This document shows positions 1 to 63,437 of a stretch of 63,437 bases of DNA, in pieces. The notes under the pieces are model-generated. The model did no database searches and was not told the DNA's origin. It was given only the letters and a program-made list of their open reading frames with translations. The DNA lies in contig JAFSMP010000002.1 of the NCBI GenBank assembly GCA_017447875.1, forward strand, positions 1-63,437, read 5' to 3'. The translations under genes were made by a program, and so were the position numbers. How positions within the stretch are numbered: position 1 is the stretch's first letter; each line of letters begins with the position of its first letter. Source of the DNA: Paludibacteraceae bacterium. Lineage in GTDB: Bacteria; Bacteroidota; Bacteroidia; Bacteroidales; Paludibacteraceae.

Positions 1-52
1 CGACCATTATGGAGCGTATATGACTCCCTATAACATCTTTTTACGAAAATAA

Positions 53-100
53 TCAAAAAAAGGGACTGCAACGTAAAAGCGTTACAATCCCTTCTTTTTT
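53..100 (-). terminator. Intrinsic terminator of the SusCD operon
   Basis: Read on the minus strand, GGGATTGTAACG pairs with CGTTGCAGTCCC (12 bp, two G-U pairs) around a short loop and is followed by a run of seven T. It lies about 85 bp beyond the last gene of the minus-strand operon. A T-run on the other side (cttctttttt) means it could also stop plus-strand transcripts. Confidence 0.8.
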
Positions 101-182
101 AATAGCTCCGTTCTAAAAGGCTACCTTTTTCAGTGCCCTCCCTTGACAAGGATTGCTTTTTGATAAGTTTATGCAGAACCGA

Positions 183-713
183 TTACTCGTCTGCAACGAG
201 ACCGGTATAGCGATAACCGGTGAAGCGGAGACGGTCGTAATAGACTCCTGCATTCTCGTCATCCTCGAAGAGGATATCCATCGTGATACTGTCGGCCGGT
301 TGACCGCTGGGCGTAGTAGCTGCTCCATAGAGCACCTTACCGTTGGTGATATCGATCGAGATACCGTACACGAGGTCCTCACCGCCTTTGACGGAGAAGG
401 TGTTATCGCCGGTGTTGCAGTTCGCTTTCACCTGGAACTCCCAGAAATACTCACCGTCTGCATTCGGGGTATCCTGAATGAAGAGTTTGTCTCCGTTATT
501 GGCTGCATCGTTATAGGTAAGCAGGATGAACGGACCGAACTCAAAGGGATCATCGCCTCCATAGAGCGGAGCACCGTTCTCATCGATAGCCACGATATGT
601 ACGTACCATTCGCCGGACATATCTTTTACTTCCGTACCACCTACATCCTTTTTCTCACACGACACGAAGGTCAATGTAGCAAGCGCAGCAAGCGCCAAAA
701 ATATTTTTTTCAT
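183..713 (-). CDS. Surface lipoprotein, lipid-binding-hydrolase-like (last gene of SusCD operon)
   Basis: A 176-residue protein with an SPII signal peptide: MKKIFLALAALATLTFVSC, lipobox FVSC with Cys at about residue 19 followed by EKK. The start chosen is the ATG that begins MKK; an in-frame TTG two codons upstream is unlikely. The mature part is one small domain rich in beta strand with GEWYVH near its start and a C-terminal YDRLRFTGYRYTG motif. This resembles the Bacteroidales lipoprotein family named putative lipid-binding hydrolase, but no catalytic residues can be pointed out. The start codon lies 3 bases before the end of the previous gene's stop, so the two are translationally coupled. 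Inferred role: accessory lipoprotein of the SusCD importer at the cell surface. Confidence 0.7.
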   Translation of the reverse strand: MKKIFLALAALATLTFVSCEKKDVGGTEVKDMSGEWYVHIVAIDENGAPLYGGDDPFEFGPFILLTYNDAANNGDKLFIQDTPNADGEYFWEFQVKANCNTGDNTFSVKGGEDLVYGISIDITNGKVLYGAATTPSGQPADSITMDILFEDDENAGVYYDRLRFTGYRYTGLVADE

Positions 714-715
714 AA

Positions 716-1429
716 TCAAAAGGCGATTTTATCAAGTACCACATCAAATTCAATCACAGAAGCATAGAAGAGCTGATAAGAGATCTGGTTCGCAGCAGCG
801 TCAAACTTGCCGTTTTTCAGATCATCAGCTGCATCACCCCAGCCTTTCACAGAACTATCCACGAGCGTGATCGTACCGTCAGCGGCAACGTTTATGTTAC
901 CCACCATTGCATAATCCGGACCATATCCGGCGCCTTGGTCATACCAACCGCCCATGAGGTCAGACACTGCGTATCCGCCTGCGTCATTCTTGAAGATAGT
1001 GATGGTGAACGCACCTTTGTAAGACGTCGGTGCACCCGCATCATAGATACGGAAGCTTGCCGGATTGATCACCCATGCACCTTCAATCGGGTCGGAGAGA
1101 TCGGCTACAATCACCGTACGGGATGCCGTTGATGCAAAACCGTCTGCATTAACGACGCTATACACTACGGAATAGACACCTTTCTTGGAGGTATCGATAT
1201 TATCGGACACCTTCACCTGACTCGTCACGTCCTGTCCGTTCATCGTAGCTTTGTAACCGGGATCCACATAGGTACCGCCGATATTTACGCCTACCACGTC
1301 ACTACCGAGGAGTTCCAATTCCGCATAATAAGTGATAGAGGTCAGCCCTTCGGATTTCTTCTCGCAGCTGGAGAAGCCTAACGTAAGCAGCAATAAGGAG
1401 GCTGCTATATATATCATTTTATTTTTCAT
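716..1429 (-). CDS. SusCD-associated lipoprotein with Ig-like domain (DUF5012-like)
   Basis: About 237 residues starting at MKNKMIYIAAS; an upstream ATG at 1459 that overlaps the SusD stop codon would add 10 residues before the signal peptide and cannot be excluded. Lipobox FSSC precedes EKKSEG, so it is a lipoprotein. Residues ~40-115 look like a DUF5011-type bacterial Ig domain (YVDPGYKATMNGQDVT, GVYSVVYSV), the rest is a beta-rich domain with a GGWYDQGAGYGPDYA stretch. Such Ig-like lipoproteins commonly follow SusD in small SusCD loci. Inferred role: ligand binding or lid support in the outer-membrane importer. The substrate cannot be told from the sequence. Confidence 0.7.
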   Translation of the reverse strand: MKNKMIYIAASLLLLTLGFSSCEKKSEGLTSITYYAELELLGSDVVGVNIGGTYVDPGYKATMNGQDVTSQVKVSDNIDTSKKGVYSVVYSVVNADGFASTASRTVIVADLSDPIEGAWVINPASFRIYDAGAPTSYKGAFTITIFKNDAGGYAVSDLMGGWYDQGAGYGPDYAMVGNINVAADGTITLVDSSVKGWGDAADDLKNGKFDAAANQISYQLFYASVIEFDVVLDKIAF

Positions 1430-1458
1430 ATTCGTATATATTTTAGCGTTAGTACTCA

Positions 1459-2949
1459 TTATTTACCCCAGAAGATCGGCGTGAGGAATCCCGGGAAAGC
1501 AGGTGCGTTGGAGTTACGCGAAGTCGAACTCTCCGGATAGGGGAAACGCTCGAGTAGGTGGTTATCACCTACCTGATCAAAACGCTGGAACGGCGTATAG
1601 AGGTAACCCGGCTGGTATTTGGTCAGATCCAAAGCGCCGCTACCCGAATACATATCCGAAGCCTTGACGGTACCGAAAGCAGGATAGTCGAGACGACGTG
1701 CCTCGGTATATCCTTCGAAACCGTTGATACCTGCCAAAGCGATCCATTTCTGAACACCGATGACCTCTTGCCAGTTAGCTTGGTTATAGGGGTAGGCGAT
1801 GATATGCGCTGCAGCGCCTGTTACACCGGCCGTAGCGAAGGAAGCGTCGATAGCTGCCTCGTAGTGTGCCTGTGCGTTCGTTGCATCAGCTTTACGTGCG
1901 TAGAACTCAGCGAGCCAGAACTCAATCTCCGTCTGCGCGATGAAGATAACCGGCGTGTTATACGCAAAGTTCGTCTCGCACCACTCGGAAGCCGAAGCAT
2001 ATTTATCTTCAACGGTAGAGAGGTTCGTACCGGAGATGCTGCCCTGGAATTCACCGCTCTTGTTCTTCTCGAACCAAGCACCGATACGGGGATCGGTATA
2101 GGCATCGGTCTGCATCGTACCAATCAACGCGAGGTTAGCGATGATGTTATGGTTAGCACGACCCCAGGAAGCTTTCTCTTCCGAATAGAAGGGGTTCGCC
2201 TGACCGGACTCATTCTTCCAGCAGCCTGCCATCTCGATATCCTCGGCAGGCAGTTTGCCAGCAGCGATGACAGATTGGATAGCAGCCGACACATCTTTCA
2301 CGCCCGACATACGGGTGAGCATCTTCAGTTTGAGTGCGTATGCGAACGAGATCCAGTCTGCGATATCTTTATCGGGGAAGATAAAACTGGTAGCAGCACG
2401 GTCGGATTCGTTCACCTTAGCCAAAGCATCGTCGATCTCTTTGATGAGCGCCTCATAGATAGCCTTACCGTCGTCGTATTTCGGCATTACGTTTGCCGGA
2501 TCGAAAGCCTCGGAGAAAGGTACCTCGCCAAAAGCGTCCACGAGCAGTTGGAAAGCGTATGCACGCAATACGGTCGCTTGCAGATAAACACCGTTCTCAC
2601 CTGCCTCTAATGCTTTCTTACGAGCCAGCTCGTTATTACCGAGGGCGCGTTGGAAGAGCTGGTTATATACACCACTACCGTTGGTGGCAGATACATTGAA
2701 CTTGGAATACTCCACGTAGTTCGGGGTACCGAACTGCTGTGCGAAGTACTGCACGTTATATCCACCTAAGATATGCAACGACTGCGCATAAGTAGCAGCG
2801 ATATTCATCTCGACGGCCGGCAAGATCATGTCACTCGTCATATTCGCCTCTGCAGGAGAGTTGGGGTCGTAGTTGATATCCATATAGTCCTTACAACCGG
2901 TCAGACCCATTACGAGTGCGGAAAACAATATAATCGATAATTTTTTCAT
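1459..2949 (-). CDS. SusD/RagB-family nutrient-binding outer-membrane lipoprotein
   Basis: A 496-residue protein of the SusD-like group (SusD-like_2 type by its DYMDINYDPNSP start). The start is the ATG at 2949, which has an AGGAGG 9 bases upstream and gives the signal peptide MKKLSIILFSALVMGLTGC with lipobox LTGC. An ATG at 2967 would overlap the susC stop. Helical TPR-like segments follow (e.g. ALIKEIDDALAKV, QTEIEFWLAEFYAR, YEAAIDASF) and the end RFPYPESSTSRNSNAP...FWGK is typical of the family. It acts as the hinged lid over the SusC channel on the cell surface and takes the substrate. It belongs to the operon 6176 to 183 with spacing of a few bases between genes. Confidence 0.95.
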   Translation of the reverse strand: MKKLSIILFSALVMGLTGCKDYMDINYDPNSPAEANMTSDMILPAVEMNIAATYAQSLHILGGYNVQYFAQQFGTPNYVEYSKFNVSATNGSGVYNQLFQRALGNNELARKKALEAGENGVYLQATVLRAYAFQLLVDAFGEVPFSEAFDPANVMPKYDDGKAIYEALIKEIDDALAKVNESDRAATSFIFPDKDIADWISFAYALKLKMLTRMSGVKDVSAAIQSVIAAGKLPAEDIEMAGCWKNESGQANPFYSEEKASWGRANHNIIANLALIGTMQTDAYTDPRIGAWFEKNKSGEFQGSISGTNLSTVEDKYASASEWCETNFAYNTPVIFIAQTEIEFWLAEFYARKADATNAQAHYEAAIDASFATAGVTGAAAHIIAYPYNQANWQEVIGVQKWIALAGINGFEGYTEARRLDYPAFGTVKASDMYSGSGALDLTKYQPGYLYTPFQRFDQVGDNHLLERFPYPESSTSRNSNAPAFPGFLTPIFWGK

Positions 2950-2966
2950 CTTCTTGTCCTCCTTCA

Positions 2967-5900
2967 TTAGAATTTAATATTTACGTTGAAACCATACTGA
3001 CGGCAGGTCGGGTTGGAATACAACTCACCGAACTGCGCAGCGAGGTCACCGTCCGTAGCAAAAGACGTAGCCTCGGGGTCAATATAGTAATTATCCTTAG
3101 CCTTCCATGTAACGACATTGTTGACATAGGCAGTGATAGACATCGCCTCGAAATGCGCTTTATCCATCCATTTCTTGGGCAGATCCCAAGTAAGGCTGAT
3201 ATTACGCAGTTTGGCGAAGGAACGATTGATGAGGAAGAACTCACCACCCAGACCGGCACCGGTCTTGTCGAAATAGCTCTGATAGCTACCGTCATTGAGG
3301 TAGATCGGCGTGGTGTTCTCCGAGTAAGTTCCGTCGCCGTTATCGACTACCGAGTTCGGGATGACGAACGGATGACGGTCGTTATAGGTAGTTACATAAC
3401 CGTTACCGGTGAACTCCATCAAGTTCTTCGTGCGGGAGAACATATATCCGCCCAGACGTGCATCAAGCGTAGCACTGAGGGTTACGCCGTAAGCAGAGAA
3501 CGAAGTGGTGATACCACCGGTCCATTCAGCCTGCATGTTCTTACCCGTATCTTCGATCTCGGTACCGAGTACCGGCAGACCGTCCGAACCAACGATGATC
3601 TTACCATCCTCCGTATATTTGGGAAGGTTGGTGTAGAACTGACCAAGCGGTTTGCCTACCTCAGCATATACATAGACAGCATCCTGAGAAGTGGTGAACC
3701 ACTCAATAGCGCTCTTACCGCCTTCCAGACCGTCCGGCAATTCCAATACCTTATTCCAGTTACGCGCGATATTGAAGTTCAAATCCCAACGGAAATGACT
3801 CGTCTGCACCGGAGTGGTGTTGAGTGCCAACTCAAATCCCTGGTTACGTACCTTACCGAAGTTGGTAACCATAAAGCTGTAACCCGTAGAAGGATCAACC
3901 GGCAAAGTGAAGATCTGATCTTTGGTCACACGATGATAATAGGTAGCATCGAGACCCAGACGACCCTTGAAGAACTGCACGTTGAATCCTACTTCCGCCT
4001 CGGAGGTCATCTCCGGACGAAGATCCGTACTACCCATGGTGGACATACTGATGAAAGCATTGGTGCCTCCGATCGGGAAGGTGATACCGTCGCCACCCAG
4101 ATAAGTGGTATTCGCATAGGCCTGCACATAGGTCGGGTTGGTCAGATAGACCGAAGCGTCATTACCGGTCATACCATAAGCCACACGCAGTTTACCGAAC
4201 GAGAACCAAGAGTTCCGCGGGATCAGCTCGCTGAAGATCCAGCTGGCTGTAACACCCGGATAGAAATAGCTGTTCTTCTTGATAGGCAGCGTCGAAGACC
4301 AATCGTTACGCATAGTCAGGTCGATGAACAACTGGTCTGCATAACCGAAGGTGATGTCTGCGAACAGACCCACCGAACGACGTTTCAACTGGCTCTCGGA
4401 GATCACCTCCTTGGTAGAACCGTTACTCAGATCCCAGAAACCGGTGTAGAACGTGAGGTTATTGGTGCCCGAACTGCTGGAAGTGGAAGCACGCTCGTTG
4501 ATGTTCACACCGAGTACGGCATTGAGGTCGAAAGCGCCCCAACGGTTCTCGTACGATGCGAGTACGTCATGGTTGAGTTCGTACAGACGTCTGTAAGTGG
4601 TCCAAACCGAACCGGTCTGGTTCATGTTACTCGGCGCATAACCCATATCGTCGGTGATCATCGCATCATCGAGTTCGATCTGCGGCACACCGATCTTGAC
4701 ATCCGCATCGGTATAGTCAAATCCGAAACGATAGGTGATCTTCAGGCCCTTGATCGGCATAATATCCACCTGTGCCTTACCATAGAGCTGCTTGGCATCA
4801 CTATGGTGGTAGTTGTTCTCAATAGCCCAATACGGGTTGGTGATACCATAAGGCGTGAAATACGCCTCCGGCGTGTTGAACGGACTGGTCAGGTCTTTAT
4901 GATCCACCAGCGACATGTCTCGCGGGAACTCATACAGACCGTCGATCACCGAAGTACCCTGATAGGTATCGACAACATCGGTCTTGGAGCGTGCGTAGTT
5001 GATCGAACTGGAGATCTTGACATACTTGATCGGCTCATAACTGCCGCGAAAAGCGAGTGTGTGACGCTGATATTTGTCTTTGTCGCCCGGCATTACACCG
5101 TTATCGCCCGCATAGGAATAGGAAGCGTAATAGGTCATCTTGTCATCCTTCGAAGCACCGCTGAATGCCACATTATGGTTGTGGGAGATACCGGTCTCAA
5201 AGAAATCTTTGATGTTGTTCTTTACCGCTTCATACTTGTGCAGCAACTGCTGGTTGTTCCAAATCGGACCGAAGGTCTGCATCGAACCGTCCAACTTTGG
5301 TCCCCACGAACCGTTCTCGATGAAGGTCTGCTGACCGTTCCATCCCTGGCCGAACGTGTTCTGGAACTTCGGGAGGTTCGCTACCTGATTGAACGCTGCA
5401 CCACCGCTGTACTCGATGTTGAAATTACGTTTCGCACCTTTACCGCCCTGTTTGGTGGTGATGATGATCACACCGTTGGCTGCACGGCTACCGTAGAGGG
5501 CCGTTGCTGCCGCACCTTTGAGGACAGTCATGGACTCGATGTCCTGTGCGGAGACGTTACTGATACCACCGAGAGTCGATGCTTTCTCGCTTTGCTCACC
5601 CGATCCGTAGTCGGTCGTGGTCTGCAAAGGCACACCGTCTACTACGTACAAGGGTTGGTTACTACCGCCGATGGACGAGAATCCACGGATGATGACGTTG
5701 CTGGCTGCACCCGGGTCGGTGGACGTGGAGAGCACTTGTACACCTGCCACCTTACCGGCCAGCGCCGTAGCGACATTGGTAGTACGGGCTTTCACTACTT
5801 CGTCTGCATCCACTTTCGTAGCTGCATAACCCAGCGTACGCTCGGAACGGGAGATACCCAAAGCGGTAACAACCACCTCGTCCAAGACCTCTGTGTCTTC

Positions 5901-6176
5901 TTCCAACGAAACGACCATTCCGTCTTCCGCGGGCACAGAGACACTCTTCATCCCTACGTACGAGATGACCAGGGTTTCTTTCGGCTGAACGTCAATGCTG
6001 AATTTTCCATCGAAATCTGTGATGGTTCCTTTGCTGGTGTTGAGAACAGTGATCGATGCACCTACGATGGTCTCACCCGTCGCTGCACTCACCACCTTTC
6101 CTTGTATGGGCGATTGCGCCCATAAATCCCCGATGACAAAAAAGCCAAAGAGGAGAAGGAGTAAGCTCTTCTTCAT
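2967..6176 (-). CDS. SusC/RagA-family TonB-dependent outer-membrane transporter
   Basis: A 1069-residue protein, normal length for SusC. It has a signal peptide (MKKSLLLLLFGFFVIGDLWA), a carboxypeptidase-regulatory-like domain (~24-95, GKVVSAATGETIVGASI), a TonB box region (EVLDEVVVTALG), the plug domain with NVATALAGKVAGVQV and GFSSIGGSNQPLYVVDGVP, then the 22-strand barrel ending in GFNVNIKF. It imports a ligand across the outer membrane using TonB energy, with the SusD-type lid encoded next. No sugar-cleaving enzyme, sigma/anti-sigma pair or sensor lies beside it, so the ligand may not be a glycan. Known four-gene SusCD loci with two extra lipoproteins include peptide importers; that this is one is an inference only. 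Confidence 0.95.
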   Translation of the reverse strand: MKKSLLLLLFGFFVIGDLWAQSPIQGKVVSAATGETIVGASITVLNTSKGTITDFDGKFSIDVQPKETLVISYVGMKSVSVPAEDGMVVSLEEDTEVLDEVVVTALGISRSERTLGYAATKVDADEVVKARTTNVATALAGKVAGVQVLSTSTDPGAASNVIIRGFSSIGGSNQPLYVVDGVPLQTTTDYGSGEQSEKASTLGGISNVSAQDIESMTVLKGAAATALYGSRAANGVIIITTKQGGKGAKRNFNIEYSGGAAFNQVANLPKFQNTFGQGWNGQQTFIENGSWGPKLDGSMQTFGPIWNNQQLLHKYEAVKNNIKDFFETGISHNHNVAFSGASKDDKMTYYASYSYAGDNGVMPGDKDKYQRHTLAFRGSYEPIKYVKISSSINYARSKTDVVDTYQGTSVIDGLYEFPRDMSLVDHKDLTSPFNTPEAYFTPYGITNPYWAIENNYHHSDAKQLYGKAQVDIMPIKGLKITYRFGFDYTDADVKIGVPQIELDDAMITDDMGYAPSNMNQTGSVWTTYRRLYELNHDVLASYENRWGAFDLNAVLGVNINERASTSSSSGTNNLTFYTGFWDLSNGSTKEVISESQLKRRSVGLFADITFGYADQLFIDLTMRNDWSSTLPIKKNSYFYPGVTASWIFSELIPRNSWFSFGKLRVAYGMTGNDASVYLTNPTYVQAYANTTYLGGDGITFPIGGTNAFISMSTMGSTDLRPEMTSEAEVGFNVQFFKGRLGLDATYYHRVTKDQIFTLPVDPSTGYSFMVTNFGKVRNQGFELALNTTPVQTSHFRWDLNFNIARNWNKVLELPDGLEGGKSAIEWFTTSQDAVYVYAEVGKPLGQFYTNLPKYTEDGKIIVGSDGLPVLGTEIEDTGKNMQAEWTGGITTSFSAYGVTLSATLDARLGGYMFSRTKNLMEFTGNGYVTTYNDRHPFVIPNSVVDNGDGTYSENTTPIYLNDGSYQSYFDKTGAGLGGEFFLINRSFAKLRNISLTWDLPKKWMDKAHFEAMSITAYVNNVVTWKAKDNYYIDPEATSFATDGDLAAQFGELYSNPTCRQYGFNVNIKF

Positions 6177-6235
6177 ACCTTAAATAAATTAAATTAATAC
6201 CTGCCTTCTTTAGTAGAGGCTAAAAAAATCGCCGG

Positions 6236-6267
6236 CAAAAGTACAATATTTTTTTTAAACTCACAAA
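6236..6267 (-). promoter_or_regulatory. Promoter of the SusCD operon (Bacteroidota type)
   Basis: On the minus strand TTTG (6267-6264), 20 bp, then TACTTTTG (6243-6236), which fits the -33/-7 pattern of the Bacteroidota primary sigma factor. It lies about 60 bp before the susC start codon. Confidence 0.75.
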
Positions 6268-6503
6268 TATTTTACAAAAAAAATGCCTTTTCTTATGCAT
6301 TTTCCGACATATTGCACATATATTTATTCAATTTTACGCCCCATTCCTGCCTCTTTCGTGGGTCAATCGTGTTTCATTTCGAAGAGAGATTAGAGACGGC
6401 AAATCTGTAATATAGGACATAAATATGTTCTATCATTCTGTATTGTAAATTGTAAAATATACTTTACAAAATACACTTTTTTTGCACTTTTTGTGACAAA
6501 TTG

Positions 6504-6534
6504 TTGGTCATGTGGAATATTTTGTGTAATTTTG
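6504..6534 (+). promoter_or_regulatory. Promoter of the giant adhesin gene
   Basis: TTG (6504-6506), 20 bp, TAATTTTG (6527-6534), with a start codon 64 bp downstream. The rest of the 415-bp divergent gap 6184-6598 is AT-rich and holds only this and the SusCD promoter; no other gene or operator is seen in it. Confidence 0.75.
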
Positions 6535-6598
6535 CGTCCTCATATTGTTTATTTGAAGCAAACAATCGAAATCAACATTATTAATTAATTTAAAGCTT

Positions 6599-9500
6599 AT
6601 GAAGAAACATCTACTCATGTTGTTTGCGGTCATAGTGGCTGCAACAATGAGCCTCAGAGCCCAAACAATCGTCATTGACGATGGCTTTGAGAATGGTATT
6701 CAGGACAGCGTTTGGACCCAGGAGTTCGTTAGAGGCGAGCACCCGTGGGCAGTAGAGACTCTGGGCGAGGATAGTATCCTCTGGCCGGCCTCTATCTGGC
6801 AGGGTTCGAAGCGAGCTTATTTGCGTAACACCTCGGGCGAGACCCAAGGTTACGTCACCCGTCTTGTCAGTAAGGTGATGGACCTGACGCCGGAGAAGGT
6901 GTATCAGCCGGAATTGACGTTCTGGTACGCCAACCCGAAGTGGACCGCAGACCGCGACACGCTGCGCGTGCTCTATCGCACAAATCAGAATGCCAAGTGG
7001 AAACAATTAGCAGAGTACAGCACAGCCTCCGCTAACTGGCAGAAAGTCAGTATGAGTCTGCCGGAGGTGAATGCGACGTACCAGATTGCGTTCGAAGGAA
7101 CGGATAATCTGGGTCGTGGTATTGTGCTGGACAGTGTCAAACTGCGTTCGGCTCCTGAGTGTACCGTTCCGTTCAATGTAACGGCGAACAACTTAGGAAA
7201 CGGCAAAGTGAACATCTCGTGGAACGCGAGCTGGGATGCCAATGCTTATGAACTGATCGTAGCCAAAGAGGCAATTGATCCGGACACGGTTGCTAATGTG
7301 CCGGATTCGTTGTTGGCCGCTCATCTGGAGGTAAGCGGTATCCGCCAAAACCAAGATGTGCAATTGACTTCCGGTGAGTATTACTATGTCTATCTGCGTT
7401 CACTCTGTACAGCAGAGAACAGTGCATGGAATAGTGATCCTAACCAGGAGGGTGCGTATCACTTCCGCGTGAAAGCGACCAAGTATCTGCCTTATTCGTA
7501 TGATTTTAACAAGGATTATACGGCAGGCTATCTGAGTCGTGATCCGGAGTGGACCTGGGGAAGTAACACAGGCAACTATAATCCGCACATCAATACCAAC
7601 TTGAATAATACCGAGTTGAAGAAGTACTCCAATGACGGTACAACCTGTTTGGTATTCTCCGGTGCGAACAATAGTACCACGGCTATTCCTGCCGAGCAGT
7701 ATGCTTACGTAGCTTCCCCGGGTTTGGCGGACAGCACAGTGGCTGATTTCAAACTGAACACCTGTCAGGTATCGTTCTGGGCTACGGTAGCTTCTTATAC
7801 CGGCAAGTATGCGCACAGCATCATCGTCGGTGTCATGACTGACCCGGAGGACATCACAACCTTCGTTCCGGTGGACACCGTAAGCGTTTGGGCGCAAATG
7901 ACGTTCCAGGAGAACATCGTCGATCTCGGTTCTTATACCGGAGATGGTACGTATGTGGCTTTCGCCAGTGCGTTTGACAAACAGAACCTCTTCTACATTG
8001 ATAACATGAAGATTGAGCAGAAACCGACGGTGAACAAAGTAACGAAGATTTCTGTAAATCCGCGTGATATCTATGCTACAATCAGTTGGGAGGGCAATGC
8101 GTCTTCATATCGCGTGCTGGTAGCAAAAGAAGAGTTGGATCTCAAACAGCCGAAGCAAGAGGATATCCTGGCGGATACCACCCTCTCTGCGAATAGTTTT
8201 GTATGCGAAGGTCTGGAGGCAAGCCGTACGTGGGACAAACCGTACTACGTATATGTGAAAGCCGAAGGTACCGATTGGTCGTATCGCTATCCGTTCGTTA
8301 CGATAGCCGGAGAACAGGCTCTTCCGTTGAAGTTTGATATGGAGGAGAAGACCGGATTCTATCTTATGAAGGGTGTCAAATATCCGAACTATATCGGTGT
8401 ATTCTCCAATGATCCGGAATATGCACATCTCTATACGACCAACCCGTACAAGGGTTCTGCGTGTCTGTACCTGAGCAAGGATCCGGGTAATGATTCTTGG
8501 ATCACCTTCCCGATGCTGGATTCGATTCAGGATAAGCAGCTTACGTTCTATCTGAGTGGTAATACTACTCCTGCTCAGGTACATGCTACCGTCGGTGTGA
8601 TGACCAATCCGATGGACATCAATACCTTTGTTCCGGTAGCTGACTTTGCCAATGCAGAAGCATATGTCCGTTGCTATGTATCGTTTGCAGACTATACCGG
8701 TCCGCAAGGTCTGATTGCTATCGTATGGAGCGATGTAGAGGGTAGTAAGAATACCATTAATTATATTGATGAAGTAACGATTGAGCAGTTGGCTTCTTGT
8801 GTTCCGCCGAAATCTTTGTCCATTGTGCCGGACGCTTCTGCTGTCAGCGTTAGTTGGACTGCAGAGGGTAAATCGGCTTGGGAGGTTGCAGTAGTGAAAC
8901 GCAACAAACTCAGCGCACTTCAGCAGGAGGCAAGTTTGGCAGAGCTCGCCGCATTGGACGATGTAGTGTTTACCGATACGGTTATTGTTCCTGAAACGGG
9001 CAATCCGGGATTTGAGGTAGATAGTCTTGATTTCGTTACTCCTTATTATATATACGTGCGCGCGCTGTGCGGCGAGGAGCAGTCCTGGTTTGCGGAAGCA
9101 TACTTCAAGACGACCTGTCCGGAATTGTATCCGGCTCCGTACGTGGAGACCTGCGAGAACTATTCGGCAGGTAACTTCGGCTGCTGGCTCGCATTTGACG
9201 GCGGCACAGGTTCCGGATACCCGATGACGCACGCCGGTTCAGGTGGCGTAACGACCTTCGGACTCGGTATCGAGCTGTGGTCCACTTCGACGACGCACCG
9301 TAACTGGATTGCAGCGCCGAAGGTAGACCTCTCGTTCGACGAGATGATGCTACAGTTCCATGTTCGTTCCTGGAGCTCGTCTGCGAAATCTATCCTTTAT
9401 GTCGGCTTTATGTCTGATCCTAAGGACACAGCGACATTCGTGGCAATTGATACGCTTTATATCCCAAATGGTACGAAGTACCATCAATTCACCTATGATT

Positions 9501-12500
9501 TGTCGAGCTATAAAGCATATGAAGGGCAATATATCGTCTTCTCGTCCGGTATGTATTCCGTATTGGAGGCAAATAGCGATGTAATCATTGACAATATCTC
9601 CTTCAAGTCCAAGAAATGTGCGGCTCCGTACGGTCTGGAAGCTACGGATGTTCAGACGACCAGTCTGGATTTCAAGTGGCAGGGTATGACGGATGACCAA
9701 TGGGAGGTGAAGGTACTCAGTAAGTACGCAAAACTCAATACAAAGTTCAATGTGATTGCTCCGTATAATCCGAAGGATGCGATCATTAATGATACGATTG
9801 TAGCGAATGCGGCGCTTCATATTGAGGGCTTGACACCTAAGACGAAGTATTATGTATATATTCGTCCGACTTGCGGTGATAGCATTTGGGCGGTAGATAG
9901 TCTTAAGTCCGGCTGTGTTCGTATCAATCCGAACGTAGTGAACAAAGAGACCTTCGAGTCGTATAAGAGCGGTACTTCGTATGATGCTTCTTACCAGGCA
10001 GATTGCTGGACGGCTGAAAATGCGTATGCGAGTGCAACTACGTCTTATCTGCCGTATGTCTATAAGAGTACTACGTATGCTGCATCGGGTGAGAATACTT
10101 ATCGTTTGTATGGCTATGCATCCGGTACGTCGCAGTACAATCCTGTATGGTTGGCATCGCCGGAGATTGAGTGCGAGTCAATGAGTGACTTGACGGTAAC
10201 CTTCTCTTATTATATGGCTACTACTGCCGGTTATGCATTGCTTGTCGGCGTGATGAGTGATCCGGATGATATCAATACGTTCATTGTATTGGATTCTATC
10301 ACCCCCGGTACCGGCAAAGCAGTGACTACAACCTATGAGTTGAAGGATTATGCAGATTCGATTCCGTCGGATGCACGCTACTTCGCATGGCGTACCCCGT
10401 ATGGTAAATCCACCACGGTCTATATTGACGATGTATCCATTCTGCGTATGCAATGTCCGTTGCTCAAACCGAGTGTTTCTGATTTGGAGAGCACTAAGGC
10501 GCGTATCAGTAGTGGTTTGCGTACAGACAACGATTGGTTGCTGTTGATTACGAAAAAGGAATTGGAGGCGGATAGCTTGAACAAGCCGGGTTATACATAT
10601 CCGGATTCGATAGTTGTTGCACTCGACACAGTTAGTGCTCGCGCCAAAGTGGTAACCGGTCTGGAAGAGAAGACTACCTACTACGTAGCGGTTGCATCGT
10701 ACTGCGGTGATAGCGTCGCTCCGTATTGGGTAACCTTGAACTTTACCACACCGTGTTTGGCTTTGACCCCGGAGAAAATGGGTACGATTACCTTTGCTGA
10801 TGAAGACGGATATACAACCGGCTCGAGTGGCTATATGCCTTGTTGGGTAACCGGAAACAAGATGGGTGCTACCGGAACACGTATCCCGTATGTATATGGA
10901 ACAGCAGGAAACTACTATCATAATGGTAATCGTTCAATCGAGTTCTATACAGGTGCAACAACCGATGGTGCATATGCTATTATGCCGCAACTGGATGTGG
11001 ATTCGATTAAGAATTATCAGGTCAACTTCTGGGGTACGGCATGGAGCAGCGGTGAACATAAGTTGATTGTTGGTATCGTAACAGACCCGACAGACCTCAA
11101 TACGTTCTCTGTAATTGACACAGTAACTTTCCCTGTAGCTCCGAACTGGACGGCATGCACCGTTCCGTTTGATAAGTATGAGGGCGACTTCTTAGGCAAT
11201 TACGGTAAATACATCATGTTCCTTTCCGAATTCGGTGCAGCTAATGATGTAAATATTACTGAAATTTCCGTAGAGAAGATTCCTTCTTGCCGTCCTATTA
11301 AGGCTATTACGGCAGATAGCATTGGTGATACCTTCGCATATATCAGCTTTGAGAGCGAGGCACCGAAGGCTCGTCTGTTAGTTGCTGATAAGGAACTGGT
11401 TGATTCTGTCAAGGCAACTTACGACAAATGGCTTGTAGATACCCTGGTAACGAAGTACGATTCGATCCGTATTGACAATCTGGATCCGAATACGAACTAT
11501 TATGTGTACGCACAGAATATCTGTTCGGAGAGCGATAGCAGTAAGGTCTCGATGGCTAGCTTGCGTCTCATTACGGACTGTCCGTCTGAGGGCGGCTTCA
11601 AGGCTCCGTACTTTGTGGACTTCGATAACAACTCCGCTACCGGTACAGGTAAGCGTCCGGACTGCTGGGCTGGAGTTTATCTAACCAAGGATACGGTAGG
11701 TTCTTCTCAAAGTTACCCATATGTAAATAGTTCTACCACTGCCGGTTATGCATATAGCGGAACAAAATATCTGTATATGTATTCGACTGGATCAAGTTCA
11801 TCTAATTATAAGAGCTATGCCGTTGCTCCGAAGATTGAAGGCAATATGAATGACTATATGCTCAGCTTCTATGCGCGCCAAAGTTCTTCAACGGCTACTT
11901 CGTATGGTAAACGTCTGTATATCGGTTATGTAACCAATACGGAAGATAAGCAGATAGATTCTACTTTCGTTTCCTTTGGTTATGTGGAGATCAGTGGCAC
12001 CGCATATCAGTATTATGAGTTTAGCTTGTTAGACAAGCCTGCGATTCCTGCAGGTGCTCGTATTGCTTTGAAAGCAGATTGGAGTTTACAGGAAGGACTG
12101 ACCGCATCCACGAAGTATGCGAATTTCCACATTGACAATTTCCGCATCGGTCTGCCGCCTACGTGCTATGCGCCTACATTGGAAGCAGGCAACACGACGC
12201 TGACGACAGCGGAAGTGAAGATTACGCCTGCTGAGCAAGGCGGTAGTCTCTGGGAGCTGGCGGTTATTCCGGATTCTGTTTACCAGAAGATGGATGACAT
12301 CAAGGCTTATCTGGATACGGTGAAGAATACCGTAATGGCTGATTCGCTGAACTTTGTTGTTTCGGGTTTGACGCAGGCTACAAAGTACCAGATCTTCGCG
12401 CGCACCGTCTGCGGTGGCGAGGATGGAAACAGCGCTTGGACGGAGTCACCGCTGTTGATGATCACCCAGTACTACTACAAGGATAGCTACTTCTTCGGTT

Positions 12501-15500
12501 TCGAGAAGAAAGAGGACTGGATACGTAGTCCATATTCGACGAGCGATAATAACTATCAGCATCCGGCTTTGACCTTCGGATATGATACCGTAGGTACAGC
12601 AACGACTTCCTCGTCGTACATGCCGTATCAGATTGAGAACACCACTTCGTATTCATACGGATATGGTCCGAAGGACGGCGATTTAGGCAAGGGCGGTTTG
12701 CGTCTGTATGCATATAAGAGCAGTACCGCAAGTTACTATGGCGCATATGTTATCTTCCCGGGTATCGCAGAGGCAAAAGCTCGTTCGTTCGAGTTCAAGG
12801 CACGTAATGCCTACATGACACTCAGTACGATGAAGGCTTCAACGACTTATCCTGGTCATTTCCAGATAGGTACGATAGAGAAGGGTAAGGGACTTGAGAC
12901 CTTTGAGTTGGTAGCGGATATCAAGTTGCCGATGATGGATAAAACGATTGCAGGCAATGAGGCTAATGATTATCTGTTCAAGAGCTACACCTTCGATTTC
13001 GACTCTGCAACGATGGCTGACCGCCAGGTGGTAATTTATCAGCCGGAGGTGAACCCGAAAGACGGATCGTCCTATGCGATGACCTACTTCGACAATGTGA
13101 AAGTTGATACGGCGAAGGGCTATAGCTCCTTGAGTTTTGCATCCATTGTACCGTCTGACACTGTCGCTGAGATCTCTTGGACGAACTTAGGCGGTCCGTG
13201 GAATCTATACATCACCACGCAGCGTTACGACGAACTGTTGAAAGAGTACTTCACAGATACTATCGCTATGTATGAGAATCTCACCGTTACTACTCAGGAA
13301 ATAAAAGGTCTGGATGAGAATACCGAATACACGGCTATTTTGACTCCTGTTGTTAAACCGGAAGCAAAATATGAGATAGAGGCTCAGAAAACGTTCAAGA
13401 CCTTATGTAAGGCGATTCAACCGGATGAGAAGGGTGAATTCGTATGGAACTTCGATGATCCGAATGAATGGGATCGCTCGGATGTATTACCGGGATCGGC
13501 AGCAGATACGGCTTATTACAAGCAGTCTTGCTTCACCGTCGGCACAACCTATTCGACTCCGACTTCAGCGGCTCCTTATAACTGGGTAATCCAGCGTAAG
13601 GGCTGTGCTTATACCAGTGCTCCTACTTCTTCGTCCACGTACAAGAATTATGAGTACGGACGCAAAGACTCAAAGGCATTGCGTGTATACACTTCATCTT
13701 CGTATGTGACAGCTACCGTCAAAGAGTACATTGTACTTCCGTTGCTGAACTGCGATCTGGATACGATGATGATTGAGTTCTGGGGACGTTGCTTTGCGAA
13801 CTATGACAACAATTACAGTACTGCAGCCAGCCGCAAAAAGATGGTTAGTGCTACCTATCTCGGCACAAGCTACAGTAAGTCGGTAGTAGTTGGTACGCTC
13901 ACGAACCCGAACGATTTCTCGACCCTCGAGGTAATTGATACCGTAACCTATACGGCATATACCAGCACGACAGCTACGCTCGTAACGAATGACCCGACGG
14001 GTAATGAGTATTGGCAGAAGTTCCAGTTGCCGCTGGGTGGCGCGAAGGGTAAGTATATCGTGCTCTTCCAGCCTGCTTACGGCCTGTTCTTCCTGGATGA
14101 TCTGAGTATCAAGCCGGTAGGCGATAATATCTTCGCTCCGTCGAAACCGATTACAGAGTCCGTAGGAACGGATACTGCAACAGTTAGCTGGCAGGTTAAA
14201 CACCCGACGATGCAATCCGTAGTGGTTCTGCAGGATGAAGATGAGAAGGAGATATTCCGTGATACGATTGTTGGTACATCGTATATCTTCCGCAACCTGA
14301 CGCCTGCAACGATCTACACATGGTACATGTATCAGACGAATGGTGCAGTGAATAGTTCGGAGACCGGACGTGTTCAGTTCACTACCGGATGTCTGAGTAC
14401 AACGCCGGATTATGCTACCGGATTCGAACCGGATGAAGGCTGGTGGCTGGTTCCGGGACAGACTTCGGCTACATATAAGCAGAACAAGTGCTGGGTTTAC
14501 GGTAATGCAGGTACTTCTGCATGGTCGTCAACATATTGCGGCTATAACCAGATGAACTCCTCTACTATCGGCTATAGCCATAGTGGTGACTACGCATTGA
14601 GAATGGAAGCTTATAGTACAACCTATCAGCCCTATGCAGCAATGCCGGCACTGGATGTAGCTGCATATGATACGCTGCAAGTGAACTTCTGGATGCGTCC
14701 GGCTTATCACGGCTTAGGTACAAGTACAAATGCCGATAAGATTTCAACGCAGTACACGCTTGGTTCTACCGCTTCGACGGCTGAATACTACTATGCGAAG
14801 TCCATCATCGTAGGTACGATGACCGATCCGAATGATCCGACCACCTTTGTGGCTATCGATACGATTGGTTATACCGGTACATTGACGGTGGGTGACGAGG
14901 CTGTTAAAGCGAACGATTACCTCTTCCAGAAGAAGAAAGTATCGCTCCGCGGTGCTACCGGTCCGTATGTGGCGTTTATGACTACGCTCTATGCGAAGGG
15001 TGCAGAGAATAAATCGACCTATGATTACATGTGGTTGGATGATATCTCGTTCTCGAAATTGCAAGAGTGCGTTGAGCCGAGCAACCTGACCACTTCGGAT
15101 ATCACTGCTTTTGAGGCTAACCTCAGTTGGGAAGGCAGCGAGTTGACCAAGAAGTATGTTCTCCAGGTATCGACTGATCCTACGTTCTATTACGATACGG
15201 CATTGGTGTTCAACGATACAGTTGAAGCTACTACTCTTGCGCTCAGCGACCTGAAACCGTTCACCCAGTATGCATGGCGTGTACAGGCTATCTGTGGAGA
15301 GGAGTTCGGTGAGAGTGAGTTCACATCGAATGTATTGTTCACAACGGCTCGTATTCCGTTCTACTTGGAAGACTTCCGTGAGGCATCGCTGGGTAGCGAA
15401 TGGAGCTTCGGCACCAACCCGGCTGCACTTGTATTGGATAGTGCTGAGGTGGAGATCAAGGGATCTAATAGTACTTCGTACGGCTTCAAGCGTATTACGA

Positions 15501-16804
15501 ATAGTTATGGTATAGCCGGCGCACACTACTGTGTTCCGTTCTATTCCAGCTCGACTGTTTCTACCACAACGTACGACTACTACTGGATGATTTCGCCGTC
15601 GCTGTTCTTGCCGGATTCGATGAAAGCGCACTTGACGCTCGATTTGGCTCTGACGCAGTGTAAATCCGGATATACGCCGACTGAAAGCGAGATTGCCGCT
15701 GACGATGTAGATGAATACGATGTCTTCGCAATCATCATCTCGGATGATGGTGGTAAGACCTGGAAGAAAGAGAATGCGGCTGTTTGGAATGATTCGATAC
15801 CGGGTGCCAACAAATTGAGCGCCGTTCCTGCTACGGCTCAGAACTGGCGTTTCGATCTGGCTAAGTATGCCGGCAAGAACATCCGCGTAGCGTTCTACCG
15901 TGAGTCGCAAACCTACAAGTCAAAAGGTAGTGCAATGCATATCGGTAATGTCCGTGTGGCTTACTACGATGATTTGGCAATTGATACGATCGGATGTCAG
16001 TATGAAGATATCGAGGCTTACGGCTTCTTCATCGATGGTGATCAAATAGAGCCGGGTGAGCATTCGTACAAGCGCTGGACACGTGCTGCACAGAGCGAAG
16101 CAGAGACGGGCGTACGTGATACGATGTACACCCTCGAGGCTTCCGTCTTTGAGGCTCCGGAGTCTCTCATCATGGATACAATCTGTGAGGGTGATAGCTA
16201 CACAACCGTTGACTTTACGGCAAAGACCCGTCCGGGTATCTACCGTCGTAAACTGCAATCGGTAGAGTCTTGCGATAGTATCATCACGCTCAGCTTGTGG
16301 GTAACTCCGCGTGCTTATGCTGAGGATGAACTGGCGAACGTTTGTCCGGGCGAGACCTACACTTGGAACGGTGTCGTTTACAATCGTGCCGGTATCTACC
16401 GCGATACGACTGTATCCGTCGCAGGTTGCGACAGTATCAGCACGCTGGTACTCAGCTACTTCGATCCGGAAGACTCGGTTTACGATGCAATCCGCGTAAG
16501 CGCCGACTCGCTGCCGTACACCTACTCGAATGAGCAGTATCCGTACGTAGCCGGTCAGACGCCGATCATCATCGCTGAGGGCACGGCTCCGGGCCATTAC
16601 ACCGAGCAGGCACAGGTTCAGGGTGCGAACTGTACCGCTATCCTCTTCCTCGATGTAACCGTTGAAGAGCCGCAAGGTCTCATCAACATCGACGATGAGA
16701 ACGCCGGTGCACAGAAGATCATCTACCAGGGCGACATGTACATCAAGACCAATAATGCTTGGTACAACGCGTCCGGACAGAAGGTCGCTGACCCGAGAAA
16801 ATAA
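6599..16804 (+). CDS. Giant secreted multidomain adhesin-like protein (jelly-roll/FN3 tandem)
   Basis: A 3401-residue protein with signal peptide (MKKHLLMLFAVIVAATMSLRA). About eleven units of ~250-290 residues follow. Each is a jelly-roll, choice-of-anchor-J/cleaved-adhesin-like domain (e.g. PYVETCENYSAGNFGCW, DFDNNSATGTGKRPDCW; shared mid motifs VGVMTDPED, YIDDVSI) and then an FN3-like domain (VSWTAEGKSAWEVAV, YYVYVRALCG). Near residues 3180-3330 are two Cys-rich repeats of the type CEGDSY...SCDSIITL and CPGETYTWNG...GCDSISTL. The last ~30 residues (KIIYQGDMYIKTNNAWYNASG) look like a short C-terminal sorting signal of Bacteroidales. Inferred: a cell-surface or released adhesin exported by type IX secretion. 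It has its own promoter and terminator. No protease or glycosidase domain is visible. Confidence 0.85.
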   Translation: MKKHLLMLFAVIVAATMSLRAQTIVIDDGFENGIQDSVWTQEFVRGEHPWAVETLGEDSILWPASIWQGSKRAYLRNTSGETQGYVTRLVSKVMDLTPEKVYQPELTFWYANPKWTADRDTLRVLYRTNQNAKWKQLAEYSTASANWQKVSMSLPEVNATYQIAFEGTDNLGRGIVLDSVKLRSAPECTVPFNVTANNLGNGKVNISWNASWDANAYELIVAKEAIDPDTVANVPDSLLAAHLEVSGIRQNQDVQLTSGEYYYVYLRSLCTAENSAWNSDPNQEGAYHFRVKATKYLPYSYDFNKDYTAGYLSRDPEWTWGSNTGNYNPHINTNLNNTELKKYSNDGTTCLVFSGANNSTTAIPAEQYAYVASPGLADSTVADFKLNTCQVSFWATVASYTGKYAHSIIVGVMTDPEDITTFVPVDTVSVWAQMTFQENIVDLGSYTGDGTYVAFASAFDKQNLFYIDNMKIEQKPTVNKVTKISVNPRDIYATISWEGNASSYRVLVAKEELDLKQPKQEDILADTTLSANSFVCEGLEASRTWDKPYYVYVKAEGTDWSYRYPFVTIAGEQALPLKFDMEEKTGFYLMKGVKYPNYIGVFSNDPEYAHLYTTNPYKGSACLYLSKDPGNDSWITFPMLDSIQDKQLTFYLSGNTTPAQVHATVGVMTNPMDINTFVPVADFANAEAYVRCYVSFADYTGPQGLIAIVWSDVEGSKNTINYIDEVTIEQLASCVPPKSLSIVPDASAVSVSWTAEGKSAWEVAVVKRNKLSALQQEASLAELAALDDVVFTDTVIVPETGNPGFEVDSLDFVTPYYIYVRALCGEEQSWFAEAYFKTTCPELYPAPYVETCENYSAGNFGCWLAFDGGTGSGYPMTHAGSGGVTTFGLGIELWSTSTTHRNWIAAPKVDLSFDEMMLQFHVRSWSSSAKSILYVGFMSDPKDTATFVAIDTLYIPNGTKYHQFTYDLSSYKAYEGQYIVFSSGMYSVLEANSDVIIDNISFKSKKCAAPYGLEATDVQTTSLDFKWQGMTDDQWEVKVLSKYAKLNTKFNVIAPYNPKDAIINDTIVANAALHIEGLTPKTKYYVYIRPTCGDSIWAVDSLKSGCVRINPNVVNKETFESYKSGTSYDASYQADCWTAENAYASATTSYLPYVYKSTTYAASGENTYRLYGYASGTSQYNPVWLASPEIECESMSDLTVTFSYYMATTAGYALLVGVMSDPDDINTFIVLDSITPGTGKAVTTTYELKDYADSIPSDARYFAWRTPYGKSTTVYIDDVSILRMQCPLLKPSVSDLESTKARISSGLRTDNDWLLLITKKELEADSLNKPGYTYPDSIVVALDTVSARAKVVTGLEEKTTYYVAVASYCGDSVAPYWVTLNFTTPCLALTPEKMGTITFADEDGYTTGSSGYMPCWVTGNKMGATGTRIPYVYGTAGNYYHNGNRSIEFYTGATTDGAYAIMPQLDVDSIKNYQVNFWGTAWSSGEHKLIVGIVTDPTDLNTFSVIDTVTFPVAPNWTACTVPFDKYEGDFLGNYGKYIMFLSEFGAANDVNITEISVEKIPSCRPIKAITADSIGDTFAYISFESEAPKARLLVADKELVDSVKATYDKWLVDTLVTKYDSIRIDNLDPNTNYYVYAQNICSESDSSKVSMASLRLITDCPSEGGFKAPYFVDFDNNSATGTGKRPDCWAGVYLTKDTVGSSQSYPYVNSSTTAGYAYSGTKYLYMYSTGSSSSNYKSYAVAPKIEGNMNDYMLSFYARQSSSTATSYGKRLYIGYVTNTEDKQIDSTFVSFGYVEISGTAYQYYEFSLLDKPAIPAGARIALKADWSLQEGLTASTKYANFHIDNFRIGLPPTCYAPTLEAGNTTLTTAEVKITPAEQGGSLWELAVIPDSVYQKMDDIKAYLDTVKNTVMADSLNFVVSGLTQATKYQIFARTVCGGEDGNSAWTESPLLMITQYYYKDSYFFGFEKKEDWIRSPYSTSDNNYQHPALTFGYDTVGTATTSSSYMPYQIENTTSYSYGYGPKDGDLGKGGLRLYAYKSSTASYYGAYVIFPGIAEAKARSFEFKARNAYMTLSTMKASTTYPGHFQIGTIEKGKGLETFELVADIKLPMMDKTIAGNEANDYLFKSYTFDFDSATMADRQVVIYQPEVNPKDGSSYAMTYFDNVKVDTAKGYSSLSFASIVPSDTVAEISWTNLGGPWNLYITTQRYDELLKEYFTDTIAMYENLTVTTQEIKGLDENTEYTAILTPVVKPEAKYEIEAQKTFKTLCKAIQPDEKGEFVWNFDDPNEWDRSDVLPGSAADTAYYKQSCFTVGTTYSTPTSAAPYNWVIQRKGCAYTSAPTSSSTYKNYEYGRKDSKALRVYTSSSYVTATVKEYIVLPLLNCDLDTMMIEFWGRCFANYDNNYSTAASRKKMVSATYLGTSYSKSVVVGTLTNPNDFSTLEVIDTVTYTAYTSTTATLVTNDPTGNEYWQKFQLPLGGAKGKYIVLFQPAYGLFFLDDLSIKPVGDNIFAPSKPITESVGTDTATVSWQVKHPTMQSVVVLQDEDEKEIFRDTIVGTSYIFRNLTPATIYTWYMYQTNGAVNSSETGRVQFTTGCLSTTPDYATGFEPDEGWWLVPGQTSATYKQNKCWVYGNAGTSAWSSTYCGYNQMNSSTIGYSHSGDYALRMEAYSTTYQPYAAMPALDVAAYDTLQVNFWMRPAYHGLGTSTNADKISTQYTLGSTASTAEYYYAKSIIVGTMTDPNDPTTFVAIDTIGYTGTLTVGDEAVKANDYLFQKKKVSLRGATGPYVAFMTTLYAKGAENKSTYDYMWLDDISFSKLQECVEPSNLTTSDITAFEANLSWEGSELTKKYVLQVSTDPTFYYDTALVFNDTVEATTLALSDLKPFTQYAWRVQAICGEEFGESEFTSNVLFTTARIPFYLEDFREASLGSEWSFGTNPAALVLDSAEVEIKGSNSTSYGFKRITNSYGIAGAHYCVPFYSSSTVSTTTYDYYWMISPSLFLPDSMKAHLTLDLALTQCKSGYTPTESEIAADDVDEYDVFAIIISDDGGKTWKKENAAVWNDSIPGANKLSAVPATAQNWRFDLAKYAGKNIRVAFYRESQTYKSKGSAMHIGNVRVAYYDDLAIDTIGCQYEDIEAYGFFIDGDQIEPGEHSYKRWTRAAQSEAETGVRDTMYTLEASVFEAPESLIMDTICEGDSYTTVDFTAKTRPGIYRRKLQSVESCDSIITLSLWVTPRAYAEDELANVCPGETYTWNGVVYNRAGIYRDTTVSVAGCDSISTLVLSYFDPEDSVYDAIRVSADSLPYTYSNEQYPYVAGQTPIIIAEGTAPGHYTEQAQVQGANCTAILFLDVTVEEPQGLINIDDENAGAQKIIYQGDMYIKTNNAWYNASGQKVADPRK

Positions 16805-16834
16805 GTTCTGAATCTTCAGAATGACTCACAGTGA

Positions 16835-16863
16835 GGGCTGCCGTCTGGCGGCCCTTTCTGTTT
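16835..16863 (+). terminator. Terminator after the giant adhesin gene
   Basis: GGGCTGCC / GGCGGCCC stem with a 4-base loop (16835-16854) and a T-rich tail (tttctgttt), 30 bp after the stop codon. Confidence 0.8.
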
Positions 16864-16932
16864 GTCTAAAATATGCAAAATGTCTAAAATAGCTTACAAA
16901 AAGAAAAAAAATCGACGAAAATGTAGCAAATA

Positions 16933-16964
16933 TTTGCATATTTGGGAAATTTTTTGTAATTTTG
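16933..16964 (+). promoter_or_regulatory. Promoter of the barrel/OmpA/secreted-protein operon
   Basis: TTTG (16933-16936), 20 bp, TAATTTTG (16957-16964). A start around 16971 is expected. This lies after the in-frame TTG at 16962, so that codon cannot be the translation start and the TTG at 16998 is preferred. Confidence 0.75.
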
Positions 16965-16997
16965 TCGCCCAATTTGGTCTGTTTATACGCAAGCGTA

Positions 16998-17954
16998 TTG
17001 AAAAAGTATCTATTCATAGTACTCATGGCGCTCCTGAGCATCAGCGCGGGTGCCTATACGAAACTCACTCCTGAGACGCGTAATTTCGTGTCCCTGCATG
17101 CCGATTTAGGGTATGCAGGCTTGCTCCATAAGATCGAGGGGCAGAAGCCTTCCTCGGGTATCCAAATGGAGGCCGGTGTGGGCTATCGCTTGTTCCATAA
17201 TAATTTCATCTTTACCCTGGGCGCTGAGGCGATGTACGCGATGTATGCCAACGGAATGAACAAGCTTGACGTGACTATCCCCATGCGGGATACGGAGGGA
17301 GAACTCTTCGGCATGCATGTAATGACGGACAAGGCTCGCGATATCTCCCATATGGCGAATGTGAATATCCCGATCCTGTTCGGTGGAGAGTGGGGACGCG
17401 TCTATTTCATGGTAGGACCGAAGGTATCGCTCAACTTCATGGGTAAGGCGTCCTCGAAAGCGGAGGTGACGACTTACGGCGAATACGAGCATTACTACGA
17501 CGATTTCTACAACATGACGAACCACCAGTTCGAGTCCGGACGGAAGATGAGTAGCGCTAAGATGGATATCCGGTGGAATTTTAATATCATGGCGCACGTA
17601 GAGGTGGGAGGCCGTATCGGACATATGTTCAAGCATCCGGGCTTCCGGACTAATCCCGATAAAATCCGAATGTATCTGGCGGTATATGCCGATTACGGAC
17701 TGCTGGATGTTCATCAGAAAGGCAGCGGTCAACCGCTTTTTCAGTACCGCGAGACCCAAGAAGGCGTGCAGTTCTACATCCAGCCGCTCATGAAAAGCGA
17801 CGTAGCGGATGCGACGGCCTTTCATAACCTGAGCGTGGGAATCAAATATACCGTGGCATTTGAATTACCCAAATCCGGCAAATCCTATATCTATGACTAT
17901 CATAAAGTAAGCAGCGGATATATTAAACGAGGAGGTAACCAATCGATACAATAA
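16998..17954 (+). CDS. Outer-membrane beta-barrel protein
   Basis: 318 residues, starting with a TTG codon at 16998: (M)KKYLFIVLMALLSISAGA is a clean signal peptide and no ATG precedes it after the expected transcription start. The mature part reads as an 8- to 12-strand barrel with alternating aromatic residues (VGYRLFHNNFIFTLGAEAMY, NIPILFGGEWGRVYFMVGPK, IRMYLAVYADYGL, HNLSVGIKYTVAFEL). It shares the pattern NxxIPILFG...FxxGxKV with the barrel part of the OmpA-family protein encoded next, so the two are probably related. Four bases separate it from that gene. Role inferred: envelope partner for the secreted proteins of this operon; it does not show PorP/SprF features clearly enough to be called that. 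Confidence 0.75.
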   Translation: MKKYLFIVLMALLSISAGAYTKLTPETRNFVSLHADLGYAGLLHKIEGQKPSSGIQMEAGVGYRLFHNNFIFTLGAEAMYAMYANGMNKLDVTIPMRDTEGELFGMHVMTDKARDISHMANVNIPILFGGEWGRVYFMVGPKVSLNFMGKASSKAEVTTYGEYEHYYDDFYNMTNHQFESGRKMSSAKMDIRWNFNIMAHVEVGGRIGHMFKHPGFRTNPDKIRMYLAVYADYGLLDVHQKGSGQPLFQYRETQEGVQFYIQPLMKSDVADATAFHNLSVGIKYTVAFELPKSGKSYIYDYHKVSSGYIKRGGNQSIQ

Positions 17955-17958
17955 GACT

Positions 17959-20223
17959 ATGAAGCGAATTATCTACATATTGATTATGGCTATGGGCTTG
18001 ACGACTGTTATGCCCGTGATCTCTATATTCGAACCTTCGGTAGCGGTAGTGATGGCAGCCGATGCCAAAGCGAAGGCGAAAGCGCAGAAAGAGAAGGAGA
18101 AGGCGAAGAAGGCGAAAGAGAAAGCCAAAGCCAAAGCAGCCAAGGAACGCGAGAAAGCCAAGGCAGCTAAGGCCAAGGAGCAGGCGAAAGCGAAGGCTGC
18201 GAAGCAGAAAGAGCAACAGAAAAAGCAACAGGCGAAGGCGAAGGCACAACAGCAGTCGTCCAAGCAGGCGCAGGCCAAAGCTACCAATGCCAAAGCCAAA
18301 TCGACCAAGGCTCCCGAGCTGAGTGCTGCCGAAGAGAAAGCGCAGTATCTGGCTACAGTAGAGGCGATTGACAAAGCCAATGCCAAAGCCAATGCCTACA
18401 ACACCCGCGATATCGCGCACCGTCTCGGCTTCTGGGGTATGGCCGGATACAGCAACCTCTTCACCTCGAAGATCCAATATACGCCGGCTACCTATGATGC
18501 CAAGGGTGCGATTCAGACCAATGAATACGGTTTCCGTCATACGGATAAGGGTTTCGTGGGCGGCGGTATCGGTGCCGGATACCAGTTGCGCTACAAACGC
18601 ATGTTGATGACCACCGGTCTCGAGTTCACTTTCTATAACTCCGTCATGGACCTCTATGGCTCGGAAGAAGGATTCATCTATCGTACCTATGGTATGGAGC
18701 CTTACGGCGCGACGATGCATTATAACTACACCTTCTCCGATATCCACGAGAAGACCATCGCCGGTTATGCACAGATACCTATCCTCTTCGGTATGGAGCT
18801 CAATACCCGTCTGCCGATCTTCTGGCAGGCCGGTTTGAAGGTCGGTATGTGCGTTACGTCCAATACCTCCTTGAGCGGTATGGTGACCACCACCATCGAG
18901 GATAAGGAGCTCATCAGCGGCATGACCGATATGTACAAGCATAGTCTGGTCACCGACCAGAAAATCGACCGTCCGGATAACTCCGTGCAGTTCGGTTTGA
19001 ACCTCGCCGGTACAGCGGAGTTCGGTGTCTTCTTCGATCCGTGGATCCAGTCCTCGGCGCGTATCCGTTTCTCCGTCTTTGCGGACTACGGATTCCTTAA
19101 TACGCTTCGTTTCAAGGCTGCTCCGGCGCTTACGCCGAATGCACAGACCGATCTGCCGATGCAGTTGTTGAGCACCGGCGATCCATTGGCGTTCCCGGTA
19201 CGGGAGTCGATGGCGAGTGCGGCTGCCGAGAAAGCGGTGGTCAACCCCTTCCTGGTGGGTCTGAAGTTAGCCGTATGGTTCGATCTGCCGCGTCATGAGA
19301 AACCGGTTCAGAACTACCCGAAGGCGCCGACGCCGCGTATGGGTGTTTATATGTACGACGAGAGTGCATCCACCGCCCTGGGTGGTGTAGCCGTCGAGAT
19401 CGTCAATACGGCTACCGGCAAGCGGATACAGAAGAATACCAACCGTCAGGGTATGCTCCAGAATCGTTTTGCGCCGGGTGAGTACCGGATCTCCGCTACC
19501 AAGAACGGCTATTATCCTTCGGATACGATCCTGCATACCGTGGAGGTCTTCGATTTCGATACCCTCCGTCTGGCGCTCGAGCGTATCCCGGCTCCGATCA
19601 TCCCGATGCTCTGCATGAATGTGTATGACATAGAGACCAAAGAGCCTATCGAAGCAACAGCCCGTCTGACGGCTGTGAAGGACACGGTTGTACTCTACGA
19701 AGGACAGTCTTCGGATGACGGATTCATTGAGACACCACTCACCGAAGGCACCTATATCGCCCATATGAGTGCAGTAGGTTATATGTCCAAAGATCAGACC
19801 CTGTCGTTCGTAAGCGACACCTTCGATATCTACATGCAGCATATCAAGGAGGGTATCAAGGTCAAGATCGAGCGTCTCTATTTCGCGACCAACAAGACCT
19901 ATATCTTGCCGCAGTCCGAACAGGCGATGGCAGACCTTGCGAATTTCCTCTTGGAGAACGCCAGCGTATCTGTTCGTATCACGGGTCACACCGATGCTGT
20001 AGGTACGGATGAGGCCAACCAGATCCTGTCTGAGGGTCGTGCGAATGCCGTCAAGGCAGACCTCGTGAAACGTGGTGTGAAAGCCGACCGGATCACGACC
20101 GAAGGTAAGGGTGAGAAAGAACCTGTGGCAAGCAATGATACCGAAGAGGGTCGTGCGCTCAACCGCCGCGTAGAATTTATCATCACCGACGTCGGTGACG
20201 AAGACATACAGCAAATCTTCTAA
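17959..20223 (+). CDS. OmpA-family protein with Lys/Ala-rich stalk, barrel and Cna-like domains
   Basis: 754 residues. Order: signal peptide (~1-33); a Lys/Ala/Glu-rich stretch (~34-125, runs of KAKAKAQKEKEKAKK type, a highly charged helix); an outer-membrane barrel (~145-435, YAQIPILFGMELNT, SVFADYGFLNTLRF); two carboxypeptidase-regulatory/Cna-B-like repeats (~455-620, GVAVEIVNTATGKRIQ, YRISATKNGYYPSDT); and an OmpA C-terminal peptidoglycan-binding domain (~630-745, YFATNKTYILPQSEQAM, ITGHTDAVGTDEAN, LNRRVEFII). It should span from outer membrane to cell wall. Second gene of the operon, 12 bases before the next. Lys/Ala-rich stalks before a barrel are unusual and might cross the periplasm or bind polyanions; this is inference. 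Confidence 0.85.
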   Translation: MKRIIYILIMAMGLTTVMPVISIFEPSVAVVMAADAKAKAKAQKEKEKAKKAKEKAKAKAAKEREKAKAAKAKEQAKAKAAKQKEQQKKQQAKAKAQQQSSKQAQAKATNAKAKSTKAPELSAAEEKAQYLATVEAIDKANAKANAYNTRDIAHRLGFWGMAGYSNLFTSKIQYTPATYDAKGAIQTNEYGFRHTDKGFVGGGIGAGYQLRYKRMLMTTGLEFTFYNSVMDLYGSEEGFIYRTYGMEPYGATMHYNYTFSDIHEKTIAGYAQIPILFGMELNTRLPIFWQAGLKVGMCVTSNTSLSGMVTTTIEDKELISGMTDMYKHSLVTDQKIDRPDNSVQFGLNLAGTAEFGVFFDPWIQSSARIRFSVFADYGFLNTLRFKAAPALTPNAQTDLPMQLLSTGDPLAFPVRESMASAAAEKAVVNPFLVGLKLAVWFDLPRHEKPVQNYPKAPTPRMGVYMYDESASTALGGVAVEIVNTATGKRIQKNTNRQGMLQNRFAPGEYRISATKNGYYPSDTILHTVEVFDFDTLRLALERIPAPIIPMLCMNVYDIETKEPIEATARLTAVKDTVVLYEGQSSDDGFIETPLTEGTYIAHMSAVGYMSKDQTLSFVSDTFDIYMQHIKEGIKVKIERLYFATNKTYILPQSEQAMADLANFLLENASVSVRITGHTDAVGTDEANQILSEGRANAVKADLVKRGVKADRITTEGKGEKEPVASNDTEEGRALNRRVEFIITDVGDEDIQQIF

Positions 20224-20235
20224 AAATAGAACATT

Positions 20236-23200
20236 ATGAGGAAACTCATCCTCTTACATATAGCCCTTCTGTTCTGCGTCCTTGCCTGGTCGCAGGCGAC
20301 AGGCATCCCCTATTCCTGCAGCTTTGAGGAAGAGGAAGATTTGTCGGCATGGAAGTTCAATGTAGATGCTTCGTCGGCTACGGATCAATGGGTCATTGGC
20401 TCAATGGTGCATAGCGAAGGTCGCCGCAGTATGTACATCTCATCGGATGGTTCCAATCCGGTGTATGGCAGTCATCCCAATGTGGTGGTTTCCTATCTGC
20501 GGTTTAAATTCCCGACTACAACAGTTCAACAGAACTATGATTTAAGTTTCGATTGGAAATGTGTGGGAGATACGGATAATTCGTATCTGCAAGTGATGGT
20601 CTGTCCGGAGGATTTCTTGACGGATCCTACTATGATGTACTATTTGAATCCGATTACCCACGCGGCTAATGCGAATATTTCGCAGACAATCGTCAATAAT
20701 GCTTTTCAGGAGTTAGGCGCATCTCGTATGCGTTTCGTGTGCGGCAAAGAAGAATGGCAGAATGTAAGTCTGTCAAACGAAATAAAGGTAAGTCCGCTGC
20801 TCTCCAATTATACGTTCGCTATCGTCTTTATATGGGTAAACAAAAATAGGGATGATAAAGTAACAAATACATCTATATGTATTGATAATGTGCAGATCGG
20901 ATCTGCACGTATTAAGAAACCGCAGAATTTACAAGTGGAGTCGCTTTGTTCGGATTCGTCTTTGTTGGTTAGTTGGGAGAGTACTGCAGATGAGTTTGAG
21001 GTACAGTACCGCAAGGTGGGGACTTCTACTTGGCGTCGAGAGGATAAACTGACTAATGGGGTTGAGGGCTTTAACCGCGAAGGAAATAATTGTAGTTATA
21101 TCTTGCGCCGTATCACAGAAGGTAGTTATGACATACGTGTACAGGGTAAATCCGGTACTCTGCAAACGATATACGTATATTGGAATCAATATTTAGTCTA
21201 TTGCCCGGAGAATCACTGTGTTGATTTCCTGAACTTTGATAGTCCGAACGTGGAGTGTACATATGGTTTCCGTGAGGGTACAACTCCACATCCGGGAGAG
21301 ACACCTTATAGTTATAAAGGATATATTGATTTAGGACCGGATGCCAAGGAGAGTCGTCATACACGACATGTGGATCCGACAGAATTTGACCCGCGTACGG
21401 ACACCTGTTTGCGTACAGTACCGAGCGGCGCGATTGCTTCCGTTCGCTTGGGTAACTGGAATGCAAGCTATGAGGCGGAAGCGATTACCTACAATTTTAC
21501 TGTCGATGCAGAGAATCAGGGTGTGCTTATCGTGAAGTATGCTATAGTCTTGCAGAAACCGGGAGAGGGTTGTGGCGATCCGGAGTTTAAAATGGAAATC
21601 TTTGACGAGAATGGAGAGGAATTGGAGGACTTATGCGGTGTGCCGGATTTTACTTACTCCAAGGCAGCAGAAGATGCCAGCTGGAACAGAACGAAAGATG
21701 GATCGGTCGTTTGGAAGGATTGGACAACTGCTGGTGTTAACTTGCAACCTTATGCCGGTCAGACAATCAAGGTACGCTTCACCTCCGTTGACTGCGGTGC
21801 TGGCGGTCACTATGGGTATGGATACTTCACGCTCGATTGTGCGAATGCACACCTCGAAACGGAAAGTTGCGGTAATGACGCGAAAATCAGTTGTTTGGCT
21901 CCGGATGGCTTTAATTATAAGTGGTATAATGAAGCTGGCGAGGTGGTTAGTACCAGTCAGGAGTTAAAGGTGGATCCCGGACGCCAGACCTTTACCTGTC
22001 GTGTAAGTTTCGTTGAGGATACGACTTGCTTTTTTGAGGTTAGCACGGTATCAGCACCGCGCTTCCCCGTCCCGGAATATACATGGGAACCCGTATATGG
22101 GGATTGTTTCAGTAAACTGAAGTTCCATAATACTTCACACGTTATGAATATGTATGATGGAACGGAAACGCATACCAACGAATCTACAAGTGACTGTCAT
22201 TGGTACTTCACCCGTTTGTCAACTGGAGAGACGCAGGAGTCATATAACTGGAATCCTCTCTATACTTGTCCTTCGGAAGGAGATTCTATTGCAGTGGAAT
22301 ATATAACATATATTGGAGCCGATAACGCTTGTGACAGTACCCGCTATGACACCATCGTTGTCCCAAATATTATACCGAAGAGTACGGAGTTCCACTGGTC
22401 TACCTGCCCCGAGTCGCCGGTGAAGTTCGGTGACGAATGGTTCATGACTGACACGATCTATGTGGGTATTTATCCGAACTTTGCAGGCTGTGACTCTACC
22501 TCGACGCTTTACCTGAATGTATGGCCTGAGATTCCGGATACCTATCGGCATGACTCGATCTGTTCCGACGGCTATGTGATCATCGACGGTATCAAGTATA
22601 ACCAACCGATGGATAACAAGCAGTTTGTGCTCAAGTCTGTCCACGGCTGCGACAGTATCCTGTTTGCGACCCTCACGGTCAACGAACGGATAGATGCAGA
22701 GGTGAATACGATACCCTTCGTATGTGCCGATGACGGTCAGATGTACCTGACCTTCGACATCGCAGCCGGTCAGTTTGATAGTCTCGCGATCACCTTCAAT
22801 ACCAGGCAGTTACACGATACGGTCATCTATGACCCGACCGTCTCAACCGTCGCTATCCCTTATCCGGATACGATCACGCCGGGGCATTATACCGCTACGT
22901 TTGAGTTCTACCAGTTCTGCTGCGGTATCTATAAGGAGAAGCGCGATATCGAGTTGCGCTATCGCAGTTCGATCGTAGCGCAGAAATGGAATGATGTCTT
23001 GACGCTCCTCGCGCCGGCATACAACGGTGGGTATGAGTTCACCGCCTTCCAGTGGTATAAGAACGGTCAGCCGATTCCGGGTGAGACTCATTCGTACCTC
23101 TACCAGGATCTGGATATGAACGCCCTCTATTACGTAGAGCTGACCCGTCCGGACGGAGTCGTGATAGCCACCTGTCCGATCCAGCCGACCTACCACGAGC

Positions 23201-23427
23201 AGCAGTCCGACTATCCGACGATAGCCAAGGCTGCCCAACGTATGCCGGTATATAGCGAGCAGAGTGCTACCGTATGGTATTTCACCATGTCCGGCCAGTT
23301 GTACGGAACCTGTACCTTACCGCAAGGATACGGTACCTTGGACATTCCGGCGCAACCCGGTGCATACATACTCAAAGCCGTTACTTCGCAGGGACAGACC
23401 CAGGCGCAAGTACTATTAGTTGAATAA
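20236..23427 (+). CDS. Large secreted protein with jelly-roll N-terminus and sorting-like C-terminus
   Basis: 1063 residues. Signal peptide MRKLILLHIALLFCVLAWSQA, then a choice-of-anchor-J-like jelly roll (IPYSCSFEEEEDLSAWKF), an FN3-like part, a central module with SVRLGNWN and VVWKDWTTAGVNLQPYAGQ, and Cys-rich repeats (STCPESPVKF...GCDSTSTLYL, CSDGYVIIDG...GCDSILFATL) like those in the giant adhesin. It ends in QWYKNGQPIPG and a type A-like T9SS sorting domain (VWYFTMSGQLY...PGAYILKAV). It is a paralogue of the next gene along its whole length. Inferred as a T9SS-exported surface protein. No enzyme motif was recognised. Confidence 0.75.
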   Translation: MRKLILLHIALLFCVLAWSQATGIPYSCSFEEEEDLSAWKFNVDASSATDQWVIGSMVHSEGRRSMYISSDGSNPVYGSHPNVVVSYLRFKFPTTTVQQNYDLSFDWKCVGDTDNSYLQVMVCPEDFLTDPTMMYYLNPITHAANANISQTIVNNAFQELGASRMRFVCGKEEWQNVSLSNEIKVSPLLSNYTFAIVFIWVNKNRDDKVTNTSICIDNVQIGSARIKKPQNLQVESLCSDSSLLVSWESTADEFEVQYRKVGTSTWRREDKLTNGVEGFNREGNNCSYILRRITEGSYDIRVQGKSGTLQTIYVYWNQYLVYCPENHCVDFLNFDSPNVECTYGFREGTTPHPGETPYSYKGYIDLGPDAKESRHTRHVDPTEFDPRTDTCLRTVPSGAIASVRLGNWNASYEAEAITYNFTVDAENQGVLIVKYAIVLQKPGEGCGDPEFKMEIFDENGEELEDLCGVPDFTYSKAAEDASWNRTKDGSVVWKDWTTAGVNLQPYAGQTIKVRFTSVDCGAGGHYGYGYFTLDCANAHLETESCGNDAKISCLAPDGFNYKWYNEAGEVVSTSQELKVDPGRQTFTCRVSFVEDTTCFFEVSTVSAPRFPVPEYTWEPVYGDCFSKLKFHNTSHVMNMYDGTETHTNESTSDCHWYFTRLSTGETQESYNWNPLYTCPSEGDSIAVEYITYIGADNACDSTRYDTIVVPNIIPKSTEFHWSTCPESPVKFGDEWFMTDTIYVGIYPNFAGCDSTSTLYLNVWPEIPDTYRHDSICSDGYVIIDGIKYNQPMDNKQFVLKSVHGCDSILFATLTVNERIDAEVNTIPFVCADDGQMYLTFDIAAGQFDSLAITFNTRQLHDTVIYDPTVSTVAIPYPDTITPGHYTATFEFYQFCCGIYKEKRDIELRYRSSIVAQKWNDVLTLLAPAYNGGYEFTAFQWYKNGQPIPGETHSYLYQDLDMNALYYVELTRPDGVVIATCPIQPTYHEQQSDYPTIAKAAQRMPVYSEQSATVWYFTMSGQLYGTCTLPQGYGTLDIPAQPGAYILKAVTSQGQTQAQVLLVE

Positions 23428-23442
23428 TAAAACGCGAACACT

Positions 23443-26400
23443 ATGAATAGGAAAAAATGGATTCAGATAACCTTGTTGGCGGCACTGCTCATGACGGTGC
23501 CGGTTCGGGCGATACAGAATTATTCCTGTGATTTCGAGACGGAAGAGTCCCGTGCCCGTTGGATAATCAATCCGACGGCTAATCAGACCATATATGATAA
23601 TTTGACCAACAAATGGTATATCAATGCACCGGGTAATAATGGAAAGGGCGGTATGTATGGTCTGTACATCTCGGACGATGGTGGACAAAGCGCGCATTAT
23701 ACCAATAATGGATGCTGGGTGTTTGCCTATGATACGGTATCGCTGGATAAATTGACATCTGGCGACTATACCATTTGTTTTGACTATTGTGGTATGGGAA
23801 ATATTGCGAGCAATTTTGATGGTATCTATCTGCTATGGATTCCGATGACCGACCCCGATACCGGTGATTCTATCAAAGTATATTCCATCGCTACTTCCAG
23901 CGGTAAGATTCCCTCTACCTATGAGAACTACGTCATTTCTCTCCAACCCAAGGCGATGATTGATTATGTCAACGGTTCGCAGACTTGGAAACAGTGCGAA
24001 GCGACTATTCCCAGCAAGAAATGCGACGGCAAACCGCATTATCTCGCTTTTGTGTGGGCGAACGGAAGTTCCATGCCTCAGGAGCCGGGAGGAAAGATTG
24101 ATAATATCGCTATCATGGATACCCGTCCTTGCGATGCACCAACGAATCTGCAGCTGTCTATTCAGGGAACAACTTCAACCCTCTCTTGGGCTGGCACAAC
24201 CGCATCCTATGAGGTGGCGGCGTACTCCTATGAAGCCGATGAATGGTATGGTCCGAAAATCGTAACCGGCACATCAACGACGTTTAGCAATCTTCCGATT
24301 GGGCAGACGGACTTCATTGTCCGTGCCGTGTGTGCAGAGGACCTCTATAGTCTCAAGGTCTCCATCTCCAAGCTCGTCTATTATCCCGACCAGATGTGCG
24401 TTGATTATCTGAATTTAGAAACGGCAAAATGTTATACTGGAACCGGGTTCAGTTCTTCAAATAATTTCAATAATTATATACTTGGTCCGGCGGTGGATGA
24501 TGGTCCGGCTCAAGGCAGTAGTCGGCATACTATCCATTTTGATAAGATGGAGCGGGATGTTCATACAGAAGGTCTGCTTCCCACTATTCCGGATGGTGAA
24601 TTGGCATCCGTGCGGCTTGGTAACTGGGAGGGAGGAAACCAGACTGAACGAATTGAGTATTCTTTTAATGTGGATACAATCGATTATTCTGTATTATTAC
24701 TAAAATACGCACCTGTTTTTGAGAATGGCTCTGGTCACGGCGATGATATTCAATCTCGCTTTAAACTGGATATTCGAATCGGAAATAACTCTATTGGAGA
24801 GTGTGGTCAGGCGGATTTCAATGTCAACTCGGCCTATGCCAATGGAGGTTTAAAACCTGGAGCCGCTGAGCAAGGATGGCATCTTACACCCGCTGCCAAA
24901 GCAAATCTGAGATCTGCAGATGTGGTATGGAAAGAATGGACCACCGTTGGTGTCAACCTCCGCGATCCGGAGTATCAGGGCAAGAAACTAACCGTCCGTC
25001 TTACCACCTTTGATTGCGCGCAAACGGCTCACGCCGGTTACGCTTATTTCACCCTCAGCTGCTCCGACGGTAAGCTCAAAGGAATGAAGTGCGGTGCGAT
25101 CAACCCTGTCTTCGAGGCACCGGACGGATTCGTCTATCGCTGGGCTTATGCGTATAACGAGCGCTACCGCCGTGCGGACGGTTCGCTGCCCGAGGAGTAT
25201 GTCTTGGGTCATGACCAGATTTATGAGGCGGGTATGAAAGATGACAGTCTGTACGTAGTCGATTGTATGTTCGTCCAGGACAGCTCGTGTTTCTTCTCGC
25301 TCTATGCTTCGACGCTGGCTACCAACCCGGTATCGGTAATGAAAAAACCGCGTATCCTCAAGAACTGCCGGCAAGGCACCTATAAGGTGCAGTTCGATGC
25401 TTCGCCTTCGTGGGTACAGGAGATCGACCACGTCAAAGATGACACGATCGTCAGCCGTATCCACCGCATCGACCACTATGAGTGGAACGTGGAGGGTATC
25501 AAGAACGGCTGGTCGGATGAGGTCAAACCGATGTTTGACTTCCCGGTAGAGGGAGGAGACTTCCTCGTGAGCCTGCGTACGACCTGCGGTATATGTGACT
25601 CTACCATCTATTATCATCTGCATCTGGATAGCCTCGGTGCTACGCGGGATACGGTTACCGTCGCTCTCTGCGACGATGTACGCAAGGGAGCCGGATATGT
25701 ATGGTCGGAGCGCCCGGACACCGTCTATCATACCTACGGTATCGACTCCGTCATGCTCTATAGCGAGACCACCTCGTGCGATAGTATCATCTATCTCAAT
25801 CTGGTAGAACCGGTACGTATCCTGGATCTGGACACGCTTGTGTTGCCGGAGAACCTGCCGTTCGAATATCGCGGACGCAGTTATACCTACACCACCATCG
25901 ATACGGTGCCTATCTCGGATACCAACTGCGATACGACTTATATCCTGCATTTTGAGGTCTATGAGTCGCTGCTCGCCAATATGCCGGAACCGACCTATAC
26001 CTTCTGCGAAGATGGTACGCCGCTCTTGGAGCTCATTTATGAGATCACCCGCGGACGAAGTCTCCGCTACAGCTATAGCTTCGAGGATGACACCTTGCCT
26101 TCTATAGGTCCGAAGAAAGAGGTGCAGCGCAAAGGCTCGTATAAGATTCCTATACCGCTCGGTACGATGCCGTATCCGAATATCTATAAGGGATCCGTGC
26201 TGCTGGAAGACTCCTTGCCTAAGTTCAACGTGACGCTGCCCTTCCGCATGGTGGTGCAGTACGCCTCGTCGATCATCGCCCAGCGGTGGAACGACGTCCT
26301 GGCAATCCGTAACGAGGACTATAACGGAGGATACACCTTCACCGATGTACAATGGTACCGCAACGGGCAACCGATAGATGGCGCGACGGACTTCAACTAC

Positions 26401-26730
26401 TATGCCGGCGATAACAGCCAACTCCTGTTTGACGGCAGCGAGTACAAGGCGCTGCTCACACGTAATGACGGTGTTCAGCTGTTCTGTTGTGCTTTCGTGC
26501 CGACGGAGGTACCGGCGGAGATCATCAATATGCCGTCGCTCGTGCCGCTGGGTTCGGCCATCAACGTGCCGGCTGCCGGTAAAGCCGTATGGTACGATCT
26601 GACCGGTCGCACCTACAGCGCCCAACCGTTCGATAACAGCGCTATCTATGCGCCTGCGACCGCCGGTTATTACCTGCTCGAACTCCGCACCACTACTCAG
26701 CGCTCCATTCATCCGGTCATGGTGAAATAA
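23443..26730 (+). CDS. Large secreted protein, paralogue of the preceding gene
   Basis: 1095 residues. Signal peptide MNRKKWIQITLLAALLMTVPVRA and the N-terminal jelly roll NYSCDFETEESRARWIINP. The central part matches the upstream paralogue (SVRLGNWEGG against SVRLGNWNAS; VVWKEWTTVGVNLRDPEYQG against VVWKDWTTAGVNLQPYAGQ). Both have the ASSIIAQRWNDVL/SSIVAQKWNDVL motif and QWYRNGQPIDG before a sorting-like domain (KAVWYDLTGRTY...AGYYLLELRT). The gene ends the operon and is followed by a terminator. Tandem duplication of one ancestor is the simplest reading. Function unknown beyond a surface or secreted location. Confidence 0.75.
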   Translation: MNRKKWIQITLLAALLMTVPVRAIQNYSCDFETEESRARWIINPTANQTIYDNLTNKWYINAPGNNGKGGMYGLYISDDGGQSAHYTNNGCWVFAYDTVSLDKLTSGDYTICFDYCGMGNIASNFDGIYLLWIPMTDPDTGDSIKVYSIATSSGKIPSTYENYVISLQPKAMIDYVNGSQTWKQCEATIPSKKCDGKPHYLAFVWANGSSMPQEPGGKIDNIAIMDTRPCDAPTNLQLSIQGTTSTLSWAGTTASYEVAAYSYEADEWYGPKIVTGTSTTFSNLPIGQTDFIVRAVCAEDLYSLKVSISKLVYYPDQMCVDYLNLETAKCYTGTGFSSSNNFNNYILGPAVDDGPAQGSSRHTIHFDKMERDVHTEGLLPTIPDGELASVRLGNWEGGNQTERIEYSFNVDTIDYSVLLLKYAPVFENGSGHGDDIQSRFKLDIRIGNNSIGECGQADFNVNSAYANGGLKPGAAEQGWHLTPAAKANLRSADVVWKEWTTVGVNLRDPEYQGKKLTVRLTTFDCAQTAHAGYAYFTLSCSDGKLKGMKCGAINPVFEAPDGFVYRWAYAYNERYRRADGSLPEEYVLGHDQIYEAGMKDDSLYVVDCMFVQDSSCFFSLYASTLATNPVSVMKKPRILKNCRQGTYKVQFDASPSWVQEIDHVKDDTIVSRIHRIDHYEWNVEGIKNGWSDEVKPMFDFPVEGGDFLVSLRTTCGICDSTIYYHLHLDSLGATRDTVTVALCDDVRKGAGYVWSERPDTVYHTYGIDSVMLYSETTSCDSIIYLNLVEPVRILDLDTLVLPENLPFEYRGRSYTYTTIDTVPISDTNCDTTYILHFEVYESLLANMPEPTYTFCEDGTPLLELIYEITRGRSLRYSYSFEDDTLPSIGPKKEVQRKGSYKIPIPLGTMPYPNIYKGSVLLEDSLPKFNVTLPFRMVVQYASSIIAQRWNDVLAIRNEDYNGGYTFTDVQWYRNGQPIDGATDFNYYAGDNSQLLFDGSEYKALLTRNDGVQLFCCAFVPTEVPAEIINMPSLVPLGSAINVPAAGKAVWYDLTGRTYSAQPFDNSAIYAPATAGYYLLELRTTTQRSIHPVMVK

Positions 26731-26752
26731 TTGCCGCTAAGTATGACAAATT

Positions 26753-26790
26753 GACGGAAAGTGTGTAAAAAACGCTTTCCGTCTTTTATT
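26753..26790 (+). terminator. Terminator of the barrel/OmpA/secreted-protein operon
   Basis: GACGGAAAG (26753-26761) pairs with CTTTCCGTC (26775-26783), followed by TTTTATT. Confidence 0.85.
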
Positions 26791-26803
26791 ATGTAGACAT
26801 AAA

Positions 26804-26835
26804 TTTGCATATATAAAATATTTTTTGTACCTTTG
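26804..26835 (+). promoter_or_regulatory. Promoter without a recognisable gene
   Basis: TTTG (26804-26807), 20 bp, TACCTTTG (26828-26835) is a full-strength match. Downstream, ATG AAA AAA AGC TGA at 26914 stops after four codons. Shifting by one base opens a hydrophobic stretch (KKADILFYYFMLLFF), so this may be the head of a secreted-protein gene that has decayed. Confidence 0.55.
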
Positions 26836-27461
26836 CGGCCAATTTTATTGTGCACACATATGCGTTGCACACACATACGTACGTAAGAAATCGTACACAG
26901 AGGATATTTTATTATGAAAAAAAGCTGACATTCTATTTTATTATTTCATGTTACTTTTTTTCCCGATGCCGCCCCGGGCTTGATACGTGGCAAACGATCT
27001 TTGATGTATTCCCGTCGGATACTATCCGACATTAGGAAAAACAACGTCCATTCCCGTCGGATACTATCCGACACCAGGAAAAACAAAAATAAAAATAAGA
27101 TAAAAAGAGAAAGTAAAAAGGACCAATCATGGAGGTATCAAGTACCTATCGTGTATCCCACCCAACCCTATATATACTACGTATATATCCCGTGATTTTA
27201 GAAAATACGAACAAAAATATTGCAACCTGCGAACGAAACTGACAAAACTGACAATACTGACAAAACGACTTCGTCCATTAGGTCGGATGCCATCCGGCAA
27301 TTAAAAACCCCGTCGAAATAACGACATAACGACATAACGCAATAACAATACCTAGTGCCGCCTCAGCACTCAAACCCGAGGCAAAAGATCTTTGAAATGA
27401 TGATGTACTTATAGGAAAAAGAGGAAAATGACGTAAAAAATCATTTTCTTGCTCCCAAAAC
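26836..27461 (+). other. Gene-free region with palindromic and short tandem repeats
   Basis: No convincing coding sequence is seen in this stretch. It holds palindromic repeats (listed separately), an ACTGACAA-type tandem (27237-27268), an ATAACGAC tandem (~27318-27345) and AT-rich filler. A 71-codon open frame starting with TTG at 26980 is low in complexity and mostly encodes the repeats, so it is not called. Confidence 0.6.
27008..27298. repeat. REP-like palindromes GTCGGAT-N3-ATCCGAC
   Basis: Two exact 17-bp palindromes (27014-27030 and 27056-27072) lie inside a longer shared unit (ttcccgtcgg...ccgaca, then aggaaaaacaa) at 42-bp spacing. A third degenerate copy (GTCGGAT-gcc-ATCCGGC) is at 27282-27298. 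Confidence 0.7.
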
Positions 27462-27506
27462 TTGCATATGTCAGGAAAAAGCTGTACCTTTGCAGCGTCA
27501 AAGGTA
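27462..27506 (+). promoter_or_regulatory. Promoter and overlapping dyad of toxin-antitoxin module 1
   Basis: TTG (27462-27464), 20 bp, TACCTTTG (27485-27492). The -7 box is the left arm of a perfect dyad TACCTTTG-N6-CAAAGGTA (27485-27506), placed where an autoregulating antitoxin complex would bind. AAAGGAGG (27510-27517) is a strong ribosome-binding site six bases before the ATG. Confidence 0.7.
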
Positions 27507-27522
27507 ACGAAAGGAGGCAGAT

Positions 27523-27660
27523 ATGCAAGCAACAGCACAAAACAATCCTACAACGCAGACGCGTCCCATGTGTAGTATGGACTACGCTATGGCCGACATT
27601 GCAGCTGGTCGTATCAATCATTACAGCTCCTTGGAAGAACTGATCAATAAGTTTAAGTGA
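27523..27660 (+). CDS. Small antitoxin of the RelE/YafQ-type module
   Basis: 45 residues (MQATAQNNPTTQ...SSLEELINKFK). The C-terminus GRINHYSSLEELINKF is like the toxin-binding tail of short Bacteroidota antitoxins. Its TGA overlaps the toxin's ATG (TGATG), so translation is coupled. The gene has a strong Shine-Dalgarno sequence, rare in this phylum. The DNA-binding part, if any, is too short to recognise. Confidence 0.7.
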   Translation: MQATAQNNPTTQTRPMCSMDYAMADIAAGRINHYSSLEELINKFK

Positions 27661-27956
27661 TGTATAGTGTAGATACTACCAATCAGTTTGAGAAATCTCT
27701 CAAAGAGTGCAAGCGGCAGGGTAAGCGCATAGATGATTTATGGGAAGTGGTAGCCATTCTGATGGAGGATGGTTGCTTACCTGATGAGTTTAAGCCGCAC
27801 ATTTTAACGGAAGAATACGCTGGTTTATGGGAGTGCCATATAGAGGACGACTGGTTGCTGATCTGGAAACAGAACAACAAGCAGCTCACCTTGTTGCTAA
27901 CCAACACCGGCTCACATGAATATTTGTTCGGCAAGAAAGGAGGAGAAAATGAGTGA
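27660..27956 (+). CDS. RelE/YafQ-family mRNA-cleaving toxin
   Basis: 98 residues. The start is the ATG at 27660 that overlaps the antitoxin stop; the GTG one codon earlier lies inside it. Family features: TNQFEKSLKECKRQGKRIDDLW at the start, DGCLPDEFKPHIL in the middle (the YafQ LPxxYxDHxL region), GLWECHIEDDWLLIWK, and the C-terminal LLLTNTGSHEYLFG with the conserved Thr-Gly-Ser-His. Such toxins cut mRNA on the ribosome and are held in check by the antitoxin. The catalytic His near the C-terminus (GSHEYLF) is present, so the toxin looks intact. Confidence 0.85.
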   Translation: MYSVDTTNQFEKSLKECKRQGKRIDDLWEVVAILMEDGCLPDEFKPHILTEEYAGLWECHIEDDWLLIWKQNNKQLTLLLTNTGSHEYLFGKKGGENE

Positions 27957-28056
27957 GGAACTTAAAAAAGCATTAGAAGTGTCTATCAAAGAAGCAGAGC
28001 GAGGAGAAGTTATCCATTACGAATCATTAGAAGATTTGAAAAGGGAGATAGGTTAA
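27949..28056 (+). CDS. Second antitoxin-like small ORF after the toxin
   Basis: 35 residues (MSEELKKALEVSIKEA...). It overlaps the toxin end by 8 bases and has AGGAGA just before the ATG. Its tail ERGEVIHYESLEDLKREIG matches the upstream antitoxin's tail AGRINHYSSLEELINKFK in pattern. Either an added antitoxin or a leftover of a neighbouring module. Confidence 0.55.
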   Translation: MSEELKKALEVSIKEAERGEVIHYESLEDLKREIG

Positions 28057-28080
28057 CATTCTCCAAAACATTTTTCCTAT

Positions 28081-28114
28081 AAGCAACAATTCCGAAAGGG
28101 GTTGTTGCTTTTGT
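28081..28114 (+). terminator. Terminator of toxin-antitoxin module 1
   Basis: AAGCAACAA / TTGTTGCTT stem around a 12-base loop, then TTTTGT, 25 bp after the last stop codon. Confidence 0.7.
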
Positions 28115-28222
28115 ATGTACATCATTACGAAAAAGGAACAGGAGTTCGTGGAGAACGGGGGTATCCGTGAGGCAATGTCCCGCGCCCGCATCCAATATAG
28201 GACCGAGCACCCCAATACCTAG
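28115..28222 (+). pseudogene. Fragment resembling the C-terminus of a four-helix-bundle-suffix protein
   Basis: A 35-codon open frame (MYIITKKEQEFVENGGIREA...) in which KKEQEFVENGGIREAMSRAR resembles the end of the Bacteroidota four-helix bundle suffix proteins (pattern FLExGGxRExMxRxR). The first ~150 residues of that family are missing. Taken as a relic; the family call is from memory of the motif. Confidence 0.4.
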
Positions 28223-28262
28223 TTCTACCTAGGACATCTTAGTTCTACCTAGTTAGACCTAG
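28216..28262. repeat. CCTAG-rich short repeat
   Basis: AGTTCTACCTAG occurs twice and a variant AGTTAGACCTAG once within 47 bp, with further TACCTAG/ACCTAG copies. The remaining part of the gap 28223-28520 holds this repeat and repeat R1; no gene is seen. Confidence 0.5.
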
Positions 28263-28368
28263 TGAGAAAAATAGAAACATAAAAAGAAAAAGATAGAAAA
28301 ATTTGGGTATAAGTCATTGGTTTAACATGTACTCACGAAACACCTTAATAAAATAAGCGCATATACGC

Positions 28369-28490
28369 GCGAAAGAAAAAAGCAATTAACAACTAAAAAC
28401 ATACCATCATAGAAAACGAACCATAGTGCATCGCTAAGCACTTAAAACCAAAGCGAAATGATCATTGACATAGTGGATTTACCGCAAAAA
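28369..28490 (+). repeat. Intergenic repeat R1, copy A
   Basis: 122 bp from gcgaaagaaaaaagcaatta to agtggatttaccgcaaaa, with a small hairpin AGTGC-N8-GCACT inside. It sits directly upstream of the promoter of toxin-antitoxin module 2. Copy B at 29014 sits at the same place before module 3. Confidence 0.85.
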
Positions 28491-28521
28491 GAAAGAATTT
28501 TTGCAGATTTATGCTGAATTA

Positions 28522-28566
28522 TTTGCATATGTCAGAATTTTGTTGTACTTTTGCACTCGCAAAAGT
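28522..28566 (+). promoter_or_regulatory. Promoter and overlapping dyad of toxin-antitoxin module 2
   Basis: TTTG (28522-28525), 20 bp, TACTTTTG (28546-28553). A dyad ACTTTTGC-N4-GCAAAAGT (28547-28566) overlaps the -7 box, as at modules 1 and 3 but with a different sequence. Confidence 0.65.
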
Positions 28567-28588
28567 TTAAGAGCAAATATTTGAGCAT

Positions 28589-28765
28589 ATGGAAGCATCA
28601 GTAAGACAAGCCCCCTTTGACTGGAGAGATAGTTCTGTAGAACGTCCTTTAGTTGATCCGGATTGGAAGAGCAAACCAAAGTACTCCGAAGAAGAGTTCT
28701 GGAACATGGCGTATGTCGATTTAGGGAAACGCTATGGGTTGAATGATATTCGTGAGGCAAAGTAA
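28589..28765 (+). CDS. Antitoxin-like small protein of degraded module 2
   Basis: 58 residues (MEASVRQAPFDWRD...LNDIREAK). It is acidic, Trp-rich at the start, and ends in a helix (EEEFWNMAYVDLGKRYGLNDIREAK) like those of short Bacteroidota antitoxins. It has its own promoter with dyad. The following toxin frame has lost its front, so this may now be an orphan antitoxin. Confidence 0.55.
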   Translation: MEASVRQAPFDWRDSSVERPLVDPDWKSKPKYSEEEFWNMAYVDLGKRYGLNDIREAK

Positions 28766-28908
28766 TTCCTATTGAACCGGAATTGTCTTTCTCAATGGGC
28801 TATCCTATTCGAAGATTAAACTACGAAAAGATGGCAGTTTTATATTCAGTCGATAATGATAATGTGAATATTCATCGCATTATGCCACAAAGCATGATTA
28901 TTTACTAA
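28756..28908 (+). pseudogene. Truncated RelE/ParE-like toxin
   Basis: The open frame reads GKVIPIEPELSFSMGYPIRR, then LNYEKMAVLYSVDNDN and VNIHRIMPQSMIIY, which resembles the C-terminal half of small RelE/ParE toxins (GYPIRE..., VLYxVD, hydrophobic strand, R-I-M-P). No ATG, GTG or TTG opens the frame before residue ~9 and the N-terminal helices are missing, so it is judged broken. Confidence 0.5.
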
Positions 28909-28926
28909 TCTTCAAAACACACTACA

Positions 28927-28988
28927 AAGCGGTAATCCACTAAGCGAGGTTTACCGCTTTTTTGTGCGTGTAGACCAGTATAATATAA
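28927..28988 (+). repeat. Intergenic repeat R2, copy 1, containing a terminator
   Basis: 62 bp identical to 29928-29989. It contains the hairpin AAGCGGTAA...TTACCGCTT with a T6 run, the terminator for module 2, then gtgcgtgtagaccagtataa. Confidence 0.85.
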
Positions 28989-29013
28989 GGTGCGTGCGTG
29001 CGCATATGCGTAC

Positions 29014-29152
29014 GCGAAAGAAAAAAGCAATTAACAACTAAAAAACATACCATCATAGAAAACGAACCATCATAGAAAACGAACCATAGTGCATCGCTAA
29101 GCACTTAAAACCAAAGCGAAATGATCATTGACATAGTGGATTTACCGCAAAA
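29014..29152 (+). repeat. Intergenic repeat R1, copy B
   Basis: 139 bp, nearly identical to copy A (28369-28490). The length difference is a 17-bp tandem duplication (tcatagaaaacgaacca) in this copy plus one-base changes in A-runs. It lies between R2 copy 1 and the promoter of module 3. Confidence 0.85.
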
Positions 29153-29183
29153 TGCACACAAAATGCATTTTTATGCCTAAATA

Positions 29184-29229
29184 TTTGCATATATCGAAAA
29201 AAAACTGTACCTTTGCAGCGTCAAAGGTA
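29184..29229 (+). promoter_or_regulatory. Promoter and overlapping dyad of toxin-antitoxin module 3
   Basis: TTTG (29184-29187), 20 bp, TACCTTTG (29208-29215). The dyad TACCTTTG-N6-CAAAGGTA (29208-29229) is identical, including the spacer, to the one at module 1, and is followed by the same CGAAAGGAGGCA leader before the ATG at 29256. Confidence 0.7.
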
Positions 29230-29255
29230 GTTAATGTAAACGAAAGGAGGCAATT

Positions 29256-29420
29256 ATGTTAGGCTTTAGTGCAAATAATGGAGTAGAAATCAAAGGACGC
29301 TATGCGCGCAATATGCGTGCTGCTGCTCAACGTCGAGAGACAGGTGCATTGAATAAACACGACAAACAGGTATATAGTTTCTTGAATGAAGAACCAAGAG
29401 TAACCCTTGTTCGTGGATAA
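29256..29420 (+). CDS. Small antitoxin of the GNAT-type module
   Basis: 54 residues (MLGFSANNGVEIKGRYARN...). It is basic in the middle (NMRAAAQRRETGALNKHDKQ) and has a short C-terminal strand (PRVTLVRG). It lies 2 bases before the acetyltransferase gene, under a promoter with an operator-like dyad. No known DNA-binding fold is recognised; the antitoxin call rests on size and gene order. Confidence 0.6.
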   Translation: MLGFSANNGVEIKGRYARNMRAAAQRRETGALNKHDKQVYSFLNEEPRVTLVRG

Positions 29421-29422
29421 TC

Positions 29423-29905
29423 ATGCAAAGTTCTTTCTTCGTACGTACGCTAACGGAATACTCGGATTTCCAAACATTCGAGTGTCGAGTGCCTTCGGTT
29501 AATGCGTTTGTTCATAACGGACTAACCGAGGCCTTGATTGAAAACCAATGCGATACGTACGGGGTATATGACGGAGATAAGTTAGCTGCTTTCTTTGCGT
29601 TAAAGAAAGACGAGCGATTTGTTGACGCAAAAGGAGAGAAATCTGCATTAGAGATAGCTTTTCTGGCTGTCGATAAGGAGTACGAGCTGCAAGGACTTGG
29701 ACGATCGATTATTCAGGAAATAGCGAAAATGGCAACCTCAGGAGAAACCATCTATAAATATCTCACTGTAGAAGCTTTAGTGATTACGCATCCGAAAAAG
29801 GAAAGATACGAAGCAGTGAGTTTCTATAAAAAATGCATGTTCCTTCAGGCTGAATTGTATGATCCTGCGAAAGATACGTTGAGTATGTATCTCCAGTTGG
29901 TTTGA
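29423..29905 (+). CDS. GNAT-family acetyltransferase toxin
   Basis: 160 residues with the GNAT fold. LEIAFLAVDKEYELQGLGRSII holds the acetyl-CoA loop Q-G-L-G-R and the preceding strand; YEAVSFYKKCMFLQAE is the C-terminal strand-helix with the Tyr typical of TacT/AtaT toxins. In that family the toxin acetylates charged tRNA and stops translation. Pairing with a tiny upstream partner under one promoter supports a toxin role over a ribosomal or drug acetyltransferase. The gene ends 22 bp before repeat R2 copy 2, which holds its terminator. Confidence 0.75.
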   Translation: MQSSFFVRTLTEYSDFQTFECRVPSVNAFVHNGLTEALIENQCDTYGVYDGDKLAAFFALKKDERFVDAKGEKSALEIAFLAVDKEYELQGLGRSIIQEIAKMATSGETIYKYLTVEALVITHPKKERYEAVSFYKKCMFLQAELYDPAKDTLSMYLQLV

Positions 29906-29927
29906 ACATAGAATCCATCAAATTTTT

Positions 29928-29989
29928 AAGCGGTAATCCACTAAGCGAGGTTTACCGCTTTTTTGTGCGTGTAGACCAGTATAATATAA
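29928..29989 (+). repeat. Intergenic repeat R2, copy 2, containing a terminator
   Basis: Identical over 62 bp to 28927-28988; the hairpin AAGCGGTAA/TTACCGCTT with a T-run terminates module 3. It is followed after 18 bp by a 31-bp start of repeat R1 (copy C, 30008-30038), which then runs into the truncated secreted-protein gene. Confidence 0.85.
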
Positions 29990-30049
29990 AACCGCGCGTA
30001 TGCGTACGCGAAGGAAAAAAGCAATTAACAACTAAAAATATTTAACATC

Positions 30050-30409
30050 ATGAAAAATTTTGACTTAATCGAAATGGCGAAAGCCATGAAAGAACACAAA
30101 TTGCGCCATATGTGGCGCTATGCGGCGATGATGGCATTGCTGCTTACTTTGACGTGCGGACAGGTGTGGGGAGATACAACACTTTTCAGTACAGAATTTA
30201 ACAATGCGGTTTGGAGTGGCAAAACTTTTTCGCAAGGGAATACCACAACTCCGCATGTATACAATGGTATAACATTTTATTGTAAATCGGGAAGCACTCA
30301 ATTATGGGGCACAGAACGAAAAGTACATCGGGGAAAATTGGAAATGCTTGTAAATAAGCGAGTTACGAGAATTACGACGAAAAACGAATTGTGCATTTGC
30401 TTGGCATAA
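30050..30409 (+). pseudogene. Secreted-protein gene truncated by the prophage
   Basis: The frame begins with a long signal peptide (MWRYAAMMALLLTLTCGQVWG after a charged 20-residue head), then a mature start TTLFSTEFNNAVWSGKTFSQ and YNGITFYCKSGSTQLWG, typical of large Bacteroidales surface proteins. From about residue 85 the text turns basic and unrelated (TERKVHRGKLEML...) and stops at 30407-30409 inside DNA that carries the direct repeats of the phage end. So only ~85 codons of the host gene remain here. The rest may lie beyond the prophage, outside this window. Confidence 0.65.
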
Positions 30410-30502
30410 GTTGACATTTGGTTTACATTTTGAGGGGTTGGAGCCCCTTTTATTGTGCATAAACTTTACATTTGCTTGGCATTGACTTGGCATCGGTTGG
30501 CA
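30394..30502. repeat. Direct repeats at the phage left end, candidate transposase sites
   Basis: CATTTGCTTGGCAT occurs at 30394-30407 and 30469-30482 (75 bp apart). TTGGCA is repeated again at 30487-30492 and 30497-30502, and ACATTTG also at 30414. Placement just inside the boundary fits the multiple transposase-binding sites of Mu-like ends. Confidence 0.5.
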
Positions 30503-31026
30503 GGCACGTACCAAAGAGGGTCAAAAGAGAGTCAAAAGCGCCGCCGACAAACGCCGCTCAGGACGGTCATCAGACGCGCCCGTGCAAACCTAATTAAAAA
30601 CACGCGCATAATGCGCCCACGCGCGTAATATGAGCCTCACGGGAACGTCTTGCTGACGCCAACGAAACGATGCTGTATAGTTATAACTAAACCGCCCTTT
30701 CAAGACCATTGAAACACCCCTTAAACGCCCCTGCAAAGAGGCGTTTTTTTGTGTCTATCGGTACCCATTGAGACGGTCATCCGGAATGATCCGAAAATTA
30801 GTTCTTTTACCCTTAAAATACCGAATTAGACCCGACTTAGACCCAAAATTAGACCCAAAACGAAGTGATTGCGTACCCCATACGACCTAAAACGAGCCGA
30901 AAAACGGCGATTTTTGCAGGATTGCCCCCCCCATAATTCCCAAAAACACCCCGATTGCGCACGGGATTTTGCGCAAACAAAGTGCGCGTAAATGTCTATA
31001 AATAAGGCAGATACGCGCATATATAT
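30410..31026. other. Gene-free phage left end
   Basis: No gene is seen between the truncated host frame and the repressor terminator. The stretch holds the end repeats, a small hairpin AGGGG-N6-CCCCT with TTTTATT (30433-30454), a second terminator (30724-30750) and CG-rich alternating sequence (cgcgcataatgcgcccacgcgcg). Confidence 0.5.
30724..30750 (+). terminator. Rightward terminator in the phage left end
   Basis: AACGCC-N10-GGCGTT followed by TTTTT. It would block host transcription entering the phage from the left. Confidence 0.65.
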
Positions 31027-31052
31027 AAAAAAAACGCGCGTAAAAACGCGCA
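31025..31052 (-). terminator. Terminator of the repressor gene
   Basis: On the minus strand GCGCGT-TTTT-ACGCGC is followed by G and a run of T (31034-31026). It lies 26 bp after the repressor stop. Confidence 0.65.
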
Positions 31053-31077
31053 TTTTTCGTATTTCGGAGGTATTGAA

Positions 31078-31827
31078 TTACTCTAACCGGATAGCTCCGA
31101 CCACAATAGAAATGGATCTAATTTCCTCTTTGGGCAATTCAAACGGCGGGTAGTTCGGATTGTCCGATTTACACAGCAGCATAGCCGAATCGCCCTCAAT
31201 GGGGAACAGTCGTTTGACCATAGCACCCTGTCTGGAGTCAATGACATAGATCTTCCCCCACTGAATAAATGTTATTTCGTCAATCTTCCGGCAAGCAAGT
31301 ATATCACCAGAGGAATACTTCGGGTACATAGATGATCCACTGACGCGGATGAGGAAGTCGGCATGTGCGGCTTCAAAGTCCGGCACGTCATAGTGTGCGC
31401 AGTCCAGTTCTGCCACCCCATTTTCATCCCATCCATTAAACCCAGCAACGGCATCAATGGGAATGAGCGGAATGCCGCCATTGACGACCTGTTTTGCGAC
31501 CGGGAGTTCTCTCGGTCTTCTCTCGGTCATCTCTCGGTCATCGGTCGGTGTTCCTTCGTTCATCCTTCGTAGTTCCTTCGAAGTTCCTTCGTGTTTATCA
31601 GTCACTGATGAGCGGAGCATATCTCCAGTACCAGTGAGCAACCAATCAGGCGACAAAGAGGGATAATTTTCAACTATACCTTTTATCCATTTCGCTTGTA
31701 CATCGGTACCTTGTGCCAATGCACGTGACAAAACTCCCTTACTCGCACCGATAGTTTTCTCGATGGAGCCAATGGTAATGCCCTCATTTTGGGCAAAAAG
31801 AGCCACTCTATCCAGTATATTTGCCAT
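31078..31827 (-). CDS. S24/LexA-like phage repressor
   Basis: 249 residues. The N-terminal ~70 residues are a helix-turn-helix domain (ITIGSIEKTIGASKGVLSRALAQG, and YPSLSPDWLLTGTGDML typical of Bacteroidota repressors). A linker follows (~78-110), then an S24 peptidase domain with Ser166 in SGSSMYP and Lys205 in MVKRLFPI; AVAGF (Ala128-Gly129) is a likely self-cleavage site. It should hold the prophage in lysogeny and be inactivated by self-cleavage after DNA damage. It is transcribed divergently from the cro-like gene with three copies of a 12-bp site nearby. The linker is encoded by eight 11-bp tandem repeats. Confidence 0.9.
   Translation of the reverse strand: MANILDRVALFAQNEGITIGSIEKTIGASKGVLSRALAQGTDVQAKWIKGIVENYPSLSPDWLLTGTGDMLRSSVTDKHEGTSKELRRMNEGTPTDDREMTERRPRELPVAKQVVNGGIPLIPIDAVAGFNGWDENGVAELDCAHYDVPDFEAAHADFLIRVSGSSMYPKYSSGDILACRKIDEITFIQWGKIYVIDSRQGAMVKRLFPIEGDSAMLLCKSDNPNYPPFELPKEEIRSISIVVGAIRLE
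31503..31590 (-). repeat. Eight 11-bp tandem repeats inside the repressor gene
   Basis: Read on the coding strand the units are GAAGGAACTTC, GAAGGAACTAC, GAAGGATGAAC, GAAGGAACACC, GACCGATGACC, GAGAGATGACC, GAGAGAAGACC, GAGAGAACTCC. They encode the linker between DNA-binding and peptidase domains. Since 11 is not a multiple of three, loss or gain of one unit shifts the frame. Confidence 0.85.
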
Positions 31828-31903
31828 ATTAAGTGATAATTTTCAACAAAAATGCACAAAAAGTGAAAATTTTCGCCGAAAAATTTTGTCGGTTGAAAAT
31901 TAT
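31663..31903. promoter_or_regulatory. Three copies of a 12-bp candidate operator GTTGAAAATTAT
   Basis: Exact copies: ATAATTTTCAAC at 31663-31674 (inside the repressor gene) and 31836-31847 (upstream of its ATG), and the reverse complement GTTGAAAATTAT at 31892-31903, between the -33 and -7 boxes of the early promoter. The last two face each other across 44 bp. Likely repressor or Cro sites; the intragenic copy could be chance or a looping site. Confidence 0.55.
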
Positions 31904-31915
31904 TTACTATCTTTG
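31884..31915 (+). promoter_or_regulatory. Early (lytic) promoter
   Basis: TTTTG (31884-31888), 19 bp, TATCTTTG (31908-31915). It drives the cro-like gene and the transposition operon; a candidate operator overlaps it. Confidence 0.65.
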
Positions 31916-31948
31916 CACTCGGAATTGGACAAATAACCAATTTCGCGA

Positions 31949-31979
31949 CAAAATTACAAAAAAAAATTGACATATACAA
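31949..31979 (-). promoter_or_regulatory. Repressor promoter
   Basis: On the minus strand TTG (31979-31977), 20 bp, TAATTTTG (31956-31949), giving a leader of about 115 nt. It faces and overlaps the transcript of the early promoter, an arrangement that suits a genetic switch. Confidence 0.5.
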
Positions 31980-32010
31980 GAAATCAACCCTATAAAATTC
32001 AAATTGTAAG

Positions 32011-32184
32011 ATGAATGCACTTTTTCACGGCTCTATTGCCAAGATCCAGAAAATGACCGGTTACAGTCGCACGACCATCAGCAATGCGCTGAATAATGGT
32101 ACTACCGGCAGGAAGGCAGAGCGTGTGCGCAAACTCTATAACATGAATTTCGCGCCGATATTCAAGATTGGCGAAAACAAGTAA
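32011..32184 (+). CDS. Small Cro/Ner-like DNA-binding protein
   Basis: 57 residues (MNALFHGSIAKIQKMTGYS...). IAKIQKMTGYSRTTISNALN is a clear helix-turn-helix: helix, turn at TGYS, recognition helix RTTISNAL. It is followed by a basic tail (GRKAERVRKLYNMN). First gene of the early operon and divergent from the repressor, the position of Ner in Mu or Cro in lambda. Likely represses the repressor or its own promoter. Confidence 0.75.
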   Translation: MNALFHGSIAKIQKMTGYSRTTISNALNNGTTGRKAERVRKLYNMNFAPIFKIGENK

Positions 32185-32212
32185 TACAGAAACCAATAAA
32201 AACAAAAGACCT

Positions 32213-32470
32213 ATGGAAAGTAAAACTATTCACATTGAAATGGATTGCATCCACAATCACCGTGAAAACACCATGACCTGTCTTTGGAACAATGGTGAGA
32301 TCAAAATCGTCGTTGACTGGAACACCGGGCAACTCGGCGTGATGAACAGAGGCAGAGTGATAGAAGTGCGCGATATCCACGGAATGGGTATTGATGAGTT
32401 CATGAAACTCCAAGAGCAATGCCAAGGTTATGCTGATTCACTCGCAGCATTTGACTGCATGGCAGTATAA
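32213..32470 (+). CDS. Early phage protein of unknown function
   Basis: 85 residues, starting at MESKTIHIEMDC. Beta-rich first half (TMTCLWNNGEIKIVVDWNTGQLGV) and a C-terminal helix (GIDEFMKLQEQCQGYADSLAAFDC); four Cys. Lies between the cro-like gene and the transposase, with the ACCAATAAAA-type leader shared with the transposase gene. Not recognised. Confidence 0.6.
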   Translation: MESKTIHIEMDCIHNHRENTMTCLWNNGEIKIVVDWNTGQLGVMNRGRVIEVRDIHGMGIDEFMKLQEQCQGYADSLAAFDCMAV

Positions 32471-32508
32471 CAAGAATTAAGCAGAAACCAATAAAAAGAC
32501 CAGCAATT

Positions 32509-34503
32509 ATGTATCAGTATATAGACGGCAACTGTGCATTAAGCGTGAATGACTGGATGGCGGCAGGACTAACCTACAGCCAATTCAAGCATGATAGTGA
32601 GCGCGGTTATCTCAAAATAGCCCGCAGAGGCATCAATGGCGAAACCCTTATTTGGGTTGACAGCATCCGTCGTGCGGACAGGATGCGTCTGATAGAACTC
32701 GCTTATGGCAAAGCCAAGGACACCAATACGGATATCTATGCCGTAGTAATGGATGTGCAGGCACGGCAGTTCTATACGCAGTACCATCAAGCTGACGGGA
32801 CGCCGTTGGACGCAGCGCACGTGAATGAGTACGTAGCGAAAGCCAGTCTGTTCACCGTCATGGCTAAGGGCTTGCAGACGCAACGGATGGCACGCGCCAA
32901 AAGCGGCAAACGGCTCATCATGAAAGAGTGGTACAATGCCATGCTGGTTTGGTACACTCAGCAATGCCGTGACCAACACAGCATAGCTTTTGGTCTGAAC
33001 CCTTATACAAACGTGCGCAGTTTTGAAAGGGCGTTTCAAGAGTATTTAAGCAGCGGTTATTCGGCATTGATCCATTCGGGCATTGGCAACAACAATGCGC
33101 GTAAGGTATGCAAGAAGTTGGAGAACTTGCTGCTGGCACTCTACCGTACGGAAGATCATCCGTTCATCAACCGCGTGCTGGAACTGTACACGGAGTTCAT
33201 CAGCGGCAAGAAAGAGCTATACGACCAGAACACCGGTGAAGTGTTCCGTCCTCGTGACTTCATCAAGCCGGGCAGCGAGACATTGAGCGAAAGCACCGTT
33301 TGGAACTACCTCAAAGATGTGTATGGCAACACCGCCATCTATGCTGACCGTAACGGCAACTTTGATTATAACAACAGCCTGCGTCCGAAGAACCACCGCC
33401 ATCACGGCACTTATTCCCTCAGCAAGATCTCTATGGATGACGTTGCACTGAGCCGTCACGCCCTTGGGAACAAATGGGTATATAAGTACATGGCGACCGA
33501 CGTAGTAAGTCAATACATCTTCCGTCCCGCCTACATCCTTGGCAAGCCGACCGAGCAAACGGTATATGAGAGTTTCCGCAATATGTTCTGCGAGCTCAGT
33601 CAGATGGGTCTGCCGATGCCGGGTGAACTGGAGGTGGAGCACCACATTATGAGCAACTTCACATGGTTGCCGGAAGTGTTCAAGTTTGTCCGTTTCTGCC
33701 AGTCGCCGACGGAGAAACGCGCAGAGCACGCCATCCGCCGCCTGAAATACGGTGCAGCCAAGGACATGGGTCAGACCCGCGGCCGTTGGTACGCGAAACA
33801 TGAGGCATACAGGTCAGTACGTTTCAAGATCAACGGCGACTACCCGGAACCGGAGTTTGACCCGCGCCGACTGATTGCGGATGACATCGCCGCCATCGAC
33901 GCACACAATAACGAGTTGCACCCGGATCAGAAGCGTTACCCGGGCAAAACACGCAAGCAAGTGCTGATGGAGAACTACAACCCCAGCCTGCAAGCGATTG
34001 ATCCGAGCTTCTTATATAAGTTCATCGGTAACAAGACAGAGACGAGCATCCGCAATAACGACTACTGCCAAGTGGATCTGCAACGGTTCGAGTTGAAGGA
34101 TTACGAATGCCTGCAACGTCTGAAACCAAACAACCGTACTGTGACCGCCTACTGGCTGCCGGATGAGGAAGGCAAGGTCAACACCGTTTACTTGTACCAA
34201 GGTGAGACCTATATCGGCGAGGCGGAGAATCTGGAGCAATTCACCTATAACGAGTGCGCCGCCGAGCGTACCGCCGAGGATGAGGCCAAGATGGTCCACC
34301 AAGCGAAACGCGCCGCCCACTTTGACAAACTCATCAAGGAGCGCCGTCAGGACATTCCGAAGATAGGCAAGTTGGATACCACCACGGCACGTTACATCGA
34401 GGAAGTGCCGGTTGACATAGTAGTCGAGGAAAACGAACAGCCGGTGAACTATGACGGTGACGAGTTTGCAGACTACGCAGCAAATGCAATCAATTCATTA
34501 TAA
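32509..34503 (+). CDS. Mu-type DDE transposase (MuA analogue)
   Basis: 664 residues, the size of MuA. It has an N-terminal DNA-binding part with a helix-turn-helix-like start (ALSVNDWMAAGLTYSQFKHD), a helical middle, and an integrase core at ~300-420. Acidic residues: Asp310/Asp311 in KISMDDVALSR, Asp331 in MATDVVSQYIF, Glu377 in GELEVEHHI, and Glu402/Glu406 in TEKRAEHAIRRL. The 66-residue gap from Asp311 to Glu377 equals that between the first two Asp of MuA, so Glu seems to stand where the second Asp is expected. A Mu C-terminal-like beta domain (VTAYWLPDEEGKVNTVYLY) and a charged tail that should contact the MuB-like ATPase follow. It carries out integration and replicative transposition. 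Confidence 0.9.
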   Translation: MYQYIDGNCALSVNDWMAAGLTYSQFKHDSERGYLKIARRGINGETLIWVDSIRRADRMRLIELAYGKAKDTNTDIYAVVMDVQARQFYTQYHQADGTPLDAAHVNEYVAKASLFTVMAKGLQTQRMARAKSGKRLIMKEWYNAMLVWYTQQCRDQHSIAFGLNPYTNVRSFERAFQEYLSSGYSALIHSGIGNNNARKVCKKLENLLLALYRTEDHPFINRVLELYTEFISGKKELYDQNTGEVFRPRDFIKPGSETLSESTVWNYLKDVYGNTAIYADRNGNFDYNNSLRPKNHRHHGTYSLSKISMDDVALSRHALGNKWVYKYMATDVVSQYIFRPAYILGKPTEQTVYESFRNMFCELSQMGLPMPGELEVEHHIMSNFTWLPEVFKFVRFCQSPTEKRAEHAIRRLKYGAAKDMGQTRGRWYAKHEAYRSVRFKINGDYPEPEFDPRRLIADDIAAIDAHNNELHPDQKRYPGKTRKQVLMENYNPSLQAIDPSFLYKFIGNKTETSIRNNDYCQVDLQRFELKDYECLQRLKPNNRTVTAYWLPDEEGKVNTVYLYQGETYIGEAENLEQFTYNECAAERTAEDEAKMVHQAKRAAHFDKLIKERRQDIPKIGKLDTTTARYIEEVPVDIVVEENEQPVNYDGDEFADYAANAINSL

Positions 34504-34526
34504 CCATATAAAACAAAAGACCAATT

Positions 34527-35414
34527 ATGTTAGTAAGTAACGACATGAGAGCACGGATCATCGAAGCGATGAAGGTAGCTCGTGAGAACTTCGGCGGCAG
34601 CGATGCACGCTTCGCCAATTCCCTTAACATTAACGCCAGCCAGCTCAGCCGCATCATGCGTGGCGACTGGGAGAAAGTGCTGAGCGATGAGAAATGGATC
34701 ACCATCGCCCGTATTCTGGGCGTGGGTATAGGTACGCAGAGCACATGGAAAACGGCTAACACGCCGGTATTCCAGTTCATCACGGCACAGTTGGAGAAAT
34801 GTCAAGCCGAGAGCATGAGCGCACTGTTATGCGACCTGAGCGACATCGGCAAGACGTATGCCGCCCTGCATTACCAGCGCAACCACAAAAACGTGGTGTA
34901 CGTAGATTGCAGCCAAGTCAAGAGCAAACAGAAACTAATACGCAAGATAGCCAAGTCGTTCGGTGTGGGCAGCACAGGCAAGTACGATGACGTGTACGAG
35001 GATTTGGTCTTTTACCTCAAGCAGCTGCCCACACCGCTTATTATTCTGGACGAGGCGGGAGATCTGCATTATGAAGCATTCTTGGAAATCAAAGCCCTGT
35101 GGAACGCCACGGAACAGGCTTGCGGTTACTACATGATGGGTGCCGATGGTCTGAAACAGAAGATAGCGCGTGCCATAGATAACAAGAAGGTCGGTTATAC
35201 GGAGCTATTCAGCCGTTTCGGTCGCAAGTACATCAACTGCCTGCCGGCTAACAACGATGACCGCATTAAGATGCTTCAGGCCACCGCTTCCATGATCATC
35301 AAAGCCAACAGCAAAGAAGGTACCGATGTCATGCAGGTGCTGCGTGCCAGCGCAGACGCACAGGGTGTACCGAGTTTGCGCCGTATCAACAAAGAACTGA
35401 GCAAACTGGGATAA
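34527..35414 (+). CDS. MuB-like AAA+ target-capture ATPase
   Basis: 295 residues. N-terminal helix-turn-helix (~25-50, FANSLNINASQLSRIMRG), AAA+ core: P-loop region DLSDIGKT (103-110), Walker B LIILDEAG (Asp175, Glu176), and an Arg-containing end FSRFGRKYINCLP. The first P-loop residue is Asp instead of Gly, so the loop is degenerate, though Lys109 and Thr110 are kept. In Mu this protein coats target DNA, activates the transposase and protects the phage from self-insertion. It follows the transposase by 23 bp and precedes a second ATPase by 3 bp. Confidence 0.85.
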   Translation: MLVSNDMRARIIEAMKVARENFGGSDARFANSLNINASQLSRIMRGDWEKVLSDEKWITIARILGVGIGTQSTWKTANTPVFQFITAQLEKCQAESMSALLCDLSDIGKTYAALHYQRNHKNVVYVDCSQVKSKQKLIRKIAKSFGVGSTGKYDDVYEDLVFYLKQLPTPLIILDEAGDLHYEAFLEIKALWNATEQACGYYMMGADGLKQKIARAIDNKKVGYTELFSRFGRKYINCLPANNDDRIKMLQATASMIIKANSKEGTDVMQVLRASADAQGVPSLRRINKELSKLG

Positions 35415-35417
35415 GTC

Positions 35418-36065
35418 ATGGCAAAGGCAAGACAGGCACAAAGCATCAATAACGTCCGCACGGCGAAGTTCACTTGCTTGGATTTTGTAGGCGAGTGGTT
35501 CCGCGCCGTAGGACGCCCTGAGCGCACCGGCACACACATCATCATTGGACCGTCCAAGAACGGTAAGACCACCTTTGAAATGATGTATGCCAAGTATCTC
35601 AGCAGCTTTGAGCGTACTGCCATTAACAGCGTTGAGGAAGGTCTGTGCAAGACAACTCAGATGGCGATGGATCGCGTGAACATGTGGGAAGTAGGAAGCC
35701 ACGTTGTCTTGTACGACAAATTAGAGATAGAAGATCTCATCAAGAAATTAGACCAACACAAAAGCCCCAATATCATCTTCATAGACAGCATCCAGTTCGC
35801 AGACATGACGTTCAAGGACTACAAGATGCTCAAACACCGGTACCCAAACAAACTATTTGTCTATGTCAGCCACGTTGAAGGCGGCAAGCCGGAAGGCAAA
35901 GTAGCACAACGCATATACAAGGATGCGTCCGTGGTATGGCATATTGAAGGGTTCCGCGCCATCCCTCAAAGCCGTTTCGTGGAGGACGGCGTTACACAGG
36001 ATTATATTGAGATCTGGAAAGAGGGCGCAGATAAGTATTGGGGCAAAATGCAGAACGAGCAATGA
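35418..36065 (+). CDS. Second P-loop ATPase of the transposition operon (RecA/RadA-like)
   Basis: 215 residues. A full Walker A GPSKNGKT (44-51) and Walker B NIIFIDS (Asp122) plus LFVYVSHVEGGKPEGKVAQR and DASVVWHIEGFRA give the RecA/DnaB-like pattern seen in KaiC/RadA single-domain proteins. It overlaps the next gene by 4 bases (ATGA). Mu has no such gene. It may load or remodel DNA during transposition-replication, or assist the MuB-like protein whose P-loop is weak; both are inference. Confidence 0.75.
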   Translation: MAKARQAQSINNVRTAKFTCLDFVGEWFRAVGRPERTGTHIIIGPSKNGKTTFEMMYAKYLSSFERTAINSVEEGLCKTTQMAMDRVNMWEVGSHVVLYDKLEIEDLIKKLDQHKSPNIIFIDSIQFADMTFKDYKMLKHRYPNKLFVYVSHVEGGKPEGKVAQRIYKDASVVWHIEGFRAIPQSRFVEDGVTQDYIEIWKEGADKYWGKMQNEQ

Positions 36066-36517
36066 AAAAGACACAAGGCCAGTTAATAAAAGAGCTGCAC
36101 ATCCTGTTTAACCAGTGCAACATCAGCGAGAGCGACAAAGAAGCCATTTACAGTTCCTATGGAGTGCGTTCCAGCAAGGATCTGAATGTCGTTCAATTAG
36201 GCGAGATTTGCGACAAACTGCACGGCTTATTGCAGAAGGACGGCCGGGAACCGAAGCCGAGCCGCCGCAAGACACCGCTACAACAGGCGCAGACGTGTTG
36301 CAAGGTAGCCATTGGCAAGTTGCTGGCAGCTCAGGGAAAGATAGCCGCCTCCGGATGGGGCATTGCTGAGTGGAACCTGATTACCGGGACGGCCTGCCGA
36401 GCCGCAGGAGTAGATGCCTTTCATCAGATACCGCTCAGCAAGCTCCGGGGGGTAGCTTACGAATTTAACAAGCAAGCGCAGGGCATAGCGCAGGCAAAAC
36501 AAATAATCAACCAATAA
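36062..36517 (+). CDS. Early phage protein, possibly GemA/gp16-like
   Basis: 151 residues starting MKKTQGQLIKELH; the ATG overlaps the previous stop. The N-terminal half (LHILFNQCNISESDKEAIYSS, RSSKDLNVVQLGEICDKLHG) recalls the DUF1018/GemA proteins of Mu-like phages, which modulate host DNA topology and transcription. The second half is basic and helical. The family call is weak; position after the transposition genes supports it. Confidence 0.45.
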   Translation: MKKTQGQLIKELHILFNQCNISESDKEAIYSSYGVRSSKDLNVVQLGEICDKLHGLLQKDGREPKPSRRKTPLQQAQTCCKVAIGKLLAAQGKIAASGWGIAEWNLITGTACRAAGVDAFHQIPLSKLRGVAYEFNKQAQGIAQAKQIINQ

Positions 36518-36530
36518 ATTTTTAATCGTT

Positions 36531-37196
36531 ATGGCAAAGTATGAATTATCCGATGAGGAAGTTGCACTGTTGGAACAAGCACGTGCAGACAAGGCAAAGC
36601 GTGAAGCCGAAGAAAAACACGCACAGGAAGTAAAGACCTACAAGGATCTGGTGGATGAGGCTGTAAATGACACCGTGCCGGAAGCGGAGGATGTCAGCCG
36701 CATGTTAGAGCAACGCAAGGCGGGAATCTTTGAACGTTTCCACAGCATTATTGCTATGAAAGAAGAACTCTACAAGGGTTCAAAGAGCATGGCCAAAGAA
36801 GGACGCTTTACTGATTCATTCACGAACAAAGCCGGTACCGCACGCGTTACCCTCGGCTTCAACACCAACGATGCGTATGATGACACCTATACCGCCGGTG
36901 TAGAGAAAGTGAAAGAGTACATCCAGAGCCTTGCTTCTGATGATAAGAGCCGTCAGCTGGCAGAAATGGTCAACACGCTTCTGATGGAACGCAGCAAAGC
37001 CGGACAGCTCAAAGCGCAGAACGTGCTCCGTCTGGAGAACATGGCAAACGAGAGCGGTGATACTACGTTCATCGAAGGAATGAAGATCATCCGCGATGCA
37101 TACCGTCCGGAACGCACCAAGCAGTTTGTCAAGGTGGAAGTCAAGGATGCAAGCGGCAAGTTCCAAACCATCAGTCTGAACATGACAAATTGTTAA
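36531..37196 (+). CDS. DUF3164 family phage protein
   Basis: 221 residues. Acidic coiled-coil start (LEQARADKAKREAEEKH), RKAGIFERFHSIIAMKEELY, and the conserved C-terminal part MKIIRDAYRPERTKQFVKVEVKD then FQTISLNM. DUF3164 proteins lie in the early region of Mu-like phages and have no settled function. Confidence 0.75.
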   Translation: MAKYELSDEEVALLEQARADKAKREAEEKHAQEVKTYKDLVDEAVNDTVPEAEDVSRMLEQRKAGIFERFHSIIAMKEELYKGSKSMAKEGRFTDSFTNKAGTARVTLGFNTNDAYDDTYTAGVEKVKEYIQSLASDDKSRQLAEMVNTLLMERSKAGQLKAQNVLRLENMANESGDTTFIEGMKIIRDAYRPERTKQFVKVEVKDASGKFQTISLNMTNC

Positions 37197-37199
37197 GTT

Positions 37200-37373
37200 A
37201 TGGCTAAACAGAATTTTGAATATAAGAATGTAGAACTATGCGGATGTTGTCAAGGCACCGGATGGGATGAAACCGGAAAGCACCGGTGCCCCACTTGCGA
37301 TGGCACAGGCAGGATCTACAAGACGCGAAAAGGAACCGTAACGGTCGATCCGTACAGAGACGGACCGAAATAA
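37200..37373 (+). CDS. Tiny DnaJ-type zinc-ribbon protein
   Basis: 57 residues with CGCCQGTGWD and CPTCDGTGRI, two CxxCxGxG motifs as in the DnaJ cysteine-rich domain; one zinc should be bound. Starts 3 bases after the DUF3164 stop. Such lone DnaJ zinc fingers are often seen in phages; partner unknown. The gap after it (37374-37459) shows no signal. Confidence 0.75.
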   Translation: MAKQNFEYKNVELCGCCQGTGWDETGKHRCPTCDGTGRIYKTRKGTVTVDPYRDGPK

Positions 37374-37459
37374 AAAACAAGGGCTCCCTACCGAAGCAGA
37401 AAGCCATTGCAGAAACCGAGCGCAAAATTACTAAAAAAAATTGAATTGTGCAAATAAAA

Positions 37460-37696
37460 ATGGCATTTTCTCGTAAAAATCTGCTTTTAAGGGTTAAAGA
37501 AGTCAATGAATTGTACATGGAGAAAGCAAAAATAGGTCTGAGTACCGAATTTATCTTCCGTACATTCATCAAGCCCCGGTACCATATCAGCCGTTCTACG
37601 CTGTATGAATACTTGGCTATACCCTATGACAGACAATTACGCGAGATAGCGCAACGCGAGAGAGCCGAAAAGGAGCAAAATCCAACCTTATTTTAA
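37460..37696 (+). CDS. Small basic protein with helix-turn-helix-like segment
   Basis: 78 residues starting at ATG 37460 (MAFSRKNLLLRVKEVNE); a GTG at 37448 would add four residues. The part RTFIKPRYHISRSTLYEYLAI looks like a helix-turn-helix with recognition helix SRSTLYEYL. It is related by pattern to small proteins of other Bacteroides Mu-like phages. It is one candidate for the late-gene activator that must exist, because no Mor/C homologue is seen. Confidence 0.55.
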   Translation: MAFSRKNLLLRVKEVNELYMEKAKIGLSTEFIFRTFIKPRYHISRSTLYEYLAIPYDRQLREIAQRERAEKEQNPTLF

Positions 37697-37719
37697 TTAA
37701 CTTATAAATTTATCAGATT

Positions 37720-38145
37720 ATGTATTTTTATGAAATTGTAACCAAGTACCAACGTCAAACCGGAGAGGACAATCCGGGCTTGGTAAAAGAGACCTATCTG
37801 GTCGAGGCAATCAACCCCACCAACGCAGAAGCGCGTCTTGTAGAGGAAATCGAAGCGTTTATCTTCGGTGACCAAGAGACGGAGCGCATCACTAAGCGCA
37901 ACATTTATGAGATCTTTGCCAATCCGGATGGCGAAAACTGGTACAAAGGTCGTGTGGAACTCATCGTAGTAGATGGCGATACCGAGAGCCGGAAGGCGGT
38001 TACTGTTCTGGTGCAAGCCAACACCATCAGCGACGCACTCAGGACACTCAAAGACGAGACCGCCGGCATTGACTGCGAGATTGTAGGACTGGCAAAGTCA
38101 CCGATCTTGGAAGTGTACCGGGCCACCAATGATGTGATGGAATGA
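37720..38145 (+). CDS. DUF4494 family protein
   Basis: 141 residues. MYFYEIVTKYQR, VKETYLVEAINPTNAEARLVEEIE and the end RTLKDETAGIDCEIVGLAKSPIL fit the Bacteroidota family DUF4494, often found in phage and conjugative regions. Function unknown. Its TGA overlaps the next ATG. Confidence 0.7.
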   Translation: MYFYEIVTKYQRQTGEDNPGLVKETYLVEAINPTNAEARLVEEIEAFIFGDQETERITKRNIYEIFANPDGENWYKGRVELIVVDGDTESRKAVTVLVQANTISDALRTLKDETAGIDCEIVGLAKSPILEVYRATNDVME

Positions 38146-38489
38146 GAACTGACTGGCAAAATATGAAAGCCGGTGATGTGGTTCAATCTCGCAATGGGCA
38201 ACGTTTTGTAATTGGGCAGGTCATCACACGTGACCTGCCCATTGATTTAGAACGGCACACCAAACCATGCGTGATTGCAGCCAGTCAAGAGCGGTTTGCA
38301 GAGGATGAAGGTGCAATGTGGTATTTCCTCTATCCGGAAGGCAATCATTTTGCTCACATGCAAGAAACCTATGTTACAGGAGGCCGCAGAGGAACATTCA
38401 TTGCTTACACAGGTTGTACACCGTCACCCTTTGACGCCATCGGCTATTTCAAAGGTTATGTTCAACAAAGTTTATTCTCAGAATCATGA
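38142..38489 (+). CDS. Phage protein of unknown function
   Basis: 115 residues (MRTDWQNMKAGDVVQSRNG...). The start suggests a small SH3-like barrel (AGDVVQSRNGQRFVIGQVI). Coupled at both ends by ATGA overlaps. Not recognised. Confidence 0.6.
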   Translation: MRTDWQNMKAGDVVQSRNGQRFVIGQVITRDLPIDLERHTKPCVIAASQERFAEDEGAMWYFLYPEGNHFAHMQETYVTGGRRGTFIAYTGCTPSPFDAIGYFKGYVQQSLFSES

Positions 38490-38674
38490 GCCCAAGAGAG
38501 TTCTTTGATAAAGTAGCAGAAATGCGGAAGTGCCAACGCAACTACTATTCAGCCCGCAGAGCTAAGAATCCAGACGGGCAACGCGAATGGCTCGGTAAGA
38601 GCCTTGCATTAGAAACCGAGATTGACAACGAAATTACCCGTGTTCACAATCTCACGGCACAACAAACCAATTAA
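38486..38674 (+). CDS. Small helical phage protein
   Basis: 62 residues forming two helices (PREFFDKVAEMRKCQRNYYS and LGKSLALETEIDNEITRV). The pattern recurs in Bacteroides phages as a short helical hairpin of unknown role. Overlaps the previous stop. Confidence 0.6.
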   Translation: MSPREFFDKVAEMRKCQRNYYSARRAKNPDGQREWLGKSLALETEIDNEITRVHNLTAQQTN

Positions 38675-38686
38675 ATTATTACGATT

Positions 38687-39019
38687 ATGACAAAACAAGA
38701 AACGACCCTATGTTTTATTACGTATGTAGGGAACTGTGGCGGAACTGCCATGGCAAAAGCAATCAAAGAGTTTGCACACAAAGAGTATGAAGATACCATC
38801 ATTGACGAGTACCAGCGCAATGATGTAGTGGCAGCACTCCAGCAGAAAGCAGACGAGTTGGCAACTGCCAACCCCAAATGGAAACGGTCAAAGATCAGTT
38901 TGGGTGACAATACTTGTGGCGGTGCGTATCTCCATCCGGCATCAATCTACTGGCTCCGTGTGGATGGTGAGACCATTCTGACAATAAAGAAAGCAAAAGG
39001 TAAATTTTCAGATTTGTAA
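38687..39019 (+). CDS. Phage protein of unknown function
   Basis: 110 residues (MTKQETTLCFITYVGNCGG...). An alpha/beta small domain ending in IYWLRVDGETILTIKKAKG. Not recognised; part of the early operon by spacing (12 bp). Confidence 0.55.
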   Translation: MTKQETTLCFITYVGNCGGTAMAKAIKEFAHKEYEDTIIDEYQRNDVVAALQQKADELATANPKWKRSKISLGDNTCGGAYLHPASIYWLRVDGETILTIKKAKGKFSDL

Positions 39020-39023
39020 GGTT

Positions 39024-39209
39024 ATGAGAAAGTTCGTAGTTTTAATTTTTAGTTTACGCTATCATAACTTTCAAAAGGTAAATATAGTATTTACTGATGG
39101 CGAGGTCGTTACACTGGATAGTGTACAACAAAAAGTAATAACTAAACTAAACACTGATTCGTTCATGCTAATGTCATGGTCGCCAGTAGATGAATTTATA
39201 GTCGAATGA
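39024..39209 (+). CDS. Small phage protein of unknown function
   Basis: 61 residues (MRKFVVLIFSLRYHNFQ...), beta-rich, with good spacing to its neighbours (4 and 3 bp). Lower GC than the flanking genes. Not recognised. Confidence 0.45.
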   Translation: MRKFVVLIFSLRYHNFQKVNIVFTDGEVVTLDSVQQKVITKLNTDSFMLMSWSPVDEFIVE

Positions 39210-39212
39210 ATT

Positions 39213-39803
39213 ATGAAAAAGATAATGTTTAATGACAAATACCGGCTAACAGAGGCTGTATTGCAGAGGCGTAAGACAATGACGCGCAGGCTCGTTCCTG
39301 AAAGAGTTGTTATTGATGGTAAAGTGTGGGCATTACCGAAAGAAAATCCCTATGAGGCATTGCGCGCATACATTCTGAGCAAAGCACCATATAAAGTAGG
39401 CGAAATTATAGCTGTTTCCCAATCATACAAGCAACTTGAAATGGAGATCGATCGTCTCGGTCTTCCCCTTAATGTAAAAGAGGAAATCAGACGTCACCAA
39501 GGCTATAAAAACAAGATGTATGTCAAGGCGGAAGATATGCCGCACAAAATCAAGATTATTGGTCTTAAAGCGGAGTTCATTCAGGACATATCCGATGTGG
39601 ACTGCTTCAAGGAAGGCATTTACAGCCTATCAGACACAACCAGCGTCCACAAGCCCAAAACAATGTACACATTCATTGGTGGCCGTCTTTTTGACAAAGC
39701 ACAATGGGCGTTCCGTTCATTATTCATCAAGACATCCGGCAAAAGAAAAGAATGGGAACAAAACTGGTGGACGTATGCTTATGAATTTGAATTAGTGGAC
39801 TGA
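39213..39803 (+). CDS. Phage protein with KTMTRR motif (possibly ASCH-like)
   Basis: 196 residues. The start KIMFNDKYRLTEAVLQRRKTMTRR is shared by many phage proteins linked to ASCH/PUA-type RNA-binding folds; the rest (YKVGEIIAVSQSY, YVKAEDMPHKIKIIGLKAEFIQDIS, FKEGIY) fits a PUA-like barrel. RNA or modified-base binding is a guess. Confidence 0.55.
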   Translation: MKKIMFNDKYRLTEAVLQRRKTMTRRLVPERVVIDGKVWALPKENPYEALRAYILSKAPYKVGEIIAVSQSYKQLEMEIDRLGLPLNVKEEIRRHQGYKNKMYVKAEDMPHKIKIIGLKAEFIQDISDVDCFKEGIYSLSDTTSVHKPKTMYTFIGGRLFDKAQWAFRSLFIKTSGKRKEWEQNWWTYAYEFELVD

Positions 39804-39804
39804 T

Positions 39805-40275
39805 ATGATTGTCGAAAAACTGAAACGGCTTGAGGTAACGCACAAGCGTCCTATTATTCAAGAGAAAAGGCTACCGGTTTACTATGGATGGGCTAAAATT
39901 AACAGAGTAATGAGGCGTGAAGCGTTGATGGTGATCTTCTTGAACGAGAATCCCGGACCGCGTGTAGGACGGGATGGATCAGATGGAGTGACCAAATGGA
40001 TTATTCCTGTTTATAAACGGTGGCAGACGCAGAAAGAAGCTGAGGATGGAAAGAATAGCATTCGTATGTACACCACGTATGATACGTATATGGATGACAA
40101 ACGCATAGGTGGTAGCCTTGAAGTAATACTGCAAGACAATTACGAAGCGGACAAAAACAATGTGAGCAAGTCCGAACGTGAAGCCATACGCAAAGCATTA
40201 TTCAACGCATATATGGATGTTCATCCTAACTACAGGGAGCCCAATAGACAGTTATGTTTTAGACTTGATGAGTAA
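39805..40275 (+). CDS. Phage protein of unknown function
   Basis: 156 residues (MIVEKLKRLEVTHKRP...). Holds VIFLNENPGPRVGRDGSDG and a charged helical C-terminal half. Starts 1 base after the previous gene. Not recognised. Confidence 0.5.
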   Translation: MIVEKLKRLEVTHKRPIIQEKRLPVYYGWAKINRVMRREALMVIFLNENPGPRVGRDGSDGVTKWIIPVYKRWQTQKEAEDGKNSIRMYTTYDTYMDDKRIGGSLEVILQDNYEADKNNVSKSEREAIRKALFNAYMDVHPNYREPNRQLCFRLDE

Positions 40276-40281
40276 GAGATT

Positions 40282-40761
40282 ATGAAACCGACAACACCAA
40301 TACTTGATGCCTGTTGTGGCAGCCGGATGTTCTGGTTTGACAAAGACAACCCCAATGTGACATTTATGGATATCCGCGATGAGGAATGTGTTTTGTCAGA
40401 TGGTCAGACGGTCATTGTTCACCCGAATGTGATAGGCGACTTCACCAAAATGCCATTCCCGGACAAATCATTTAAGTTGGTGGTTTTTGACCCTCCACAC
40501 CTCGTATGGGCAGGCAAGAACGCAAACCTGTACAAACGATATGGCAGATTAGACCGGGATTGGGCAACGGAACTGAAAGCCGGACTGGATGAGTGTATGA
40601 GAGTTTGCGATGATTACGGCATTGTGATCTTCAAATGGGCAGAATCACAGTTGAAGCTCAGAACCGTACTCGAAGCCATCGAGCGACAACCACTATTCGG
40701 GCACAGATCCAACGCCAGCGGAAAGACAATCTGGATGGCGTTTATGAAGTTCCCCTCTTAA
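40282..40761 (+). CDS. Phage class I SAM-dependent methyltransferase
   Basis: 159 residues. PILDACCGSRMFWFDKDNP is the SAM-binding motif I region, DIRDEE motif II, and VVFDPPH (about residues 68-74) the catalytic D-P-P-H/Y motif of DNA adenine or amino methyltransferases; KWAESQLKL and SGKTIWMAF follow. No separate target-recognition domain is present. Last gene of the early operon. Likely modifies phage DNA and may guard it against host restriction, as Mom does in Mu by other chemistry; target base unknown. Confidence 0.75.
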   Translation: MKPTTPILDACCGSRMFWFDKDNPNVTFMDIRDEECVLSDGQTVIVHPNVIGDFTKMPFPDKSFKLVVFDPPHLVWAGKNANLYKRYGRLDRDWATELKAGLDECMRVCDDYGIVIFKWAESQLKLRTVLEAIERQPLFGHRSNASGKTIWMAFMKFPS

Positions 40762-40766
40762 ACAAC

Positions 40767-40799
40767 GAAAGCACCCCGCAATGAGGTGCTTTCTTGTTT
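40767..40799. terminator. Bidirectional terminator between early and leftward late operons
   Basis: GAAAGCACC-N9-GGTGCTTTC with TTGTTT on the plus side and GTTGTTT on the minus side. It lies between two convergent gene ends 36 bp apart. Confidence 0.8.
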
Positions 40800-41310
40800 A
40801 TACTCCTTGCATGGTGTCTTTCAGACGACCGTTTTCGAGGACGGGCACGACCGGAGTAGCGTCAATGTATTTCTGCGTTTGCGCATACAGGTCATTGTTC
40901 AAAGTGCAAGCAAATGTGATCTGATGGTAATAATAGAACTCTGTTTGCACCGGAACTTCCTGATGAAGCTTTAGCGCACCGAAAGCACCACCCATACGCA
41001 TACCATTTAAGAGGCGTTTAATCGTCGTTAAATACTCATTGAAACGCATTCCATTGGCACGATCCGGCGCAAAGTTCTCGGTGTCCTCAGTATAGTCCTG
41101 GAGCACATGGAGGTAGATATATAGCTTCTCACTATTATAGTCTGCCATGTAGTCGATGAAGATTGCCGGCAGAGTGAACTCAAATTGATCCGGCGCAATA
41201 GGTTGACCTTGGTAGGTGTCTATTGTCTGCGGTGCAAGAAAACCCTTGCTGGTAAAAGCAGCACTATTGTCCTCTATGCGCTGCATGATTTTATCAATGG
41301 CCGTATTCAT
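40798..41310 (-). CDS. Late phage protein, candidate tail terminator/completion protein
   Basis: 170 residues (MNTAIDKIMQRIEDNS...). Motifs FEFTLPAIFIDYMADYN, LYIYLHVLQDYTEDT and the C-terminal FYYYHQITFACTL are typical of the small head-tail or tail-terminator proteins that sit next to gpG-type genes. Last gene of the leftward late operon; its ATG overlaps the upstream stop by 4 bases. The role is inferred from position. Confidence 0.5.
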   Translation of the reverse strand: MNTAIDKIMQRIEDNSAAFTSKGFLAPQTIDTYQGQPIAPDQFEFTLPAIFIDYMADYNSEKLYIYLHVLQDYTEDTENFAPDRANGMRFNEYLTTIKRLLNGMRMGGAFGALKLHQEVPVQTEFYYYHQITFACTLNNDLYAQTQKYIDATPVVPVLENGRLKDTMQGV

Positions 41311-41798
41311 TTCTCAATAGCGTTTTTAAGTTCTGTTGTAATAAGATCTTCCAGTTGCTTTGTCAGTTCCTGCGATGCGCCAAGAAAGCGTCTCTGCGGC
41401 ATGTGTACGCGGCGTTTGTGTGCCCGGACGGAATATAGGCGACCTTTGCGGGATCTGCGCGTATGCTGGCGCACGTTCACCTCACCATCCAAGCCCTCAT
41501 TGTGTATTTCGGCATAAGGCACATCCGTCCCGATGACCACGCGGTTAGAATCAGCGCTGATTACACGGATGGAGCGTTTCAAGCGGCCACTATCCACGAG
41601 GATTGCACCGTTTTGGCGTTTCTCGCCACCACGGCGCTTCCCTGAACGAGGCTTCCATGGTTCTGGCGTGGTGTCATGCCAATTCTGCTGAACGAAACGC
41701 TGCTTGCTGAAATTGACTGCGCAGGTAGCCACACGAGCAGGAAGCGCGTTGATGGCGCGCGTCACATCATCTACTATGGCGGCAAAGGATTTGGGCAT
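41307..41798 (-). CDS. Phage virion morphogenesis protein (Mu gpG-like)
   Basis: 163 residues. VNFSKQRFVQQNWHDTTPEPW, LVDSGRLKRSIRV, VVIGTDVPYAEIHNEG and the RRFLGAS end are the signature of the phage virion morphogenesis family (Mu gpG, P2 gpS), needed for tail completion and head-tail joining. Overlaps the tape-measure stop by one base. Confidence 0.85.
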   Translation of the reverse strand: MPKSFAAIVDDVTRAINALPARVATCAVNFSKQRFVQQNWHDTTPEPWKPRSGKRRGGEKRQNGAILVDSGRLKRSIRVISADSNRVVIGTDVPYAEIHNEGLDGEVNVRQHTRRSRKGRLYSVRAHKRRVHMPQRRFLGASQELTKQLEDLITTELKNAIEK

Positions 41799-43708
41799 TA
41801 GTATGACATTTCCAAGTTACGTATAGCTCTTAAAAGCATCTGGTTGAACCAATCTTCTATCTGCGAGGAATCCATCCCGCGTAAGCCTTCGGTATTAGTG
41901 GTATTGATACCACCCTTATTGAAGGCATCAATGTTAACCGTTATATTGCGGATCTGTTTAGCAGAGCCGGCAACGCTTTCGGCGGTACCGATGCCGGATG
42001 ATCCTTCTGAGCCGGTAATGGGCGCACCTGATTCGCCGGATGGTGCTCCACCGGCACCATAGATAGCTTGTTCCTCTTGTGCGGTAGCCGGTTCGGTGTC
42101 TTGCTTCTTATGAAGATCCACTTGCTTCCATGCCTCGGCAATCTCTTTGGCGCGTGCCATGGATTCATCTTTGAAGGTTTGCCGGTTGGTATCACGTTGC
42201 TGTTCCAGAGCCGTTACATTTGCGTTGGCAGTGAATGTGAAACCATTGGCCAATGCTGCCTTGGCTCCGTCGAAGTCTCCTTTGAGGACGGCTTTCATCG
42301 CCTGTGCGAGTGCTTTGAACACATTACCTACGTTGGATCCAAAGGACTTGATGCGTTCCCAGAAGATTTGCAGATCCATCCAAAGTTCCTTGATGCCAAA
42401 CTTCCAATTCTCCACGTACTGCTTGAATGAAAGTACCAGTGTAGTCTTGACTGCGTTCCAGACGGAAGTCCATCCCTCATAACGGCGGCACAAGGCAATA
42501 ATGGCACCAATGAGTGCACCGATGGCCACAATGATGATGCCGATGGGGTTAGCTGACATAGCTACATTCAATAACCATTGTGCAGCGGTCAGTACGGCAT
42601 TCTTGACGGCAAGCGCAGCGGTTACGGCTGTGGTAGCAATCAACTTGGCATTCAAGAGGGCAAAAGCACCAATGACGCCATAAATGACTTCACGCCATTC
42701 GTATATGAAGGCGAAGGCATTCTTGATCCATCCGAGGGCTGTGAACACCCCTCTGATGGCTGCACCTATGACGTTGGCAACGGCAGTAACGGTCGCTGTG
42801 ATACGCTCTTTGTTCCGTTCAAAGACAGACACCACACGTTCCCACCCGGACATGATAGCATTGCGGACGGGTAGCCATGCCGCTGCAATGGCGGTAAAGA
42901 GTCCTCCGAAGCGCTCTTGTAGGTCACCCAAGTTATTCTCATATTGTTTGAGTGCACCTTCAGGCGTTTGCGCCAGTGCAGCATTGACGCCGCCCACAGA
43001 GGTAGAGACTACATCCGCGAGGGTGGCGGCACGCTGTTCCTCCGTTCCGAATTTGAGGATTTTTTCCTGTGCCTCATCGAACTTATAGCCGTATCTGGAG
43101 AGTGCTCCGACCTGACCATCCATGACTTTACCCATCATGGTAGCGATGGATGTAGCTTGTTCCTGTGTGGCATTCAAGCCATATTGCTGCGCAACCATGT
43201 CATTCATTACCGGCATGAGCTTTTTGAGGTTATCAGCTTTGGTCAGGTAGGTACCCAGTTCCTGCGCACCGGCAAGCTGTACTTCGTCACCGATGACACC
43301 AAGGCGCTGCTGTTCGGAAGCAAGTGCTTTGATGCTGTTTATTTCGGATGTACGTGCGCCCATGGTATTGCGCATGACGGCAGCCAGTTTGGTTTCTGCT
43401 TCGGCTTGTGCATTGTATAGTTCCCTGGACTGCGCCGCGAACTCATTGAGTTTGCCGATGCCCGCTCGAAGTGCACCGAAAGCACCAACGACCAAGGAAA
43501 TAGGATTTTTGAGCAACCTGATGGCTTTGTCGAAAATTGGAATCTCTTTCCGCATCTCGGCAAAGGCATTGACGAAGGTGCCCTTTAAGTGATTTAGTTT
43601 GTCCTGCATGTCCTTAGTGGACTGACTGACCGCATCTTTCGCCTTGGTTAGGTTGGTTCGGATGCGCTCCTTCATTTCGAGGATCAATTCAATTTTCGAC
43701 TGTGCCAT
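41798..43708 (-). CDS. Tail tape-measure protein
   Basis: 636 residues. N-terminal long helix (ILEMKERIRTNLTKAKDAVSQ), Ala-rich helical segments, the conserved TMP region (LGTYLTKADNLKKLMPVMNDM, MMGKVMDGQVGALSRYGYKF), and hydrophobic stretches near residues 330-410 (GVIGAFALLNAKLIATTAV, GIIIVAIGALIGAIIALC) that may enter the host membrane. It sets tail length and helps DNA entry. Unusually, it is on the opposite strand and ~12 kb from its chaperone gene (55744). Confidence 0.85.
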   Translation of the reverse strand: MAQSKIELILEMKERIRTNLTKAKDAVSQSTKDMQDKLNHLKGTFVNAFAEMRKEIPIFDKAIRLLKNPISLVVGAFGALRAGIGKLNEFAAQSRELYNAQAEAETKLAAVMRNTMGARTSEINSIKALASEQQRLGVIGDEVQLAGAQELGTYLTKADNLKKLMPVMNDMVAQQYGLNATQEQATSIATMMGKVMDGQVGALSRYGYKFDEAQEKILKFGTEEQRAATLADVVSTSVGGVNAALAQTPEGALKQYENNLGDLQERFGGLFTAIAAAWLPVRNAIMSGWERVVSVFERNKERITATVTAVANVIGAAIRGVFTALGWIKNAFAFIYEWREVIYGVIGAFALLNAKLIATTAVTAALAVKNAVLTAAQWLLNVAMSANPIGIIIVAIGALIGAIIALCRRYEGWTSVWNAVKTTLVLSFKQYVENWKFGIKELWMDLQIFWERIKSFGSNVGNVFKALAQAMKAVLKGDFDGAKAALANGFTFTANANVTALEQQRDTNRQTFKDESMARAKEIAEAWKQVDLHKKQDTEPATAQEEQAIYGAGGAPSGESGAPITGSEGSSGIGTAESVAGSAKQIRNITVNIDAFNKGGINTTNTEGLRGMDSSQIEDWFNQMLLRAIRNLEMSY

Positions 43709-43710
43709 AA

Positions 43711-43950
43711 TTATTGTTTTGGAGTGGTATATAAAGCAGCCTCTTCAAGGGTCTGGATCTTGCAATCCAATTTGTGCATCTTGATGAGCTGTTTGAGGTT
43801 TTTCTTTGCTTTGACAACAAAACGACCTTTCACCATGAGTACCATATACACATGGCCGGTGAGTTTGTGCATGTTGTCAGCTTTCGCGATTGCGCGTTTA
43901 AGGCGACGTTCATAGAGAAGGTCTGCCAAGTAATCAATGAAGTGTGTCAT
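43711..43950 (-). CDS. Small basic late phage protein
   Basis: 79 residues (MTHFIDYLADLLYERRL...). Very basic (RRLKRAIAKADNMHKL, VKGRFVVKAKKNLKQL). It lies 2 bases before the tape-measure gene, a position often held by small chaperones. Not recognised. Confidence 0.55.
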   Translation of the reverse strand: MTHFIDYLADLLYERRLKRAIAKADNMHKLTGHVYMVLMVKGRFVVKAKKNLKQLIKMHKLDCKIQTLEEAALYTTPKQ

Positions 43951-43962
43951 AATTATGTTTTT

Positions 43963-44256
43963 TTAAGATACAACAAAATCGTATTCAATTGCCCAGAACT
44001 CAATGCCTTCGCCGGATCCGATGATTTCATTGATGGCTTCGGCAGTGATGGCAGTAGCCGGACGGATATCATGTACAGCATAATAGTTCGTAACATCCTT
44101 GCTCAATGCAGCCGGAATGTCTAACTGTTGGCCGTCAGCGAGGTCATCGGTGATGCTCAGACCATTCAGGACAGCCAAATCAAAAGCCGCCTCCATACTT
44201 CCGCAGTGCTGGAGAGCCAAATCAAGCGTGGATTGTTGTGATGTTACGGTAATCAT
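43963..44256 (-). CDS. LysM-like tail protein (gpX-type)
   Basis: 97 residues. QSTLDLALQHCGSMEAAFDL then AVLNGLSITDDLADGQQLDIP is the single LysM-like repeat of tail protein X of contractile phages. Located between spanin-like and tape-measure genes, it overlaps the former by 4 bases. It probably joins tail and baseplate parts. Confidence 0.65.
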   Translation of the reverse strand: MITVTSQQSTLDLALQHCGSMEAAFDLAVLNGLSITDDLADGQQLDIPAALSKDVTNYYAVHDIRPATAITAEAINEIIGSGEGIEFWAIEYDFVVS

Positions 44257-44813
44257 ATTATGCGGTAATGTCTAAGTATAACCAAAATGACGATGACAGC
44301 AGCTGCGATGACGCCGATGATGAGTGCGATGAGCCATGCGGGTGTGCTGGTCTTGGTGGTCGTCTTGCTATCTGTCTTTTCGTCGGTACTGGTCTTGATT
44401 TTTGAGTTGTCATTGATGTCAGACTTTTCCGCCGAATGTGCTTCGCTGGCGGTTGTGGTCTGAATGTTATTCTGCTTGCCGCTGCGCGTCTGGCGTGTGG
44501 TCTTGGTCGTCTTGACCGGGTGCTGCGTTCCGGTGCTGTCCGGTGCGCTCCACGTCGTTTCCTCGATGACCTCATCCACATCGGTGTTGGCGGTACTCAG
44601 GTCTGATGACTGGTGCGAAGTCTGCACATCGGTATGCGCTTCGGTGTGTTGCTCCAAATCATTTTTCTGGTCCGTCTGCACGCTCAGGGCCGTCTGCGTT
44701 GCAGTCTTGGTTGTTTTGCAGCTCACGGCGCACAGGGCAGTCAGCAGCATGAGGACAATCATTGATTTTTTCAACAGCGCGCGTGAAACGGCGCACATCT
44801 TTACGTAATCCAT
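44253..44813 (-). CDS. Lipoprotein with C-terminal membrane anchor, candidate u-spanin/Rz1-like
   Basis: 186 residues. SPII signal: KKSMIVLMLLTALCAVSC with lipobox CAVSC. A ~125-residue Thr/Ser/Asp/Gln-rich stretch follows, then a C-terminal membrane segment (WLIALIIGVIAAAVIVILVIL) with a basic tail. A lipid anchor in the outer membrane plus a helix in the inner membrane is the topology of a unimolecular spanin, which fuses the two membranes at lysis. Its first 155 bases overlap the upstream coiled-coil gene in another frame, just as Rz1 overlaps Rz. Other possible starts are ATGs at 44798 and 44762. Confidence 0.65.
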   Translation of the reverse strand: MDYVKMCAVSRALLKKSMIVLMLLTALCAVSCKTTKTATQTALSVQTDQKNDLEQHTEAHTDVQTSHQSSDLSTANTDVDEVIEETTWSAPDSTGTQHPVKTTKTTRQTRSGKQNNIQTTTASEAHSAEKSDINDNSKIKTSTDEKTDSKTTTKTSTPAWLIALIIGVIAAAVIVILVILRHYRII

Positions 44814-45054
44814 TGACTTCGGTTTTTAAGGGTGTAACAATATATTCATTAAAAGTATCCACAAGGGTCTTATCGTTATCCAGTTCCGTAGATTTGGCTT
44901 CCGCGTGCATTTTCTTGGCTTCTGCCAATGCCTGTTCTGCTTTCGCCTCTGCCTCTTTGACATGACTGCGGAGCGTAGCAATGGCAATAATGGCGGCTAT
45001 CAATCCGCCGCTCAATACGAAATTGAGAATGAGCATCCACATTTCAGTTGTCAT
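44659..45054 (-). CDS. Membrane-anchored coiled-coil protein, candidate i-spanin (Rz-like)
   Basis: 131 residues from the ATG at 45054, which has AAAGGAGGTG seven bases upstream. One N-terminal membrane segment (MWMLILNFVLSGGLIAAIIAIATL), then a long coiled coil (~25-100: VKEAEAKAEQALAEAKKMHAEA, VDTFNEYIVTPLKTEV), and a Cys-containing end (CPHAADCPVRR). The layout matches an inner-membrane spanin (Rz). It overlaps the amidase stop by 4 bases and the lipoprotein gene out of frame. A holin role is also possible, since no other holin is seen. Confidence 0.6.
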   Translation of the reverse strand: MTTEMWMLILNFVLSGGLIAAIIAIATLRSHVKEAEAKAEQALAEAKKMHAEAKSTELDNDKTLVDTFNEYIVTPLKTEVNGLRKDVRRFTRAVEKINDCPHAADCPVRRELQNNQDCNADGPERADGPEK

Positions 45055-45521
45055 AAATTCACCTCCTTTCTCCATGCCTGTACATCAAATGACGGACAGG
45101 ATTTGTTTGCATATTCGCGATGGCCATGGATACCGGCATTCGGATATTTTTCTTTAAGTTGCCGGCATAGTTCCACTAATGCCTTTTTCTGTTCTGGTGT
45201 GCGCGTGTCCTTGGGAACAAGGTGCGTCTTACCATCTGCACCTTTAATGGGCTTCCCTTTCTCATCCACGCCATCACGCCACACAGCACCACCTATATAG
45301 CAGATGCCGATGGAATAAGCATTGTGGTTGGTGCAATGTGCGCCGGCAATCTCGATTGGTCTGCCAGGTTCTATTGTCCCATCAAGGTCAATCACATAGT
45401 GATAGCCGATGTCCTTCCATCCTCTCTCTTTGGTATGCCAACGGCGGATATCCTCCGCAGTGTCATTTCGTCCTTCCGGTGTGTCGGAACAGTGGATGAT
45501 GATTTCTTTGATTTGTCTCAT
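45051..45521 (-). CDS. Endolysin, N-acetylmuramoyl-L-alanine amidase (amidase_2)
   Basis: 156 residues, no signal peptide. Zinc ligands by comparison with T7 lysozyme: His10 (IIIHCSDT), His134 (HGHREYANK) and Cys142 (SCPSFDVQAW); Tyr40 and Lys140 match the catalytic pair. AGAHCTNHNAYSIGICYIGG is the conserved middle. It cuts the amide bond between muramic acid and peptide to release progeny. Without a signal it needs a holin. First gene of the lysis cassette, overlapping its neighbours by 4 bases. Confidence 0.9.
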   Translation of the reverse strand: MRQIKEIIIHCSDTPEGRNDTAEDIRRWHTKERGWKDIGYHYVIDLDGTIEPGRPIEIAGAHCTNHNAYSIGICYIGGAVWRDGVDEKGKPIKGADGKTHLVPKDTRTPEQKKALVELCRQLKEKYPNAGIHGHREYANKSCPSFDVQAWRKEVNL

Positions 45522-45799
45522 AGTTTTACCTGTAGTTTACCTTCGTTGAACGAGATTTCAGGATTCTTAATGCCGTCTAATGCCAATTGGATCCTGATAG
45601 CGCGAACCAACTCACGTTCACGCCCAACACTTTTTAGGAACTGTGATAGACCGACACCGAGTTGAGGATGTTCCTTGAACTCCCCACGCTCCGCCAGAAT
45701 GATGATCTGCGCATTCTGTTCATCGGTGGTGCCGATTTGCATGGAACCATCTTTTACGATTGGTTCAAAAGTGTCTTGTGTCAGTTGTATTCCTTTCAT
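45518..45799 (-). CDS. gp25/GPW-like baseplate protein
   Basis: 93 residues. ERGEFKEHPQLGVGLSQFL and LVRAIRIQLALDGIKNPEIS fit the gp25/GPW lysozyme-like baseplate wedge family (Mu gp46). It overlaps the spike gene by one base and the amidase gene by four. Builds the tail baseplate together with the gpJ-like protein encoded far away at 58403. Confidence 0.7.
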   Translation of the reverse strand: MKGIQLTQDTFEPIVKDGSMQIGTTDEQNAQIIILAERGEFKEHPQLGVGLSQFLKSVGRERELVRAIRIQLALDGIKNPEISFNEGKLQVKL

Positions 45800-46380
45800 C
45801 AGTGTGTTATTTTGTCATCTTCCATATCCTGGAAGTTGATAGATTTACCTGCCATAGCTGCTGTGAATGCTGTTTTACCGGTTTCTCCGCTTGCTAAGGT
45901 GCTTTCTCCGACTGCGGATAATCCTGTTGAAACAGCCGTATTTAGGGCCTCTACGTAGTTTTTGAGTTGGTCAAGATTCTTTTTGAGTTCTTCAATCTTA
46001 ATCAATCCACCAAGGTCGCCACCGTTCATCTCTATTTTGCCATCCTCAATGATGATGTCACTTTCTCCTATGGTCAGCAGCACTTTCTCAATTTCTGAAT
46101 AAGCAATGATGAGCGGTTCTGTCCATTTGCCACCTATAGCAATGAAGGCAACCATACTATTCTCCTTTGGCACTATCAGCAGCCGGTTGTCATACGAATC
46201 AATAATTGCATTCAATCGGCAATTGTTAAGCGTCAGATCATCGTCAATGGCGATGTCACAAATTCGCTTATCCTCATCTATGTTTGAGACCTTACCAACA
46301 GTGACCAGTAAAGGTGCCTGTCCTCTGCGTGCAATAGCCTCAATTAGCCTCTGGAGATTATCTTCTGTATGTTTTGACAT
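45799..46380 (-). CDS. Baseplate spike protein (gpV/Mu gp45-like)
   Basis: 193 residues starting MSKHTEDNLQRLIEAI (46380); frames further upstream run into the small-RNA locus. An OB-like N-terminal part (PLLVTVGKVSNIDEDKRICDI, LLIVPKENSMVAFIAI) is followed by a short beta section (GESDIIIEDGKIEMNGGDLGG) and a helical tail with Ala/Gly. Proteins of this type form the membrane-piercing tip of contractile tails. A metal-binding HxH apex is not present. Confidence 0.75.
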   Translation of the reverse strand: MSKHTEDNLQRLIEAIARRGQAPLLVTVGKVSNIDEDKRICDIAIDDDLTLNNCRLNAIIDSYDNRLLIVPKENSMVAFIAIGGKWTEPLIIAYSEIEKVLLTIGESDIIIEDGKIEMNGGDLGGLIKIEELKKNLDQLKNYVEALNTAVSTGLSAVGESTLASGETGKTAFTAAMAGKSINFQDMEDDKITH

Positions 46381-46407
46381 AAAAAATGCGTTTTTTTTGC
46401 TCAAAAA

Positions 46408-46439
46408 TTTGGATATATCAAAAATTTGTTGTATCTTTG
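46408..46439 (+). promoter_or_regulatory. Promoter of the candidate small RNA
   Basis: TTTG (46408-46411), 20 bp, TATCTTTG (46432-46439): a full-strength Bacteroidota promoter pointing right, in the gap between two leftward genes. No coding frame follows; a strong stem-loop with a T-run does. Confidence 0.7.
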
Positions 46440-46445
46440 CAGCAC

Positions 46446-46513
46446 TTTTAGAAATCTCTATTTCCACAAAGGGCGTGTGAAGCCCGTGGTTATAGGGATT
46501 TCTTCTTTTTATT
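46446..46513 (+). ncRNA. Candidate ~66-nt small RNA antisense to the leftward late operon
   Basis: From the expected start (~46446) the sequence folds into one long hairpin: AGAAATC/GATTTCT, CTAT/ATAG, CCAC/GTGG and GGGC/GCCC around the loop gtgtgaa (46450-46503). It is followed by TTCTTTTT (46503-46510), an intrinsic terminator. Promoter, short transcript and terminator fit in ~105 bp. It is complementary to the region between the gpF-like and spike genes in the leftward late mRNA, so it may act in cis on spike translation, or on other targets. Confidence 0.6.
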
Positions 46514-47660
46514 CGGTGTATGAATAGAACTGTTCAAAACCATTCTTATGGTGCTCCAATTTTATTTGATACTTATGTTTGCCATAGTTGAATGAGTATT
46601 GCAGGTATTCTGTGACACCTCTTTTACGTTTTCCCTCTACATTTGCCAGTTCAACAGGGTTGGTAAGATCTTTGCCTTCTCCCAATGGACTTACTCGCTC
46701 AAAATGCAGTTCCTCCGGATGGGTCCATATATATCGTGCAGCCTTGACCTCCTCTATTGTTCGTGTATGGTTTAACAGACGATGCAGAGATTTCTTCTTT
46801 AATAGTAATTTCCCACTTTGGAGATTGCTATGCTCAGCCAATTCCTTCGAAACAGGCATTGAGGCTTCCGCTGCATTACTATAGTATTTTAGGACACCCG
46901 TCCTGATTTCTTTCTCCAGTCCGTTCCAAACCTTTCTGGGTATGCCCTTATAATAGGCGTGTTCCGGAGGAAATACAATTCCCTTTTTACCAAAGTTCGT
47001 CTTGAACATGTCCGGCACTCCGGAAGGATGGATGTCCTTATTTGGTGTCTCTTGATAATGACTGCCCGGTAACTGTATTGCTTCACACCGACATCCCCAA
47101 CCATTAGGAGGCATGTACTCATCCCAGAACTCATCATCCATGCGTTTGATAATGCCATCAAGTATTCGGTGTTCCTGACGGGTGTTCTCATCCAATACGC
47201 ATTGGTATTTCAAATATGGCATTTCATTCTCATGCCGTTTGAACTCATTCCATCTGGCTGCTGATTGGGATGCAGCAATAGCTTGGTTATACTCAGTTCG
47301 GAGCCAGTCGCGGTTATACTTTCCGACAATACCGCTTACCTCTTTCTCATAATCTTCAAAGCTGCGTACTTTGTCACCATCATGGACTGCATCTGTCAAG
47401 TCTCGCAACTCATGGTAGTTCTTAGCTGCCGCAAACTGATAGACATTTTCTGTGAGATGTTGGATCATACCGGCATCAGGACTTTCCCAATCTACTTCAC
47501 GTTTGCCAAGTCCTTTATGCACACCTTGCATAAGATCTTGTGCGCAACTCTGCAACAAGCGGCGGTCTGACGTCGGTGTTTCACCATCATAGATCCGTTT
47601 GGCAATCTGTTCAGCCAGTTCCTGCGTACCCTTCCCAATGGCCGCCGCCATCGGCCTCAT
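46509..47660 (-). CDS. Head morphogenesis protein (Mu gpF-like) with C-terminal nuclease-like domain
   Basis: 383 residues. Residues ~1-270 are the MuF/SPP1 gp7-like minor head protein (YNRDWLRTEYNQAIAASQSAA, KYQCVLDENTRQEHRILDG, FWDEYMPPNGWGCRCEAIQL). Residues ~288-383 form a separate basic domain (KSLHRLLNHTRTIEEVKAAR, LANVEGKRKRGVTEYLQYSF, KYQIKLEHHKNGFEQFYSYTE) resembling the phage Barnase-EndoU-ColicinE5/D-RelE-like nuclease (PBECR) domains known as fusions to MuF. It may be a toxin injected with the DNA. The frame is open for 37 codons before the ATG at 47660 but has no ATG, GTG or TTG there. Confidence 0.8.
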   Translation of the reverse strand: MRPMAAAIGKGTQELAEQIAKRIYDGETPTSDRRLLQSCAQDLMQGVHKGLGKREVDWESPDAGMIQHLTENVYQFAAAKNYHELRDLTDAVHDGDKVRSFEDYEKEVSGIVGKYNRDWLRTEYNQAIAASQSAARWNEFKRHENEMPYLKYQCVLDENTRQEHRILDGIIKRMDDEFWDEYMPPNGWGCRCEAIQLPGSHYQETPNKDIHPSGVPDMFKTNFGKKGIVFPPEHAYYKGIPRKVWNGLEKEIRTGVLKYYSNAAEASMPVSKELAEHSNLQSGKLLLKKKSLHRLLNHTRTIEEVKAARYIWTHPEELHFERVSPLGEGKDLTNPVELANVEGKRKRGVTEYLQYSFNYGKHKYQIKLEHHKNGFEQFYSYTE

Positions 47661-47725
47661 CCTGCCTTCACCTCTGACGGGCGTATATAAGCGTGGGAGT
47701 GGCGTTTTGCCCTTTGACGCACTCC

Positions 47726-48952
47726 CTAACGGAAATTTCGACTTAAAGATCCATTGTTCGGATGCGGTTCGTCATTTTCGTTTGGTTCGTTCACAAACTG
47801 GGGTTCCTGACGTTCTTCCAAGATAGGTACATTGAATGTTTTAGCAATCCATTCCTGGTCCACGGTGTAGCGGTTCAAAATCTGGTTAACAATGTTCCAA
47901 TGCTGGTTAGGTGTCAAATCAAACGTGTCATCCCATTGGAATTTGTCCGTTTCCGGATTAACCGGCCATCCCCAGTATTGCATAATTGGGATGAGCTGAT
48001 TGTTTACCACAAATTGGATCTTCCGTCGGTCAGATTCCGCCAGTTTGTCATCAAGGTTGCGTTCGTGCACTTCACTCTGGCTGCGCGAACTACCATCATC
48101 CGTGACCATGGTACCGCCGGTTATCGGCTTTGACATTTCGGCATTGATGCACTCAATCTGTTCATAGAACACTTTGTAAGCATCACCACCGGTGAACGGA
48201 TCAATCTTGATAGACGTGCCTTCCGGCAATACGGCACGCGCCGATTCACCCAAAGCTGCCAGCATGGTATCTATCCGGTCTATATCAGACTGCGATGTTT
48301 TATTAGTAGTCGCGCTGATGAGCGGCATGCCGAAGCGTTCAGTGAACTCTGCCCAAGACTGCTGAGCGTTCCGTTTCCATATCAGCTGGCCGCACAAATG
48401 CGCCATGACACCTAAGTCTTCCGGCTTACCTACATGGATAAGGGTATGTTCATAGCCTTGCGAAATATCAATGCCTTTGTCTGCGCTGGCTTCCAATAGA
48501 ACCATGTGACGAGTACCGATGAGGTTCCTGCGAGGAATAAGCGTCAGTTCCATCGTTGCAGGGTTGGTTAGTTCCAACACCGTGTAACCTTTGAAAACGC
48601 TATCCAAAGCATGGTCCAAGAAGTTATAGAACCATTCCGACTGAAATAGTTCTGTCTTTTCGTCATCCTTCTTGCCCGTTTCCTTATTGATTATGCCGAA
48701 GCTATAACCGGTTGTGGCGGCTTTACGCAGTAGCACCTGCGCAATAAAATGACCATCTGCCTCCAGATTGTCATAGAGGTCTTGGAGCATGTAGTTATGC
48801 GGATGATCTATATCCGCTGCCATGCGTAAGGCATCACGCCATTTCTTAATTTCTGCGCGCGTCTGATCTTTGAACTCGCGTATGATCTGAGTAACAACAT
48901 CCTGCCCGTTCTTACGGGTGCGTTGCACTTGTATTTTATTATTCTTCGTCAT
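47726..48952 (-). CDS. Portal protein (DUF935, Mu gp29-like)
   Basis: 408 residues. DHPHNYMLQDLYDNLEADGHF, FLDHALDSVFKGYTVLEL, QSWAEFTERFGMPLISA, GGTMVTDDGSSRSQSEVHE and the NQLIPIMQYWGWP part are typical of DUF935 portals of Mu-like phages. It forms the dodecameric DNA channel at one head vertex. Its gene overlaps nothing, 65 bp before gpF. Confidence 0.9.
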   Translation of the reverse strand: MTKNNKIQVQRTRKNGQDVVTQIIREFKDQTRAEIKKWRDALRMAADIDHPHNYMLQDLYDNLEADGHFIAQVLLRKAATTGYSFGIINKETGKKDDEKTELFQSEWFYNFLDHALDSVFKGYTVLELTNPATMELTLIPRRNLIGTRHMVLLEASADKGIDISQGYEHTLIHVGKPEDLGVMAHLCGQLIWKRNAQQSWAEFTERFGMPLISATTNKTSQSDIDRIDTMLAALGESARAVLPEGTSIKIDPFTGGDAYKVFYEQIECINAEMSKPITGGTMVTDDGSSRSQSEVHERNLDDKLAESDRRKIQFVVNNQLIPIMQYWGWPVNPETDKFQWDDTFDLTPNQHWNIVNQILNRYTVDQEWIAKTFNVPILEERQEPQFVNEPNENDEPHPNNGSLSRNFR

Positions 48953-48954
48953 GG

Positions 48955-49371
48955 CTAAAACTTATTATCGTTCGGTTGGTACTTAGAAGATATTTTGAAG
49001 CTTCCAAAGAAGTCATCACCTTGCAACTGGGGCAGATCGGTCGTCATAGTTCCTTCGCCTACCGCTTTCAGCCAGTCGATGGCATCCTGATAGCGTTGTG
49101 CCCGGAGCTCAGGAATCTTACGCGGGGCGCGCTTGCTCCATAAGTGGTACAATGCGATATCAATGGCTATCATCAGAAGGAAATGGTTCCGTTCCTCACC
49201 GGTAGCGGAAAAGATTGCCTCTACATCATAGCGCCCACTCAAGTAGGACTTGATTTGGTCAATGGCCATGCGTTCCGCCATCTCAATGGCAGAGTTAGCT
49301 GCGCTTGGATCAAGAATACTCATTATCTCTTGACGCACCTGCACTTCATAATCTGATTCTTCTATAAACAT
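48955..49371 (-). CDS. DUF1320 head-completion protein (Mu gp36-like)
   Basis: 138 residues. AIEMAERMAIDQIKSYLSGR, FLLMIAIDIALYHLWSKRAPRK and PELRAQRYQDAIDWLKAVGEG are the DUF1320/gp36 pattern (an adaptor-like helical protein). It lies 2 bases before the portal gene; in Mu the family is encoded among the head genes too. Confidence 0.85.
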   Translation of the reverse strand: MFIEESDYEVQVRQEIMSILDPSAANSAIEMAERMAIDQIKSYLSGRYDVEAIFSATGEERNHFLLMIAIDIALYHLWSKRAPRKIPELRAQRYQDAIDWLKAVGEGTMTTDLPQLQGDDFFGSFKISSKYQPNDNKF

Positions 49372-49385
49372 CGTTTCAATGGCGT

Positions 49386-50966
49386 TTAATAATCGTTTTT
49401 AGATTTTCTTCGCATGTCTGCACGTGACACGGTTCTTACTGGGAATCTATCCACGCGCGTAATGGTGAACAATTCTTTGAAAGCTCCATGAACGGCATCA
49501 GGTCCGTCATCATTCGCTTTGCTGCCTTTCTCAAAGGCAAGGAACTGGTCGCGGAGTGTAGTCTGATCCGGCATGTCCTTTTCGGCATCATTGAAGATGA
49601 CATTGTGCCGCTCAAAGTACCCGGACAAACTTTCTATACGGTCAAACTTATTCGCCTTGCCACGTTCATCAGCTACAACAGGGATGTAATAACCACGCCT
49701 ATCACCTTCATTGTCAAAGTCATTGACAAACTCATCCATAGCAAACAGACCTTCAATCATGTACTTTATATTATACCGGTCAAGGTGTTTGTCTTCATAT
49801 AGGTCGTACAACCATTCAGCGGCCATGGCGCGTGACGCACGGCGAAGGTAGGTAAATATGATGTGGAACTGTCTGCCTACCTTACCCACCAGAATGAGAC
49901 CTTTGAAGTCGCCCTGATCCTTATAGGAAAGGTCGCCATAGAACACCAATGCTTCGTACTCCCGCAGTGGCAGCATCGGACCAAAGATGATATCCGTATT
50001 CTTAAACACGGATCCGTCCGCAATATGCGTGTTCATGTACTCACGCATGAACGACCTATATGGCATGGAGTTGTATTTCTTACGCCAATAATCCGCACTC
50101 GTCTTTTCCGGCCAACTCGGTTCAAAGGTAGTAAGATCCTTAACGGCATTTACGGTAAGCACATTGAAGATATCCTCATCACCGGTTTGTTTCAGTTTTT
50201 GTTTCTCCGTCAGGAAATAGGTTTTGAGCCGGTTGGTAATACTATTCTTGTGGAAGTTATTGTTGGCATATACGAAACGCTCTGTAGCGTCATCATCCGC
50301 GTCAAAGCAGCCCCATACATCTTCCGTAATATAGTCAACGCCCTCTTTCATCAGACGGTCATTATTCACATGGTTCTTATTATCCACGTCATCCACTACG
50401 ATGTAATCCGGACGCGCATCACCCTCACGGGCACCACGCGGGTTCTGACGGAAACCAAGTGACATGAACTTGACACCATCGGAGGTAGTGAAGTCACCCT
50501 CTGCCCAGTCGCCTATCTGCTGGCGTTTGCCATAGTCACGAATAAGACGGGGGTTGAACTCAATCTGTGCCTGAATGTCACCAAGTAGCTTGGCGGCTTT
50601 CGCTTCCGTCTCGCCGATGAGCAACATGAAGTGCAAATCATGCAGCGCATAATATAGGTACAAAGGAATACCCATATCAATGTGCACGGACTTACCGGCA
50701 GAACGGAAGAACTCTGCCAATTCGCGCACGCGCTTGTTCTTTATAATATCATTGGCAAGACGCTTATGGAACTTGGCACATTTCTTCTTGGCGTAGTTCG
50801 GGAAATAATACTCAAACCAACGGATATAGTCAGCCTCCAGAGAGCGAACACGCTTCTTTCGTTCCGCTTCCGTTTCAATGTCATCAACTACTTTGATGGC
50901 CATTGTACGCGCCTTTACCTTATCCCAGTAAAGGCGGGCTTCCCTTTCCGTCATTTTCAGTCCCAT
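49386..50966 (-). CDS. Terminase large subunit (Mu gp28-like)
   Basis: 526 residues. ATPase part: adenine-binding/Walker A region FFRSAGKSVHIDMG (a degenerate P-loop as in many terminases), Walker B YIVVDDVDN. Nuclease part: VFYGDLSYKDQGDF with the first Asp, and a late acidic site NDDGPDAVHG. The DSYS-type tail RMRRKSKNDY-like end is basic. It powers DNA packaging and cuts the headful. Preceded by the small subunit with 1 base between them. Confidence 0.85.
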   Translation of the reverse strand: MGLKMTEREARLYWDKVKARTMAIKVVDDIETEAERKKRVRSLEADYIRWFEYYFPNYAKKKCAKFHKRLANDIIKNKRVRELAEFFRSAGKSVHIDMGIPLYLYYALHDLHFMLLIGETEAKAAKLLGDIQAQIEFNPRLIRDYGKRQQIGDWAEGDFTTSDGVKFMSLGFRQNPRGAREGDARPDYIVVDDVDNKNHVNNDRLMKEGVDYITEDVWGCFDADDDATERFVYANNNFHKNSITNRLKTYFLTEKQKLKQTGDEDIFNVLTVNAVKDLTTFEPSWPEKTSADYWRKKYNSMPYRSFMREYMNTHIADGSVFKNTDIIFGPMLPLREYEALVFYGDLSYKDQGDFKGLILVGKVGRQFHIIFTYLRRASRAMAAEWLYDLYEDKHLDRYNIKYMIEGLFAMDEFVNDFDNEGDRRGYYIPVVADERGKANKFDRIESLSGYFERHNVIFNDAEKDMPDQTTLRDQFLAFEKGSKANDDGPDAVHGAFKELFTITRVDRFPVRTVSRADMRRKSKNDY

Positions 50967-50967
50967 A

Positions 50968-51417
50968 CTACTTGAACTCTACCATGGTGTTACTGTGCTC
51001 ATTGATGAAGATGTCCTGGTACTTGGTCATCAGGTTCACCAGTTCCGGCGTCAGTTCCGGATCCAAACGCATGCGGCTGCAAAGCCAATTGTTGTACTGT
51101 GCGAATACCTCAATGATGGTCACGAGGTTCGTCTGTTTGTCAAGCTTCTCAATAGCGGCAGCTGCTTTGGCCAGTTCATCAGGGGTCCAGTCAGAGCTAT
51201 CCAGACGTTCATTGATTTTCTGGAGCATCTTGTTAACGACCTCTTTGCGTGTAATGGTCTTAGCTGCACGCTGCACATCCCAGCCTCCTTCTGATACCCA
51301 TTTGTTTATGGTATTTCGAGAGACCCCGACGCGCTTGGCTACGACATCCTGAGTATCACCGGCTGCGTAATACAGGCGGGCTAACTCTTTCGATTTTTCC
51401 AATTCTTGTTTGTTCAT
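50968..51417 (-). CDS. Terminase small subunit (Mu gp27-like)
   Basis: 149 residues from the ATG at 51417 (MNKQELEKSKELARLYYAAG). N-terminal helix-turn-helix (TQDVVAKRVGVSRNTINKWVSEGGW), then a helical part (WTPDELAKAAAAIEKLDKQT). It recognises phage DNA for packaging. First gene of the leftward late operon, 41 bp after its promoter. Confidence 0.8.
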   Translation of the reverse strand: MNKQELEKSKELARLYYAAGDTQDVVAKRVGVSRNTINKWVSEGGWDVQRAAKTITRKEVVNKMLQKINERLDSSDWTPDELAKAAAAIEKLDKQTNLVTIIEVFAQYNNWLCSRMRLDPELTPELVNLMTKYQDIFINEHSNTMVEFK

Positions 51418-51457
51418 AAAAAATTCCAATTCGAGGGGTTGCCCCCATTTTTGGCTG

Positions 51458-51489
51458 CAAAATTACTGATAAATAAGCAAACTAACAAA
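51458..51489 (-). promoter_or_regulatory. Leftward late promoter
   Basis: On the minus strand TTTG (51489-51486), 20 bp, TAATTTTG (51465-51458). It drives terminase to gpG genes. Its -33 box lies 6 bp from the first operator dyad. Confidence 0.7.
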
Positions 51490-51494
51490 GAACC

Positions 51495-51530
51495 GTCCAA
51501 GGGTTGGACGGATGTGTCCAACGGTTGGAC
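51495..51530. promoter_or_regulatory. Two 15-bp dyads shared by the divergent late promoters
   Basis: GTCCAAGGGTTGGAC (51495-51509) and GTCCAACGGTTGGAC (51516-51530), arms GTCCAA/TTGGAC perfect in both, centres 21 bp apart, i.e. two helix turns on the same face. They fill the space between the two -33 boxes, so a dimeric protein could control both operons. Confidence 0.75.
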
Positions 51531-51567
51531 ACTTTCTTGTGAATGTGCAAGAAAGTCTGTAATTTTG
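51531..51567 (+). promoter_or_regulatory. Rightward late promoter with overlapping dyad
   Basis: TTG (51537-51539), 20 bp, TAATTTTG (51560-51567). A 9-bp dyad ACTTTCTTG-N8-CAAGAAAGT (51531-51556) spans the -33 box and spacer, a good place for a repressor. Confidence 0.7.
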
Positions 51568-51610
51568 CAGCGGATTTCGTGTTTAACCTCACGCAAAAAT
51601 TATAAGGAAT

Positions 51611-52666
51611 ATGAAAATTGCTCAAATCAAATTGTATGGTGCTATTGAAGCATACGGTGATAACTGTGCAGCTTCATTTACCAGACAACTGACGGAAGCG
51701 CAGAAGGACGCTGACGTTATTGAACTTCATGTGCATTGCCCCGGTGGGGATGTATTTGAAGGCAGTGTTATTTACAATGCAATCAAGGAAAGCCCGACAC
51801 CTGTAGATGTTTATATTGACGGTATGGCAGCAAGCATGGCGAGTGTGATCATGTTAGCTGCACGCAAAATCTACATGGCGGAAAACGCTTTCATCATGAT
51901 ACATGCACCTCACACGTTCTCATGCGGAAACGCAGAGGATCTGGAGAAAGCAGCTCATCTGCTCCGGAGTATTGAGACCAACTTCATTGAGGCGTTCTGT
52001 GCAAGGACAGGCAAAGAGAAGGACGCGGTTGCCGAATGGCTCAAAGGGGATAACTGGTTCAGTGCTCAGGAGGCAGCTGACGAGAAACTGATTGACGGCA
52101 TCGTCGGTGCCAGCGACATTCAGATCGAGAGTACCGAAGATGACCTGAAGAAAACAAATGCTACAGCGCTATTGCAGCGTTTTGAAGCAATTGCAAAAAT
52201 AAATTATCAACCTCAAAAACATCAAGAGATGGACAAAAAAGCACTCATCGCCCGTTACGGTCTGACGACTGTAACCGAGGCATCCTCCGACGAGGAAATC
52301 ATGGCTGCTATTGATGCCAAGATTAACGAAGGCAAGGCAGAAGCCCAAGCCATGCGTGAATCGCAGATCAAAGCCGCTATCGACCGCGCTGTAGCTGAGA
52401 AGAAAATCAGTGAACAGCAACGTAAGACCTATGAAGCCATTGGCAACGCTAATGGTATTGAGACCCTGAATCAGGTGTTAGCTGACATCCGTGTTCAACA
52501 GGCACCTATCACTTCCCAACTGACCCCGAAGACGGGCGCAGAGGCACGTGCCTACTGGGATTGGGATAAGTGGCAGAAAGAAGATCCGGAAGGTATCGAG
52601 GCACTTGCCAAGAATGACCCGGAGAAATTCCAAGCATTGTACGATGCCAAGTACAAGAAAGCGTAA
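51611..52666 (+). CDS. ClpP-like head maturation protease fused to scaffold
   Basis: 351 residues. Residues ~1-170 are an S14/ClpP-type protease: HVHCPGGDVFEG, catalytic Ser75 in GMAASMASVI, His98 in IMIHAPH. Residues ~205-351 are charged helix (KINEGKAEAQAMRESQIKAAI) and a short end (AYWDWDKWQKEDPEG), as expected of a scaffold. A Met at 207 (52229, MDKKALIARYG) could start a free scaffold protein, as in lambda C/Nu3. First gene of the rightward late operon. Confidence 0.85.
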   Translation: MKIAQIKLYGAIEAYGDNCAASFTRQLTEAQKDADVIELHVHCPGGDVFEGSVIYNAIKESPTPVDVYIDGMAASMASVIMLAARKIYMAENAFIMIHAPHTFSCGNAEDLEKAAHLLRSIETNFIEAFCARTGKEKDAVAEWLKGDNWFSAQEAADEKLIDGIVGASDIQIESTEDDLKKTNATALLQRFEAIAKINYQPQKHQEMDKKALIARYGLTTVTEASSDEEIMAAIDAKINEGKAEAQAMRESQIKAAIDRAVAEKKISEQQRKTYEAIGNANGIETLNQVLADIRVQQAPITSQLTPKTGAEARAYWDWDKWQKEDPEGIEALAKNDPEKFQALYDAKYKKA

Positions 52667-52693
52667 GTCAAACCAACAAAACCCATTTTCAAA

Positions 52694-53755
52694 ATGAAAA
52701 AGTTCTTTTTATTGCTGACCGCAGTTCTGTTTAACTGCTTTACCGGCGGTTTGTTTGCCGCCGCTGTAGGCGCTTCGCCTGCCATTGGCGCAGCTGCCAT
52801 GAATGCCATCGCAATGGTCCCTGACCTCGCACCGATGGGCGTACTTCGTTCGGGTGTATATACCGAGGTGTGGACCGGCGAGGTAGTAAAACAATTCTCT
52901 GATGCTGAGAATGAGGCGTTCCTGAATGGAGTACCCGATTACAGCCGCTTTGTAGAGAATGATGTGATTCACTTAGTGGATGCTGGTGTTAACCCGGATG
53001 TGCTGATTAACAACACCACTTATCCCCTTGACGTGCAAAACCTGTCTGAAACGGACATTGCTATCTCGCTGGATAAGTATCAGACCAAAGCCACCCCGAT
53101 TACAGATGATGAGCTTTACGCATGTTCCTATGATAAGATGAAACTGCGCAAAGAGCAACATGGTGACGCTATTGCAGAGAATAAGCACAACAAAGCTATC
53201 CACGCATTCGCGCCTGCAACGAACACCGCCAGCACGCCTGTATTGGCAACGACCGGTGAAGTGACCGCTGAGGGCCGTCGCCGTTTGACCACCGATGACA
53301 TCATCACGGCTAAGCACAAACTGGACAAACTGAAAGTGCCTGCACAAGGTCGCCGTCTGGTTCTTTGCTCGGATCATATCGAGGACTTGCTGCGCCAAGA
53401 CCAGAAGTTTGCCAACCAGTTCTACAACTACACGACCGGTAAGATTGCCAACCTCTATGGCTTTGAGGTATATGAGTACAGCAGCAACCCTGTTTACACC
53501 ACCGCAGGTGCCAAGAAGTCGTTCGGTGCAGTTGCCGGTACCGGTGAGTTTGAGGCTTCGGTTATCTTCTACGTGAAAAATATGTTCAAGGCGAACGGTT
53601 CAACCAAGATGTATTATTCTGAGGCTAAGACCGATCCGTTGAACCAGCGCAACCTCATCAACTTCCGTCACTACTCGGTAGCATTGCCAAAGGTAACGCG
53701 TGGAACGTGTGCCATCATGAGCGCATACGTAGCTCCGTCGCAAAGTCAATCCTAA
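52694..53755 (+). CDS. Major capsid protein with a signal-peptide-like N-terminus
   Basis: 353 residues. The body (GVYTEVWTGEVVKQFSDAE, AFLNGVPDYSRFVENDVIHL, RLVLCSDHIEDLLRQDQKFA, RHYSVALPKVTRG) fits the HK97-like capsid proteins of Bacteroidota Mu-like phages, and position after the protease/scaffold agrees. The first ~25 residues (MKKFFLLLTAVLFNCFTGGLFA) read like a Sec signal peptide, strange for a capsid. A later start at Met36 (MNAIAMVPDL, 52799) is possible, or the stretch is removed by the phage protease. Confidence 0.8.
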   Translation: MKKFFLLLTAVLFNCFTGGLFAAAVGASPAIGAAAMNAIAMVPDLAPMGVLRSGVYTEVWTGEVVKQFSDAENEAFLNGVPDYSRFVENDVIHLVDAGVNPDVLINNTTYPLDVQNLSETDIAISLDKYQTKATPITDDELYACSYDKMKLRKEQHGDAIAENKHNKAIHAFAPATNTASTPVLATTGEVTAEGRRRLTTDDIITAKHKLDKLKVPAQGRRLVLCSDHIEDLLRQDQKFANQFYNYTTGKIANLYGFEVYEYSSNPVYTTAGAKKSFGAVAGTGEFEASVIFYVKNMFKANGSTKMYYSEAKTDPLNQRNLINFRHYSVALPKVTRGTCAIMSAYVAPSQSQS

Positions 53756-53766
53756 GTTTCATCAAT

Positions 53767-53794
53767 AAGTAGCAGGGCTTCGGCCTTGCTACTT
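53767..53794 (+). other. Perfect 12-bp hairpin with UUCG loop after the capsid gene
   Basis: AAGTAGCAGGGC-TTCG-GCCTTGCTACTT, 12 pairs (one G-U) closed by C(UUCG)G, 11 bp after the capsid stop. No T-run follows, so it is not a simple terminator. It may stabilise the capsid mRNA end or partly reduce read-through to the tail genes. Confidence 0.8.
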
Positions 53795-53812
53795 ATACAA
53801 ACCTATAAGAAA

Positions 53813-54031
53813 ATGGCTAAGAGTAATTCAACTAAAGAGGCTAAGAAGGTCGCAGATCCGGAAGCTCCAAAGACAAAGACTGTTTCCAATCCGGAGGCAA
53901 AGAAGCTCATGGAGCGTTATGACGTGGATGTGATCTATCGCAATAGCCGCGGTGAGTTCTTTTTGCAGAAGGACCTCGCCATAAACAGTGAAGCCGGCAA
54001 AGCCGACAAAGTAGAAACTTTCAAAAAGTAA
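53813..54031 (+). CDS. Small late phage protein between capsid and sheath genes
   Basis: 72 residues (MAKSNSTKEAKKVADPEAPK...). Lys/Ala/Pro-rich start and a folded end (MERYDVDVIYRNSRGEFFLQKDLA). Position suggests a head-decoration or head-tail joining role; not recognised. Confidence 0.55.
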   Translation: MAKSNSTKEAKKVADPEAPKTKTVSNPEAKKLMERYDVDVIYRNSRGEFFLQKDLAINSEAGKADKVETFKK

Positions 54032-54036
54032 TCATT

Positions 54037-55314
54037 ATGGGAAGTCTTAAAGGAGTAAACATTCAACGTGGTACGATAGGTGCCAGCGTCGATCAAGGAG
54101 CGGATGCTATCACCGGCCTCTTGGCTACAGGTGTGGCGGTAGCTGCTGACGCGGCGAACGGCATCAGCGGTATTGCTCTTGGTCAGACCGTCAGACTAAC
54201 CAGCCTGACGGATGCCGAGGCTTACGGCATAAACGAATCGTATGATAGCACCAACTCGCTGAGCGTTTATCGCCATATCAGTGAGTTCTACCGCATGTTC
54301 CCCAATGGCACGCTTTACCTCATGCTGTATTCGGGTGACATGGAGGCTGCTTTTGCAGAACAATATGCAAAGAAGCTGATTATTGATGCCAATGGAGAGA
54401 TCCGCATCCTCGGTATTGCCAACACACCGGCAGCCGCTACCGAAGAATACCTCAACGGATTCCCGGAGGATGTGTTTGGTTCTATCCAACTGGGGCAACA
54501 GCTCTATGACTGGGCATTCAGTACGTTCCGCCCGTGTCAGATCATTCTGGAGGGCCGTGACTTCAATGCTGCCAATGCAGCTTCCGCGCTGGATCTGCGC
54601 AACATCACCATCAGCAACCAAGTATTGGAAGCGTTCAAGGTGTCGGTGTGCATCGCACAGGATTGGAAGTTCGCGGATGGTCTGGATGCTATCCGTAAGA
54701 AGATGGCCGACCTTGGCACCATGCTTGGCAGCATAGCCAAGAAAGCCGTCAATGAGAATATCGGCGAAGTGGAAGGTGGCAATTTGGTTGACACCACGAA
54801 TAACAAGTGGCTCGTTGCCGGACTGAGCAACCACCAGACCGTAGCCGGATGGGATTCGCAATTAGAGGCACTTGACAGCAAGGGCTATATCTTTGCCATC
54901 TCGTACACAGGCATTGCCGGTTACTACTGGAACAATGACCACACCTGTACGCCTATCAAGAAGGACAAAGACGGGTACTTCAACGAGTACACCATCAGCT
55001 ACGGCCGTGTGCATGACAAAGCCGTGCGTGATCTGCGCACCTGTCTATTGCCCAAGGTAAAGAGCACCCAACCGGTTGACCCGGACACCGGCAAACTGCC
55101 GCAGGCCTTAGTGACCTACTTCGAGCGTCTTGCCGATGATGACGTGTTCAACGCGATGGCTGCTGAAGGTTTAATCACCGCCGGTAAGACCACCGTGGAT
55201 CCGGATAGCGACTTGCTCATCTCGCCGCGTGAACTGAAAGTGTCGTTCGTACTGGTGCCGACCGGTCAGATAGACGAAATCAAAGGAACTATTAACCTCA
55301 AAACAAGCATCTGA
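54037..55314 (+). CDS. Tail sheath protein (DUF2586-like)
   Basis: 425 residues. LKGVNIQRGTIGASVDQGAD, YRHISEFYRMFPNGTLYLML, FRPCQIILEGRDF, YIFAISYTGIAGYYWNNDHTC, ISYGRVHDKAVRDLRTCLLPKV and the end ISPRELKVSFVLVPTGQIDEI match the contractile-tail sheath of Bacteroidota Mu-like phages. It shows the tail is contractile. Followed after 2 bases by the tube gene. Confidence 0.85.
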   Translation: MGSLKGVNIQRGTIGASVDQGADAITGLLATGVAVAADAANGISGIALGQTVRLTSLTDAEAYGINESYDSTNSLSVYRHISEFYRMFPNGTLYLMLYSGDMEAAFAEQYAKKLIIDANGEIRILGIANTPAAATEEYLNGFPEDVFGSIQLGQQLYDWAFSTFRPCQIILEGRDFNAANAASALDLRNITISNQVLEAFKVSVCIAQDWKFADGLDAIRKKMADLGTMLGSIAKKAVNENIGEVEGGNLVDTTNNKWLVAGLSNHQTVAGWDSQLEALDSKGYIFAISYTGIAGYYWNNDHTCTPIKKDKDGYFNEYTISYGRVHDKAVRDLRTCLLPKVKSTQPVDPDTGKLPQALVTYFERLADDDVFNAMAAEGLITAGKTTVDPDSDLLISPRELKVSFVLVPTGQIDEIKGTINLKTSI

Positions 55315-55316
55315 TT

Positions 55317-55739
55317 ATGGCTGAAATTTCAAGAGGAGGTAAGACCTTCGACAATGGCGACGTGCAAATCGCCATGCTCGGCAGCATCGACTATGAAGTT
55401 ACCAAGATCTCTTACGAGACCGAGCAAGACCATACTGCCAACTATGCCCTTGGATCCAATGAGCCAAGCAGCTATAGCATGGGTAAGAAGAAACACAAGT
55501 GTACGCTTGGACTTCGCCTGCGCAGTATATCTGAGATAGAGAAAGCTGCCGGTGGCAACCTGCTTGCCATCAAACCGTTCAACATCGTCGTCACTTTTGT
55601 CGATGAGGAGAATGAGATCATTGTGGACGTCATCAAGTGCAAGTTCCAGTCACAAGGACGGGAGGTTGGCGACAATGACGACATCAAACGCGAGTTTGAA
55701 ATGTTTGTAACCAAAATTGACTACAACGTAGTACGTTAA
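55317..55739 (+). CDS. Tail tube protein
   Basis: 140 residues. Beta-rich (NGDVQIAMLGSIDYEVTKISY, HKCTLGLRLRSISEIEKAAG, PFNIVVTFVDEENEIIVDVI, REFEMFVTKIDYNVV), right after the sheath gene, as the inner tube always is in contractile phages. The family is inferred from position and fold pattern. Confidence 0.7.
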   Translation: MAEISRGGKTFDNGDVQIAMLGSIDYEVTKISYETEQDHTANYALGSNEPSSYSMGKKKHKCTLGLRLRSISEIEKAAGGNLLAIKPFNIVVTFVDEENEIIVDVIKCKFQSQGREVGDNDDIKREFEMFVTKIDYNVVR

Positions 55740-55743
55740 CAGT

Positions 55744-56100
55744 ATGGAAAACGAAGTTAAAGATCAAGGCTGCAAGTTGCCGGAAGGTGTAACTACAGCG
55801 GATGTCCAAGCGTGGAAAGAGCGCTATGGCGAGAATAAGATTAAGATTGCTTCATTGCCCAAGGACGATGACGGCAACGAGTTCATGGACGTAATCGTGC
55901 GCGTGCCGGACCGCAAGTGTCTGGGCGAGTTCGAGAAGTGGGTGGATAAGTCGCCGGACAAAGCCAAGGAGATTCTGGTGAACGCCTGTGTGCTGAGTAA
56001 TAAGGAAACCGTCAAGGCTGACGATGGACTGTTCTTTGCTGCATTTGATGCCATCACCAAGCTCATCCCGGTTCGTACTGCAATCGTAAAAAACTGCTAA
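55744..56100 (+). CDS. Tail assembly chaperone, short form
   Basis: 118 residues (MENEVKDQGCKLPEGV...). Helical and acidic; contains RVPDRKCLGEFEKWVDKSPDKA and ends VRTAIVKNC. Located between tube and baseplate genes, where the overlapping tail chaperones (gpG/gpGT in lambda) are found. It ends at TAA 56098-56100, six bases after the heptamer A AAA AAC. Confidence 0.75.
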   Translation: MENEVKDQGCKLPEGVTTADVQAWKERYGENKIKIASLPKDDDGNEFMDVIVRVPDRKCLGEFEKWVDKSPDKAKEILVNACVLSNKETVKADDGLFFAAFDAITKLIPVRTAIVKNC

Positions 56101-56306
56101 CGGGGTTCCCTCAGATAGACGCTATTGAGGACGATGACCCCGAAGCGAACCTGTTCAATGAAATACGAAAACTAAATGCCCAGATGTCCCTTTTCTTCCA
56201 CATCCCATTCCCGGAGGATCTTCCGGATGAGTTGTGGGCAGAAAAGGTGGCACAGCTGAAATGGCTGGCTGAAAAAGGTTTGTTAGGAATAAAATCGGTT
56301 TTATGA
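55744..56306 (+). CDS. Tail assembly chaperone, -1 frameshift form
   Basis: At 56088-56094 the zero-frame codons GTA AAA AAC form the classical slippery heptamer A AAA AAC. A -1 slip continues with CTG CTA ACG (LLTGFPQIDAIEDDD...) through 70 codons to TGA at 56304-56306, which overlaps the next gene's ATG (ATGA). The total would be 187 residues. The added part (NEIRKLNAQMSLFFHIPF, LPDELWAEKVAQLKWLAEKG) is plainly protein-like, has no start codon of its own near the front, and otherwise would leave a 200-bp gap in a tightly packed operon. This matches gpG-gpGT of lambda; the long form should contact the tape measure. Confidence 0.85.
56088..56094 (+). promoter_or_regulatory. Programmed -1 ribosomal frameshift site A AAA AAC
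   Basis: Slippery heptamer in the correct zero frame (GTA AAA AAC), followed at once by TGC TAA. Only a weak hairpin (GGG-gtt-CCC, 56103-56111) is seen downstream; the phase is exact. Confidence 0.85.
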
Positions 56307-56956
56307 TAGACATTGACATCACAGATAGAATGTTTGCCGCCTTTGGTTACGTTCCAAGCGGTTATCCTAAGCAAGAAGTTATGCGTTCAGGCATAGCAGC
56401 TGCTTATGCGTCAGATGCTGCGATTAGCATAGGTCTTGGACGGGCAAACATAGCACTCATCAAAAACAGGATAGGTGCCAATGTGTTTGTCAATGGCTGT
56501 TCATTTGCCGACCTGACACTGTGTAATTCAGAGAACGGGAAGTGCTATGAGTTTGCCAATGGTCTGCTTAGCGAAGCGGCCACTGGCATTCTCGCACCTC
56601 CGCCGATGCTCACATTTGAGCGTTCTAAGAATATTGTTAAAACTACGGTAGATGGTAGCGACAGTGAAGTCGTCGAAAGTTTTGGATGTAAATCTTGGAC
56701 AATAACAATGCACGGTATATTGGTTGATACAGATAATCACCAGTACCCACAAAGCAAATTACAAGAATTACGGGAGATGTTCGAAGTCAACAATGCCTTT
56801 GAAGTGCTTGACTGTGACATCATGGCAGATCTTGGCATAGAAAATCTCTATATAGAACAGATTTCAGAATTAGAATGTCTTGTAGATTATCAGGACACTG
56901 TGAAGTATAAGTTGACTGCGCATAGTCTCAAACCAGTAGAATTCTTTTTAATGTAA
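56303..56956 (+). CDS. Baseplate/tail protein (DUF6046-like)
   Basis: 217 residues. WTITMHGILVDTDNHQYPQSKL, LREMFEVNNAFEVLDCDIM, LYIEQISELECLVDYQDTVKYK fit a small family of Bacteroidota phage baseplate proteins likely equal in role to gp53/LysM-linked tail proteins (peptidoglycan-side tail hub). Coupled to the frameshift form by ATGA. The C-terminal 9 bases overlap the convergent gene 56948. Exact role inferred from order. Confidence 0.55.
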   Translation: MIDIDITDRMFAAFGYVPSGYPKQEVMRSGIAAAYASDAAISIGLGRANIALIKNRIGANVFVNGCSFADLTLCNSENGKCYEFANGLLSEAATGILAPPPMLTFERSKNIVKTTVDGSDSEVVESFGCKSWTITMHGILVDTDNHQYPQSKLQELREMFEVNNAFEVLDCDIMADLGIENLYIEQISELECLVDYQDTVKYKLTAHSLKPVEFFLM

Positions 56957-57307
56957 CCCGCAAGGGCCTTCTTTAATGAACTTTACTGTAATGTCGGCGG
57001 TTCCACTCGTTACTATCTTGACATTGAGATCCGCAGAACCATTCTCTATGATGCGCCATTCGCCACATGAAGTAGCAGAACCTTGATCCAGCTTTTTGAC
57101 GATGATATCACAAGGACCGTATTCAACTACTTTTACTACAATGTCAGCCAAACCATAAGTGTCAACGAACTTCACTTCCCCATACAACGGATAAGTCTTA
57201 CCATCCTTGGTAATGGTGCAGTTGCTCCGGTCGATCTTGACATCATCAGCAAACGTGAACGTTGCTGTAGCGAGAGCTAAAAGTAATATGGTGACTATGC
57301 GTTTCAT
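56948..57307 (-). CDS. Secreted small repeat protein, candidate lysogenic-conversion gene
   Basis: 119 residues. Signal peptide MKRIVTILLLALATATFTFA, mature start DDVKIDRSNCTITKDGKTYPLYG, then four short strands of one pattern: GLADIVVKVVEYGPCDIIVKK, GSADLNVKIV, GTADITVKFIKEG. Similar secreted proteins with xxDIxVKxV repeats occur widely in Bacteroidales. It alone runs leftward inside the rightward tail operon, overlapping its neighbour by 9 bases, so it is an inserted moron gene probably expressed from the prophage. Its promoter is not clear (a weak TAATTGTTG-like box at ~57322-57330). Confidence 0.7.
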   Translation of the reverse strand: MKRIVTILLLALATATFTFADDVKIDRSNCTITKDGKTYPLYGEVKFVDTYGLADIVVKVVEYGPCDIIVKKLDQGSATSCGEWRIIENGSADLNVKIVTSGTADITVKFIKEGPCGLH

Positions 57308-57372
57308 TTACTAAATACACAACAATTATTGTGCCAAAGGGCACGATTTCAACCAACAAAAGACTAAAAAAG

Positions 57373-58398
57373 ATGTTTGTCGTTCCGAAATCCGAAATAA
57401 CCATTGGTTCCGTGCGCTTCTATGGAGAGCAAGCCGGTGTGAATGCCGTGACCATTAAGGAATCGGTGGATAGCCTTGGAAACAGTGCCACGGTCACTAT
57501 ACCGCGCAACTTCCAACGCAAGGACGGCAAAGGCATTTTGGACTACATACACACTGGCGACAAAGTAACTATCCGGCTTGGTTATGGCGATAACCTCTAC
57601 ACGGAGTTTGAAGGCTACTTGGCGCATATAGGTGACGGAACACCCATTGTCCTGGAGATAGAAGATGAGTGGTACTTATTTCGTAAGACACGTTTCAATA
57701 AGAACTTCCAATCGACATCACTCAAAGAAGTGCTTCAATTCGTGTTCCCTGGTTATACCATTGATGACAATGTGAACTCACCTATTCCTGAAGGTTATAC
57801 CATCCGCGATGCCAGTGCATACGATGTGGTGAAAGCCTTACGTGAGCAACGCGGCTTCTTTACTCGCGTGGATGTAGAGCAAAAGACGGTGAGCTGTTTC
57901 TACCCATTCAACTACAAGGGCGTTGAAACGCACACATACGTATTCGGCACGCGCAATTGTACGTTGCTGGATGAACTGAGAAAGAAAGAACTGGCGCCGA
58001 ACATCATTTCTAACACGTTGAAATTCGTGCGCAAAGAAGATATAAAACTGCATATCACTGCCAAAGGCCAAGACCGCACAGGCAAGACTATAGTAGAGGA
58101 ACTTGGAGACAACAGCGATGATGCAACCAAACGCACCATGAATTTCGGTACCGAGTGCCAGACAAAGCAGGCTTTACGGGAACGAGCTCAGGCTGCTTTG
58201 GATAAACAATGTTTTGACGGGTATGAGGGAAAAATAACCGGCTTTGGCGTGCCACGTGTGCATGCCGGCGATGCGGTTAAACTCGTGGATCCGGAAAACA
58301 GCGAGCGTGAAGGCACTTACCTCGTTAAAGCAGTTACCATCAATTATGGCGTTGGCACTGGCTTCCGCCGTGAAGTAGAACTATCATACAAAATATAA
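57373..58398 (+). CDS. Baseplate hub protein (gpD/late control-like)
   Basis: 341 residues from the ATG at 57373 (MFVVPKSEITIGSVRF); a GTG at 57331 would add 14. TIPRNFQRKDGKGILDYIHTGD, VTIRLGYGDNLYTEFEGYLA, SLKEVLQFVFPGYTID and the end GAGDAVKLVD-like (HAGDAVKLVDPENSEREGTY) match the gp27/gpD hub family (Mu gp44, P2 gpD). It sits between tube and spike in the baseplate. Confidence 0.75.
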   Translation: MFVVPKSEITIGSVRFYGEQAGVNAVTIKESVDSLGNSATVTIPRNFQRKDGKGILDYIHTGDKVTIRLGYGDNLYTEFEGYLAHIGDGTPIVLEIEDEWYLFRKTRFNKNFQSTSLKEVLQFVFPGYTIDDNVNSPIPEGYTIRDASAYDVVKALREQRGFFTRVDVEQKTVSCFYPFNYKGVETHTYVFGTRNCTLLDELRKKELAPNIISNTLKFVRKEDIKLHITAKGQDRTGKTIVEELGDNSDDATKRTMNFGTECQTKQALRERAQAALDKQCFDGYEGKITGFGVPRVHAGDAVKLVDPENSEREGTYLVKAVTINYGVGTGFRREVELSYKI

Positions 58399-58402
58399 CA
58401 CC

Positions 58403-59260
58403 ATGGCAAGATCCATAGAACAAATCAAAACCTCAATGGCTGAGGCTTTCATGCAAGACACCAATCTTGCAATCAAGTATGGCTTTGAAGTAGGCGCAGA
58501 CTTCAACAATACATTCTCAAAAGTGTCTATTGAGAGTTTGCTGCTGTATATAGTGGCAGTTGGTATTTGGACGCTGGAGAAACTTTTTGACACCCACACG
58601 GCAGAAGTCACCGACTATATTGCCACTATGAAGCCGCATTCGCTTCGGTGGTATGTAGAGAAAGCCAAGGCGTTCCTATACGGCGTGCCGCTCGTCGATG
58701 GTTCCGACCAACACGACACCACCGGCATGACCGATGAACAGATTGCCCAGGCGCAGATTGTCACCTTTGCAGCCTGCACCGAATCCAATGCTACGCTGTA
58801 CCTTAAAGTGGCGAAAGCCGGACCGGCGCCACTCACAGCCGATGAGAAAGCTGCCTTTGTCGCTTACCTCCATGAGATCAAGGATGCCGGTGTCCGTATA
58901 GATGTCATTTCCGAGCAAGGCGACTACCTCAAACTGGATATGGTCATCTACTATGATCCGTTGCTCATCAATGCCGATGGCGAGAGTAAAGCCAAACGGG
59001 CACCAGCCATCGAGCAAGCCATCAAGGACTATATCGAAAACATCCCCTTCAATGGCGAGTTCCGCAAGAATGAACTGGAGGATGCCATCCGAGCCGTCGA
59101 TGGTGTGGTCATGGTCGAGTTCGTGGCTGCCTACCATTCCGAAACGGGTGCCGAAGATACCTATGATGAAGTGGTACCCTACTGCAAACCCGCTTCCGGT
59201 TATTTCAAGTTTGACAATGCCGATCTTTCGGACGTAACCTATCAGCCCTATGCAAATTGA
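58403..59260 (+). CDS. Baseplate wedge protein (gpJ/Mu gp47-like)
   Basis: 285 residues. FSKVSIESLLLYIVAVGIWTLE at the start, TFAACTESNATLYLKVAK, DVISEQGDYLKLDMVIYYDP, ENIPFNGEFRKNELEDAIRA and VDGVVMVEFVAAYHS are the baseplate J-like pattern seen in Bacteroidota phages. Its stop overlaps the next start by 11 bases. It forms the baseplate ring with the gp25-like protein. Confidence 0.75.
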   Translation: MARSIEQIKTSMAEAFMQDTNLAIKYGFEVGADFNNTFSKVSIESLLLYIVAVGIWTLEKLFDTHTAEVTDYIATMKPHSLRWYVEKAKAFLYGVPLVDGSDQHDTTGMTDEQIAQAQIVTFAACTESNATLYLKVAKAGPAPLTADEKAAFVAYLHEIKDAGVRIDVISEQGDYLKLDMVIYYDPLLINADGESKAKRAPAIEQAIKDYIENIPFNGEFRKNELEDAIRAVDGVVMVEFVAAYHSETGAEDTYDEVVPYCKPASGYFKFDNADLSDVTYQPYAN

Positions 59261-59744
59261 TTACCGTAAACTGGTCATACTCTTATTGCCGACGTTCCTG
59301 CGCCAACCGGTTCTGATGGCATGGCTTCGCGCAATGGCTTATCCGTTGCAGCAACTCCATGACCGTCACCAAGCGGCACGCACGCAACGCCTGTATGAGC
59401 TGCGACACACCAGCCAGATATGTTTTATCAAAGACGCCCTCAATAACGAGTTCGGCATCACAGACTATGCCAATGGCTTTGAGATAGAGGACATCAACGC
59501 GCCCGGTGAATGGGTGTGGATCTATGATGAGAATGTGGACCGCTTCGATGATGAACAGCACATGCTCTTTGATGATCCGACATTCATACATAACATTTCC
59601 GCCATTTTGCCGCCTACCTCTGCATTCTTTGTCTTGGTTCCGCAATCCATAACCATTGACGAGACGAACGAGGCACGCATCCGTTCCATTGTGAACAAGT
59701 ACCGACTGGCATCACGAACCTTTGAAATAAAAACAAGAATATGA
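59250..59744 (+). CDS. Baseplate/tail protein I-like (Mu gp48 position)
   Basis: 164 residues (MQIDYRKLVILLLPTFLRQP...). LRAMAYPLQQLHDRHQAARTQ and LRHTSQICFIKDALNNEFGIT are typical of proteins joining baseplate and fibre in Bacteroidota phages. Placed between the gpJ-like and fibre genes as gpI is in P2. Role inferred from order. Confidence 0.6.
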   Translation: MQIDYRKLVILLLPTFLRQPVLMAWLRAMAYPLQQLHDRHQAARTQRLYELRHTSQICFIKDALNNEFGITDYANGFEIEDINAPGEWVWIYDENVDRFDDEQHMLFDDPTFIHNISAILPPTSAFFVLVPQSITIDETNEARIRSIVNKYRLASRTFEIKTRI

Positions 59745-60703
59745 ACACGCAACATTTCACAAACAACGACAATCAGAAGTTCCCGCTTTCCACGGAGGCG
59801 TTAGCTTTCATGCAGGAACAAATCAAACTGGCATACGGTCTGACGGATCTTGCCGGCCAGAACATTATTGTCAAACAATCATCCGCGACTGAAACAGGCT
59901 TGGTCATCTATGATGGTGAACTATTACCGCTAACCGGCACACCATCACGCTTCATAACTATTGCACAGAGTACGGAACAGGTAAACGTTGAAGGACGTTT
60001 CACCGGCACTGTTCGCACTACCAGAACAGCTGTGTATGCTGCCAGGCTTCGCGTTGGCAGCACTGGCACAGGTTCTAAAGCAGCCAGTGCGTTCACGGTT
60101 CTTAAAAGTATCTCAACGCTGATGAACGAGTTGGATGAAGCCAAGCAACATATAATGCCAAAAGGCTCTGTCATTGCGTGGTCAGGAACTTGTGACTGTG
60201 ATCATGTTCCGTATGGCTTCATTCCGTGTGGAGCATTCTTCTCTGGATCAGCCTCCAGATTCGCACCCGATGGCGCGGCTACTATGGAACTCGCAAAATG
60301 GAGAAATAAATACTCCGGAATAGAAATCAGTTCCTTTGGTATGAATAATGGAGCCTTGGTTGGCATAAGAGTAACTTCATGCAACGGGGTGACAATTCCT
60401 GACCTCACAGACCGTTTCATTGTACAGGCTGGAGGTAATTATGCAGAAGGTGACACTGGCGGTGCTAATTCCGTAACGCTGACAGAAGCTCAAATGCCGA
60501 AACATGCACACAAATTATTGGTATGTACTCACGAATATAGTGGTACTGATACAGGTGGGGTTGACGCAGGAAACAACCAGAGTACACGGGCATGGGTAAT
60601 TCCACATGATAGCAGTTATGAAAATGCATATACAGGTGGTGATCAAGCTCACGAGAACCGTCCGCCGTTCTATGCTTTGTGTTACCTTATCAAAGTAATT
60701 TAA
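59741..60703 (+). CDS. Tail fibre with collar-like C-terminal domain
   Basis: 320 residues. N-terminal helix/strand part (ALAFMQEQIKLAYGLTDLAG) and a C-terminal tail-collar-like domain: KGSVIAWSG, IPDLTDRFIVQAGGNYAEGDTGG, LTEAQMPKHAHK, and PPFYALCYLIKV at the very end. The pattern of QMPxHxH with a final NRPPFYALCYLI is that of phage fibre tips and DUF-type receptor binders. Likely one of two receptor-binding or fibre-base proteins. Confidence 0.75.
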   Translation: MNTQHFTNNDNQKFPLSTEALAFMQEQIKLAYGLTDLAGQNIIVKQSSATETGLVIYDGELLPLTGTPSRFITIAQSTEQVNVEGRFTGTVRTTRTAVYAARLRVGSTGTGSKAASAFTVLKSISTLMNELDEAKQHIMPKGSVIAWSGTCDCDHVPYGFIPCGAFFSGSASRFAPDGAATMELAKWRNKYSGIEISSFGMNNGALVGIRVTSCNGVTIPDLTDRFIVQAGGNYAEGDTGGANSVTLTEAQMPKHAHKLLVCTHEYSGTDTGGVDAGNNQSTRAWVIPHDSSYENAYTGGDQAHENRPPFYALCYLIKVI

Positions 60704-60727
60704 TCACCGTTTAATCAGTGTTTCAAT

Positions 60728-63397
60728 ATGGATTTAGCAACAATTTTAACATGGTTCAAAAGAGGCTACAAGCCTACCGAAGCGCAGTTTGCTGCCACGT
60801 TCCGTTCGTTCCGCCATAAGGATGATGCCATTCCGATGGAGGATGTCTCAGGTTTGACGATGGCACTCGCTAATAAGTCGGAAAACGGACACACGCACAC
60901 CCTTGCGGAGATAACCGACTATGACGGTGGCGACAAAGAAGTCATCAATGCCATGGTGGCGCAGGACAGTACCGAACTGGAGGCGTTCACCAAGACTGCC
61001 GGCATGTATTATATTCTGCTGAGCGATGATCTGCTCTACCAATGCGTGCATGATGAGGACACGGACACCGACACCCTCACCGAAGTAGAGCCGGATGGAA
61101 AGGTAGTTTATTCTGCTTATGATGCAGACGACAACCTGCATATCTACCTCTACAACGTGCCCAATCTCATGTTCCAGGACGTGACCAACGAGCAAGTGGA
61201 TAAAACCATCTACACAAATGATCTGAATGGTCTTATCACCCGTCAACTTGCAAATGGTGTTTATTCTGTGGTGTACATCAATAGTGGCATTGATGATAAC
61301 ACGTATGGCGATGCCTACACACTCACGGTGGGTGATGGATCTATTGCCAGCCGAGTTCTGGAGTGCCGCACCGGATGGGCACAGACTATTCTGGTAGATG
61401 AGACGTATCAGTGGCAGTGGCACAACTATTCGTACAACGGCCATGGCCACCAGCAATCTGACGTTGAAGGTCTGACGGAAGCCCTCGCAGGGAAGGCTGC
61501 CTCCAATCATGATCATGATGGAGTGTACCAGCCGGCTGGAAGTTATGCAGCCGCAGATCACAACCATGATTCCGCGTATGCTGCCAAGAACCACACGCAT
61601 AGTGAGTACCTGACGCAACACCAGGACATCAGTGGTAAACAGGATAAAACTGACAATTCTTTGCTGACTACAGCTAAGAACATTGTCAGTGCCATCAATG
61701 AGCTGTGGAATAAGTTTGCGGACTACGCGCTGGCCAATCATAATCACGATGGTGTGTACCAGCCTGCCGGGAACTATGCCGATGCCAATCACAACCATGA
61801 TAGCCGGTATCTGACGCAGCACCAGGACATCAGTGGCAAACAGGATAAAATGGACAATACTCTGCCGACTACAAACAAAACTATTGTGGGAGCTATTACT
61901 GAATTATGGAATAAGTTCACGGACTACCTCAAAGGTATTCAGCAAGTGACTTATGCGCAACTGGTGACGCTCCGGAACAATAGTGGACTGAAACCCGGTC
62001 AGTGGTATCGCATCACCGACTATATGACGACAGTTGTCAACGATACCGAGGCACGTAGCGCAGGGCATCCATTTGATTTGCTGGTCATGGCTACAAGCAG
62101 CAACACACTTTCTGAGGAAGCCAAAGCAATCAAGAGTTCCAGAGACAGCAACGACTATTTTGCCGATGCCAACCTGAACGCATGGAAGGTGTGGTATTGT
62201 CTGGATAATGACACAACACGCTTCCAATGGGCTGACACAGAGAACGGAAAAGGTGTCATCTGGCGCATGATCGACGAGTGGCAGAATGATTGCCCCTATG
62301 ACTTCAAAAACGTGCAGTTCAAACGCTATCGCGTGTATGATGATAGTCCTCATGGAGAATTAGAAGCATTGGATGGTCAATACTATGGTTATAATGGCGA
62401 TATGAATAATGTCCATATAGACGATGAAGATGACTTCGTATGGGCATATACATTCACGCTCATTGATGAAAATGATGACTATGTGGATTATTCTATCAAG
62501 AAAGAAGGTGCTTTAGATACCGAAACAGATTGGGGGTATCTCAACCAATTCAAGAAAGGACGTTGTGAATATAACCGCATTAGACATAGTTATACGGCCG
62601 TTACTATTGATGACCAATGCTATCGCACATTGATGCTGAACAATATCGTACTGATTTCGACTATCAATGAGGAATGCGGTTTGTCCGGGGAAATGCAACT
62701 GAACGAATTCGGTGTAGGCAACTATAACATGACAGTCAAAGATAATCCGGAGAAGAATGTCTTTGGCAATAAATGTTACAATAACATCGTTGGGTCGTAT
62801 GCTAACACATTCGGGAACGATTGTAGTGGTAACACGTTCGGGAACGATTGTAGTGGTAACACGTTCGGGAACGGTTGTTCTTGGAATACATTCGGGAACG
62901 ACTGTTATGAGAACACATTCGGGAACGACTGTTATGAGAACACATTCGGGAACTACTTCCGGTGTAATACGTTCGGGAACTACTGTTACAGCAACACGTT
63001 CGGGAACGACTGTTATGAGAACACATTCGGGAACGGTTGTGGTGGTAACACGTTCGGGAACGACTGTTATGAGAACACATTCGGGAACAATTGTAGTGGT
63101 AACACGTTCGGGAACGGTTGTTACCGTAACACATTCGGGAACGGTTTTCAATATAACACGTTCGGGAACAAATGCCGCTATCTCACTGTGCATAACGGTG
63201 TTCGATACGTGGAAGTTCCAGGTGGTAGCACAGATTATTCCTATGTTCAGAACGCCCAAATACTCAACGGAACGCATGGCAGTGACTCGTCAAATATGCT
63301 ACAAATATCGTTCCAAGAGGATGCAGACTACTGCCAATTTGCAGGTCTGAATAGTAGCGGCATTTTGAAGATTTGGGTGCCTGCTGACGCTGCATAA
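60728..63397 (+). CDS. Long tail fibre with His-rich motifs and fourteen 9-residue repeats
   Basis: 889 residues. N-terminal attachment part (MDLATILTWFKRGYKPTEAQ), a middle with paired NHxHD motifs (NHDHDGVYQPAG, DHNHDSAYAAKNHTHSEYL, NHNHDSRYL) like the metal-binding collars of trimeric fibres, then a domain with YRITDYMTTVVNDTEARSAG. Residues ~693-818 are fourteen copies of NTFGNxCxx, a right-handed beta-helix type repeat. The tip is VHNGVRYVEVPGGSTDYSY to WVPADAA. It should decide host range. The repeat DNA is a 27-bp tandem array. Confidence 0.85.
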   Translation: MDLATILTWFKRGYKPTEAQFAATFRSFRHKDDAIPMEDVSGLTMALANKSENGHTHTLAEITDYDGGDKEVINAMVAQDSTELEAFTKTAGMYYILLSDDLLYQCVHDEDTDTDTLTEVEPDGKVVYSAYDADDNLHIYLYNVPNLMFQDVTNEQVDKTIYTNDLNGLITRQLANGVYSVVYINSGIDDNTYGDAYTLTVGDGSIASRVLECRTGWAQTILVDETYQWQWHNYSYNGHGHQQSDVEGLTEALAGKAASNHDHDGVYQPAGSYAAADHNHDSAYAAKNHTHSEYLTQHQDISGKQDKTDNSLLTTAKNIVSAINELWNKFADYALANHNHDGVYQPAGNYADANHNHDSRYLTQHQDISGKQDKMDNTLPTTNKTIVGAITELWNKFTDYLKGIQQVTYAQLVTLRNNSGLKPGQWYRITDYMTTVVNDTEARSAGHPFDLLVMATSSNTLSEEAKAIKSSRDSNDYFADANLNAWKVWYCLDNDTTRFQWADTENGKGVIWRMIDEWQNDCPYDFKNVQFKRYRVYDDSPHGELEALDGQYYGYNGDMNNVHIDDEDDFVWAYTFTLIDENDDYVDYSIKKEGALDTETDWGYLNQFKKGRCEYNRIRHSYTAVTIDDQCYRTLMLNNIVLISTINEECGLSGEMQLNEFGVGNYNMTVKDNPEKNVFGNKCYNNIVGSYANTFGNDCSGNTFGNDCSGNTFGNGCSWNTFGNDCYENTFGNDCYENTFGNYFRCNTFGNYCYSNTFGNDCYENTFGNGCGGNTFGNDCYENTFGNNCSGNTFGNGCYRNTFGNGFQYNTFGNKCRYLTVHNGVRYVEVPGGSTDYSYVQNAQILNGTHGSDSSNMLQISFQEDADYCQFAGLNSSGILKIWVPADAA
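62804..63181 (+). repeat. 27-bp tandem array (14 units) in the tail-fibre gene
   Basis: Units begin aacac(a/g)ttcgggaac and are exactly 27 bp, 14 in a row. The first six codon positions are almost fixed while positions 6-9 of the peptide unit (D/G/Y/N/K, C/F, then two free residues) vary. The array is in frame, so unit loss or gain changes only fibre length. Confidence 0.9.
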
Positions 63398-63437
63398 TTG
63401 ACGTGCACATTTGCATATTCATGCGCTACCATCGCAT
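63398..63437 (+). other. Sequence after the last fibre gene, window edge
   Basis: Forty bases with ACATTTGCAT (63408-63417). TTTGCATAT-like text is the usual start of a -33 box here, but the matching -7 box would fall past the edge. The motif also shares ACATTTGC with the left-end repeats. The phage right end is not proven to be inside the window. Confidence 0.3.

What the first reader, a model, noticed from the sequence alone, without database searches (positions are those of the whole stretch)
56081..56306. Programmed -1 frameshift in a Mu-like tail assembly chaperone
Seen: codons GTA AAA AAC give the heptamer A AAA AAC in correct phase six bases before the stop. The -1 frame is open for 70 codons, reads like protein, fills an otherwise empty 200-bp gap and ends in an ATGA overlap with the next gene. 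Known: lambda gpG/gpGT and many tailed phages use this design. The 187-residue long form would go unannotated by standard gene callers.
Basis: partly seen in the sequence, partly recalled or inferred. Interest (0 to 1): 0.82.

Follow-up and report, generated by a model that had tools for sequence, protein, structure and literature searches.

The report
Ribosome frameshift makes phage tail chaperone
In a virus integrated in the genome of a Bacteroidota bacterium, one short gene appears to give two proteins because some ribosomes slip back by one letter just before the stop, a known trick for building phage tails that here comes with its own conserved folded RNA signal.

Summary
A_AAA_AAC (56088-56094) sits in phase one codon before the stop of a 118-codon gene after the sheath and tube genes; the -1 frame continues 70 codons to an ATGA overlap with the next gene. 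In 123 distinct homologous loci the -1 frame carries a homologous C-terminal (T-like) domain in 116. Of 117 sites with a -1 extension, 80 have a canonical in-phase heptamer in the overlap (5 of 130 comparable control gene pairs), and 1 has an ATG in the -1 frame near the stop (111 of 130 controls). The tape measure gene lies in an opposite-strand operon here (41798-43708), but a homologue lies within 2 kb downstream of the chaperone in 16 related loci, which supports tail assembly chaperone identity. Shift motifs vary in the family: A_AAA_AAC, A_AAA_AAG, G_GAA_AAG, N_GTA_AAN, G_GGA_AAG. No frameshift product has been measured. It is a new member of a known kind (lambda gpG/gpGT), with an unusual RNA signal.

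The parts
55744..56100 (+). zero-frame ORF, short form (118 aa) of the putative tail assembly chaperone (gpG-like); phrog_19076, unknown function
   Evidence: 48 of 48 scanned members of alignment A5, this one included, match phrog_19076; lies directly after sheath and tube genes
56088..56094 (+). slippery heptamer A_AAA_AAC, correct phase for -1 slippage
   Evidence: sequence; same heptamer in 50 of 117 homologous sites; the covariance model built from heptamer plus stem has its only strong hit in the window and in the own genome here (the window row was in the training set)
56095..56100 (+). 6-nt spacer containing the zero-frame stop TAA (56098-56100)
56101..56142 (+). putative stimulatory RNA stem-loop: outer stem 56101-56107 (CGGGGTT) with 56136-56142 (GACCCCG), inner hairpin 56109-56130
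   Evidence: MFE -21 kcal/mol for 56095-56160, z -3.15, 0 of 200 shuffles as low; z -2.75 against protein-preserving resamples; relatives covary, the window's own stem being in another register
56094..56306 (+). -1 frame extension, 70 codons, T-like domain (C-terminal part of the 187-aa long form)
   Evidence: homologous T domain in the -1 frame in 116 of 123 loci (the profile was built from 48 of these); predicted two-helix fold, mean pLDDT 86.5
54037..55314 (+). tail sheath (phrog_907, DUF2586)
55317..55739 (+). tail tube protein (phrog_4579 tail protein; also phrog_9206, labelled major head protein; tube role inferred from position)
56303..56956 (+). baseplate hub-type protein, DUF6046 (phrog_5233)
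41798..43708 (-). tail tape measure protein, in the opposite-strand head operon, 12 kb away from the chaperone gene
   Evidence: several tape measure PHROGs; homologues lie within 2 kb downstream of the chaperone, same strand, in 16 related loci

Best explanation
The gene is the tail assembly chaperone of a Mu-like contractile-tailed prophage. Most ribosomes stop at 56098 and make the 118-residue short form. A minority pause at the stem-loop 56101-56142 with AAA and AAC in the P and A sites, slip back one nucleotide on A_AAA_AAC and continue in the -1 frame, making a 187-residue long form with a helical T-like domain. As in lambda, the short form and the shared part of the long form would coat the tape measure protein, and the T-like domain would bring in tube subunits; the shift rate would set the ratio. 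Shown by computation: anatomy, conservation of frame, motif and RNA structure, absence of an alternative start. Inferred: that the slip happens, its rate, and the chaperone function.
For: Anatomy and gene order. T domain in the -1 frame in 116 of 123 distinct loci. Canonical in-phase heptamer in the overlap at 80 of 117 sites (66 of them with one exactly 10 nt before the stop) against 5 of 130 control gene pairs with a comparable -1 extension; a further 33 have GGAAAAG or NGTAAAN at the same position against 0 of 130. ATG in the -1 frame within 30 nt of the stop: 1 of 117 against 111 of 130. Stem-loop: 47 AAAAAAC sites mean z -2.57 against synonymous resamples, control window 90 nt further -0.63; in the 27 relatives chosen by gap-free protein alignment (26 distinct) the helix is paired in 85.1% of cells, 22-51% when slid, 18 double-change cells against 5.9 in shuffles. 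Tape measure homologue downstream of the chaperone in 16 loci. A profile of the short form meets PDB 3fgx weakly (E 0.014).
Against: No protein or reporter data. A_AAA_AAC is a weak site in E. coli compared with A_AAA_AAG (review PMC5009743, passages), so it must work better in Bacteroidota or lean on the stem. The tape measure gene is not adjacent here. The window's own stem is not in the register of most relatives. 11 of 47 AAAAAAC sites have a fold z above -1.5, three of them near zero (L066 +0.27, L140 -0.11, L016 -0.12). Sliding the helix by +3 also gives 15 double-change cells, though only 34.6% of cells pair. Five distant relatives have a separate next gene, one an in-frame fusion. No library names the family as a chaperone; 3fgx itself is DUF6848.
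Confidence: 0.94

Rival explanations
1. Two separate overlapping genes: the second frame is translated by re-initiation after the stop (or from an internal start), with no frameshift.
For: In Flavobacterium phage fF4 the second frame is deposited as its own CDS from an internal start (QHJ72924). Five distant loci have a next gene with its own ATG. Control gene pairs in the same loci usually work this way (111 of 130 with ATG).
Against: 1 of 117 homologous sites has an ATG in the -1 frame within 30 nt of the stop and 11 of 117 any ATG/GTG/TTG; the first ATG in the window is 86 nt past the stop, in the middle of the conserved domain; it would not explain the in-phase heptamer or the stem-loop.
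Confidence: 0.03
2. Transcriptional slippage on the A run gives a mixed mRNA population, rather than ribosomal slippage.
For: A homopolymer A6 is present; ten other sites have A runs of seven to nine near the stop (L027, L030, L097, L122, L123, L131, L144, L150, L159, L161).
Against: In the AAAAAAC group the run is exactly six A, preceded by T in 49 of 50 and C in 1 of 50 sites; run length would be expected to drift. Sister sites without a long run (N_GTA_AAN, G_GAA_AAG) keep the same -1 extension. A downstream stem at 6 nt fits a ribosome rather than a polymerase.
Confidence: 0.03
3. Decayed gene: the -1 frame is the tail of a formerly longer protein broken by an indel or sequencing error.
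For: One relative, L132, has the domain in the same frame.
Against: 116 of 123 distinct loci from a phage isolate, MAGs, other genomes and viral contigs have the same frame relation, and stop and motif are conserved at the same place.
Confidence: 0.005

Closest known systems
Phage lambda gpG / gpGT tail assembly chaperone with -1 frameshift
   Same: Short gene in the tail operon, -1 slip near its 3' end, C-terminal T extension made only by the shift (lambda facts from the review PMC5009743, passages seen).
   Different: Recalled: lambda uses G_GGA_AAG, has a non-contractile tail, and its tape measure gene is next door. Here A_AAA_AAC, a conserved downstream stem-loop, a contractile tail, and a displaced tape measure gene. 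No direct sequence comparison with lambda was made; no library family named for a chaperone was matched.
Phage P2 gpE / gpE+E' and Mu gp41/gp42-type chaperones of contractile tails (recalled)
   Same: Same position after sheath and tube in a contractile-tail operon (recalled for P2 and Mu).
   Different: Recalled, not tested here: P2 uses a T_TTT_TTG-type site and Mu a -2 type shift. PMC5009743 (passage) says only that the frameshift is 2- to 3-fold more efficient in P2 and related phages.
Haloarchaeal virus HCTV-2 g-t frameshift
   Same: Same heptamer, A_AAA_AAC, in a g-t type tail gene (PMC5009743, passage).
   Different: Archaeal siphovirus; nothing was seen here about an RNA stem.
E. coli dnaX frameshift signal (A_AAA_AAG; upstream Shine-Dalgarno element recalled; its stem-loop is named in the abstract of PMC7282821, listing)
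   Same: A-rich heptamer followed by a stem-loop.
   Different: No Shine-Dalgarno-like element upstream in the AAAAAAC group (mean duplex energy -2.6 kcal/mol, upstream control -2.8), in keeping with the occluded anti-SD of Bacteroidia ribosomes (PMC8710568, passages).
Flavobacterium phage fF4 (Winoviridae), QHJ72923 and QHJ72924
   Same: Homologous short form and -1 T domain; tape measure gene also on the opposite strand.
   Different: Shift motif GGGAAAG 19 nt before the stop; deposited as two separate hypothetical proteins.

Membership tests
frameshifting tail assembly chaperones (lambda G/GT type) | short ORF after the tube gene in a tail operon | tested here: met
   sheath found upstream in 111 and tube in 66 of 123 loci
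frameshifting tail assembly chaperones (lambda G/GT type) | directly upstream of the tape measure gene | tested here: not met
   in the window the tape measure gene is 12 kb away on the other strand, likewise on the other strand in fF4; a homologue lies within 2 kb downstream in 16 related loci. A usual, not an invariable, feature (recalled), so it lowers but does not exclude membership
[quoted passage not shown]
frameshifting tail assembly chaperones (lambda G/GT type) | open -1 frame with a conserved C-terminal domain and no start of its own | tested here: met
frameshifting tail assembly chaperones (lambda G/GT type) | both products made in a fixed ratio, absent from the virion | not testable with these tools
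   needs protein data
frameshifting tail assembly chaperones (lambda G/GT type) | recognisable sequence or fold similarity to known chaperones | tested here: inconclusive
   no family named as chaperone in Pfam, PHROGs or NCBIfam; weak PDB match 3fgx, itself DUF6848; the fold prediction of the short form never started
canonical -1 programmed frameshift signals | XXXYYYZ heptamer, spacer of about 5-9 nt, stable downstream structure (range recalled) | tested here: met
   56088-56094, 6-nt spacer, stem 56101-56142

The most novel reading that the evidence does not exclude
Bacteroidota contractile-tail phages run their chaperone frameshift on a signal of their own: without need of Shine-Dalgarno pairing (their hosts' anti-SD is occluded), driven by downstream RNA structure that is a local stem in one clade and a helix spanning about 85-90 nt in the other, and in many members with slippage of the A-site tRNA alone (N_GTA_AAG, and even N_GTA_AAC/T, which break the XXXYYYZ rule). 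Slip motifs have turned over many times while the -1 extension stayed.
Probability: 0.4. Interest if true: 0.65.

Novelty: new member of a known kind. Interest (0 to 1): 0.46.

Why it matters
It proposes a function (two-product tail assembly chaperone) for phrog_19076, a family of unknown function, and for an unnamed C-terminal domain that annotation can miss or mis-start (as in fF4). It supplies a natural set of over a hundred candidate -1 frameshift sites for Bacteroidota, whose ribosomes differ from those of E. coli (occluded anti-Shine-Dalgarno), so that the questions of which codons slip and which RNA structures stimulate there become directly testable with reporters. It also shows a tail module in which chaperone and tape measure genes lie on opposite strands.

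Tried and rejected
Re-initiation, transcriptional slippage and gene decay were tested and rejected as above. A Shine-Dalgarno-like stimulator upstream: anti-SD pairing is stronger in the second clade (mean duplex energies -7.0, -7.1 and -4.8 kcal/mol for its three motif groups, upstream controls -1.0, -2.6 and -2.1; AAAAAAC group -2.6, control -2.8), but it hardly exceeds synonymous resampling (mean z -0.17 to -0.47), so it is not claimed. Host lysine tRNA as the determinant of the slip motif: not supported, since one genome (G111) carries both an AAAAAAC and a GGAAAAG element; only the window's own tRNAs were read (30 of 39 loci; Lys UUU and CUU, Asn GUU). RNAalifold on the second clade's alignment A4 predicts no structure at all; the long-range helix there rests on pair counts along a helix that I drew by eye (82.8% of cells paired, 25-45% when slid; 22 cells with both sides changed against 6.3 in shuffles, but sliding by -1 gives 23 and by +2 gives 21, so that measure alone is not decisive) and on fold scores over 105 nt. 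A count of spacer lengths from free folds was unclear, because weak outer pairs often start at the heptamer (10 of 47 at 0 nt), and is not used. Fold of the short form: never obtained. Literature: no paper describing a tail-chaperone frameshift in Bacteroidota phages appeared among the rows listed (in some, 20 rows of hundreds of matches); the hankyphage paper PMC12135933 has no occurrence of 'frameshift' or 'chaperone' in its main text, PMC10367356 one of 'frameshift', about spanins, PMC8776804 none of 'chaperone'. The library is open-access only, so this is no proof of absence.

Rows dropped before counts: 4 of 162 sequences (161 loci plus the window piece) at contig ends (L068, L121, L156, L160) and 35 duplicates, leaving 123 distinct; six without a 40-110-codon -1 extension (L124, L125, L126, L127, L130, L132) leave 117. 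Genome matches for which no locus was returned (beyond the cap) were not read. The tree used 108 of 123: those six, L078 and loci scoring under 65 bits were left out, and its rows include the residues of the slip site. From the 27 rows selected by gap-free protein alignment, I first left L064 and L067 out of A2 and A3; with both put back (A7) the result is as strong (85.1% paired, 18 double-change cells). A2 adds the window and L013. The helix was drawn from these rows, which favours it over slid versions. Fold z-scores used at most 25 sites per group, and one site (L099) was read at a wrong offset there and; one search repeats the second-clade figures with right offsets and all sites, and these are the ones quoted.

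Full report
Observation. The sequence is as described. The zero-frame ORF 55744-56100 ends ATC GTA AAA AAC TGC TAA, with A_AAA_AAC at 56088-56094 in the phase needed for a -1 slip. The -1 frame is open from 56049 to 56306 stop-to-stop; from the slip it gives 70 residues, LLTGFPQIDAIEDDDPEANLFNEIRKLNAQMSLFFHIPFPEDLPDELWAEKVAQLKWLAEKGLLGIKSVL, and its TGA overlaps the ATG of the next gene. The heptamer ends one codon before the stop. The long form would be 117 + 70 = 187 residues.

Context. The upstream genes are tail sheath (phrog_907, DUF2586) and a tube-type protein, the downstream ones a DUF6046 protein and a baseplate hub (phrog_4930). The element is a Mu-like prophage: Mu-type portal (PF06074), Mu F protein, transposase (phrog_310), an AAA ATPase in the MuB position, terminase, ClpP-type protease and major head protein. 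The window is a complete contig (C36) of a 2.25-Mb draft genome, 77% complete. A genome of the same genus, G111, has a 206,964-bp contig whose length and site match those of JAMPAY010000002.1, labelled Paludibacter sp.. The tape measure gene is not next to the chaperone: it lies at 41798-43708 on the minus strand with the head genes. Flavobacterium phage fF4 also has it on the opposite strand.

Relatives. Protein and profile searches of viral contigs, genome contigs, the phage collection and samples of 300, 395 and 393 whole genomes (own genome in each, some overlap) gave 161 loci, which with the window make 162 sequences; 4 were cut by contig ends and 123 distinct sites remain. In 117 the -1 frame continues for 40-110 codons. 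A profile of the -1 product, built from 48 of these loci, finds the T-like domain in the -1 frame in 116 of 123, in the zero frame in 1 (L132, an in-frame fusion) and nowhere in 6 (L124, L125, L126, L127, L130 and L131). The first five of these six score 42.7 to 46.6 bits and come from one genus-level group (g42); their next gene has its own ATG. The domain is conserved across both clades (motif around HIPFPExLxDExW) and is predicted as two helices with mean pLDDT 86.5.

Frameshift or re-initiation. An open -1 frame alone proves little: 130 of 321 control ORFs in the same loci have 43 or more open -1 codons. But 111 of those 130 have an ATG in that frame within 30 nt of the stop, and 1 of the 117 chaperone sites does. 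A canonical in-phase heptamer lies in the overlap at 80 of 117 sites, 66 of them with one exactly 10 nt before the stop, and at 5 of 130 controls; 16 more have G_GAA_AAG and 17 N_GTA_AAN at the place of the heptamer, 0 of 130 controls do; 4 have none of these. L128 among these four reads G_GGG_GAA, a pattern that the PRFect paper reports for SEA-PHAGES frameshift genes (PMC10885494, passages). Counted at the position 10 nt before the stop, the motifs are AAAAAAC 49, GGAAAAG 17, AAAAAAG 11, N_GTA_AAG 11, N_GTA_AAC 6, AAAAAAA 4, AAAAAAT 2, N_GTA_AAT 2 and 15 others, among them L043 with AAAAAAC 7 nt before the stop. In fF4 and two relatives (L115, L116) a GGGAAAG lies 19 nt before the stop.

RNA signal. 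For the 47 AAAAAAC sites of the first clade, the 60 nt after the shift fold better than resamples that keep the -1 protein and draw codons from the group: mean z -2.57, 36 of 47 below -1.5; a control window 90 nt further gives -0.63 and 11 of 47. The window: z -2.75 there, and -3.15 against dinucleotide shuffles over 56095-56160. In the 27 relatives whose -1 protein aligns without gaps over the region (26 distinct), an 8-bp helix has 85.1% of cells paired against 22-51% for slid partners, 18 cells with both sides changed against 5.9 in shuffles, and 6 of 8 pairs with such changes; a slide by +3 also gives 15 double-change cells, at 34.6% paired. Two earlier counts on other row sets gave 88.5% (25 rows) and, with the window and L013 added, 84.1%; these two pair in other registers. 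RNAalifold on the 25-row set finds 6 pairs unaided, 5 of them the same as mine. In L056, L058, L061 and L062 a long hairpin sits at the start of an insertion of 22 or 27 residues found only there among the 47. Not all sites comply: 11 of 47 lie above z -1.5, with L066, L140 and L016 near zero.

Second clade. Over 60 nt the sites with G_GAA_AAG and N_GTA_AAN fold little or no better than resamples (mean z -1.09 and -0.18), but clearly so over 105 nt (-4.13, 17 of 17 below -1.5; and -2.54, 14 of 19); A_AAA_AAG sites give -1.85 and -2.53 (7 of 11 below -1.5), the 21 mixed others -0.74 and -1.48 (11 of 21, which corrects). A helix joins the start of the -1 region with a stretch further on, spanning about 85-90 nt: 82.8% of cells paired in 37 sequences against 25-45% slid. 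I drew it from the alignment by eye, and RNAalifold returns no structure, so it is a good lead rather than a result. The motifs N_GTA_AAG/C/T keep pairing mainly for the A-site tRNA (my reading of the codons); A_AAG alone is known to be shifty in E. coli (PMC5009743, passages).

Family tree and gene order. On a tree of 108 sequences one branch with 100/99 support divides 54 rows (48 AAAAAAC, the three GGGAAAG, L118 with AAAAAAT, and L023 and L073 without a standard motif near the stop) from 54 others (N_GTA_AAN, GGAAAAG, AAAAAAG and some more, including one AAAAAAC, L157); the motif classes need 18 changes in all (shuffled mean 54.2), so motifs turn over while the extension persists (few columns, many unresolved forks). 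A homologue of the window's tape measure protein lies on the same strand within 2 kb downstream of the chaperone in 16 loci, 15 of the second clade and L131; E-values run from 9e-96 to 0.002, the three weakest being L081, L092 and L093. This links the family to the classical chaperone neighbourhood. No locus of the AAAAAAC group gave such a match, but only 29 of 123 loci have 2 kb or more held downstream, so absence is not very informative.

Mechanism and comparison. The design is that of lambda gpG/gpGT, in which the short form and the shared part of the long form bind the tape measure protein and the T domain recruits tube subunits (PMC5009743, passages). A_AAA_AAC is a weak site in E. coli but is used by haloarchaeal virus HCTV-2 (same passages). 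Bacteroidia ribosomes have an occluded anti-Shine-Dalgarno, yet the prfB frameshift is common there (523 of 726 genomes; PMC8710568, passages); a downstream stem is a plausible stimulator that does not need that pairing. The AAAAAAC group shows no Shine-Dalgarno-like element. The run is exactly A6 in 50 of 50 such sites, which speaks against polymerase slippage. Whether the slip occurs and at what rate has not been measured.

Verdict.

Noticed in passing
window 41798-43708 (-) and 54037-59744 (+): Tape measure gene lies in the opposite-strand head operon while the rest of the tail operon is on the plus strand; phage fF4 (MN850656.1) also has it on the opposite strand, whereas 15 loci of the second clade have a homologue within 2 kb downstream of the chaperone.
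   Followed up: partly
window 56948-57307 (-): A 119-codon gene with a signal-peptide-like start (phrog_6462, unknown function) is inserted against the direction of the tail operon, between the DUF6046 gene and the hub gene; it looks like a cargo (moron) gene.
   Followed up: no
window 60728-63397 (+): Tail-fibre-like protein with a phage tail repeat match (PF12789) and a long run of NTFGN-type short repeats.
   Followed up: no
L131 (G000:C43:50139-50426): The same host genome holds a second, distant chaperone-like gene on another contig, with an A run (8 A) about 25 nt before its stop and a tape measure homologue beginning 134 nt downstream.
   Followed up: partly
L078 (IMGVR_UViG_2788500054_000001), about 2001-2875: Two chaperone-like domains in tandem in one ORF, followed by a single AAAAAAC shift site and one T domain.
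   Followed up: partly
L132 (G505): A relative with the T-like domain in the same frame, i.e. apparently without need of a frameshift.
   Followed up: partly
L056, L058, L061, L062: Insertions of 22 or 27 residues at the frameshift junction begin with a long RNA hairpin (11 to 13 bp), as if the insert served its RNA.
   Followed up: no
L002 / MN850656.1 23388-23923: Deposited annotation of phage fF4 splits the chaperone into two hypothetical proteins (QHJ72923, QHJ72924), the second from an internal start.
   Followed up: yes
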